NCBI GenBank assembly: GCA_013361065.1
Contig: JABWAK010000011.1
Coordinates: 1-44,404, forward strand
Length of the DNA stretch: 44,404 nt
Source of the DNA: Bacteroidota bacterium
GTDB taxonomy: Bacteria > Bacteroidota > Ignavibacteria > UBA10030 > UBA8401
Reading direction: 5' to 3'
Under the pieces are notes generated by a model. That model saw nothing but the letters and a program-made list of their open reading frames with translations. It searched no databases and had not been told where the DNA came from. Made by a program: the position numbers and the translations under genes. Shown piece after piece: positions 1 through 44,404 of this stretch. Numbering within the stretch: position 1 is the first letter of the stretch; each line of letters starts with the position of its first letter.

Positions 1-1
1 G

Positions 2-232
2 AACACCGCATCCTTATCGACCGATTATCGAATCGGTCCGCGGGAAACGAAGATGGAAACATTCACATGGACGGTCCCCAACTCCGCTGCACCAGGGCCC
101 CTCACCGTGCGGGCGGTCCTGAACTATCAAAAACTTCCGACACCTGTCGCTCAATTCCTCAAAGTACCGATGGAGGAAGCGGAGATCATCCAGGTGAACT
201 ATCATGAAACGACCATCACCGTACTCCCGTAA
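2..232 (+). CDS. C-terminal end of a CDS cut by the window start; possibly a (multiheme) cytochrome-associated protein
   Basis: Frame 2 is open from base 2 to the TAA at 230-232 (NTASLSTDYRIGPRETKMETFTW...NYHETTITVLP*). It sits 3 bp upstream of a cytochrome-like gene. Family assignment is weak. Confidence 0.55.
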   Translation, partial: NTASLSTDYRIGPRETKMETFTWTVPNSAAPGPLTVRAVLNYQKLPTPVAQFLKVPMEEAEIIQVNYHETTITVLP

Positions 233-244
233 AAGGTGACCCCT

Positions 245-1396
245 ATGAAGACCATCACTGCATTTCTGACCATCTGTTTCATCTGCTTCTCACAAAACAG
301 CGAAGCGATCCCCGCCTTCGCACGAAAGTACGACATGTCCTGCCAGACCTGTCATTCCCCCGCACCAAAATTGAAAGCGTACGGCGAGGAGTTCGCCGGG
401 AACGGATTCCGGCTTGCGGACAAGGAGAATCCCCGGTTCTTCCGTGAGACCGGCGACGATCAGCTCCAGCTGATGCGAGAACTTCCGCTGGCACTACGCG
501 TGGAAGGATACGCACGCTGGCAGCCGCAGACGAACCATCGGGCGGACATGCAGGCGCCGTACCTTCTGAAGCTCCTTTCGGGCGGACAGATCGCAAAGGA
601 TGTCTCGTACTATTTCTATTTCTTCTTCGGTGAACGGGGAAGTGTTGCCGGATTGGAGGATGCGTTCGTCATGTTCAACAATGTCTGGGGGAGCGATGCG
701 GATGTATACATCGGTCAGTTCCAGGTGAGCGACCCTCTCTTCAAACGGGAACTGCGGTTGACACTGGAAGACTATCAGATCTACAAGACCGCACCCGGAA
801 ACTCCGCATTGGATCTGACGTACGACCGCGGTATCATGGTCACCTACTCTCTTCCCACGAACACCGACCTGACCGTTGAACTGCTGAACGGCAGCGGAAT
901 CGGCGCAGCGGACGCGATGCGGAATTTCGACACTGACCTATATAAGAACCTCTTCGTCCGCGCATCACAGGATGTCACTGAGGGCATCCGCATCGGCGGT
1001 TTTGCGTACCTCGGGAATGAGGAACAGTTGAGCCGCACCAACGCCGTCTGGATCGCCGGCCCGGATCTCTCCATCGCGTTCGAACCGATCGAACTGAACA
1101 TCCAGTATGTGGAGCGACGTGACGACAATCCCTCGTTCCTTGCCGTGAAACGAACGGTCGAAACTCGCGGCAGCATGGCCGAAGCAGTGTATGCACCGGA
1201 CGGGGATAAGAGTACATGGTACGGCGCCATGGTCTACAATTGGGCGGAGATCAATGATCAAGGATATAAATACAACACCATCACCGGACACTATACGTAT
1301 ATGCTTGCGCGGAACCTCCGGTTGATCGGCGAATACACTTATGATATAGAGCGGAAAGGCAATAAATTCACCGCCGGATTCATCGGCGCGTTCTAG
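245..1396 (+). CDS. Outer-membrane beta-barrel-like protein with a single N-terminal c-type heme motif (CQTCH)
   Basis: Signal peptide MKTITAFLTICFICFSQNSEA, then IPAFARKYDMSCQTCHSPAPKLKAYGEEFAGNGFRL (CxxCH), then long amphipathic beta-rich sequence ending in aromatic residues (AGFIGAF). ORF 236..1396; start moved to the MKT Met. Confidence 0.7.
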   Translation: MKTITAFLTICFICFSQNSEAIPAFARKYDMSCQTCHSPAPKLKAYGEEFAGNGFRLADKENPRFFRETGDDQLQLMRELPLALRVEGYARWQPQTNHRADMQAPYLLKLLSGGQIAKDVSYYFYFFFGERGSVAGLEDAFVMFNNVWGSDADVYIGQFQVSDPLFKRELRLTLEDYQIYKTAPGNSALDLTYDRGIMVTYSLPTNTDLTVELLNGSGIGAADAMRNFDTDLYKNLFVRASQDVTEGIRIGGFAYLGNEEQLSRTNAVWIAGPDLSIAFEPIELNIQYVERRDDNPSFLAVKRTVETRGSMAEAVYAPDGDKSTWYGAMVYNWAEINDQGYKYNTITGHYTYMLARNLRLIGEYTYDIERKGNKFTAGFIGAF

Positions 1397-1436
1397 ACTC
1401 GGTCCCTGCGCCGTTCCGATCGCTCTCCGTTTGTAC

Positions 1437-1478
1437 GCAGCGGAGCCGGTATCCCCGGCATCCGCTGCGGTAGTTTTT
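1437..1478 (+). terminator. Rho-independent terminator after the cytochrome/barrel gene
   Basis: GCAGCGGA-GCCGG-TATCC-CCGGC-A-TCCGCTGC two-part stem followed by ggtagTTTTT. Confidence 0.6.
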
Positions 1479-1567
1479 AGTGTTTCCGATTTATCTCCTC
1501 TTCTTGTATCTTCATAATATTGATGTTCATGAACTCCGTGTGACATTCCAACATTAGAGATACTCTC

Positions 1568-2332
1568 ATGCCGATCCGCCCGTACATCCTCGCTGAAACG
1601 AACTGGAAGTCCGTCAAAGAGACGGCGTTCACCACTGCCATCCTTCCCTGGTCCGCCACCGAAGCTCACAATTACCATCTGCCGTACGCCACCGATACAC
1701 TGGAATGCGACCACATCGCAGCGGAAGCGGCGCGGCAGGCATGGGAGAAGGGTGCGAAAGTCATCGTCCTTCCGACCGTCCCGTTCGGCGTACAATCCGG
1801 TCAGCTGGACATCCCGCTCTGTCTGCACATCAACCCGTCCACCCAGGCGGCGATCCTGATGGACATCGCTTTCACCATCCAGCGGCACGGCATTCAGAAG
1901 CTGGTCATTCTGAACGGACACGGCGGGAACGATTTCAAGACCATCATCCGCGAACTGCAGCCGAAACTCTCCCTCTTCCTCTGTGGACTCAATTGGTACC
2001 TGGCGGCGCCGCCCAAACAGTACTTCACTGAACCGGGAGACCATGCCGGCGAACTGGAAACGAGCATGATCATGCATATCGCTCCGGACCTGGTGCTGCC
2101 GCTGGACCAGGCAGGGGACGGGAAGGAATCCAAGTTCAGGATCGATGCACTGCGGAAAGGGATCGCCTGGGCGCCGCGTCAATGGACGAAGATATCGAAG
2201 GATACCGGCGTAGGGAACCCAGCGCTTGCCACAGCGGAGAAAGGAAAGAACTTCAGCGATGTCACCACGGCGGCGATCGCCGATTTCCTGGTGGAACTGT
2301 CCGGCGCGGATCTGAACGACATGTATGAATGA
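1568..2332 (+). CDS. Creatininase family protein
   Basis: 254 aa; ILPWSATEAHNYHLPYATDTLECDHIA, VLPTVPFGVQSGQ, LNGHGGNDF and GDHAGELETSMIMHI are hallmark creatininase-family motifs. Confidence 0.88.
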   Translation: MPIRPYILAETNWKSVKETAFTTAILPWSATEAHNYHLPYATDTLECDHIAAEAARQAWEKGAKVIVLPTVPFGVQSGQLDIPLCLHINPSTQAAILMDIAFTIQRHGIQKLVILNGHGGNDFKTIIRELQPKLSLFLCGLNWYLAAPPKQYFTEPGDHAGELETSMIMHIAPDLVLPLDQAGDGKESKFRIDALRKGIAWAPRQWTKISKDTGVGNPALATAEKGKNFSDVTTAAIADFLVELSGADLNDMYE

Positions 2333-4088
2333 CCGTATGGCCGCACCTCCGTCCCTCTCCCGATCGGTCATCACCATCCTCCTGCTGCTGAATCTCGCCT
2401 TCCGTCTCGGCGCAGCACTCCAGCCGATCGAGCATGTCGATTCAATCGCCTTCCCGGATGACACCTATCTCTGCCTCTCAATCTCCCGCTCCATTGCCGA
2501 AGGGAACGGCCCCTCCTACAGCGGTGAGTTCACGAACGGCTTCCAGCCGCTCTATGTGTACCTGATGGCACCGGCGTTCATGCTCTTCCCGCAGGATGAC
2601 ATCATCCCGATCCGTATCGCGGTCGTGATGCTGTCGCTGTTCGACACACTGACGCTCCTGCTGCTGCTCTCGCTGGTCATGGCGGTGACCCGTGCTGCAG
2701 CGGTCCCGCTCATCATCGCTGCCGCCTGGATCATCAATCCCGCCGGCATCACCACCGCCATCAACGGGATGGAAACATCGGTCGCCTCGTTCATGCTGCT
2801 GATGATGCTGTGGGTCTACCACCGGTTCACGGCAGCAGGGGACCCGCTCACGGACCGTCGGTCGCTGCTGCTGGGACTCGTTTTCGGACTCGGCGTCTTT
2901 GCCCGCATCGATGCAGTGATGCTCGCCGGCGCTCTCACCGTGATGATCATCTGGCGCAGCCGCTCAGTCCCTGCAGCCGCACTCCGCACAGCGCTGCTGA
3001 TCGCCGCCGGCGCGGCGGTCACGTACGGACCGTGGTTCGTCTATTCCTGGATGAACAGCGGCGACCTCTTTCCAGTGAGCGGAAAAGCGATCCGGTTCAT
3101 GGAGCTGGACCGTGCGGAGAACGTCCTGATCGGCAGCACATGGTACCGCCACACCGTCACTTCGGCCCTGACGGCGATCTTCCGGAACAACGCCGCGGTA
3201 CTGATCATCATCAGCGTGCTGCTCTTCCCGGCGGCGGCGCTCCTCTCCGGCATGCGGGAACGGCTGCGCGTCCACGGACCGATGATGTTCCCGCTCTTCC
3301 TTGTCGCCGGCACTCTCTACACGGTCCATGTAGCGGTCGTTCTGAACAGTTTCGCCACCTTCCGGGTCATCCAGCCGTTCAGCATCATCACGATCGTGCT
3401 CGGTTCGTCAGTATATATCCCCTTCCTGCTGTACGGTTCGGAACTCGGAGCCGTATTGCGCCGGCATGCGATGCTGGTGGTCCCGCTCCTTCTCTTCGCG
3501 GCCGGACTCTTCATCGGCTATGCGTATTACATCTTCGGCGTGTGGTTCTTCCCCCGGTATCTCTTCCCGGTCGGGATCGTCGCGCTGGTCGTTGCCGCTC
3601 TTGTGCTGGATGTCCTTGTGCGGTCATTGCACGGAGTGAAGTTCCGTCGTCTCCTGTTCGCGTTCATCATCCTCGTAATCGGCGGAGTGAATATCGGCGC
3701 AAACCAATTGCCTATGCTGTACACGCCGACCCCCGAAGCGTCGAACGGATATATGAAGATCGGACTCTGGGCAAAGGAACAGTTCCGGGAAGGAACGGTC
3801 ATTGGCAGCTGTCAATCCGGTGCGCTGGGATACTTCGCGCGGCAATGCCGGGTGGTGAATCTGGACGGCGTGGTGAATAAACGGTGCTTTGAAGCCCTGC
3901 AAGCCGGGACGATCCCTGCGTTCCTGCGCTCGGAGCGGATCGACTATGTGATCGGCTGGCCGTTGAACATGGCATTCCTCAGCCGGCGGTCCGACACACC
4001 GCTAATGGGACATCTTTCCCCGGTAAAGGATGTCCCGGATATTGTTTCCTGGTCCAGCAATTGGGTCTATTATCAAGTGTTTCGCTGA
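2325..4088 (+). CDS. Polytopic membrane protein, GT39/ArnT-like glycosyltransferase-type
   Basis: 587 aa with many TM segments; N-terminal loop acidic motif (FPDDTYLCLSISRSIAEGNGPSYSG). Start overlaps the creatininase stop by 8 bp. Confidence 0.65.
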   Translation: MNDRMAAPPSLSRSVITILLLLNLAFRLGAALQPIEHVDSIAFPDDTYLCLSISRSIAEGNGPSYSGEFTNGFQPLYVYLMAPAFMLFPQDDIIPIRIAVVMLSLFDTLTLLLLLSLVMAVTRAAAVPLIIAAAWIINPAGITTAINGMETSVASFMLLMMLWVYHRFTAAGDPLTDRRSLLLGLVFGLGVFARIDAVMLAGALTVMIIWRSRSVPAAALRTALLIAAGAAVTYGPWFVYSWMNSGDLFPVSGKAIRFMELDRAENVLIGSTWYRHTVTSALTAIFRNNAAVLIIISVLLFPAAALLSGMRERLRVHGPMMFPLFLVAGTLYTVHVAVVLNSFATFRVIQPFSIITIVLGSSVYIPFLLYGSELGAVLRRHAMLVVPLLLFAAGLFIGYAYYIFGVWFFPRYLFPVGIVALVVAALVLDVLVRSLHGVKFRRLLFAFIILVIGGVNIGANQLPMLYTPTPEASNGYMKIGLWAKEQFREGTVIGSCQSGALGYFARQCRVVNLDGVVNKRCFEALQAGTIPAFLRSERIDYVIGWPLNMAFLSRRSDTPLMGHLSPVKDVPDIVSWSSNWVYYQVFR

Positions 4089-4108
4089 ACGGAACGATTC
4101 TTTCAGGA

Positions 4109-5377
4109 ATGCAGCGTATGTGGAAACGGAACACCATCATCTTCCTCTCCAGCCAGGCGGTATCGCTGTTCGGCTCGTCGCTGGTACAGTATGCCCTGCT
4201 CTGGTACATCACGCTGGAAACGAGATCCGGCACGATGCTCACCCTCTATATCGTGTGCGGATTCCTTCCGACCTTCTTCCTGTCGCCGTTCGGCGGTGTC
4301 TGGGCGGACCGGTACGACCGGAAGCGGCTCATCATCCTGGCGGACGGGCTCATCGCTCTCGTAACGCTGGCGCTTGGGATCTCCTTCCTGACCGGCGGCG
4401 GCAGCACCTCACTCATCATGCTTGCGGCTGCTCTGCGTGCAGCGGGAGCAGCGGTGCAGATGCCTGCTGTCGGCGCCATCCTACCGCAGTTCGTCCCTGC
4501 CGAGCATCTCACGCGGGTGAACAGCATCTCCGGTACGATCCAGGCGGTGATCGCTCTTGTTTCCCCCATCGTCAGCGGCGCACTCATCTCCGTCCTGCCA
4601 ATGTATTATCTGTTCGCAGTGGATGTTGTCACGGCTGCGGCAGCCATCGCGGTCCTGTCGCTCCTGTTCCACGTCCCTCCGCATGATCGGGTGGACCGGC
4701 CGATGACCACCTCGCATCTGGAGGATATGCGGCTCGGCGTCCGGTACATCCGGGACCACCGGTATCTGATCTCGTTCTTCACCTTCATCGGCACCCTCCT
4801 CTTCCTGATCTCCCCCGCCGCATTCCTCACCCCGCTGCAGGTCGTTCGGACGTTCGGCGCTGATGTCTGGCGGCTGACGGCGATCGAGATCGCGTTCTCC
4901 GCCGGAATGATCGCCGGCGGTGCGCTGATGGGATTCTGGGGCGGCTTCACCAACCGGATGCATACCATGCTGCTCTCGGCCGCAGTGATGGGAGGATGCA
5001 CGGTGGCACTCGGTGTTACGGCTGATTTCTGGCTCTATCTGGCGTTCATGGCTGTTTTCGGTGTCTTCATCCCGCTTCTCAACACGCCGTCCGCCGTCCT
5101 GCTGCAGGAGCATGTGGAGAGCGACTATCTCGGACGGGTGTTCAGCGTGAATACGATGCTCTTCACTTCGGTGATGCCGATCGGCATGCTGGTGTTCGGT
5201 CCGTTGGCCGAGGTGGTTACGGTCGAACAGATCCTCATCGTCACCGGAGCGCTCATCCTTGCCTCCGCCATCGCTGCAACCCGCAACACCACCCTGCTGC
5301 ATGCCGGTATCCCGCTGATACCACCGCAGGTCACACCGCTTACGGAAACGGTACCTGATCAGAAGGTCTCTCCGTAA
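4109..5377 (+). CDS. MFS transporter (EntS / macrolide-efflux-like)
   Basis: MQRMWKRNTIIFLSSQAVSLFGSSLVQYALLWYITL...FGGVWADRYDRKRLI is the typical MFS loop 2-3 motif; 12-TM-like hydrophobicity. Confidence 0.82.
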   Translation: MQRMWKRNTIIFLSSQAVSLFGSSLVQYALLWYITLETRSGTMLTLYIVCGFLPTFFLSPFGGVWADRYDRKRLIILADGLIALVTLALGISFLTGGGSTSLIMLAAALRAAGAAVQMPAVGAILPQFVPAEHLTRVNSISGTIQAVIALVSPIVSGALISVLPMYYLFAVDVVTAAAAIAVLSLLFHVPPHDRVDRPMTTSHLEDMRLGVRYIRDHRYLISFFTFIGTLLFLISPAAFLTPLQVVRTFGADVWRLTAIEIAFSAGMIAGGALMGFWGGFTNRMHTMLLSAAVMGGCTVALGVTADFWLYLAFMAVFGVFIPLLNTPSAVLLQEHVESDYLGRVFSVNTMLFTSVMPIGMLVFGPLAEVVTVEQILIVTGALILASAIAATRNTTLLHAGIPLIPPQVTPLTETVPDQKVSP

Positions 5378-5485
5378 CATTCCTCTTCTGCTGACACCAT
5401 CGTGATCATTGAAAAATGAAGAACTGCTGAGAGGAAAGGGTATCACGAAAGATCCTCTTCGATCTTTGCGGTAGGTATAAATCAA

Positions 5486-5517
5486 AACGGCGGGACCATA
5501 ACTCTGGCCCCGCCGTT
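5486..5517. terminator. Bidirectional terminator between convergent genes
   Basis: AACGGCGGG ... CCCCGCCGTT stem between the MFS gene (+) and the lipoprotein gene (-). Confidence 0.6.
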
Positions 5518-5547
5518 CTGTATACAGCAGTTGCGATGTCGTGCAGC

Positions 5548-6120
5548 TTATCGGATAACCACCGGAAACGTCTGATCGATGTCCGTATCGTACGTGGCGC
5601 TGGTCTTCGGGTTGCCGCCGTAATGCCGCAGACGGACCTGCAGCGTACCGTTGGCCGCTCCCGTTCCGCTCACGGTCACCGAGAAGGTCAGACCGAAGTC
5701 CCCGCCCTTGGTATCCTTGTTCAGACCAGAGACAGTGACACGGCCGTTCGCCCCGCCGCCGGGGGTGAAGACGAACAGATGGCTGTCCTGATCATCGATG
5801 ATCTCCTGCGTGGCATTCTCCACCGGCGTCTTCGATTCATCGTACAGTACGATGTATCCGGAATAAGTCTTTCCGGAAGCGATTCGGAGCGTATCCTCGA
5901 CCATCGCCTTCCCTTTGATCACCGTCGTATCGCGCACCAGTGACTTGGTGGAATCCGTTTTCCCTGCTTCTTTCAACACGACGACCATCGTGGTCGGCGG
6001 GGCATGTTCATCATCGACCGGAGGGGTCGCCGGATTCTCCTCTTCCTTACAGCCGTTCAGCAGCAGCGCGAATGCAGCCAGGGCCAGGAACGATCGGATG
6101 ACGGTGGTGTGCTTCGACAT
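5548..6120 (-). CDS. Hypothetical lipoprotein downstream of a TonB receptor
   Basis: MSKHTTVIRSFLALAAFALLLNGCKEEENP: signal peptide plus lipobox LLNGC. Start placed at 6120 rather than the ORF-track 6207. Confidence 0.7.
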   Translation of the reverse strand: MSKHTTVIRSFLALAAFALLLNGCKEEENPATPPVDDEHAPPTTMVVVLKEAGKTDSTKSLVRDTTVIKGKAMVEDTLRIASGKTYSGYIVLYDESKTPVENATQEIIDDQDSHLFVFTPGGGANGRVTVSGLNKDTKGGDFGLTFSVTVSGTGAANGTLQVRLRHYGGNPKTSATYDTDIDQTFPVVIR

Positions 6121-6166
6121 GATGTGACTCCTTCTGTTGGTGGATAGTGGGTGGATGGTGGATGGT

Positions 6167-8476
6167 TCAATGTGGTTCCGTACCGATCCCGAACGGCAGA
6201 TGGACACGCAAGACGATGTCGCGTCCCGGATTGTCTATGAAGTACCGAAACCGGCTCAGGTAATCCCTGTATGCGGTGTTGAAGATGTTCTGGACGGACA
6301 CATTGCACCGGACCAGATGCGGTCCCATGATGAACTCGATGCCGTACTCGAGATCGAAGAGCATATATCCTGCCGGCGGGGGCAGATAATCGGCATTGAC
6401 AGGTACGCGGGTCTGCCGTGTCACCGCGGTCGCGGTCAGTTCCAGATACGATTCCTCGGCTCCCAGATGCCGCGGCAGATGATAGTGCATCCAGAGACGC
6501 GCACGGTCGGACGGCATCTGGTAGAGCGGTTCGTTCCGCACGACATCATCCGCGATCACCATGGAGAGTGATGCACCGAGCCGGACATCATCGGCCACCT
6601 CCAGGTCGGCAGAGGCATCAACGCCGCGCATCAGCACATCGGTCTGCCGGTAGAGCATCGTTGGAAAGATCCCGCGCAGTGTCAGCGTCGGCTGCGGAGA
6701 GGGGAACGCGAAGATGAAATCCTCCATCCGGTTCAGGAACAATCCGATCTCGGCGGAACTCCGCTCGGCACGGTGCTTCAGGGTCAGATCCAGACTGAAA
6801 CTCCGTTCCGGTACCAGCGTCTTGTCCCCGATCTCGAACTGCGCCGTTCCGTGGTGGACGCCGAAACTGTACAGTTCATTCACGGTGGGAGGCCGCCAGC
6901 CAGTACCGGCATTCACATTGACGGACCATTCCGGCTGGAACTGATAGATCGCACCGACGGCGCCCGAGGCGCTCGTATAGTCATGCTGTGTCTGTGCGAT
7001 CCCCCGCTGCGGATTCGCATAGACCTCGAGCGACTGCACATCGAACCGGCCGCCGGCGCTCAGCGTGAGCAGCTGTTCGGAGTACGATTCCAGCAGATAG
7101 ATGCCGCCGGAATGCGAACGGAAGTTGGGGATCAGGAAACTGAGTCCCTGCGCGACATTCCCCTGACGCATGGCACTGATGCCGATGGTTCCGTAGAGTC
7201 CGCCGATCGGCGTATGGACGAACTTCACATCGCCGCTGTATGATGTGAGGGTCAGGTCGAAGTTCGCTTTGCCGCGGGAGCGGGCATGACCGTCATATTC
7301 TTGACGGCCGTTGCTCTGCCATCCGTACTGCGCTTCGATCGTCCCCGCACCGGGCAGCACGTATGACGTGCGCACCGACCAGAGGTCGTGGGTGATCTCC
7401 TGTTTCGGCGGTTGGATATCGTACGTGAAGGAATATTCTGTCAGCGGACCTCCGGCAGCGAGTGCGCGGTTCAGATCGTCCAGATTGCCGAGATGCGACC
7501 CGCTGTAGATCCCCAGCGTCGTGCCGAAGTGACTATAGTACGCTTCCACGGACAGAACGTCCGTCATGTACCCGACCGCTGCTGAACCATCCGCCTCGGT
7601 GAACCCCGAATTGCCGATCACATATCCCGGCGCCGATGCACTGCCGGCCTTCCGGCCGCTTCCCTGCACACGCCAGGAGAGTCCGCTCAACAGATCGGGT
7701 CCCCCTTCCACCAGGAGCGAGAGTGCCCCCTGGCGGTTGTTGGTGAAGGTGTTCAGTGAGAGTTCCCCGCCGATGCCGGTGCTGCGGCGCATCTCCCTCG
7801 GCTGCAGTTTGATCACACCGCCGATGGCGCCGGCACCGAACTCCACGCCCGCCACCCCTTTGAGTACTTCGATCTTGGACGGTGCGAACGGATCGATCTC
7901 CGGTGCATGTTCGCCGCCCCATTGCTGTCCCTCCTGCGGCACACCGGCATTCAGCACCTTCACGCGCTGACTGTGGAGCCCGCGGATCACCGGTTTCGCG
8001 ATGGACGGCCCGGTGGAGAGGACGGTCACACCGGTGATGCTCTCCAGTGCCTTACCGATCGTCTGCCCGCGATGCCGGTCCACCTCCTGCGGTGTCATCA
8101 CCGTCACGGACTGGGAAGATGCCGTGAGACCGGAACGATCGACCCGTCCTTCCACATTCACCTCGTTCATCTGGATGTCGGACGGCGTGAGACGGAAGAC
8201 CCTGTGCAGGTCACGGTCCAGGACGATGCGGTGGGTCTGATCCTGATATCCGAGCAGGCGGACGATCACCGTAACGGCGCCCGGCGGCAGTTCGGTGTGG
8301 AACGATCCGTCACGCTCTGTGGCGAGGTGACGCTGATGCTCCACGATGTAGACGGATGCACGTTCCAGCACGGTGTTCACGGTGCTGTCCACGACCGTCC
8401 CGGAGAATGTCACGGACTGTGCGGCACCGATGTGTACGGCCAAAACGAGCAGACAATACCATGCTGCAGGTTTCAT
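6167..8476 (-). CDS. TonB-dependent outer-membrane receptor with N-terminal carboxypeptidase-regulatory-like domain
   Basis: Signal peptide, FSGTVVDSTVNTVLERASVYI...GSFHTELPPGAVTVIVRLLGYQ (CarboxypepD_reg-like), plug domain VTVMTPQEVDRHRGQTIGKALESITGVTVLSTGPSIAKPVIRGLHSQRVKVLNAGVPQEGQQWG, barrel to the C-terminus. Confidence 0.92.
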   Translation of the reverse strand: MKPAAWYCLLVLAVHIGAAQSVTFSGTVVDSTVNTVLERASVYIVEHQRHLATERDGSFHTELPPGAVTVIVRLLGYQDQTHRIVLDRDLHRVFRLTPSDIQMNEVNVEGRVDRSGLTASSQSVTVMTPQEVDRHRGQTIGKALESITGVTVLSTGPSIAKPVIRGLHSQRVKVLNAGVPQEGQQWGGEHAPEIDPFAPSKIEVLKGVAGVEFGAGAIGGVIKLQPREMRRSTGIGGELSLNTFTNNRQGALSLLVEGGPDLLSGLSWRVQGSGRKAGSASAPGYVIGNSGFTEADGSAAVGYMTDVLSVEAYYSHFGTTLGIYSGSHLGNLDDLNRALAAGGPLTEYSFTYDIQPPKQEITHDLWSVRTSYVLPGAGTIEAQYGWQSNGRQEYDGHARSRGKANFDLTLTSYSGDVKFVHTPIGGLYGTIGISAMRQGNVAQGLSFLIPNFRSHSGGIYLLESYSEQLLTLSAGGRFDVQSLEVYANPQRGIAQTQHDYTSASGAVGAIYQFQPEWSVNVNAGTGWRPPTVNELYSFGVHHGTAQFEIGDKTLVPERSFSLDLTLKHRAERSSAEIGLFLNRMEDFIFAFPSPQPTLTLRGIFPTMLYRQTDVLMRGVDASADLEVADDVRLGASLSMVIADDVVRNEPLYQMPSDRARLWMHYHLPRHLGAEESYLELTATAVTRQTRVPVNADYLPPPAGYMLFDLEYGIEFIMGPHLVRCNVSVQNIFNTAYRDYLSRFRYFIDNPGRDIVLRVHLPFGIGTEPH

Positions 8477-8543
8477 ACGGAAAATGACTATGGTGGTCGA
8501 GGACGAGGGTCCTCAGAGAAACAACAGGATGAACGCTGTAGGG

Positions 8544-8852
8544 TTACGAGAGAAGAGCAGGGGGACCGCGGCGGGGATAGTCGCGGACAGAGGATTCACA
8601 ATGGATGGTACGGGTCTCGGCCGGAACGGTCTCACCGGTCCAGCGGACGATCGGAGCACCCTCTTGCGGGGGTTCGGATGTGACGGAGGCGGAAGCGTAC
8701 GTACAAACGCCGCAGTCATGCGATGCATGAGCAGCGGCGTGTTGTTTCGAGACATCCTCCGATGAATGCCGGTGCAGCGGTGCGGCGACCAGGGTCAGCG
8801 CACCGTAGACGATCAACATCAGCACTGCCGATATGTTGACCGTTCGCTTCAT
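8544..8852 (-). CDS. Small exported His-containing hypothetical protein (DUF2946-like style)
   Basis: 102 aa; N-terminal hydrophobic segment then APLHRHSSEDVSKQHAAAHASHDCGVCTYA. Lies between rpmB and the TonB receptor on the same strand. Confidence 0.6.
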   Translation of the reverse strand: MKRTVNISAVLMLIVYGALTLVAAPLHRHSSEDVSKQHAAAHASHDCGVCTYASASVTSEPPQEGAPIVRWTGETVPAETRTIHCESSVRDYPRRGPPALLS

Positions 8853-8855
8853 GGA

Positions 8856-9086
8856 TCAGATCTTCCCGGCGCGGACGAGCTTGGCGATCTCGGCGGTACC
8901 GTTCTTGGTGACGGTCTTCAGCGCTTTGGTGGAGAGCTTCACGTTCACATAGCGCTTCAGCTCCTGCACCCAGATCCGCTTGCTCTGCAGGTTCGGCAGG
9001 AAACGGCGCGGCGTACGGTTGTTCGCATGCGATACGTTGTGACCGGTCATCGGTCCGACTTCGGAGATTTCACACTTCTTGGACAT
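8856..9086 (-). CDS. rpmB: 50S ribosomal protein bL28
   Basis: [63 protein letters not shown]: classic L28 pattern (GNNVSHA..R.FLPNLQ). Confidence 0.93.
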
Positions 9087-9119
9087 GTTGGTTCTTTCGT
9101 TGGTTTCTGTGATTGCGGA

Positions 9120-9326
9120 TCAGTGAGCGGCTTCCTGCATCTTCTTGAACTCTGCTTCGAGCACCGCTTCTTCGGACTTCTCGTCCTTCACTTTCACGAG
9201 CTTCTGGTTGAAACGGTAGGACCCTTTGTCGGTCTTCACCGCTGCCACGAATTTGATCGTTTTCTCTAAGGCGCCGGCTTTCGCGGCTTTCTTGGCTTTT
9301 TCCTCAAACGATTGTTGTTTTGCCAT
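9120..9326 (-). CDS. Small lysine-rich protein upstream of rpmB, DUF4295/bL38-like candidate
   Basis: MAKQQSFEEKAKKAAKAGALEKTIKFVAAVKTDKGSYRFNQKLVKVKDEKSEEAVLEAEFKKMQEAAH; strong SD (AAGGAGAG) before the ATG at 9326. Confidence 0.7.
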   Translation of the reverse strand: MAKQQSFEEKAKKAAKAGALEKTIKFVAAVKTDKGSYRFNQKLVKVKDEKSEEAVLEAEFKKMQEAAH

Positions 9327-9450
9327 GGAACACTCTCCTTGCGTATTGACGTCGTTACTATAGGGATTATAAATATACACAATTCTATCCAAAAAGCGAA
9401 CGAAAAAATCTCTTTTTCGTCCGGATTGGTCGAAATTGCTGTATTCAGCC

Positions 9451-11310
9451 CTATTTCACTGGTTTTGACGGTGCAAGGACACCCACCGAAACCGAAGAGG
9501 GATACCGTGCACTCCGGTGCAGGGTAATGGTCGCTTTCCGGAAGTCCGATTCCATGGCGGTATAGACGTTTACGAATCGCTGCGGGTTCCGGTCCACAAG
9601 CGGGAACCAGCTGCTCTGCACCTGGACCATGATGGAATGTCCCGGCAGGAAGGTATGATTCACATCCGGCAGTGTGAACCGGACCCGTTCCACCGCCCCG
9701 GGCCGGAGCGCTTCCGGCGATGAGAAGCTGTTCCGGTACCGGGCACGCATCACCTCTCCCCGCACGAGCATCTGATATCCGCTCATTTTCACATGAGGAG
9801 CGTTCGACGGATCATCCTTCGCCGAGTCCGGATAGACATCGATCACCTTCACGATGAAGTCTGCATCCGTTCCGGTCGTCGTCACATAGAGATCCGCCGT
9901 GACAGGACCGGCGATGGTGACCGTATCGCTCACCGGCATGGAATATGACAACACATCGGGACGCTGCCAGGCGAACCGCTGGTCCCCGGTCATATACTCC
10001 CGGCCGCGGTCGTTGCTGATCTCGGCGATGTACGGAACAGGCCGTGCCGGGTCACTGACATATTCATCGGCACCCTTGGTTGCGACCGGCCGTTCGACCG
10101 TCAGCCGTTCACCGGCGTTGAAGTAGAACGACCGCTGAGCTGCTTGTTTCGGCGGCCACTCGCTGTACGCGCGCCAGACATTGCTCCCGGTCTCGAAGGC
10201 CGACACTTCCGGCAGCGGTACCGCTGCCGCCCCTTTCAGATGATGGGCAAAGAAGGCGCGGATATGCCGGTCATAGTATTCCGAACTCTTCACGCCGAAG
10301 CTCACATTGCCGAGCCTGCTGCCGTCCGAGCGGACCCAGCCGCCGTGGAACCACGGTCCCATCATCAACATGGTCCGGTTGACGGGATTATACGTCTCCA
10401 GCGCTTTATAGATCTCGAGCGAGCCGTAGAGATCCTCCGCATCGAACCAGCCGCCGACCAGCAGAACGGCGGGACGGATGTTCTTCATATGCTGTGCCAC
10501 GTTGCGCGCTTTCCAGAACGCATCGTAATCCGGATGGGCGAACACATCGTTCCAGAACTTCGAGGTGTCGCCGTAGTGGGCCTTCTTGATGGAGGCGAGC
10601 GAACCGGCTTCGAGCAGGAACTTGTAACCATCCTCGGTGGGATAGGTGAATCCCGGCGGCCAGGTGGTGCGGAGTTCCGGACGCGGTTTCCCGAAGGAAC
10701 GGAAGAAATTGAACGCATCGATGAGCATCACCGCTCCGTTGTGATGGAAGTCGTCGCCGATGAACCAATCCGAGATCGGCGCCTGCGGCGAGACCGCTTT
10801 CAGCGCCGGGTGTGCATCGATCAGTCCGTGCGCCGCATAGAAGCCGGGATAGGAGATGCCGATCATTCCGACATTGCCGTTGTGTCCTTTCACATTCTTC
10901 AGCAGCCACTCGATGGTATCGAATGCATCGCTGCTCTCATCCACCTGCTGCGGCGTGCTCTTGTTCGGGATATGCGGACGGATATCCTCGAAATCCCCTT
11001 CGGACATGAAACGGCCGCGGACATCCTGAAAGGCCATGATGTATCCCTCCTGCGCCATCCACGCATTGTTCTGTTCGGCCTTCAGATACGATTCGCCGTA
11101 CGGTGCCGTAGTATACGGAGTTCTGCTGAGCATGATGGGATACCGCTTCGTGGTATCCTTCGGCACATAAACGGCCGTGTGGAGCCGCACACCATCCCGC
11201 ATCGGGATGCGGTACTCATATTTGATGTAATCGACCGACAGATCGATCGACTGGGAGAAGAGGAGCGCCGGAAGGAACAGAACAAGGAATCGGGACATAC
11301 TGCGGACCAT
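9451..11310 (-). CDS. CocE/NonD family hydrolase (S15-type X-Pro dipeptidyl-peptidase fold), exported
   Basis: IPMRDGVRLHTAVYVPKDTTKRYPIMLSRTPYTTAPYG, MAQEGYIMAFQDVRGRFMSEGDF and GNVGMIGISYPGFYAAHGLI (nucleophile elbow GISYPG). Confidence 0.9.
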   Translation of the reverse strand: MVRSMSRFLVLFLPALLFSQSIDLSVDYIKYEYRIPMRDGVRLHTAVYVPKDTTKRYPIMLSRTPYTTAPYGESYLKAEQNNAWMAQEGYIMAFQDVRGRFMSEGDFEDIRPHIPNKSTPQQVDESSDAFDTIEWLLKNVKGHNGNVGMIGISYPGFYAAHGLIDAHPALKAVSPQAPISDWFIGDDFHHNGAVMLIDAFNFFRSFGKPRPELRTTWPPGFTYPTEDGYKFLLEAGSLASIKKAHYGDTSKFWNDVFAHPDYDAFWKARNVAQHMKNIRPAVLLVGGWFDAEDLYGSLEIYKALETYNPVNRTMLMMGPWFHGGWVRSDGSRLGNVSFGVKSSEYYDRHIRAFFAHHLKGAAAVPLPEVSAFETGSNVWRAYSEWPPKQAAQRSFYFNAGERLTVERPVATKGADEYVSDPARPVPYIAEISNDRGREYMTGDQRFAWQRPDVLSYSMPVSDTVTIAGPVTADLYVTTTGTDADFIVKVIDVYPDSAKDDPSNAPHVKMSGYQMLVRGEVMRARYRNSFSSPEALRPGAVERVRFTLPDVNHTFLPGHSIMVQVQSSWFPLVDRNPQRFVNVYTAMESDFRKATITLHRSARYPSSVSVGVLAPSKPVK

Positions 11311-11509
11311 GATCGTGAATGATGGCGGATTGACGTCGAACAACGTACAAAAAAGGTGCGGCAGGAGCAACACTCGGCGGTCGATTCTGTATCCGTACAG
11401 GGATCCATGGCCGGACCGGCTGCGGTCCCAGGAGCGATTTGGTCTGCGCTCAGCATTGCAATTGAGATCGACTTTTAATAGAATAAATCGGAACGATCGA
11501 AGGCAGATC

Positions 11510-11983
11510 ATGGATTACCTGTTCTACAAACTGCTGCATGTGCTGGGAGTGATCCTCTTCCTGGGGAATATCATTACCGCTATCTTCTGGATGCAGATCG
11601 CTGTCCGCTCGAAGGATGCACGCATCATCGGTCACACCCTGAAAGGGATCATCACGGCCGATGCGCTGTTCACGATGCCGGGAGTGATCCTGCTTGCGGC
11701 CGCCGGTCTGATGACGGCGATGGTCGGACGGTACCCGCTCCTCCAGACCGGCTGGATCGTCTGGCCGACCGTTCTGTTCATTGTTTCCGGTATCATCTTC
11801 ATGGTCCGACTCGCCCCGCTGCAGAAACGGATGGCCGCGATGACCGATGAACATGCCGGGGATATCGCGTTCGATTGGGAGGCATTCCGCTCACTGCACA
11901 ATTCCTGGCTGGTGTGGGGTGCCGCCGCAACGGTCACCCCCATTGCGGCGGCGGTGATGATGGTATTGAAACGGCCGTTGTGA
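11510..11983 (+). CDS. DUF2269/CopD-like four-TM integral membrane protein
   Basis: MDYLFYKLLHVLGVILFLGNIITAIFWMQIAVRSKDARIIGHTLKGIITADALFTMPGVILLAAAGLMTAM. Start chosen at 11510. Confidence 0.65.
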   Translation: MDYLFYKLLHVLGVILFLGNIITAIFWMQIAVRSKDARIIGHTLKGIITADALFTMPGVILLAAAGLMTAMVGRYPLLQTGWIVWPTVLFIVSGIIFMVRLAPLQKRMAAMTDEHAGDIAFDWEAFRSLHNSWLVWGAAATVTPIAAAVMMVLKRPL

Positions 11984-12065
11984 TCCTGCAACAATATTTT
12001 CCGCTGATTATCGTCCTTCTTTGACGGAGGGACCGCCTCCGCCCAGCCATTACCGGACCGAATCC

Positions 12066-13190
12066 ATGACCCTTAGAACATTGCGGCGCCCATTCCTCCT
12101 CCTTCTCGGGATCCTTGGAACCGCTGCAGTATCCATCATCATCATTATGAACACCACACCCTTTGGATCGACCCCTGCCGGAACACGGAAGGAACGCATC
12201 GAACGCTCACCCCATTACCGGGACGGACAGTTCCGTAATCTCTCCCACACCCCGGAGATCACGGAAGGATACACCATGCTCGGGGTCGCCTATGAGTTCT
12301 TCTTCACCTCCTTTCCGCGGCTCAGACCTGCCGGACCGCTCCCGTCCATGAAGAGCGATCTGCTCTCGCTGCCGCCGGACCAGGATGTGCTCGTCTGGTT
12401 CGGTCATTCCTCCTATTTCATCCAGATCGACGGTAAACGGATCCTTGTCGATCCGATCTTCAGCGGCAACGCATCCCCGATCCCCGGTACAACGCGTTCC
12501 TATCCCGGTACGGACCGGTACACGGCGGATGACCTTCCGCCGATCGACTATCTGTTCATCTCCCACGACCATTATGACCATGTGGATGTGTCAACGTTGA
12601 AAGCATTGCAGCAGAAGGTCCGTCTGGTGATCTGCGGACTGGGTGTCGGTGCCCATCTGGAGCGGTGGGGATATGAGAGCGGACAGATCGTGGAGCGGGA
12701 CTGGTTCGATACGGTCGTACCGGACAGCGGCTTCACCATCCACACGACACCGGCACGCCATTTCTCCGGACGCTCGCTCTTCCGCAACAACACCCTCTGG
12801 ATGTCGTACGTGGTGAAGACTCCGACGATGTCATTCTACATCGGCGGGGACAGCGGATACGATACGTTCTTCAGGGAGATCGGGGAACAGCATGGTCCGT
12901 TCGACCTGGTGATGCTTGATGCGGGGCAGTACGACAAGAAATGGAAGTACATCCATATGCTGCCGGAGGAGGTCGTGCCGGCGGCGGTCGATCTGAAAGC
13001 GAAACGGCTCTTCCCGGTGCACAATTCCAAATTCACGCTGGGGAACCATCCGTGGGATGAACCGCTGACGAAGGTCGAGGAACAGAGCCGGCTGCTGTCG
13101 ATGCCGCTTGTCACCCCGATGATCGGTGAGGTGGTGCGGCTGAAGGATGCAGGACAGACCTTCCGTCCATGGTGGAAAGGGCTCGAATGA
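12066..13190 (+). CDS. MBL-fold metallohydrolase (NAPE-PLD/UlaG-like)
   Basis: WFGHSSYFIQIDGKRILVDPIFS, LFISHDHYDHVD (HxHxDH), GGDSGYDTFFREIG and PVHNSKFTL. Confidence 0.88.
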   Translation: MTLRTLRRPFLLLLGILGTAAVSIIIIMNTTPFGSTPAGTRKERIERSPHYRDGQFRNLSHTPEITEGYTMLGVAYEFFFTSFPRLRPAGPLPSMKSDLLSLPPDQDVLVWFGHSSYFIQIDGKRILVDPIFSGNASPIPGTTRSYPGTDRYTADDLPPIDYLFISHDHYDHVDVSTLKALQQKVRLVICGLGVGAHLERWGYESGQIVERDWFDTVVPDSGFTIHTTPARHFSGRSLFRNNTLWMSYVVKTPTMSFYIGGDSGYDTFFREIGEQHGPFDLVMLDAGQYDKKWKYIHMLPEEVVPAAVDLKAKRLFPVHNSKFTLGNHPWDEPLTKVEEQSRLLSMPLVTPMIGEVVRLKDAGQTFRPWWKGLE

Positions 13191-13289
13191 ACGGCGGGAA
13201 TTGATACCGCTTCCTTCGTGAGGTAAGCCGCACTATCTCGGGACAGAGATCACACCATCAACCAAAACAGATCGGGAAAGGGACACAAC

Positions 13290-13862
13290 ATGAGGATCGA
13301 CCATCTCCGCACCATCATAGCCGCGGTCATAATACTGCCAGCACTATTCACTTCCTGCGGTCCGTTCAGCGAGACCCGCACTGACCGGTCGGCGGCACTC
13401 AACGGAGGATTCGAGGTATCATCGGACGGTCTGCCGGTCAATTGGTCGTTCTATTCTCCGGCCACCCTGCCGGGATCTGATTTCACCGTACAGACGGACA
13501 GCACCGGTCCCTTCGAAGGGACGTACTCGCTCCTGTTCTCGGTGAAGACCTGTTCACCGGAAGGGGGACGATTGTCACCGGGGATGTTCCGAGAACTGGA
13601 GGCGGAGCCGAACAGCACGTATCAGCTGCAGTTCGCCGTCCGGAATGACGGGTCACGGTTCCGTGCGGCAGCGGGCGGGGTCACGGCAAAGAGCGGTACT
13701 CTGACGGAACTGATCACCAGCGATGAACCGTGGAAGGAATGGAAGGATCTCTCGTTCGAGGTGACCGTGCCGGAGGATAGCCGCCGGCTCCGGTTCGAAT
13801 TGAGCATACTGCAGCCCGGTTCCGTCCGGGTGGATGGTTTCCGGTTCCGGAAGGTGCGCTGA
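13290..13862 (+). CDS. Hypothetical lipoprotein with carbohydrate-binding-like jellyroll domain
   Basis: Lipobox LFTSC; NGGFEVSSDGLPVNWSFYSP...GSVRVDGFRFRKVR resembles CBM4_9-type beta-sandwich modules. Confidence 0.55.
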   Translation: MRIDHLRTIIAAVIILPALFTSCGPFSETRTDRSAALNGGFEVSSDGLPVNWSFYSPATLPGSDFTVQTDSTGPFEGTYSLLFSVKTCSPEGGRLSPGMFRELEAEPNSTYQLQFAVRNDGSRFRAAAGGVTAKSGTLTELITSDEPWKEWKDLSFEVTVPEDSRRLRFELSILQPGSVRVDGFRFRKVR

Positions 13863-13877
13863 CCGGGATGCGAACGG

Positions 13878-15536
13878 TCAGACGGAGAACGAACCGCTGC
13901 GCAATACCTTCCCCGGCAGTTTCCCGGTGATCGCATCATTGTCCACCGCCGCCACGCCGTTCACGATCACATACGGCATACCGGTCGGGAATTGATGCGG
14001 GTTCAGGAAGGTGGCATTGTCCTTGATCGTAGCATAGTTGAAGATCACGATATCCGCGGCATTTCCCTTCGCCAGTACTCCCCTGTCCTTCAGCCCGATC
14101 TTCTGTGCCGGCATGGAGGTCATCTTCCGGATCATCTCGGGAAGTGAACAGATGTTCCGTTCCTTCTGATAATAGGCGATGGCGCGCGGGAATGTTCCAT
14201 ACGTGCGGGGATGGGGATTCGATGATGATGCCGGGGAGTACGCGCCGCCGTCCGATGAGACGATGGTGTTCTTCCAGCGCAGCACCGCTTCGGTCCCTTC
14301 CTCATCCATCCCGAATCCCACCATGCCGACCGAACTGTTCTCCTTGATCATCAGGTCCACCGCGAACTCGAACGGGTCCGCACCGAGCGATTCACAGATC
14401 TGCCGGATGGTCTTGCCGATGTACGCTTTGTGTGCCTCCAGTTTCGCGGAGGTGATCATCACTGAATCCCATGAGCCGAGACCGTTGATCTTCTTCAGGG
14501 TCTCCGGACGGATGCGCTCCAGCACCGCCCTGTCCTTCAGCCGCGCCATGAACTGTTCGGTCCCCCCGTCCCGCGACCAGAGCGGGAAGAGGTTCGCCAG
14601 TCCTGTCTGATACGCGATGTACGGATACCGGTCTGCATGCACTTCCAGTCCTTCCGCGATGGCGTTCTCCAGCATCCTCAGCGTGATCTCATTCTTGTAC
14701 CAGTTGATCTTGTAGGACGATTTGAGATGCGAGATCTGCAGACGGGCCCCGGCGTTGCGTCCGATGCGGACCGCCTCTTCGATCGCTTCGAGCACGCGGT
14801 TGTCCTCGTTGCGCATGTGCGACGCATAGAGCCGGAACGGTTCCGGTGCGGCCTTCGTCAGTTCCCAGAGCTCCTCGGTGGAGGCGAAACTCCCCGGGGT
14901 GTATTCCAGTCCGGTGGAGACGCCGCAGCAACCCTGTTCGATCGCCTTCCGCACTTCGCGTCTCATCGCGTCCATCTCTTCCGGTGTCGCGGGGCGGTCA
15001 TCCTCCCCCACCACCACTTCGCGGACGGTGCCGAGTCCGACCATCGACGCGAAATTCTGTGCGCATCCTTTGTTCTGCAGATGGGTGAAGAATCCGTCGA
15101 AATCGGTATAGAGCCGTTCGTCCCCTTCGTCCGGTGTCCGTCGCGGTGCGCGCGAACCGCCGTCCGCACCGCCCACCTCGGTCGTGACCCCCTGGCGCAG
15201 TTTACTGTCCGCCGTCGGCAGACGGAGGATGGCCGAATCGGTGTGGGTATGGATGTCGACGAATCCGGGAACGACATGCATCCCGGCGGCATCGATCACT
15301 CGCGCTGCATCGGTGCTGCCGATCGTTCCGAGGGCGATGATCCGTCCGTCCCGCACTCCGATATCCGCGATCAACTCCGGCGCGCCGGTCCCGTCGATGA
15401 CCGTCCCTCCTTTGATGAGCAGATCGAACTGCGGGCGGTGCGTGATGGATGCGGCGCCAGGCACGCAGCCGGCGATGAACGCGCCGGCACCGGCGGCAGC
15501 GGTGGTCTGGATGAAATGACGGCGGGAGTAGGACAT
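13878..15536 (-). CDS. N-acyl-D-amino-acid deacylase / D-aminoacylase (amidohydrolase superfamily), Tat lipoprotein-type signal
   Basis: SRRHFIQTTAAAGAGAFIAGC signal; FDLLIKGGTVIDGTGAPELIADIGVRDGRI, VVPGFVDIHTHTDSAIL, GQGVTTEVGG-like and SSDGGAYSP motifs. Confidence 0.9.
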   Translation of the reverse strand: MSYSRRHFIQTTAAAGAGAFIAGCVPGAASITHRPQFDLLIKGGTVIDGTGAPELIADIGVRDGRIIALGTIGSTDAARVIDAAGMHVVPGFVDIHTHTDSAILRLPTADSKLRQGVTTEVGGADGGSRAPRRTPDEGDERLYTDFDGFFTHLQNKGCAQNFASMVGLGTVREVVVGEDDRPATPEEMDAMRREVRKAIEQGCCGVSTGLEYTPGSFASTEELWELTKAAPEPFRLYASHMRNEDNRVLEAIEEAVRIGRNAGARLQISHLKSSYKINWYKNEITLRMLENAIAEGLEVHADRYPYIAYQTGLANLFPLWSRDGGTEQFMARLKDRAVLERIRPETLKKINGLGSWDSVMITSAKLEAHKAYIGKTIRQICESLGADPFEFAVDLMIKENSSVGMVGFGMDEEGTEAVLRWKNTIVSSDGGAYSPASSSNPHPRTYGTFPRAIAYYQKERNICSLPEMIRKMTSMPAQKIGLKDRGVLAKGNAADIVIFNYATIKDNATFLNPHQFPTGMPYVIVNGVAAVDNDAITGKLPGKVLRSGSFSV

Positions 15537-15580
15537 GCAGCACCTCGATGCAGTGGTGTGTCGGTTGATGGAATGAACGG

Positions 15581-16552
15581 TCAGATCATGGAGAGCAATT
15601 GCCGGGCGCGATGAACATCCGTATGATGGGCGCGGATGTGTTCGGCACTCTTCCGTGCGATCCGCTCCCGTTCTTCTTTATGACGCAAATAATACGCACA
15701 TAGTTCCTCCAGCTCTCCGGGCTGGTCCACAAAGACGATGGAACGTCCGTGTTCGAAATTGTCCGGAATGATGATGCCGGGCCGCTGGCTGATCATGAAG
15801 GTGGAGAGCGCGGGCACTTCCCAGTACCGCAGTGTATCCCAGCCGACCCCGCGGAAATTCAGCACGATACGGCAGGCGGCCAGCTCCTGCAGGTAGAACT
15901 CCCCTTTCCGTTTGTATTTCTTGAAGACCTGCTTCACAACCGTGCCGTTCTGCCGGCAGTCGAACTTGTCCTGCAGCAGCTCCAGCACCCGGGTCCGGAC
16001 CGGGTCCGATTCCACCGCCCAGAACGAGACATCGTACAGCTTCTCTGAGGGCAATGTACGCGGCAAACGGTCGAAATTCCAGGCGAAGGGGAAGGGATAG
16101 ACGTTCTTCTCATAAGTGCGGGTGAGGACCATCTCACGTTTCAGGACGATATTAAAAGGACGGGCTTCCACCGCCTGCGTGTAGATCCCGTACGCATGCA
16201 TCCGGTCCAGATCACCCCCGACCTCTTCCCTGTCCCCACCATCCACGAACACCGTCTTCATCCCCGCATGGAATGACGGTGCCAATGCATGATAGAGTCG
16301 GAAACAGTCCGGTTTGGCGGAGCCGACGATGACAGCATCGAACTGTGTCAGGAAGAACCGCGAATGGAGAGACGGCAGGACAGCGCCAGGAGCGTATCCC
16401 ATGTTCCGGGGATACTCCTTGAGCGGCAGGAAGTACTTCCGGTTCCACGGCATCACACAGATGTTCCCGATGCCGAGCACCTTCCGGAGCCCGGCAAAGG
16501 TGACATCCTGCAGGTAATCGACATCCTGTGACCCGAGGAAGAGGACCTTCAT
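15581..16552 (-). CDS. CgeB/DUF3880-like glycosyltransferase
   Basis: MKVLFLGSQDVDYLQDVTFAGLRKVLG...RYWEVPALSTFMISQRPGIIIPDNFEHGRSIVFVDQPGELEELCAYYLRHKEERERIA: typical C-terminal region of CgeB-like GTs. Confidence 0.75.
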   Translation of the reverse strand: MKVLFLGSQDVDYLQDVTFAGLRKVLGIGNICVMPWNRKYFLPLKEYPRNMGYAPGAVLPSLHSRFFLTQFDAVIVGSAKPDCFRLYHALAPSFHAGMKTVFVDGGDREEVGGDLDRMHAYGIYTQAVEARPFNIVLKREMVLTRTYEKNVYPFPFAWNFDRLPRTLPSEKLYDVSFWAVESDPVRTRVLELLQDKFDCRQNGTVVKQVFKKYKRKGEFYLQELAACRIVLNFRGVGWDTLRYWEVPALSTFMISQRPGIIIPDNFEHGRSIVFVDQPGELEELCAYYLRHKEERERIARKSAEHIRAHHTDVHRARQLLSMI

Positions 16553-16558
16553 GACGCC

Positions 16559-17890
16559 TTACAGGAGATTGCTCGCCAGTTCGGCGAGTTTGGAGCGTTC
16601 CCCCTTCTCCAGATTGATGTGGGCGTAGATCTTCTGTCCCTGCATCTTCTCGATAAGGTAGCTCAGGCCGTTGGACTGGCTGTCCAGGTACGGATGGTCG
16701 ATCTGATAGATATCGCCGGTCAGGACGATCTTCGTCCCCTCGCCCGCGCGGGTGATGATGGTCTTCACCTCGTGCGGCGTCAGGTTCTGCGCCTCGTCCA
16801 CAATGAAGAAGATCTTCACCAGGCTCCGTCCGCGGATGTAGGAGAGCGCTTCGATGACGAGCTTCTCCTCCTGCAGCATCTGGTCGATGCGCTGGTACTG
16901 CTGGTCCGATTCCTGATACTGGTTCTTGATGACGTTCAGGTTATCGAACAGCGGCTGCATGTACGGATCGAGTTTGGATTCGATGTCGCCGGGAAGGAAT
17001 CCGATATCCTTGTTGGAGAGCGGGACGATGGGACGCGCCATGAAGATCTGGCGGTAGAGCTTCCTCCGTTCGAGCGCAGCGGCGAGCGCCAGCAATGTCT
17101 TGCCGGTGCCCGCTTTGCCGGAGATGGTAACGAGCTGGATGTCCGGATTGAGCAGTGCGTTGAGCGCGAAGATCTGCTCCGCATTGTGCGGCGCGATGCC
17201 GTAGGCGACCGTCTTCTCGATCTTGGAGATGCGCTGGCGCTCCGCATCGAACGTGCCGAGGGCGGACTGCTTGCCGTTGCGCATGATAACGAACTCGTTC
17301 GGACGGAAATGGTTCTCCGGTAGGTCCGCCGGATTCACTTCGTACGGATTCGCATGCAGCCGTGCGATCACCTTCTCCTCCACATTCTCCACCGTGCGGT
17401 GTCCGGTGTAGAGTTCCGTGAGGTCCTTCACCTGATCGTTCTTGTAATCCTGCGCCGGCAGACCGACCGCTTTCGCTTTCATCCGCAGATTCACATCCTT
17501 CGACACGAGGATCACCTCACGGTCGCTCTGTTCCTTCGCGAGCCGGTATGCGGTGTTGAGGATGTGATGATCCGGCTTGCTCTTGGTGAACGAACCGTCG
17601 ATGTCCTTATGGAAATCCTGTTCCAGCCGGACGGTGATCTTGCCCAGCCCTTTGCCGATGGTGATGCCGCCGTTGAAGATATGATCGCCGCTCATGGCAT
17701 CCACGTTCCTCGCGAACTCGCGGGCGTGGAAGTTGATCGATTCGTTCCCTTTCTTGAATGCATCCAGCTCCTCCAGGACGGTGACAGGAATGACCACATC
17801 ATGTTCTTTGAACTGATAGATGCAGGAACTGTCATGGAGTACCACATTGGTGTCGAGCACGAAGATCTTTTTCTTCTTTTTGGTCGCCAT
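16559..17890 (-). CDS. PhoH family protein with N-terminal PIN domain (PhoH2-type)
   Basis: KIFVLDTNVVLHDSSCIYQF (PIN); ISGKAGTGKTLLALAAALE (Walker A); FFIVDEAQNLTPHEVKTIITRAGEGTKIVLTGDIYQID. Confidence 0.93.
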   Translation of the reverse strand: MATKKKKKIFVLDTNVVLHDSSCIYQFKEHDVVIPVTVLEELDAFKKGNESINFHAREFARNVDAMSGDHIFNGGITIGKGLGKITVRLEQDFHKDIDGSFTKSKPDHHILNTAYRLAKEQSDREVILVSKDVNLRMKAKAVGLPAQDYKNDQVKDLTELYTGHRTVENVEEKVIARLHANPYEVNPADLPENHFRPNEFVIMRNGKQSALGTFDAERQRISKIEKTVAYGIAPHNAEQIFALNALLNPDIQLVTISGKAGTGKTLLALAAALERRKLYRQIFMARPIVPLSNKDIGFLPGDIESKLDPYMQPLFDNLNVIKNQYQESDQQYQRIDQMLQEEKLVIEALSYIRGRSLVKIFFIVDEAQNLTPHEVKTIITRAGEGTKIVLTGDIYQIDHPYLDSQSNGLSYLIEKMQGQKIYAHINLEKGERSKLAELASNLL

Positions 17891-18187
17891 TATATTGGGG
17901 AATCCCGGTTGGTGGATGGAATCGGTGGATTAGGGTATGAACGACAATGCCGCATCGGAGGAGGCGGCATCGGTCGATCGGCACAAATTGAGATGGAACG
18001 ACAAACGAATGGGGAAATTCGCACAAAAACGGGGAAATACTCTGATTGTCTTTATTGGCAAGAAGAGTCTCTTGTTCAAGAATCACTTTAAGTCATTGTA
18101 ATAAATACAGTGGAAAGACGCAAGGGGATGGAATGTAAAATCTGAGTGAAATCGGCGGGATGTGATAAAGCGCAGAGGGACCGGACG

Positions 18188-18221
18188 GGAACAGCTGCAG
18201 GAGCCTTCCTGCAGCTGTTCC
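18188..18221. terminator. Perfect 15-bp-stem hairpin just downstream of the prolyl oligopeptidase gene
   Basis: GGAACAGCTGCAGGA-GCCT-TCCTGCAGCTGTTCC; no U-tract, so the terminator role is inferred from position. Confidence 0.5.
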
Positions 18222-18233
18222 GCCGATCAGTGA

Positions 18234-20357
18234 TCAGAGTTGTTCCAGGAGATACTTCGGCGTGATCCCCATGTTCCACCAGGTAAATGAGTACATGTCC
18301 GCCCATTCCTCGATCGATTTGGAGAGCGGCTTCCCGGTGCCGTGTCCGGCCGACGTTTCGATTCGGATCAGGACCGGATTGGGTCCTTTGTACTTCTCCT
18401 GCAGCGTGGAGATGTACTTGAAGGAGTGCGCCGGAACAACGCGGTCATCATGGTCCGCCGTGGTGACAAGCACCGCAGGATATTTAGTGGTGTCGCGGAT
18501 ATTGTGGACCGGGGAGTACCGGCGGAGGTATTCGAACTGGACCGAATCATCGCTGGAACCGTAATCGTTCACCCAGGCCCAGCCGATGGTGAACTTCTGG
18601 AACCGGAGCATATCCATCACCCCGACCGCGGGGTGCGCCACCTTGAAGAGGTCCGGCCGCTGATTGATCGTGGCGCCGATGAGCAGACCGCCGTTCGACC
18701 GTCCTTCGATCGCCAGCCGGGAAGGATCGGTGTACTTTTCCCGGATGAGATACTCCGCCGCAGCGATGAAATCATCGAACACGTTCTGTTTCTTTAGTTT
18801 CATCCCGGCCTGATGCCATGCCTCTCCATACTCGCTCCCGCCCCGGATGTTCGCAACAGCGAAGATGCCTCCCTGCTCCAGCCAGACGATACGGGAGGCG
18901 GTGAACGTCGGATTGATGCTGACATTGAATCCGCCGTAACCGTACAGCCATGCGGGATGGCTGCCGTCCAGTCTGATCCCTTTCCGGTGGACGATGAACA
19001 TCGGGATCTTCGTACCGTCCTTGCTCGGATAGAAGACCTGTGTCGTCACAAAGTTCTGCGGATTGAAATCGATCTGCGTCTTCCGGAACATGGTCGATTG
19101 TTTCGTCTTCAGGTCGTACCGGAAGATGACGGAAGGATAGGTGAACGAGGTGAGTGTATAGAAAGTGTACCGGTCGGTCCGCTCGCCGCCGAATCCGGCG
19201 ACCGTTCCGAGCGTCTCGAGCGGGATCTCATTCTCGAACCGGCCGTCCAACGCGTGCACATAGACGCGGTGGCTCACATCCTGCATGTAAACGGCGAAGA
19301 GTTTGTCGCCGACGATGGAGACGGAGGTGAGCGCCTGTTTCCGTTCGGGCAGGATATTCTTCCACTGACCGGGTGCCGGTTTCAGCGGATCGATGAGCAC
19401 AACGCGGCCGTTCGGCGAGCCGTGTGACGTGAAGACCAGCAGTTTGTCCCCCACATTGTCGATCACGTAGATATCGTCATCGAACGATTCCAGCAGCGGC
19501 ACCCAATCCCCTTTCGTCTTCAGGTCGCGGACGAAGAGTGCGTTGCCGTTGGCATTCCGCTGCCACTTGGTCATGGTCATGAACCGTTCATCCTCCGTGA
19601 GTCCGATCCCGAATCCCATATGCGGATTGACGGTGTCCTGCATCATCAGTTCGTCCTTCGCCTGCGGCGTACCAAGCACATGGTAGTACACCTTCTGGAA
19701 CTCATTGGACGCGGAGAGTTTGGAGCCGGTATCCTTCGGTGCATCATACCGGTTGTAGAAGAATCCGTTTCCGCGCCAGGTGATGCCGGTGAACTTCGCC
19801 CATTCGATCCTGTCACTGAGGAGCTTCTTCGTCTTCACATCCATCACATAGATCTCACGCCAGTCCGAACCGGCTTTGGAGATCTGGTATGCGGCATAGC
19901 GGCCGTCCTTGCTGAAGGTGATCCCGGCCAGCGAGGTGGTCCCGTCCGTGGACAGTTTGTTCGGATCGAGGAAGACCTCCGGCTTGGCATCCAGCGAACC
20001 GCGCATGATATAGAGGACGCTCTGGTTCTGCAGACCGTCGTTCAGATAGTGGAACCAGTTCTTCCCGGCGCGGAACGGGGCTGTATACCGCGGGTAATTC
20101 ATCAGCTGCGTCAGACGATTCCGCACCTTCTCGCGGAACGGGATCTTGTCCAGATATCCGAAGGTGACGGCATTCTGCTTCTGCACCCATTCAGCCGTCT
20201 TCTCCGAACGGTCATCCTCCAGCCAGCGGTACGGGTCCGGCACGGTCGTGCCGAAATAATTATCGGTCTGGGCAGAGCGCTCCGTAACCGGATACTTCAA
20301 TTGTGCCACGGCCGCTGCCGTGGTCAGCACAAGCAAAAGAAGCAGGGTTCTCATCAT
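18234..20357 (-). CDS. Prolyl oligopeptidase family serine peptidase (S9A), exported
   Basis: DPYRWLEDDRSEKTAEWVQKQN, WLYGYGGFNVSINPTF, RGGSEYGEAWHQAGMKLKKQNVFDDFIAAAEYLI, IEGRSNGGLLIGA (nucleophile). Confidence 0.94.
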   Translation of the reverse strand: MMRTLLLLLVLTTAAAVAQLKYPVTERSAQTDNYFGTTVPDPYRWLEDDRSEKTAEWVQKQNAVTFGYLDKIPFREKVRNRLTQLMNYPRYTAPFRAGKNWFHYLNDGLQNQSVLYIMRGSLDAKPEVFLDPNKLSTDGTTSLAGITFSKDGRYAAYQISKAGSDWREIYVMDVKTKKLLSDRIEWAKFTGITWRGNGFFYNRYDAPKDTGSKLSASNEFQKVYYHVLGTPQAKDELMMQDTVNPHMGFGIGLTEDERFMTMTKWQRNANGNALFVRDLKTKGDWVPLLESFDDDIYVIDNVGDKLLVFTSHGSPNGRVVLIDPLKPAPGQWKNILPERKQALTSVSIVGDKLFAVYMQDVSHRVYVHALDGRFENEIPLETLGTVAGFGGERTDRYTFYTLTSFTYPSVIFRYDLKTKQSTMFRKTQIDFNPQNFVTTQVFYPSKDGTKIPMFIVHRKGIRLDGSHPAWLYGYGGFNVSINPTFTASRIVWLEQGGIFAVANIRGGSEYGEAWHQAGMKLKKQNVFDDFIAAAEYLIREKYTDPSRLAIEGRSNGGLLIGATINQRPDLFKVAHPAVGVMDMLRFQKFTIGWAWVNDYGSSDDSVQFEYLRRYSPVHNIRDTTKYPAVLVTTADHDDRVVPAHSFKYISTLQEKYKGPNPVLIRIETSAGHGTGKPLSKSIEEWADMYSFTWWNMGITPKYLLEQL

Positions 20358-21928
20358 CGTCCTTTCAGGTATAGTTTGATCTTGTGGATTGGATATTCTG
20401 TCCCGTTCCCAAGCCGGTCGTCCAGCACATTCCACGCTACTGCACCATCCTCGGATTCCGGCTCCAGTATCGTAAATGCGAGACGGGAAAGGGGCTGCTG
20501 CATCGGCACGAGCAGTGTACCGGCCGGGAGCATCATGGTATCGGTCACGAACCGTCCTTCCAGCGTCCGCATCCGGTGCTTCTGGAACTCCCGTTCCGCC
20601 TGCCTGTTCTGCGTGATGATGAAGCGGTCCGCGGCAACGGTCACTGGCGAACGGAGTGTGTCGATGCGGATCCCGTGCCGCTGCAGAAGCGCGGCGAGCT
20701 CGGTGAGGGAATCCGGGAGCGCATACTGCAGAGGAGCGGCGGCACGCTTCAGCGGGGCGGAGGCATAGTATTCCTTCGTGACGATCGTGCGCAGGCTGTC
20801 CTCGTTCATGCGGTACATCACTTCGCCGCTGTACGGATTCCGTTCCTCGATCACCGGTGCCAGGAGGATCTCCTGCGCCGGCTGTGACTCCACGATCGCC
20901 GCACGCACGCTGAGGGAATCACCCGGACGTACGGACATCGCATTCCGTTCGGCCGCAGCTACCGTGGACTTCACTGCCGAGGCGTTGGCACCGGCAACAT
21001 CCAGGATGCTCACCACGAGCGCTTTCATGGATGCGATACGCTGACGGAATGGAAGGTAGGAATAGGATTCGCAGAGGATCGCCAGTCTGTTCCGGAATCC
21101 GACATAGTTGCTGTTGAAGCGCGGTTCGTGCGCCCAGAAATAATACCCGGCCGGTCCTGCCGGTGTCCGTTCCAGATAATCACCGTACCGGTGGATGCGC
21201 CACTTCTTCGCCGCCATCGCTGCGGTCACCTTCGGGAAGAACTCGTTCCGGGTGTAGGCATCGAGTCCCTCATCCACCATCGGATTGAGCGCGAAACTGT
21301 ACGTGATGTGATAACCGTGGAAGGAACCGTTCGTAGTGTGCAGATCGAGCGTGATATGCGGGTCGTACTCATTCAGCATACGGACGAACGAGACCGTCTC
21401 CGGCGCTTCCAGTTTGATATGGTCGCGGTTCAGATCGAGTCCCTGGCCGTTCGCACGCTGTCCCATTCCTCCCATCGGTCCATGCTGCCACGGCCGGTTG
21501 TGCAGCGAGACCAGTTCATTCCCGTCAGCATTATAGATCGGAACGATCAGCAGCACCAGTCTCCGTTTCCAGGCGGCATGGTTCCCGCCGCGCAATTCGC
21601 GCAGCAGTTCGAGCATCGCTTCCTTCCCTTCCACCTCCCCGGCATGGATGTTCGCCTGGATGTAGACGACCACTTTCCCGGAGCGGCTGATCGTCTCCGG
21701 CCGCGCATCGGGCACATCGCCGTAGACGATCATCGGTAGCCGGCGTCCCTGGAACGAGTATCCGAGCCAGGTCAGCTTCATGGAGGCATCATCTATCTTC
21801 AGCGATCCGATGAAGTCCATCACATCCTGGTACCGCGAGGTCTCCTCGTAGTTCGTCCGTTCCGGACGGGTCTGTTGCGCGGCGAGCGGAACGGTCAGCA
21901 GCAGGAGAACGAATGTTCGCAGGGTCAT
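20354..21928 (-). CDS. M14 family zinc carboxypeptidase, exported
   Basis: VYIQANIHAGEVEGKEAMLELLREL (HxxE), IYNADGNE, RANGQGLDLNRDHIKLEAPET, TLDLHTTNGSFHGYHITYSF. Stop/start overlap with the S9A gene. Confidence 0.9.
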   Translation of the reverse strand: MTLRTFVLLLLTVPLAAQQTRPERTNYEETSRYQDVMDFIGSLKIDDASMKLTWLGYSFQGRRLPMIVYGDVPDARPETISRSGKVVVYIQANIHAGEVEGKEAMLELLRELRGGNHAAWKRRLVLLIVPIYNADGNELVSLHNRPWQHGPMGGMGQRANGQGLDLNRDHIKLEAPETVSFVRMLNEYDPHITLDLHTTNGSFHGYHITYSFALNPMVDEGLDAYTRNEFFPKVTAAMAAKKWRIHRYGDYLERTPAGPAGYYFWAHEPRFNSNYVGFRNRLAILCESYSYLPFRQRIASMKALVVSILDVAGANASAVKSTVAAAERNAMSVRPGDSLSVRAAIVESQPAQEILLAPVIEERNPYSGEVMYRMNEDSLRTIVTKEYYASAPLKRAAAPLQYALPDSLTELAALLQRHGIRIDTLRSPVTVAADRFIITQNRQAEREFQKHRMRTLEGRFVTDTMMLPAGTLLVPMQQPLSRLAFTILEPESEDGAVAWNVLDDRLGNGTEYPIHKIKLYLKGR

Positions 21929-21951
21929 GGCGGCGATGGTCAATGGTCGGT

Positions 21952-22419
21952 TCATGGAGCGGCGAAGCGGAACTGTTCCGCTGTCACGATGGAACGGTAA
22001 TCAGCCACGGAGAGGATCACGGAATCGGTCAGCGATCCTGCATTGAATGCGATCCGTTCGTTGGCAAGGATGGAGTCATCGATATAAAGGTCCAGCGGGA
22101 GGATCGGCCGTCCGAACGGCGGCACCGACCCGGGGACGAGTCCGGTCAGATCCAGCAGCTCTTCCTTCGTGGCGAATCGGATGCTTCTGGCGTTGAACCG
22201 CTGCTTGACCGCTTTCGAGTCGACCTTCAGCGCAGCGCTCAGGACGAACAATTTGAATCCTTCATCCACCTTCATCAGGATCGCTTTCCCTCCGGTCCGC
22301 ACCTCCTCCCCGCGTGCCCGTGCGGACTCCTCGGATGTGAAGGTCGGCACATGATGGACGGTGCGGTAGCGGACGCCCTTCCCGTCCAATAAGGCGCAGA
22401 TCGATTCGAAAACGGTCAT
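21952..22419 (-). CDS. YbaK/aminoacyl-tRNA deacylase domain protein (prolyl-tRNA editing-like)
   Basis: 155 aa; VHHVPTFTSEESARARGEEVRTGGKAILMKVD...LTGLVPGSVPPFGRP is typical of the YbaK/EbsC fold. Confidence 0.82.
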   Translation of the reverse strand: MTVFESICALLDGKGVRYRTVHHVPTFTSEESARARGEEVRTGGKAILMKVDEGFKLFVLSAALKVDSKAVKQRFNARSIRFATKEELLDLTGLVPGSVPPFGRPILPLDLYIDDSILANERIAFNAGSLTDSVILSVADYRSIVTAEQFRFAAP

Positions 22420-22556
22420 GATACCCCTGTGCCCCGGTGATTTTCAGGGTGATTATTTCTGCTTGATTCTTGAACAAAAAATAGAGTATTTCTGTAACTC
22501 TTACAAAGGATTTTTCAACGAACACGTCATACCGATCCAACACCATAGGAGAAACA

Positions 22557-23270
22557 ATGAGCAATCAGCACTTTCCCATTCTGATCATCACCGGCCGGCC
22601 GGCCGCCGGCAAATCCGAAGTGATCGATTTCCTCAAGAAATGCGATCCCATCATCCGGCTGGAGAAGTTCCATGTGGCGAACTTCGAGGAGCTGGATGAT
22701 TTCCTCTACGTCTGGGAGACCTTCGAACTCGATGACCTGATGAGCCAGATGGGCAAACCGCGCGTCTGGAGCGATGAGAAATACTGGTTCAAGGACCAGT
22801 ACATCTGGGACCTGTACATGAAGCGCCTGGCGCTGGATTACCAAAAGAAGGTGATGAAGGACCCGGCGTATCATGCGAAGATGACCACCCTGGTGGAGTT
22901 CGCCCGCGGCGGTGAGAATGCCATCTACAATGCCCTCACCTTCCTGTCCGACGAGATGCTCAAGAAGGCATCATTGCTGTACATCAAGGTGCCGTACGAG
23001 GAATCGGTACGGAAGAACCGGAAGCGCGCCCGTCCCGGTCAGGAGGATTCCATCCTGCATCACTCCCTGCCTGATGAGAAGATGGAGTTCTATTATAAGA
23101 CCAACGACTGGGAGGAGATCGAGAAGAAGGACCCGTCCTACATCGAGGTGCGGGGGATCAAGATCCCGTATGTGGTATTCGAGAACATGCCGGAGAAGAC
23201 GCACGACGTGAAGTTGATCGAGGAGGAACTGGAGCGTGCAACGAACAAGCTCTGGAACATCAAGAAATAG
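22557..23270 (+). CDS. P-loop NTPase/kinase-like conserved hypothetical protein
   Basis: Walker A GRPAAGKS near the N-terminus; SD AGGAGA before the ATG; no family I can name. Confidence 0.7.
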   Translation: MSNQHFPILIITGRPAAGKSEVIDFLKKCDPIIRLEKFHVANFEELDDFLYVWETFELDDLMSQMGKPRVWSDEKYWFKDQYIWDLYMKRLALDYQKKVMKDPAYHAKMTTLVEFARGGENAIYNALTFLSDEMLKKASLLYIKVPYEESVRKNRKRARPGQEDSILHHSLPDEKMEFYYKTNDWEEIEKKDPSYIEVRGIKIPYVVFENMPEKTHDVKLIEEELERATNKLWNIKK

Positions 23271-23287
23271 CCGAAAACGGCACCTGT

Positions 23288-23327
23288 AAGCAGTCATGGC
23301 ATGACTTAAGTCATGCCATGACTGCTT
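23288..23327. terminator. 40-bp perfect palindrome between convergent genes, probable bidirectional terminator
   Basis: AAGCAGTCATGGCATGACTTAAGTCATGCCATGACTGCTT is its own reverse complement; lies directly after both stop codons. Confidence 0.65.
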
Positions 23328-24415
23328 TAAACTAGTTCCTTCGCTGCGGCCAGTTCACGGGTCCGCTTCTTCTCAGCACGGGAGAGGAAAAGGACGGCGA
23401 TCAGGATGAACCCGAGCGACAACCAGTCTTGCATCTTCGGGAATTTGCCGCCGAACAGGAAGAAGGAGACGATCGTCGCTGCCGTACCGGCCACAAGTGA
23501 CGTGAGGCGGTTCACCAGACCGGCGAACGTTGCGGTCCGTCCCTTGAACATGAAGATGAACACCGAGAAGAAGGCGACCATCCCGAAGGCCGTCCCCGCC
23601 AGGATCCCCCATCCCCATTCCGGATGCGGTGCGGCGATCGACCGGTGGAACATGAGCAGTTCACTGCTTGCCGATCCGTACCAGTCCGCCGCATGATAGA
23701 GGACATATCCCGCCGCAAGCATAGCAATGGTAGCAGTGATCTGTTCGATCGCGAAGAATCCGTTATTGTCCAGCGCCACCCCCTTCGCCCGCGTATTCTT
23801 GTAGTAGTTCATGATGTAAATGCGGATGGTGTAGACGGTGATGTAGCTGGTGAGGATCGAGACCGCTGCGATCGAGTTGACGAAATCGAAATCCCCCGGC
23901 GCCACCCAGATAAGGTTGATGGCCGCCGCCATCAGGGCGAAGACCACGGCGATGTTCTCTTCGGCGTAGACGCTCTTCTTCAGGATGCCCTGACGGATCT
24001 GCAGTTCATCCACCAGACGGCTGATGATGATGATGCTCGCCCGCATGATGACCATGGCGACCATCACGGAGATCGGCAGCAGGTACATCATGGTGGTCGT
24101 CGGGATCACAACCGCGGTGCAGATACCGGAAGGGATGATATAGAGGAATTCCTGCGGGAACCGCAGACCGAGAACGGAGATGATCCTGTTCGACTTCAGA
24201 TGGTACCACCGCAGTCCCAGCGCCACGGATAACGCGATGGCATTGCCGCCCAAGGTGCTGTACACAAGATACTCCACCTGGTTCATCCCGGGGAACCCTG
24301 CTTCCGCACTCCCGGTGAAGTACTTCACCGTCACGCCGGTGATCACGTAGAAGAAGAAATATCCGACGGAAAGCTGGATCAGCCTCCCGGTGCTGCCTTC
24401 AGATGTGTTCCACAT
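23327..24415 (-). CDS. Polytopic membrane protein (EamA/DMT-like)
   Basis: 362 aa, ~10 hydrophobic segments; no decisive motif. Confidence 0.6.
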   Translation of the reverse strand: MWNTSEGSTGRLIQLSVGYFFFYVITGVTVKYFTGSAEAGFPGMNQVEYLVYSTLGGNAIALSVALGLRWYHLKSNRIISVLGLRFPQEFLYIIPSGICTAVVIPTTTMMYLLPISVMVAMVIMRASIIIISRLVDELQIRQGILKKSVYAEENIAVVFALMAAAINLIWVAPGDFDFVNSIAAVSILTSYITVYTIRIYIMNYYKNTRAKGVALDNNGFFAIEQITATIAMLAAGYVLYHAADWYGSASSELLMFHRSIAAPHPEWGWGILAGTAFGMVAFFSVFIFMFKGRTATFAGLVNRLTSLVAGTAATIVSFFLFGGKFPKMQDWLSLGFILIAVLFLSRAEKKRTRELAAAKELV

Positions 24416-24472
24416 ATACTGCCTTTGTTTCTGTCCCCGTCCCGGACCACCGGCACGGTCAAGATACCGCGG

Positions 24473-25792
24473 TCAGTGGCCCACTTTCACCGACTTCGGC
24501 ACGACATTCCATAGTTTGAGCATGAGCACGGCACCGATCACGGAGAAACCGATCATGCTCGGTCCCCAGGTCCCCCAGCCGAACGATTCCAGCATCCATC
24601 CCATCCCGGTTCCGACCGCTGCGCCGCCGATATACTGCATCCCGTCGAAGAGACCGGTGGCCGATGCGGCCGCTTTCTGTCCGCCGAAGTCCATCGATGC
24701 CGTTCCGGAGAGCATGGAGTGGACCATGCTGATGGCGAATGAATTCGCAACGAATGCCACGATGATCCAGTCGATGCCCGGTGCCAGCCAGACGATGGCC
24801 AGACAGATGATTTGGATGGCGTATCCGATGAAGGCGACGGGAGGACGGCGGGAATTGAAGACCCAGTCTGAGATCGTCCCGGCAGCGAACGCACCGAAGA
24901 TACCGGCCAGCACCACCGCCAGCGCCCCTTTCTGAAAGACCGGGGAATCGAGCGACAGATGCTGCGCTTCCTGCATATAGCGCGGGAACCACTGCTCGAA
25001 GCCGTGGCGGACGAAGCCGGTACAGAACTCCGCCACTGCGATCGTGAGCGTGATGGGATTGGTGAAGACCTTCTTCATGAGGTACTTCATGTCCACCTTC
25101 TCCGTATCGCCGCTCGACGCATCGGCCGTATCGAAATCCTGCAGACCGGCCTCGTGCGGAGTGTCGCGGACGAACAGGAAGGTCATGGTCCCCATCACCG
25201 CCATGATGCCGGCCGGGATGAAGAAGACCCATTCCCACGGCAGCACTGCCACCGCGATACCGCCGATGACGAAGATGAGCGCACGGCCGCTCTGGATCAT
25301 GGAACCGAAGATGGCGGAGAAGACCCCGCGCTCCCGCACGTGGAACCAGCCCGAATTGACCTTGATGAGCGCCAGGGCGCTGTAGGACTGGAAGTACATG
25401 TTCATCGCCCAGACCGTAGCGAAATATCCGAGCAGCAGTCCGCCGGTGCCGAGAACACCGATATACGCACCGAGACCGAAGGCGATATTGAAGATGACCG
25501 CTCCGGTCACGCCGATCAGCATCGCTTTGCGGCCGCCGATCCGGTCGGCGATGGGACCGTTGAAGAGCGCCGAGATACCGTAGATGGTCAGCGCTGCAGT
25601 GATGATCGTGCCGACCTGCGTCTTATCCCAACCGTACTTGTCCGAGAGCGCTTTGTTCGCAAAAGAGAGATTGTACCTCCCCATGTACATTGCAGCGTAG
25701 GTGAATCCGAGCGTGAGCCAGTTGAGGGCGCGCCGTGTTCGGAATTGACGGGAATGTTCTGGTCTGTCTGTGGTCATGGCCGGTCCGGTCAT
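24473..25792 (-). CDS. MFS transporter, organophosphate:phosphate antiporter (GlpT/UhpC)-like
   Basis: NWLTLGFTYAAMYMGRYNLSFANKALSDKYGWDKTQVGTIITAALTIYGISALFNGPIADRIGGRKAMLIG is the characteristic OPA-family N-terminus. Confidence 0.85.
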   Translation of the reverse strand: MTGPAMTTDRPEHSRQFRTRRALNWLTLGFTYAAMYMGRYNLSFANKALSDKYGWDKTQVGTIITAALTIYGISALFNGPIADRIGGRKAMLIGVTGAVIFNIAFGLGAYIGVLGTGGLLLGYFATVWAMNMYFQSYSALALIKVNSGWFHVRERGVFSAIFGSMIQSGRALIFVIGGIAVAVLPWEWVFFIPAGIMAVMGTMTFLFVRDTPHEAGLQDFDTADASSGDTEKVDMKYLMKKVFTNPITLTIAVAEFCTGFVRHGFEQWFPRYMQEAQHLSLDSPVFQKGALAVVLAGIFGAFAAGTISDWVFNSRRPPVAFIGYAIQIICLAIVWLAPGIDWIIVAFVANSFAISMVHSMLSGTASMDFGGQKAAASATGLFDGMQYIGGAAVGTGMGWMLESFGWGTWGPSMIGFSVIGAVLMLKLWNVVPKSVKVGH

Positions 25793-25941
25793 AAGGTGAG
25801 GAACAACGCGCTATCCGTGTGGAACAACATCGTCGCCCGCGGCATCCGTGAATTGCGCACCAAGATAGGGATTAGATGCCGAAGAAGAAAGAGAGGAAAA
25901 CCGTCCCCGGATTGTGCCCCGGGAACGGCACCGGCTGTGAT

Positions 25942-27021
25942 TCAGCGGACCGCCCCTTCGGTGATCGTGAGCGTCTTGGCATCCGCGTTGAGCGTCGCCT
26001 TCACACCGATCGGAAGCGTGATATGGTCGCGGATATGCCCGAATGAGAGACCGGAGATGGCGGGGATACCGAGTGTGCCGAGACGGGTACGGAAGATCTC
26101 CTCCAGTGAGAGCGAGCCGAGAACGCCGCCGCCCTGCGGTTCACAATCGCGCATCTTCCCCACGACGATCCCGGCCGCTTTGGAGAGCGTTCCGCTCAGG
26201 AACAGATGGGTCAGCATCCTGTCGATGCGGTACGGCTCCTCCCGCACATCCTCCAGGAAGAGGATCTTCCCGGTCAGGTCCATCTCGAACGGCGTCCCGA
26301 GCGTGGTGACGAGCAGCGAAAGATTGCCGCCGACCAGTTCGCCGGTCGCCGTTCCGCCGCTCAGCGTGAGGATACGGTTCTCCTTGTCCACCCGTTCCCC
26401 GGGAGGCAGCGGCGGCTGTTTCAGCAGACCCAGCGGTGCCGTGGAGGTGATGGCGCGGAAATAATAATCCGATACGTACTCGTTGAAGGTGGAGAAGATG
26501 TTCGGGCCGTGGAACGTCACCAGGCCGGCGAACTTGTGGAATGCAAGCAGGAGGGTCGTGATATCGCTGAAGCCGATGAAGACCTTCGGATTCTTCCGGA
26601 TGAGGTCGAAGTCCAGATGCGGCAGGACCCGCATGCTTCCCCATCCTCCCTGCACGGGGAAGACCCCCTTCACATCGGACCGGCGGAACATTGCGTTGAT
26701 ATCCTCGGCACGTTCCTTATCCGAACCGGCCAGATACCCGTAGACGTTCCGGACATGCTCGCCGAGCACCACGGAGAAACCGAGTGATTCTGCGATCTCC
26801 TTGGCGATGGTGATCCGTTCCGGCGAATCGACGGCGGTCGCCGGCATCACCAGACCGATGGTATCCCCCTGTTTCAGCGCCGCGGGCTTCACCGTGGAGA
26901 GCGGTGCCTGTTCCTTGGTCCTCGCCTCCAGCATCTCGATGAACGACGCGGGATAGATGGCCGCGAGCGCCGTCGCGGAGAAACCGGAGAGGAAGTTCCG
27001 GCGGGAGAAGAGGTCGTTCAT
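25942..27021 (-). CDS. LD-carboxypeptidase (S66 family) with N-terminal twin-arginine signal
   Basis: GDTIGLVMPATAVDSPERI, FPVQGGWGSMRVLPHLDFDLIRKNPKVFIGFSDITTLLLAF, GPNIFS; N-terminus SRRNFLSGFSATALAAIYPASF. Confidence 0.9.
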   Translation of the reverse strand: MNDLFSRRNFLSGFSATALAAIYPASFIEMLEARTKEQAPLSTVKPAALKQGDTIGLVMPATAVDSPERITIAKEIAESLGFSVVLGEHVRNVYGYLAGSDKERAEDINAMFRRSDVKGVFPVQGGWGSMRVLPHLDFDLIRKNPKVFIGFSDITTLLLAFHKFAGLVTFHGPNIFSTFNEYVSDYYFRAITSTAPLGLLKQPPLPPGERVDKENRILTLSGGTATGELVGGNLSLLVTTLGTPFEMDLTGKILFLEDVREEPYRIDRMLTHLFLSGTLSKAAGIVVGKMRDCEPQGGGVLGSLSLEEIFRTRLGTLGIPAISGLSFGHIRDHITLPIGVKATLNADAKTLTITEGAVR

Positions 27022-27051
27022 GGTCGCTCCGTCAGTGGGTAGATGGTACGG

Positions 27052-28053
27052 TCACTTTCCTTTGATCCATTCCTCGGCGATCTGCACGGCGTTCGTTGCT
27101 GCGCCTTTGCGGATATTGTCCGACACGATCCACATGTTCAGACCGTTCTTCACCGTGCTGTCGCGGCGCACCCGGCCCACGAAGGTCTCATCCTTGTCAT
27201 ACGCGAACACCGGCATCGGATAGTGTTTCTCCTGCGGCTTGTCCTGCACGATGAGTCCGGGGGCCTTCACCAGCATTTCACGTACCTCGGCCATCTCGAA
27301 CGGACGTTCGAATTCGATGTTCACCGATTCGCTGTGGCCGCCGATGACCGGCACGCGGACGCAGGTGGCGGTGACGGCGATGGAATCGTCCCCCATGATC
27401 TTCTGCGTTTCCTTCATCATCTTGTACTCCTCGCGCGTGTAACCGTCCTCGAAGAATTCATCGATGTGCGGGATGAGATTGAACGAGATCTGGTACGGGA
27501 ACTTCGGATTGGTCACCGTCTCCTTGTTCCACTCCTTCATCAGCTGGTCGTAGCCTTTCTGACCGGCACCGGTCACGGACTGATAAGTGGAGACGACCAC
27601 CCGCTTGATGCGGAAACGGTCGTGGAGCGGTTTCAGTGCGACCACCATCTGGATGGTGGAGCAGTTCGGGTTCGCAATGATCCCTTTATGCTTGAAGATG
27701 TCCTTCCGGTTCACTTCCGGGACCACGAGCGGTATCTCCGGTTCCATCCGCCAGGCGCTGCTGTTGTCGATGACGAGTGTGCCGTTCTTCGCGGCGGTCG
27801 GTGCGAACTCGCGGCTGGTCGATCCGCCGGCGGAGAAGAGCGCCAGTTCGATATCCTTCCGGGAGAGCGATTCATGCGTCAGCTCCTCCACACGGTACGA
27901 TTTTCCCTTGAAGGGGATCTCCATCCCTACGGACCGTGCCGACGCGAGCGGTATCAGCCGTCCGACCGGGAAGTTCCGTTCCTCCAGCACCTGGATCATC
28001 TTTCGGCCGACCATTCCGGTCGCACCGGCAACAATAACATCATATAATTTCAT
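27052..28053 (-). CDS. asd: Aspartate-semialdehyde dehydrogenase
   Basis: DVIVAGATGMVGRKMIQVLEERNFPV, NPNCSTIQMVVALKPLHDRFRIKRVVVSTYQSVTGAGQKG, CVRVPVIGGHSESVNIEF. Confidence 0.95.
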   Translation of the reverse strand: MKLYDVIVAGATGMVGRKMIQVLEERNFPVGRLIPLASARSVGMEIPFKGKSYRVEELTHESLSRKDIELALFSAGGSTSREFAPTAAKNGTLVIDNSSAWRMEPEIPLVVPEVNRKDIFKHKGIIANPNCSTIQMVVALKPLHDRFRIKRVVVSTYQSVTGAGQKGYDQLMKEWNKETVTNPKFPYQISFNLIPHIDEFFEDGYTREEYKMMKETQKIMGDDSIAVTATCVRVPVIGGHSESVNIEFERPFEMAEVREMLVKAPGLIVQDKPQEKHYPMPVFAYDKDETFVGRVRRDSTVKNGLNMWIVSDNIRKGAATNAVQIAEEWIKGK

Positions 28054-28091
28054 AGGATACCTTGGAAAAAAGTTCTTTCTATTGAAGTTGT

Positions 28092-28119
28092 TATCAGCGG
28101 TCTGCTATCAGCCCTCAGC
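28092..28119. repeat. Degenerate 14-bp tandem repeat (TATCAGCGGTCTGC / TATCAGCCCTCAGC)
   Basis: Two adjacent 14-mers, 11 of 14 identical, flanking the interrupted four-helix-bundle gene. Confidence 0.55.
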
Positions 28120-28136
28120 GATCGGACATAGATTGT

Positions 28137-28490
28137 TCAGCTGGATACGGTAGTAATCAAGGATGCCAACATTTTTTTGATCTCCACAATGTGGTCCAAC
28201 AACAGAGCTGTCCTTTCATCCTCGATGAATCTCAGGTCTTTGGACAATTCCAACAGACACTCTGCTTCACTCGCCGAACCAAACGCAATGTATTAAAATC
28301 GTTTGAAATCAGCGTCAGACCCTCTTCCGCAACCTTCCGCAATATTCGCGGATATCGACACGGCAGCGCGACGGATCTGGCTCGTCATTCCGTAGAGTTC
28401 TTCTTTTGGGAAATCAATTGTTGCCTTGTATATCTCGATCGAAAAATGATGGCTTTTTTCCCACACCTTCAGTTTTCTGAAATCCTTCAT
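28137..28490 (-). pseudogene. Four-helix-bundle (23S rRNA intervening-sequence-like) protein gene interrupted by an in-frame TAA
   Basis: 28293..28490 encodes MKDFRKLKVWEKSHHFSIEIYKATIDFPKEELYGMTSQIRRAAVSISANIAEGCGRGSDADFKRF*; the same frame continues as YIAFGSASEAECLLELSKDLRFIEDERTALLLDHIVEIKKMLASLITTVSS* to 28137. Confidence 0.85.
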
Positions 28491-28530
28491 TGCATATCAA
28501 TATGCGTGATAAAATTTTCTTGTGATTCCT

Positions 28531-28558
28531 GATTGCTGACAGCTGATCGCTGACAGCT
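28531..28558. repeat. 14-bp tandem repeat (GATTGCTGACAGCT / GATCGCTGACAGCT) abutting the lysA stop
   Basis: Two adjacent copies, 13 of 14 identical. Confidence 0.65.
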
Positions 28559-29829
28559 TACATCAGGTCTTCAATCCTCTCTCGTTCTCTGATGACCCTT
28601 ACCTTATCCCCGTTCACCAGCACCTCGGCCAGAGCAGGACGGGCATTGTAGTGCGATGTGAAGGAGAATCCGTACGCGCCGGCCGTGAGGATGGCGAGCA
28701 TGTCACCGCGCTGCACGGAAGGGATCGCCCGTTCGCGGGCGAAGAAATCCCCCGTCTCGCAGACAGGTCCGACCACATCCACTCGCTCCGGGTCACCCTG
28801 TTTCAGCGTCAGCGGGACGATCTGGTGGTAAGCCTGGTACAGGCTCGGACGGATCAGGTCGTTCATGCCGGCATCGACGATGACGAACTTCTTCACGCCG
28901 TTGTCCTTGCGGAAGAGCACTTTCGTGACGAGAATGCCGGTGTTCGCAATGATGGAGCGTCCCGGTTCGATCACGATGGAACAGCCGGCCGTTTTCAGGA
29001 TCGGCAGCACCGCCGCGATGAATTCCCCGTTCATCGGCGCCTCATCCGCAGCCGTGGCATCCTCCATCGGCAGCAACGGGTGCCGGATCGCATTCTTATA
29101 TGTGACGCCGTATCCCCCGCCGAAATCGATATGCCGGATATCGATACCGGCGGCGCGGAGACCGGAGACCAGGTCCACCACCTTGCGCGCAGTCTGCTCG
29201 AACGGGTCGAGTTTGAGAATCTGCGAACCGATATGGGTGTGGATCCCTTCCACATGCAGATGCGGCAGCGAGTGTGCGTACCGGAAGACGTCCGCCGCGA
29301 CCGAGATGTCGATGCCGAACTTGTTCGTCTTCAATCCGGTGGAGATGTAGGGATGGGTCGATGCATCGATGTCCGGATTGACGCGGAGTGCGATGCGCGC
29401 TTTCTTACCCATCCGTCCCGCGATCGCATCGATCACCGCCAGTTCTTCCGTCGATTCCACATTGAAGGCGAAGATATCATGCCGCAGGGCATACTCGATC
29501 TCTGCATCCTGCTTCCCCACTCCGGCGAAGGTGATCTTGGAGGGGGAGAATCCGGCCTTCAGGGCAAGATGGATCTCACCGGCGGAAACGGCATCCGCGC
29601 CGGCACCTTCGGCTGCCAGGATACGGAGCAGCTCGTGGTTGGAATTCGCTTTCAGCGCGTAGCAAGTGGTATGGTCCACACCGGCGAAGGCACCGTCGAT
29701 CGAACGGAAATTATCGACGAGCTGCCGGCGGCTGTACAGATAGAGCGGGGTGCCGAACTCGGCCGCGATCTCCGCGACCGGCGTCTCCTCGCAATACAGT
29801 TCATTCTCATGGAAATGGAAGTGCGTCAT
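28558..29829 (-). CDS. lysA: Diaminopimelate decarboxylase
   Basis: GTPLYLYSRRQLVDNFR, YALKANSNHELLRIL (PLP Lys), HTHIGSQIL, DFGGGYGV, EPGRSIIANTG, GPVCETGDFFA, GAYGFSFTSHYNARP. Confidence 0.96.
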   Translation of the reverse strand: MTHFHFHENELYCEETPVAEIAAEFGTPLYLYSRRQLVDNFRSIDGAFAGVDHTTCYALKANSNHELLRILAAEGAGADAVSAGEIHLALKAGFSPSKITFAGVGKQDAEIEYALRHDIFAFNVESTEELAVIDAIAGRMGKKARIALRVNPDIDASTHPYISTGLKTNKFGIDISVAADVFRYAHSLPHLHVEGIHTHIGSQILKLDPFEQTARKVVDLVSGLRAAGIDIRHIDFGGGYGVTYKNAIRHPLLPMEDATAADEAPMNGEFIAAVLPILKTAGCSIVIEPGRSIIANTGILVTKVLFRKDNGVKKFVIVDAGMNDLIRPSLYQAYHQIVPLTLKQGDPERVDVVGPVCETGDFFARERAIPSVQRGDMLAILTAGAYGFSFTSHYNARPALAEVLVNGDKVRVIRERERIEDLM

Positions 29830-29849
29830 ACGGTCCCGTCAGTGGTTGG

Positions 29850-31232
29850 TCATTCGAAGATCTCCGGGAAATTCCCGGCGTTGGCGAACAGTTCGGCATG
29901 CAGACGGAGCACCACATCGTCAACGGAATCCTCATCGATGACGAAACTGAGATTGATCTCGGATGCCCCCTGCGAGATCATGTTGATATTCACATCCGAG
30001 ATCGGTGCGAGCATCCGTACGGCGAGTCCCGGCGAATTGCGGAGGTTGTCCCCCACGATACAGACGATCGCCTTGCGGTCGGTTACCGTCACCGTGGCGA
30101 ACGCTTTCAATTCCCGCACGATCTGCGCCAGATGCTTCGTGTTGTCGATCGTCGCGGTCACGCTCACTTCGGACGTCGCCACTGTATGCACGACGGTCTG
30201 GTACTTATGGAACACATCGAAGATGTTCTCCAGGAAACCGGTCGCAAGGAACATGCGCGTGGAGACGATGCTGACGAGCGTGATCCCTTCCTTGTACGCG
30301 ATCGATTTCACGATGCAGCGTTTGTCCGTCTTCGGTTTGGAGACGATCAGGGTGCCGGACGAGCCGGGATTCTTGGAGTTCAGCACGCGCACCGGGATGT
30401 TCTTCTTCACCGCCGGAAGGATGGTCTCCGGATGGAGCACCCGCGCGCCGAAGTACGCCAGTTCCGCCGCTTCGTTGAACGACATCACTTTGATCTTCCG
30501 CGCGTCCTTCACCACCGTCGGATCGCTGGAGAGGATACCGTCCACATCGGTCCAGATCTGGATATCCTCCGCATCGAGCAGCGCACCGATGATCGCGGCG
30601 GAATAGTCCGACCCGCCGCGCCCGATGGAGGTCGTCACGCCGGAAGGCGTGGACCCGATGAACCCCTGCGAGATCACCACATAACCGTTGTTCACCTTCG
30701 GCTGGACGATCTCGCGCAGCTTCCGTTCGGTCACCTCGAACTGCGGCACCGCTTTGGTGTACTGATCGTCCGTGATCATGAAGGAGCGGGCATCCACCCA
30801 GAAGGATTTCAGCCGCTGCTGTTCGAAATAATGATGGATGATGAGCGAGGAGATCCGTTCACCGTAGGCAGCGAATGTGTCGAGCGAGCGGTGTGTGAGC
30901 TCGCCGAGGACGATCACGCCGTTCACCAGGGCGGTCAGCTCCTCTCCCACGGAGGTGAGATGTTTGTTGAGGAACCGGAGGATGTCACCTTCGAAAAGCT
31001 CCTTGGCGATCCGTTTATGCCGCGCTTCGATGGCGGCAACGGTGTTCAGCGCCTCCTCTTTCTTCCCCTGGGAGGCCAGCGTTGCAGCCAGGAGCAGCTG
31101 ATTGGTGATGCCGGAACAGGCGGAGACGATCACGATGGGCCGCCGCGGCAGCTCTTTCCTGACGATCTCGGTGAGATTTTTGATGGCTTTGGCATCTTCT
31201 ACGGAAGTGCCGCCGAACTTCATGACGATCAT
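29850..31232 (-). CDS. lysC: Aspartokinase
   Basis: MIVMKFGGTSVEDAKAIKNL, GFIGSTPSGVTTSIGRGGSDYSAAIIGALLDAEDIQIWTDVDGILSSDP, C-terminal ACT-type regulatory region. Confidence 0.95.
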   Translation of the reverse strand: MIVMKFGGTSVEDAKAIKNLTEIVRKELPRRPIVIVSACSGITNQLLLAATLASQGKKEEALNTVAAIEARHKRIAKELFEGDILRFLNKHLTSVGEELTALVNGVIVLGELTHRSLDTFAAYGERISSLIIHHYFEQQRLKSFWVDARSFMITDDQYTKAVPQFEVTERKLREIVQPKVNNGYVVISQGFIGSTPSGVTTSIGRGGSDYSAAIIGALLDAEDIQIWTDVDGILSSDPTVVKDARKIKVMSFNEAAELAYFGARVLHPETILPAVKKNIPVRVLNSKNPGSSGTLIVSKPKTDKRCIVKSIAYKEGITLVSIVSTRMFLATGFLENIFDVFHKYQTVVHTVATSEVSVTATIDNTKHLAQIVRELKAFATVTVTDRKAIVCIVGDNLRNSPGLAVRMLAPISDVNINMISQGASEINLSFVIDEDSVDDVVLRLHAELFANAGNFPEIFE

Positions 31233-31271
31233 AGACGTACGTGTGCGCTTGGGATGTGACCGGTGGAAAAG

Positions 31272-31301
31272 CAACGGACCCGAGATGGTCCGGGTCCGTT
31301 G
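31272..31301 (-). promoter_or_regulatory. Strong hairpin in the lysC 5' leader (candidate attenuator/terminator)
   Basis: CAACGGACCCG-loop(8)-CGGGTCCGTTG, perfect 11-bp stem; on the minus strand it is followed by CTTTTCC, 39 nt before the lysC ATG. Confidence 0.45.
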
Positions 31302-31338
31302 TACGGGATGCCGTCTGGCACCGTTGTTATATGATAAA

Positions 31339-31376
31339 AAAAATCCCGCTCAATAGAAAGATTTCGCGGGATTTTT
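31339..31376. terminator. Rho-independent terminator downstream of the lipoprotein gene
   Basis: AAAAATCCCGC-16 nt loop-GCGGGATTTTT, followed by a T-run on the minus strand. Confidence 0.8.
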
Positions 31377-31405
31377 CCATTCGTTCGCCTATTCTACCCC
31401 TCGCG

Positions 31406-32407
31406 TCATTCCATCACCAGCTCCTCGAACATCATGGTGCGGTGGTCGATCCAGCCTTTCGTCCTCGCATTGAACTCCACATAGACCCTGTCCCGGGTGA
31501 TGCTGCTGCTGTCGAACAGGGATGGGATGAACGCGCGGCGCATCGTTCCCTGGGTGAGGCGGCGGAAGTTCGTCTCTGCGGAGGCCGACCCCGGATCCGT
31601 ACCGGTGAAGAGGCGGATCCTGTTGCTGAAGTACCGCGTCGGCTGCTCCGAGATGCTGAAGACCGTGTCGACCGGGACATCCAGAAGCGCCGTGCAGGCG
31701 TTCCAGTCGATGGTGAAGAGCAGATCGACGGTCAGCGATGGATAGCGGGGACCGGGCGGAACCTTCGCCTTCACCCGGTCCTCGTTGAGGAACCGTATCG
31801 ATGCAAAATGGCTGTCGATGCGGGTCAGGTCTCCGGTCAGCTCATTGGTGATCCCATCCGCATCCGAACTGACAGCATGGTACTCCCGCCGCACCGTACC
31901 GGCGGCATCCACTGCATCCAGCCAATAGTACAGGATCGATTTCTTCCCGTTCACCGGCAGCACAACATGATCGAACTTCCGCACCTGCGCGAACGCCGTC
32001 ACCGTGGCAAAGGACAGTGGGAATGCTTTCCGGTAGACCAACAGTCCGTTATTATAGACAAGGAGCCGTGTGACACTGGAGACCGTATCATTGTCCCCCC
32101 ACTTCCCTTCCATGTACTCGCTCACGATCCGGAGCGGGATCTGTTCCGTCGGTACGGACTCGAGATAGAAGACGGAGCGTGTACCGCGATAGGTGATGCG
32201 GGTCGGAAGGAACTGATCGGAGACATATGCCGCCCGGTCGCTCAGCGCATCGGACGGGGAGAGGTACGCCTGCGTGGTATCGATGTCCTTCTCCGACGCG
32301 GAGGGGATGAAATTGTCGACCTTCTGTACATCCTGATCGACAGGTTTCCGCTTCTGGCAGGAGACCAGCAGGAGTGCGCAGAGAGAGAGGATGAGTGTGT
32401 ATCGCAT
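31406..32407 (-). CDS. Hypothetical lipoprotein
   Basis: MRYTLILSLCALLLVSCQKRK: lipobox LLVSC; 333 aa. Confidence 0.65.
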   Translation of the reverse strand: MRYTLILSLCALLLVSCQKRKPVDQDVQKVDNFIPSASEKDIDTTQAYLSPSDALSDRAAYVSDQFLPTRITYRGTRSVFYLESVPTEQIPLRIVSEYMEGKWGDNDTVSSVTRLLVYNNGLLVYRKAFPLSFATVTAFAQVRKFDHVVLPVNGKKSILYYWLDAVDAAGTVRREYHAVSSDADGITNELTGDLTRIDSHFASIRFLNEDRVKAKVPPGPRYPSLTVDLLFTIDWNACTALLDVPVDTVFSISEQPTRYFSNRIRLFTGTDPGSASAETNFRRLTQGTMRRAFIPSLFDSSSITRDRVYVEFNARTKGWIDHRTMMFEELVME

Positions 32408-32408
32408 A

Positions 32409-33449
32409 TCAGCGTTTCAGGTACGCCTGCAGTGCGTCGGCCAGCTTTTCACCGCCGAACCGGAATGTATCGATCGCCGGCAGACCGGTCAGGTCCTCCA
32501 GCCGTTTCGCTTCGGCCTTGCTCTGGTCATCCGTGAGCCCGATGGAGTTGATGCCGATGCCGACCACTTTGGTAGGACGGAAGAACTCGATCACCTGCTC
32601 GTGCAGTGCGATAAGACGCTTCAGGTCGGGGATAGGAAGTCCATAGTCATCGTGCGTCCTCGTCGGCTGTACGCACATGATCATCGCATCCGGCATCGTG
32701 CCGTGCATCAGACCGAAGGTGACGCCGCTGTATCCCTGATGGGTCAGTGCTCCCTGCCCTTCCACGAAGATGTAATCGTATCCTTCAGCATTCGACGCAT
32801 CGATGCATTTCTCGATGCAGCCGGCGATGTAATCGCTGATGATGGCATCGACCGCGATCCCTTTTCCGGAGATCATGATTCCGGTCTGTCCCGTGCCGAT
32901 GAAATCGCTCTTCAGTCCCCGCTGCTTGAAGACATTGTAGACCTGCAGCATGGTGGTCATCTTCCCGATGTTGCAGTCCGCACCGACCGTGAGGATCGTC
33001 TTCGCCGCGCGCGTGCGGTAGTTGCCTTTGGAGACCACTTCGTACTCGTGCGGGATGCGGCGCCAGTCGGTGATGGTCACGCCGTACTCGGACGCCAGCG
33101 CAGTGAATTCCGCATCGTCGGAGAGGATGGTGTGGAGTCCGCTGAGGATATGCATCCTGTTCCGGATGGCGGTCTTGATCCATTCGCGCCAGGTGTCCGG
33201 CAGTCGTCCGCCGGTGGGAGCGATGCCGATCAGCAGATGCGTCGGTTGGAATTTCAGTCCCTCTTCCACGCTGGCCACGACCGGCACATCACCGCCGTAT
33301 CCGAGCACCTGCTGTGCGGTCGAACCGACCTTGGTGCTGTCGATGATAGCGACCGTGTCGCCCGGAGTATAGATGAGCGCAGCATTGGCGGTCTTGGATT
33401 TGAGCGGGCTGAAGCGCCCTTCGGCGAGTGCGAGGATTCTGCGGGCCAT
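32409..33449 (-). CDS. DUF1611 family protein (D-glutamate N-acetyltransferase DgcN-like)
   Basis: MARRILALAEGRFSPLKSKTANAALIYTPGDTVAIIDSTKVG, LTVGADCNIGKMTTMLQVYNVFKQRGLKSDFIGTGQTGIMISG, FVEGQGALTHQGYSGVTFGLMHG. Confidence 0.82.
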   Translation of the reverse strand: MARRILALAEGRFSPLKSKTANAALIYTPGDTVAIIDSTKVGSTAQQVLGYGGDVPVVASVEEGLKFQPTHLLIGIAPTGGRLPDTWREWIKTAIRNRMHILSGLHTILSDDAEFTALASEYGVTITDWRRIPHEYEVVSKGNYRTRAAKTILTVGADCNIGKMTTMLQVYNVFKQRGLKSDFIGTGQTGIMISGKGIAVDAIISDYIAGCIEKCIDASNAEGYDYIFVEGQGALTHQGYSGVTFGLMHGTMPDAMIMCVQPTRTHDDYGLPIPDLKRLIALHEQVIEFFRPTKVVGIGINSIGLTDDQSKAEAKRLEDLTGLPAIDTFRFGGEKLADALQAYLKR

Positions 33450-33511
33450 ACGGTCAGGATAGAATGAGTGAATCGGTACACGCTGCAGCAGCGGTCCGGT
33501 GGTCGTGGTGC

Positions 33512-34453
33512 TCAGCGTGAGTTCCGCTCCCGGAAGACGTTCCCGTCGAATCCCTGGATGGAGCGGTCGTGTTCCGCCAACTGGAGTCGTTTCTCTGAAA
33601 TAGAAGCAAATTTTTCGTCAATTTCAATTCCTACATACCGCCGCCCGAGCTTTTTTGCGACCACGGAGGTTGTCCCCGAACCGAGGAACGGATCGAGCAC
33701 GACATCGCCTGGCCGGCTGCTGGCAAGGATGATCTTGGCGAGCAGTTTCTCCGGCTTTTGCGTCGGATGCTCGGTATTCTCCGGCATGGACCAGAACGGG
33801 ACGGTCAGGTCGGTCCAGAGGTTTGAAGGATGCGTCAGCCGGAAATTCCCTTCGTCGGTCCGCTTCCAGTCCTTCGGCCGCCCCTGTTCGGTGTACGGTG
33901 CGATCACCTTCCGTTTCATCTTCACGGCGTCCAGCTGGAAGGTATAGCGGTCGGAGACGGTGCAGTACCAGATATCCTCGGATGCATTCTTCCAGTTCGC
34001 CTTCGCACCGCGCCCTTTCTCACGCTCCCAGGTGATGCGGTTGCGGACGATGAAGTACTTCTCCGCCGCCTGCTGCAGCACCGCGGAGGAGCGCCAGTCC
34101 CCGCACAGGTAGACGGAAGCGGTCGGCGTGAGCGTGCGGACAAGTTTCGGGAGCCAGGCATCCAGCCATGCGGCATACGCATCGTGCGATGTGGCGCGGA
34201 AGGTCGCCGCGTTGAACTTCTTCGTGAGATTGTACGGAGGATCGATGAAGAGCAGATCGACGAAGGACGAAGGGAGCAGATCCGCCGCCGTCAAGATATC
34301 ATTCAATAGGGTCCGGTCCAGCACATCGTCCACCGATGCCGGCGACCGGAGCGTGAGCAGTCTCCGCCGGTACCGGGTCTGTTCCGATACCGAGAGAGTG
34401 ATGGTTCTGTTGCGCGGTGCTGCGGGCTTCGTGGGCATGATACGGTCAGGCAC
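33512..34453 (-). CDS. Site-specific DNA methyltransferase (beta-class, DPPY motif), no adjacent restriction gene
   Basis: LLFIDPPYNLTKKFNAATF (motif IV) precedes DVVLDPFLGSGTTSVVAKKLGRRYVGIEID (motif I); HPTQKPEKLLAKII. Confidence 0.92.
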   Translation of the reverse strand: MPDRIMPTKPAAPRNRTITLSVSEQTRYRRRLLTLRSPASVDDVLDRTLLNDILTAADLLPSSFVDLLFIDPPYNLTKKFNAATFRATSHDAYAAWLDAWLPKLVRTLTPTASVYLCGDWRSSAVLQQAAEKYFIVRNRITWEREKGRGAKANWKNASEDIWYCTVSDRYTFQLDAVKMKRKVIAPYTEQGRPKDWKRTDEGNFRLTHPSNLWTDLTVPFWSMPENTEHPTQKPEKLLAKIILASSRPGDVVLDPFLGSGTTSVVAKKLGRRYVGIEIDEKFASISEKRLQLAEHDRSIQGFDGNVFRERNSR

Positions 34454-35348
34454 GGGGATGGAATTGTTTATGCTGTTGTTTCAACTGTTCCCTGTCGATA
34501 TGGGTATAGATCTGTGTGGTGGCGATGTCCGCATGTCCGAGCATCTCCTGCACGGAACGGAGGTCCGCCCCTCCTTCCAGCAGATGGGTGGCGAAGGAAT
34601 GACGGAAGGTATGCGGATGGACCTCTTTCCGGATTCCGGCGCGTCGTGTGTACTCCGCAACGATGTTCCAGACCGCGACCCGCGAGAGACCTCCGCCGCG
34701 GAAATTCAGGAAGAGCGCGTCGGTGGCCTTCCCCCGCTTGAGCAGTGTACCGCGCAGCCGCTGGCGGTATTCCTTGACCCATTGCAATGCATGTCCGCCG
34801 ATCGGCACCAGCCGTTCCTTGGAGCCTTTCCCGAACACCCGCACCAGTTGCTGCTCTTCCAGAATGCTGTGGAGTGTCAGCCCGGCGAGCTCCGAGACGC
34901 GCATGCCGGTGGCATAGAGCGTTTCCAGGATCGCACGGTCCCGCCAGACGAATGGTCCTGCTGTTTCGGATGCCGGGTCGGCTGCTTCCAGCACGGCATT
35001 CATCTCCTGCACACTCAGCACCTCGGGAAGATGTTTCCCCTTCTTCGGCAGGTCGATGTTTTGCGTCGGATCGGTGACGGTCACCTTCTCGCCGGAAAGG
35101 AACCGGTGCAGTCCTTTCACGGCCGAGATGTTCCTGGCGATGCTGCGGGGGGAGAGTTCCGCATCCCGCAGGGAGCGGATGAATCCCGAGACATGCTCCT
35201 CCGTCACCGCCGCGAATCCCTGCAGACCGGCATCGGTCAGGAACCGGACGTAGCGGACGATATCGCGTTCGTACGCTTCGACGGAATTCCCCGCCAGGCT
35301 CTTCTCCAGCTGGATGAACCGGATATAGGAGCGGATGTCGAAACTCAT
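34446..35348 (-). CDS. xerD: Site-specific tyrosine recombinase XerD/XerC-type
   Basis: ATGMRVSELAGLTL (Arg), HPHTFRHSFATHLLEGGADLRSVQEMLGHADIATTQIYTHI (HxxR...H/Y). Confidence 0.9.
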   Translation of the reverse strand: MSFDIRSYIRFIQLEKSLAGNSVEAYERDIVRYVRFLTDAGLQGFAAVTEEHVSGFIRSLRDAELSPRSIARNISAVKGLHRFLSGEKVTVTDPTQNIDLPKKGKHLPEVLSVQEMNAVLEAADPASETAGPFVWRDRAILETLYATGMRVSELAGLTLHSILEEQQLVRVFGKGSKERLVPIGGHALQWVKEYRQRLRGTLLKRGKATDALFLNFRGGGLSRVAVWNIVAEYTRRAGIRKEVHPHTFRHSFATHLLEGGADLRSVQEMLGHADIATTQIYTHIDREQLKQQHKQFHPRA

Positions 35349-37651
35349 TTGCGGTCGATGGAATCGATGGTGCGCTGGAGCCTTTTCTCCGCATGCTGTT
35401 TCGCGGGAGTACGGGGGGACGGTTCCGGAGCAGCCGGAACAGCGGCAGCAACAGCAGGTACTTCCTGATCAGGATACCGGAGACGGGAATGATGGATGCC
35501 GACGAGGATCTTCAGGAAACTTTCCTGGACCTGCTTCAGGTCCTTCATCGTCAGCTTGCTCTCATCCAACTCCCCTTCCAGCAGACGCAGCTTCACCAGT
35601 GAGTCGATGTTCGCCGCGATCTTCTCCACCGTCGGTTCGGAGATCGCGCGGGTGGAGGCTTCCACACCGTCCGCCAGCATGACGATGGCGGTCTCTTTGG
35701 TAGTCGGCTTCGGCCCGGGATAGCGGAAATCGTTCTCGTTCACCTCTCCCCTGCTCCGTTTCTGCCGGAGCGCCTTCTCATAGAAGAATCCGACGAGCAT
35801 CGTGCCGTGATGCATCGGGATGAAATCGATCACGGACTGCGGCAGATGATGCTGCTGCGCCAGTTTCACTCCGTCCTCGATATGGGCGGCGATCACCCGG
35901 ACGCTCTTGCGGGGACTCATCGTCCGATGACGGTTCTCCGTGCCGAGCTGGTTCTCCACGAACGATTCAGGATTGACGAGCTTGCCGATATCATGGTACA
36001 GCCCCCCCACGCGCGCCAGGGTGCCGTTCGCTCCGATCGCCTGCGCAGCGGATTCAGCAAGCGTTGACACACTCACACTATGGTGGAAGGAACCGGGGGC
36101 CTTATGCGACAGCTCCTTCAGCAGCGGATGGTTCAGGTCCGACAGGTCCATCAGCGTCAGCTCGGTGGGGACGAGGAAGATGCGCTCCAGGAAGATGAGC
36201 AGACCGTAGGTGATGATCGGCGAGAGGATCGCATTGAACCCGGCCACGAGCAGTTCATTGCCGACCACTTCGAACGATTCGTACCGCTCCAGACCGAGAG
36301 CGATGATGGTGATGGTGTATCCCAGGAAGACGTAGATGATGGAGCGGAAGATCTGAGTCCGTTTCTTGATGTCGCGCACCGTGTAGATGGCGAACGCACC
36401 GGCCACGAGCGAGGAGAGGGCAATGGCATAGTCATTGCCGCGGATCCCTGCCGCGATGAGCGAGATGACCACGGTGCTGTAGAAAGCCACCCGGGAATCG
36501 AAGAGGATGGCGCAGATCATCGAGATGGCGGGGATGACGATGAGGTACCGCAGCGGGAGCGGCGAAGTGTTCTGGACGGTCAGATAGGCGATGAACGAGA
36601 CGATGATGAACAGCAGCGAGATCATGATGAGCTTCGCATTGTCGCTGTAGATCCGTTTCCGGAACAGGTAGATGTACATCACCAGCATCCACATGATGGC
36701 AAAGACGCGGAGCGCTTTACCGAGGAACGTCACATAGACGTTGATGCCCGCCCCCCGCTCCTCCTTCGCCTTCCGCATGGAATCGAGCTTCAGTTTGATC
36801 TCGTCGGTCACCCGTTCCTTCTTGGCGATGATCCGCTCCCCTTCGCTCACCGCGCCGATGGTCCGCGGGACGAGGTCCTCGGCGAACCGCACCTCACGCT
36901 CGGTCTGTTCCCGCTGGAAGATCACATTCGGCATCAGGAACGTCAGGGCGATCTTCACCGCGATGGAGACCGTATCGTTGTCCTGTTTGAACCCGGCGAT
37001 GAAGGTCTGTTGCACGGACCGGCCGAGCTCATACCGGTCCAGGAAGCGGTTGAGCGGCACGATCTGTTCGCTGGTCTTCTTCCGTTTGGCGATCAGCGCA
37101 TCCTCACGATACTGCGATTTCCGCACATCCACGATCCCTTCCAGGTAGAGCCCGTTCACCACCAGCAGTACGTCGCGGCGCAGGCGGTCGAAGGAATACG
37201 AGGGCAGGGATTTCCCGGTGCGCTGTTCGGCAGCTCGCAATGTGCGGAGGATCCGCCACTCACTTTCCATGAATTGAACCGGAAGTGCAGATACTTGGTC
37301 CGGTTCCGGACGGCGATCCAGCAGGGACTGGAGGGTGACGAAGAACATCTGCAGGGAATCAAGGTACTCGCGGGCGATAGCGGGATTCTCTTCGAAGACG
37401 TTGTAGACCTTCCCGGCCGCCAGTTCGCGCTCCCGCACATACTCCCGTTCATCCTTATAGATGGGGAATGCAAATGGCGCATACAGATCGTTCTCCGTCC
37501 AGATCATCCCGACGGGATAATCGGACTCGACGGCGAGTCCCTGCGGGAACATGAGCGCGATCAGGACGACCACGACGGCGAGGATGGCCCATTTCACGCT
37601 GAGGTCATCCTTCGCGCTCCAGGACCGGATAAGATTGAGGATCCGCTGCAT
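35345..37651 (-). CDS. pgpH: 7TMR-HDED/HD domain membrane phosphohydrolase (PgpH-like cyclic-di-AMP phosphodiesterase)
   Basis: Large extracytoplasmic N-terminus, ~7 TM, HSVSVSTLAESAAQAIGANGTLARVGGLYHDIGKLVNPESFVENQ (HD motif), HHGTMLVGFFYEKAL. Confidence 0.88.
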   Translation of the reverse strand: MQRILNLIRSWSAKDDLSVKWAILAVVVVLIALMFPQGLAVESDYPVGMIWTENDLYAPFAFPIYKDEREYVRERELAAGKVYNVFEENPAIAREYLDSLQMFFVTLQSLLDRRPEPDQVSALPVQFMESEWRILRTLRAAEQRTGKSLPSYSFDRLRRDVLLVVNGLYLEGIVDVRKSQYREDALIAKRKKTSEQIVPLNRFLDRYELGRSVQQTFIAGFKQDNDTVSIAVKIALTFLMPNVIFQREQTEREVRFAEDLVPRTIGAVSEGERIIAKKERVTDEIKLKLDSMRKAKEERGAGINVYVTFLGKALRVFAIMWMLVMYIYLFRKRIYSDNAKLIMISLLFIIVSFIAYLTVQNTSPLPLRYLIVIPAISMICAILFDSRVAFYSTVVISLIAAGIRGNDYAIALSSLVAGAFAIYTVRDIKKRTQIFRSIIYVFLGYTITIIALGLERYESFEVVGNELLVAGFNAILSPIITYGLLIFLERIFLVPTELTLMDLSDLNHPLLKELSHKAPGSFHHSVSVSTLAESAAQAIGANGTLARVGGLYHDIGKLVNPESFVENQLGTENRHRTMSPRKSVRVIAAHIEDGVKLAQQHHLPQSVIDFIPMHHGTMLVGFFYEKALRQKRSRGEVNENDFRYPGPKPTTKETAIVMLADGVEASTRAISEPTVEKIAANIDSLVKLRLLEGELDESKLTMKDLKQVQESFLKILVGIHHSRLRYPDQEVPAVAAAVPAAPEPSPRTPAKQHAEKRLQRTIDSIDRK

Positions 37652-37773
37652 AGTGATGGGTCAATATGAAAAGAAATAGGGAGAGAGGCAAGAAACGGTG
37701 AAGTTCATTGAAATCGGAGGGGGCATTCGTTATATTCTTGGACGTTCGTTCACCCTTGTTCATTGGAAACAGT

Positions 37774-38598
37774 ATGATGCATCGCGCCAAAAAATCCCTC
37801 GGTCAGAATTTCCTTCAGGACCCCAACGTGTCGCAGAAGATCGTGAAGGTGTTCGACCCGAAACCGGGTGACAGTGTTGTGGAGATCGGTCCCGGGAAGG
37901 GCGCTCTCACAGCACTGCTGCTGCAGACCCTTCCCCATTGCACCGTGATCGAACTGGACAACGAGCTGGCGCCGATGCTCAAGGAACAATTCGGGGAGCG
38001 CATCACCGTCATCCATGATGATATCCTGAACGTCTCCCTGTCCGACGTGCGGCAGACCGCCGGTGCACCGCTCCGTCTTATCGGGAATATCCCATACAAC
38101 ATCACCACGCCCATTCTGTTCCATGTCATCGATGCCCTTCCGGCGGTCAGCGACTTCCTGGTGATGATGCAGACCGAGGTGGCCCAGCGTATCGTGGCCA
38201 AACCGAGGACGAAAGAATACGGCATCCTTTCCATTCTGATGCAGTATTACAGCACACCGAAGATGCAGTTCGCCGTCTCCCGGAACTCCTTCTTCCCGGT
38301 CCCGAACGTCTCCTCCGCCATCATCCATCTGGATTATACCGCTCCGTTCCCAGATAAGGCCGCGGATGACCGTCTCTTCCGCAAGATCGTCCGCGGCACA
38401 TTCGGTAAGCGCCGCAAGACGCTGCGGAACGGGCTGAAAGGACTGGATGTTCCGGCGGTAGAACTGGAACGGTTGTCGGTCGACCTGGAACTCCGTCCCG
38501 AAGAACTCAGTGTGGCGGATTTCGTCCGGCTGAGCAATGAGCTGGTCCACCTGGCACCGCAGATCCTCAACACCGTCACGGAGGAATCCGATGGCTGA
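37774..38598 (+). CDS. rsmA: 16S rRNA (adenine(1518)-N6/adenine(1519)-N6)-dimethyltransferase
   Basis: RAKKSLGQNFLQDPNVSQKIV, VVEIGPGKGALTALLL, LIGNIPYNITTPILFHVI, FFPVPNVSSAIIHL. Start placed at 37774. Confidence 0.96.
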   Translation: MMHRAKKSLGQNFLQDPNVSQKIVKVFDPKPGDSVVEIGPGKGALTALLLQTLPHCTVIELDNELAPMLKEQFGERITVIHDDILNVSLSDVRQTAGAPLRLIGNIPYNITTPILFHVIDALPAVSDFLVMMQTEVAQRIVAKPRTKEYGILSILMQYYSTPKMQFAVSRNSFFPVPNVSSAIIHLDYTAPFPDKAADDRLFRKIVRGTFGKRRKTLRNGLKGLDVPAVELERLSVDLELRPEELSVADFVRLSNELVHLAPQILNTVTEESDG

Positions 38599-39979
38599 AT
38601 CCGTCTACACACCGCAGGAACTGATCGAGATCGATGACGAGCTGCTGGAGGACCTCCGCGACCTCATCGCCACCCGTTCCGATTTCCTCATCAAGAACAT
38701 CCTGAACGATATCTACCCGACCGATATCGCGCATATCATCAACCGGCTGGAGTTCGGGCAGGGGGAATATCTCTTCTCGCTGCTGACCACCGAGGAACAA
38801 GGGAAGGTCATCGTTGAGCTGGATGACGACCACCGCGAACACTTCCTGGCGACACTGAAATCGGAACAGATCTCGGATATCGTCGAGGAACTCCCGTCCG
38901 ACGAAGCGACCGATATCGTCTCCGAGCTCTCCGAAGAGAAGGCGGAAGAGGTGCTGGAGGACCTGAGCACCGAGGATTCGCAGGAACTGAAGGAACTACT
39001 GCAGTACGACGAGAATACCGCCGGCGGTATCATGCAGAAGGAGGTCATCACGGTGAACCAGAAGGACACCGTGAAGAAGGCAATCCAGTCGGTCCGCCGC
39101 GCCGCCAAGGAGGACCACGACCAGCATTTCTATTTCGTCTATGTGGTGGATGAGAGCGACAAGCTGGTCGGCTCCCTCTCCGTCTCTAATCTCATCCTGC
39201 TCTCCCCGGCCCGGCGCATCTATAAGGTGATGGACAAGGACATCATCAGCGTGAAGACCGATATGGACCAGGAGGAGGTGGCGAACATCTTCAAGAAGTA
39301 CAATCTGGTCTCGGCGCCGGTGGTCGATTTCTCCGGACGAGTGGTGGGACGCATCACGGTGGATGACATCGTCGACGTCATCGAAGAGGAAGCATCCGAG
39401 GATATCTTCCGGCTGGGCGGTGTGGGACCGAACGAGCGCATCTCCACGCCTCCGCTGGTCTCCCTCCGGAAACGCCTGCCGTGGCTCTCGGTCTACCTGT
39501 TCACCGGACTCGTCACCTCCAGCATCATCAACATCTTCCATTCCACCATCGAATCCCTCGTGGTGCTGGCGGCGCTGATGCCGATCGTCGCAGGGATGGG
39601 CGGGAATGCCGGCACGCAGGCCATCACGCTGATGGTGCGCGGTCTTGCTCTCGGCGAAGTGGACTTCTCCAACGCTCGCAAAGCGCTAATCAAGGAGATC
39701 TCGGTCGGTCTGCTGAACGGTTCGCTCGTCGGCTTCCTCGCCGGCAGCATCATTGCCATCGTCTACGGCAATCTGATGCTCGGCGTGGTGATGTTCCTGG
39801 CGATGGTCACGAACCTCTTCGTGGCGGGACTGATGGGCACGCTCGTTCCGCTCGGACTGAAATGGGCGAAGATCGATCCGGCACTCGCCTCCGCCGTGCT
39901 TGTCACCACCTGCACCGATGCGTTCGGCTTCATCTCGTTCCTTGGTTTCGCCACGCTCTTCCTGTCACTGCTCACGTAA
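38591..39979 (+). CDS. mgtE: Magnesium transporter MgtE
   Basis: MgtE N-domain, CBS pair (GGIMQKEVITV... SVSNLILLSP), C-terminal TM domain MPIVAGMGGNAGTQAITLMVRGLALGEV. Start overlaps the rsmA stop by 8 bp. Confidence 0.95.
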   Translation: MAESVYTPQELIEIDDELLEDLRDLIATRSDFLIKNILNDIYPTDIAHIINRLEFGQGEYLFSLLTTEEQGKVIVELDDDHREHFLATLKSEQISDIVEELPSDEATDIVSELSEEKAEEVLEDLSTEDSQELKELLQYDENTAGGIMQKEVITVNQKDTVKKAIQSVRRAAKEDHDQHFYFVYVVDESDKLVGSLSVSNLILLSPARRIYKVMDKDIISVKTDMDQEEVANIFKKYNLVSAPVVDFSGRVVGRITVDDIVDVIEEEASEDIFRLGGVGPNERISTPPLVSLRKRLPWLSVYLFTGLVTSSIINIFHSTIESLVVLAALMPIVAGMGGNAGTQAITLMVRGLALGEVDFSNARKALIKEISVGLLNGSLVGFLAGSIIAIVYGNLMLGVVMFLAMVTNLFVAGLMGTLVPLGLKWAKIDPALASAVLVTTCTDAFGFISFLGFATLFLSLLT

Positions 39980-39985
39980 CCGGTC

Positions 39986-40942
39986 ATGAAGCATCCACCG
40001 TACCTCCGTTCGTCCGATGCGGTCACCCTGCTCTTCCTGGTCATCGTGACCGTCATCCATCTGCTCTTCGCTGATCGGATCCCCCATTGGTCTTCCGCTG
40101 TCGTCACCAACCTGCTGCTGGGAACGGCGATCGTCCTCAGCGCACGCAGCGTCCACCGCCGCGGAGCACAAAGTAATCTCGCCGTGCGGCTCTTCCGGGA
40201 TTGGTACCTCGTCCCGAGCATCCTGATCATCTACACGCAGACCTCCGCCGCTGCCTTTCCGCTGCATGGCCGCGATTTCGACACGGTGCTCATCGCTGCG
40301 GACCGCTGGCTCTTCGGCACCGATCCGACGCATTGGGCCGGGCAGTTCGCCCATCCGGTGCTGACCGAGCTCCTGCAGCTGGCGTATTCCTCCTACTATC
40401 TTTTCTTCATCGTGCTGTTCTATGAACTGTACCGTCGGGAGGACCACACCTGGTTCCGCAGCGGAGCGATGCTGGTCGTGTACGGATTCTATCTCTCCTA
40501 CATCGGCTACATGCTCGTCCCGGCGGTCGGTCCGCGCTTCACCCTGCACGACTTCACGATGACCGATGCCGAATTGCCCGGGCTGTTCCTGACCGAGTAT
40601 CTCCGCGCCTTCATCAACGCCGGAGGAGGAGCGCCGGCCGGCACCGCCGATCCGCTGCTCACGGTGCACCGCGATGCCTTCCCCAGCGGTCATACCCAGC
40701 TGACGCTAGTCGCCATGTACATCGCCGTCGCTGCCCGCACCCGCATCCGCTGGTGGCTCGTGGCCGGCGGAACGCTCCTGATCATCTCCACCATCTACCT
40801 GCGCTACCATTATGTGATCGATGTGCTGGCCGGGATGCTGTTCTTTCTCTTCACGATCTGGTCCGGCCGCCGGATCGATGCGTGGTGGAACCGGAAGCAG
40901 ATAACATCGGCGGGTGAGCAAATCAATAGTGACGTTAGCTGA
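39986..40942 (+). CDS. PAP2 superfamily (lipid) phosphatase
   Basis: VGPRFTLHDF, HRDAFPSGHTQLTLVAMYIA and YLRYHYVIDVLAGMLF: PAP2 motifs. Confidence 0.85.
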   Translation: MKHPPYLRSSDAVTLLFLVIVTVIHLLFADRIPHWSSAVVTNLLLGTAIVLSARSVHRRGAQSNLAVRLFRDWYLVPSILIIYTQTSAAAFPLHGRDFDTVLIAADRWLFGTDPTHWAGQFAHPVLTELLQLAYSSYYLFFIVLFYELYRREDHTWFRSGAMLVVYGFYLSYIGYMLVPAVGPRFTLHDFTMTDAELPGLFLTEYLRAFINAGGGAPAGTADPLLTVHRDAFPSGHTQLTLVAMYIAVAARTRIRWWLVAGGTLLIISTIYLRYHYVIDVLAGMLFFLFTIWSGRRIDAWWNRKQITSAGEQINSDVS

Positions 40943-40994
40943 ATTCCCCCTCATCCTCTCACACTGCTTGCATCTTCACAGACCATTTAAAACG

Positions 40995-41022
40995 AAAAAT
41001 CCTGCCATAAGCAGGATTTTTT
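40995..41022. terminator. Rho-independent terminator
   Basis: AAAAATCCTGC-CATAA-GCAGGATTTTTT, flanked by A-run and T-run. Confidence 0.85.
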
Positions 41023-41026
41023 GTTG

Positions 41027-41079
41027 TACTCCCGACGGGAATCGAACCCGTGTCGCAAGCTTGATAAAGCAGTGGGAGT
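41027..41079 (-). other. tRNA-like remnant: acceptor strands plus intact T-arm, no D-arm or normal anticodon arm
   Basis: Minus strand ACTCCCACTGCTTTATCAAGCTTGCGACACGGGTTCGATTCCCGTCGGGAGTA: T-arm ACGGG-TTCGATT-CCCGT followed by CGGGAGT, with ACTCCC able to pair as a 5' acceptor; only 53 nt in total. Confidence 0.6.
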
Positions 41080-41369
41080 TATCATTCTTACGAAAATAGC
41101 CAATTAAACACCATCCCCTCAAAGAACATCCACCATAACCGCACACCGTTTGTAGACCTTAGAAATTAGAACTACCTTCGCTATAGTCAAGAATTAATAA
41201 TCATTTATTTTATAAAAATATTCAATTGAAATACTTTTAGGAATCTCACATAATTAAAATAAGACCATTATCTCTTCGTTGTTTAATTAAAGTACCGTGA
41301 ATACGTGATTGCTAAGATGATATAATGTCGCTATTCTGAAATATGGTTATTTCTTATCTGGGAGGTTAT

Positions 41370-44300
41370 ATGTCACGTTTTTCGATAAATGTATTTCAGT
41401 CCATTCTTATGGTATCAATTTGTTTAGGTCAATCGATTCCACCGAGAATTACTGACTTTTTTCCCAAACAGGGAACTGTAGGAACAATAGTTACAATTCA
41501 AGGCAATAATTTTGGCTCGGTAATCTCAGAGGTAATATTAACGATAGGGGATGTTAGATCGGAGATTATTACACTATCGAATACAGAAATAAAAGCAAAG
41601 GTCCCCGCCGGGAATACATATGCCAATATTCGTGTAACAAATCTTGTTACCGGTTTAATTGGTGGTTCGCATACTCCATTTATAACTACCTTTCCTAATG
41701 GAAATATAAAAGGGGATGCATTGTTTGCGCCGAGAATAAGTTTTAGTTATTCAGGTACAACCGGTGGTTTTGGTGTATCAGACTTTGATTCTGATGGGCT
41801 GATTGATGCCGTTACTTCGGTACATACACACAATGTGATAAGCATATTTCGGAATCAATCAATTGATAGCACCATATCATATTCAACACCCCATAATTTC
41901 TCTACCGACCTTTCTCCGAGAAGCATAAAAATCACAGATATTAATTCGGATGGTAAACCGGATATCCTCGTAACGTGTAACAGCTCAAACAATGTTAATG
42001 TATTTAAGAATATTAGTACAGTAGGTGCAATAAAATTTCAAAAAGTACAAAGTATTATTACGAACAATGGTCCTAAAGGTATTGATGCACAGGACATCAA
42101 TGGAGACGGCAAAGTCGATATTATCGTCGGTTATAACTTTAACGGTATCTCGATTGTAAAAAATACTTCAATAGATACTAGTATATCATTTGCTCAAAAA
42201 CAGGATTTCACATTTAGCACTGAGGGTGGTGTATACCTACAAGATTTGGATAGAGATGACAAGCATGAGATAGTAATTATTAATCACAACCTAAATAGCA
42301 TTTCGGTCTATCCAAACTTATCGACATCAAGCTCTATCTCATTTGGAGCAAAAAAAGATTACAGCACATCTGCATATCCTAATGGACTATCATTCGGAGA
42401 TGTTAATAATGATGATAAAATAGATATTGTGGTGAGCAATTACTCAGGTGTAACAATATCAATATTCAAGAATGTTAGCACCGTGGGGAATGTTGTATTG
42501 GAATCTAAAAAAGATTTTCACGTAGGCACAAATCCAAATCAGTTAAGCATCGGCGATGTTTCCGGAGATGGTAATAATGATATTGTGTTGTCGAGAACTT
42601 ATGCCGATAAAGTATCAATATTGAAAAATATGAACAGTATGGATACAATTGCATTTGATTTAGTCGGTGAGTTATCCACCGGCGCGAATCCTGCGTTCAC
42701 ATATGTCGTGGATATTAATAAGGATGGTAAATATGACATTCTTGTTCTAAATGGAAACAGTAACAATTTTTCTGTTATGCGTAATATTTCCATAACTGCA
42801 TCAAAACCCACTGGGTTAATTGCATATTATCCGTTTAATGGAAATGCAAATGATGAAAGTGGATTGGGTAATAATGGGGTTGTAAATGGTGCCATATTGG
42901 CCAATGATCGATTTGGGAAATCCGGTAAGGCGTATAGTTTTAATGGTCAAAATACCAGCATCGCTGTGCCGCACAGTGAAGTTCTAAATATTACTGGTGA
43001 GATGACTATGGCCTTTTGGTTCAAGAGCATCAATCCTCCCGCATTAAATAATAGTCATACGATTTTAGCGAAAAGAAATGATGAATTTGCGAGCCCTGGA
43101 ATTGGTATACCGTATGGTGTTACAATCAACTATTCCGACTCTTTAACAAATCAAAAAGTGTTATTGTATTCGACCAAAAACAGTATCTGGAATAATGCAC
43201 AACAAACAGCGAAGGTGAAAATTAACGATTGGCAGTTTTGTGCAATAGTTGTAAAAGGTGACACGTCAAGATTTTATCTCGATGGTTCATATGTTGAATC
43301 GCGATATTTTCCTTCTGAAAATCGTATGACGAACAATTTACCCTTGCTTATTGGCTCTTCGGGGAAAACAGCAGGCAGTGAATATTTTAATGGTCAGATC
43401 GATGATATCAGAATCTATAATATTCCACTTGGTGATTCTGAAATAAAAGATCTGTTCAATTACCAAGAACCTGTGGTTATTCCAATATCCTTAATGACGA
43501 ATGCAATATCCTCACATCAAATTGATATTGTTTGGAAAATGAATTTGCAGGAGCCAATTTCAGTATATCATATATTGCGAACGGAGTCTCTGGATTCAGG
43601 TTTCACATTGATAGATTCGGTCACTTCAAGTGTTATTACCTATCGAGATAAATCTGTGTTACCGAATACTAACTATTGGTATAAGGTAAACGGGATTAAT
43701 CCAGCAAGACAAATATTCCAATCAAATGCCAGTAATGTCAGAACATTTATCGCAGATAGTAGTTTAAATATTCAGAGCATTTTTGACGTTCCTAATGACC
43801 AAGGCAAACAGGTTTATATTCGCTGGGCTACGGGTACGAATTTTTCAAAGTATGTAATCATACGAAGGGATGGTCCAATGTGGGTATTCATGAAAGAGGT
43901 GCCAAGCTATAACCAAGGTTCTTATTCAACCATAGTGCACACTTTATTTGATTCAACAGTATCGTTTGGCCAACGGCGGACAGTGTTCAGTATTATAGGG
44001 GTATTAGATAATGGCTCGGCTGCAATTTCTAAACCGGATAGCGGATACTCTATAGATAACCTCCGTCCGAATTCACCGCATGGTATAATTTCATTTTATA
44101 GGAACAACAAAATTGTGGTGGGATGGAAGGGCAATGTTGAAGAGGACGTTAGTCATTATAAGGTATATCGCAGTAATTCTGAGATTATGAATGTGTCAAA
44201 TATGCCTCACTATGCTACAACATCCGATACAGCATTTATAGACGATAACGTTGTCCCTAACCAACGATACTATTACGTTGTTGTAGCAGCTGATTTCTCG

Positions 44301-44404
44301 GGCAATGAAAGTGGTATTAGTAACAACTCGAGTATTTTGGCAACAGATATAGTAGAAGATAATCAGATGGTTCCAATATTTTATACTATTGAACAAAATT
44401 ATCC
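41370..44404 (+). CDS. Secreted multidomain protein (IPT/TIG, FG-GAP propeller, LamG-like, FN3-like, start of T9SS C-terminal sorting domain); 3' end cut by the window
   Basis: SD GGGAGG just upstream of the ATG at 41370; frame read as open to the window end (...VEDNQMVPIFYTIEQNYP). Missing from the ORF track, presumably because no stop lies in the window. Confidence 0.88.
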   Translation, partial: MSRFSINVFQSILMVSICLGQSIPPRITDFFPKQGTVGTIVTIQGNNFGSVISEVILTIGDVRSEIITLSNTEIKAKVPAGNTYANIRVTNLVTGLIGGSHTPFITTFPNGNIKGDALFAPRISFSYSGTTGGFGVSDFDSDGLIDAVTSVHTHNVISIFRNQSIDSTISYSTPHNFSTDLSPRSIKITDINSDGKPDILVTCNSSNNVNVFKNISTVGAIKFQKVQSIITNNGPKGIDAQDINGDGKVDIIVGYNFNGISIVKNTSIDTSISFAQKQDFTFSTEGGVYLQDLDRDDKHEIVIINHNLNSISVYPNLSTSSSISFGAKKDYSTSAYPNGLSFGDVNNDDKIDIVVSNYSGVTISIFKNVSTVGNVVLESKKDFHVGTNPNQLSIGDVSGDGNNDIVLSRTYADKVSILKNMNSMDTIAFDLVGELSTGANPAFTYVVDINKDGKYDILVLNGNSNNFSVMRNISITASKPTGLIAYYPFNGNANDESGLGNNGVVNGAILANDRFGKSGKAYSFNGQNTSIAVPHSEVLNITGEMTMAFWFKSINPPALNNSHTILAKRNDEFASPGIGIPYGVTINYSDSLTNQKVLLYSTKNSIWNNAQQTAKVKINDWQFCAIVVKGDTSRFYLDGSYVESRYFPSENRMTNNLPLLIGSSGKTAGSEYFNGQIDDIRIYNIPLGDSEIKDLFNYQEPVVIPISLMTNAISSHQIDIVWKMNLQEPISVYHILRTESLDSGFTLIDSVTSSVITYRDKSVLPNTNYWYKVNGINPARQIFQSNASNVRTFIADSSLNIQSIFDVPNDQGKQVYIRWATGTNFSKYVIIRRDGPMWVFMKEVPSYNQGSYSTIVHTLFDSTVSFGQRRTVFSIIGVLDNGSAAISKPDSGYSIDNLRPNSPHGIISFYRNNKIVVGWKGNVEEDVSHYKVYRSNSEIMNVSNMPHYATTSDTAFIDDNVVPNQRYYYVVVAADFSGNESGISNNSSILATDIVEDNQMVPIFYTIEQNY
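41781..42743 (+). repeat. Seven FG-GAP/VCBS-type Asp-rich calcium-loop repeats at a ~156-bp period
   Basis: DFDSDGLID, DINSDGKPD, DINGDGKVD, DLDRDDKHE, DVNNDDKID, DVSGDGNND and DINKDGKYD start at 41781, 41937, 42093, 42243, 42399, 42555 and 42711. Confidence 0.9.
42813..43470 (+). other. LamG/concanavalin-A-like domain within the long CDS
   Basis: GLIAYYPFNGNANDESGLGNNGVVNGAILANDRFGKSGKAYSFNGQNTSIAVPHS...YFNGQIDDIRIYNIPLGDSEIKDLFN. Confidence 0.85.

Follow-up and report, generated by a model that had tools for sequence, protein, structure and literature searches.

A tRNA gene fragment that lies where GC-rich DNA turns AT-rich may be the edge of an inserted element, the remnant of a duplicated gene or a small RNA in its own right, and the question is which of these applies at the locus described here. 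The window, by which the whole 44,404 nt stretch of DNA analysed is meant, is contig C231 of the 3.81 Mb assembly of an uncultured Ignavibacteria-type bacterium. A preliminary description, made from its letters, had reported a 53 nt tRNA-like element on the minus strand, with an intact T-arm and 3' acceptor strand, an upstream ACTCCC able to pair with the latter and a strong terminator behind it, and had read it as a possible island edge or, alternatively, as a minimal tRNA-like RNA. Features of this locus and of related loci are collected in Table 1.

Table 1. Positions of features at the studied locus and at other loci of the clade
Feature	Sequence	Position	Strand	Remarks
XerD recombinase gene	window	34446-35348	-	TIGR02225 above cut-off; host side, 6.5 kb from fragment
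PAP2-type phosphatase gene	window	39986-40942	+	host flank; tRNA-His and tRNA-Glu come next in relatives, with like orientation
Terminator hairpin after fragment	window	40995-41022	-	taken as the host's original tRNA-Glu terminator; homologous hairpin 3' of intact tRNA-Glu in relatives
tRNA-Glu(UUC) 3' half, anticodon arm to 3' end	window	41026-41070	-	putative displaced host fragment (attR-like)
Conserved element end (arm)	window	41059-41139	-	in front of fragment, overlapping its anticodon loop; from alignment and profile; further copies on C158 and in L245
AT-rich cargo gene	window	41370-44404	+	secreted TIG/FG-GAP/LamG protein; runs off contig end, T9SS tail continuing on C158 (3223 down to 3021)
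GIY-YIG gene	L095 (G000)	8017-8283		at tRNA-Arg-TCT
GIY-YIG gene	L104 (G000)	121-384		at tRNA-Pro-GGG
GIY-YIG gene	L145 (G005)	near 17810-18080		at tRNA-Pro-CGG
GIY-YIG genes	L217, L228 (G031)			
tRNA-Thr-CGT	L150 (G005:C76)	10070-10143	-	intact
tRNA-Thr fragments	L150 (G005:C76)	7883-7835, 1923-1876		anticodon-loop fragments, located downstream of the intact gene at distances of 2.2 and 8.1 kb

The 25-mer ACGGGTTCGATTCCCGTCGGGAGTA was found at two places in the assembly at ≤3 mismatches: in the window (41027-41051, minus strand) and on contig C158 (2737-2761, plus strand), where the T-arm and 3' acceptor strand described earlier recur identically within an intact tRNA-Glu(TTC) gene (C158:2690-2764) adjoining tRNA-His. 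This gene and the fragment are 97.8% identical over 45 aligned columns, their anticodon loops differing by one extra A (GCTTTATCAAGC against GCTTTTCAAGC); the fragment breaks in that loop and its remainder runs to the tRNA 3' end. The C158 copy was the sole tRNA-Glu(TTC) reported by ARAGORN around the tRNA genes of the genome. In the window, ARAGORN returned no tRNA, and Rfam returned no family at gathering score and no tRNA or tmRNA model at threshold, so a complete tRNA or tmRNA was not recovered there. Most simply, the fragment would represent a 3' half displaced from the only tRNA-Glu(UUC) gene of the host. The tRNA-derived 3' part of the 53 nt element was thus real, but the tRNA part proper spans only about 45 nt, and the 5' part of the element matched a mobile-element-like end more closely than it matched a tRNA.

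The terminator hairpin was confirmed at its described position. Homologues of it follow the intact tRNA-Glu in relatives G006, G018, G007, G005 and G002; in the studied genome the intact gene encodes its CCA and is followed by an unrelated terminator. Because the relatives' intact tRNA-Glu carries the homologous hairpin, the fragment and terminator together were taken as the host's old tRNA end. Most simply, then, the C158 gene has a replaced 3' end, as predicted for integration into a tRNA gene, the principle and subsites of which have been set out (PMC4383910).

To the right of the fragment, the reported sharp change in composition was borne out, GC falling from ~0.60 to 0.35 across 40.75-41.25 kb, as was the presence of a gene of secreted type. 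This part of the window consists of one ORF, whose likely start follows a GGGAGG ribosome-binding-like site (41360-41365) and whose product contains TIG, FG-GAP and LamG domains. Its GC content is 0.36 and its GC3 0.31, versus ~0.60 and ~0.81 in two neighbouring genes; ten other loci in the genome encoding type IX secretion (T9SS) proteins have 49-59% GC. The ORF halts at the contig edge, in QNYP. Read towards tRNA-Glu, C158 opens with VKLSVFNTLGQQV..., which corresponds to the T9SS sorting domain from position 23 onward; this tail matched positions 23-60 of the 72 in the domain (TIGR04183/PF18962) at 22.7 bits against a cut-off of 23, the first third of the domain falling in the contig gap. 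Judged by its domains, the cargo appears to be a type IX-secreted, adhesin-like protein of ~1,100 codons, transcribed towards the tRNA. No relatives of the cargo protein were found in named genomes, and within the family its FG-GAP part alone has relatives.

C231 and C158 were placed end to end because of synteny (the far end of C158 matches the gene adjoining tRNA-Glu in G006), because the T9SS gene is split between them exactly at the NYPNPFNP motif, and because the repeat AACNYCCACTGCWTTATCAAGCYTG is unique to the two contigs, being found in the genome at ≤3 mismatches only at C158:2884-2908 and at 41056-41080 (minus strand) of the window. The ~20 residues missing between the contigs are the repeated NYPNPFNP motif, and contigs C95 and C280 end at the identical position of the T9SS domain. 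If the join that we infer holds, the insert between tRNA-Glu and the fragment appears to be ~3.85 kb long and to contain one gene. In the family the gene order is PAP2, tRNA-His, tRNA-Glu, in one direction throughout; in the studied genome the fragment points at PAP2, opposite to the ancestral order, and the tRNA block with its insert therefore appears to have been inverted relative to PAP2, an extra step that counts against an inserted element as the explanation.

The arm preceding the fragment agrees with C158:2827-2905 at 48 of 73 aligned positions and the sequence before the tRNA-Glu fragment of locus L245, from another genus, at 41 of 73. None of 5000 shuffles, which preserved base composition only, reached any of the three pairwise scores. 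The core repeat of the arm is unique to two sites in the genome, the second of them just inside the tRNA side of the insert on C158. The preliminary description had proposed to look for a second att copy beyond the contig edge, and it is there that this second copy of an end repeat lies. The two copies suggest two stacked insertions, the first eroded to ~140 bp. An 82-position profile of the arm run over 294 genomes of the class gave only its own two copies above noise, and the best weak matches, which had no tRNA and no adjoining T-arm, were rejected; the arm was found in two genomes only, a point against an inserted element as the explanation. Since it recurs before an independent tRNA-Glu fragment in the other genus, the arm looks like the end of a mobile element.

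That independent case, L245 (JAGVPT010000111.1, MAG DeMMO3_9), is fully assembled. It consists of tRNA-Glu, a toxin-antitoxin-like pair, a T9SS tail and a tRNA-Glu fragment, 1.47 kb in total. The fragment is identical to tRNA-Glu at 42 of 42 positions, is broken in the anticodon loop and has the same arm in front; it can be seen directly to lie downstream of the intact gene and to be oriented like it.

Other relatives have the tRNA-Glu site without an insert. Of the 13 genomes in which the site could be assessed, 6 (the studied genome, G001, G005, G019, L245 and L247) have a convergent T9SS tail no more than 1 kb beyond tRNA-Glu, against a genome-wide expectation of 0.02 T9SS tails per kb; the binomial P, near 1e-7, is indicative only, the test having been picked after the pattern was seen and the genomes being related. 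On this pattern, tRNA-Glu looks like a landing site used repeatedly across related genera. The window protein shares only the tail with the other genomes' genes at the site, plus one weak stretch with G005, so the T9SS genes there differ between genomes. Between G001 and L245 the DNA of the tail is 81% alike and that of the adjacent PAP2 gene 67%, which suggests, on sequence likeness, transfer between genera. Comparison by eye of position lists gave no general enrichment of T9SS genes at tRNAs; tRNA-Glu alone stood out. A small gene lies between tRNA-His and tRNA-Glu in G018, G002, G005 and G011 (L025, L079, L078 and L032) and is absent in other relatives. We take its product to resemble the four-helix-bundle proteins of 23S rRNA intervening sequences.

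An ancestry by duplication has to be weighed first. The fragment and terminator could descend from a degenerate second tRNA-Glu in tandem, the T9SS gene having later entered between the copies by unrelated recombination. Degenerate or partial second copies of tRNA-Glu do exist in G018, G007 and G005, without a comparable cargo boundary; in each of G000, G003 and G005, 5-8 tRNA genes have partial copies nearby; and ACTCCC and CAC..GCTTT before the fragment would fit a tRNA-Glu from which the D-arm has been lost. However, copies in the clade usually have a hairpin insert, and the fragment in the window has none; intact genes of the clade usually keep their native terminator, and that of the studied genome has lost it; and tRNA ancestry leaves unexplained why ~80 nt before the fragment match the arm on C158 and in L245. 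We regard this history as unlikely. A pre-existing degenerate tRNA-Glu copy could have been caught by the insertion, but the same three features speak against it.

Exchange without any recombinase is a good deal less probable. Here DNA of a relative, comprising tRNA-Glu and a downstream T9SS gene, would have recombined through the tRNA as anchor, with an illegitimate join at the opposite end. The lack of a visible integrase fits this, as does the contrast between tail (81%) and PAP2 (67%) in G001 and L245, which points to exchange at the locus; but the arm common to both ends and to L245, and the same anticodon-loop break in L245, would be left unexplained. A functional minimal tRNA-like RNA, to which the fold (z -2.4) with acceptor-like stem, anticodon-like arm and T-arm and the terminator behind it had lent some appeal, was rejected as highly improbable: ACTCCC is present and can pair, but this acceptor 5' strand is not kept in the homologous ends (GTCC on C158, TACCC in L245), the anticodon loop of the fold is reduced to four bases, the T-arm is merely inherited from tRNA-Glu, and no tRNA or tmRNA model reached threshold.

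The locus is most likely a real tRNA-Glu insertion scar left by a small, integrase-less element carrying one T9SS gene, and the 3' half of the host tRNA-Glu was probably displaced by entry of this element at the anticodon loop. Reading the junction as an island edge is supported by the full tRNA elsewhere in the genome, the empty sites of relatives and the second copy of the end repeat. The integrase that the preliminary description had proposed to look for was searched for as well: none was seen in the visible insert, which holds the T9SS gene only, and matches to PF00589 in the assembly were XerD and an Xer-like recombinase, with no others, which counts against the element. We do not regard the XerD gene in the window as belonging to it.

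In the proposed course of events, a small DNA element would have entered the tRNA-Glu(UUC) gene at the anticodon loop and supplied its own tRNA 3' half, so that the tRNA remained functional and the intact copy gained CCA and a different terminator, while the old 3' half and native terminator were pushed to the far edge of the element. Its payload would be one AT-rich T9SS gene bounded by the conserved ~80 nt end, with two elements stacked and the first eroded to ~140 bp. Tyrosine integrases leave behind a broken anticodon loop, a tRNA that has been restored and a conserved arm, as seen here; the recombinase may have acted in trans or have since been lost. More doubtful, and offered tentatively, is the wider proposal of a non-autonomous family, with an ~80 nt end and no recombinase, that repeatedly docks in the tRNA-Glu anticodon loop of this lineage and swaps T9SS surface-protein genes.

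Among known systems, the nearest are tDNA islands, which Islander recognizes by an intact tRNA gene that shares its replicon with a fragment of itself, the end fragment being broken at the anticodon loop, the T-loop or the T/acceptor junction and a 3' fragment having the orientation of the intact gene and lying downstream of it, and which it filters for a non-Xer integrase within the island and a length of 2-200 kb (PMC4383910). Here, intact gene and fragment occur in the same assembly, on two contigs; the fragment runs from the anticodon loop, a known subsite, to the 3' end; and it lies downstream in the same orientation if C231 and C158 join as proposed, in which case the length is ~3.85 kb (1.47 kb in L245). 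The regenerated tRNA at one end, the 3' fragment at the other, the anticodon-loop subsite, the foreign composition and the empty sites in relatives are all as in such islands (PMC4383910). Unlike them, the insert apparently consists of one gene and ~3.85 kb; neither its visible part nor a genome-wide PF00589 search yielded a non-Xer integrase, the tyrosine recombinases of the genome being Xer-type. The insert works like a tDNA island but fails on the integrase, and is for that reason not classed as an autonomous one.

As a control, the 3' repeats of E. coli tyrT/tyrV (rttR/tpr locus, NC_000913.3) are likewise partial 3' tRNA copies downstream of an intact gene; they are tandem, start beside the T-loop and repeat the flank as well, whereas the studied locus has a single copy, situated beyond a gene, that breaks off within the anticodon loop. 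Tandem 3' tRNA repeats of the tyrT type were not found, the genome having one copy of the fragment. Tycheposons and phage satellites are non-autonomous tRNA-targeting elements that, in outline descriptions, bring small cargo to tRNA genes, some possibly being moved in trans. A tycheposon has its own tyrosine recombinase and lineage-specific core genes. By such description, the studied insert resembles these elements in being a small cargo element at a tRNA gene for which a trans recombinase is possible; unlike theirs, its cargo is a T9SS surface protein.

The studied locus further brought to light a pattern, restricted to the lineage, in which broken copies of tRNAs carry hairpins at a single exact position of the T-loop. 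These partial copies lie near intact tRNA genes and are interrupted by hairpin-forming inserts, usually of two hairpins; nearly every break falls exactly behind GTTC in the T-loop (C56^R57). Such copies were found in G000 at L089 (tRNA-Thr-CGT), L091 (Ala-GGC), L098 (Arg-TCG), L101 (Pro-CGG) and L104 (Pro-GGG), and elsewhere at L117, L132, L138 and L139 (G003), L151 (G005) and L207, L208, L215, L217 and L230 (G031); in G073, a distant genome of the same class, 32 tRNAs yielded none. The E. coli tyrV repeats begin two bases further on than this break. The inserts could stem from a site-specific element or else from palindromes at which templates were switched. Small GIY-YIG nuclease genes lie between intact tRNA gene and partial copy at several loci (PF01541 confirmed for three), some of their reading frames extending into the tRNA; from this arrangement they look like homing-endonuclease-type elements. 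A search of open-access papers yielded nothing on point about bacterial tRNA copies that contain GIY-YIG genes or palindromic inserts. In G009, tandem 5'-part copies of tRNA-Val-TAC, Asn-GTT and His-GTG (L180, L187, L192) lie upstream of the intact gene and end in the D-arm, followed by hairpins. At L150, housekeeping-type genes, e.g. an RNA polymerase sigma factor, lie between the intact tRNA-Thr and its fragments.

If the proposed reading is true, inserts of this kind would be skipped by the published Islander filters, which require an integrase and at least 2 kb. With about 150 type IX sorting domains encoded in the genome, it is not obvious by what route such a T9SS set acquires its single genes; repeated landing of one-gene, integrase-less inserts at a tRNA gene would, if true, offer a simple one.
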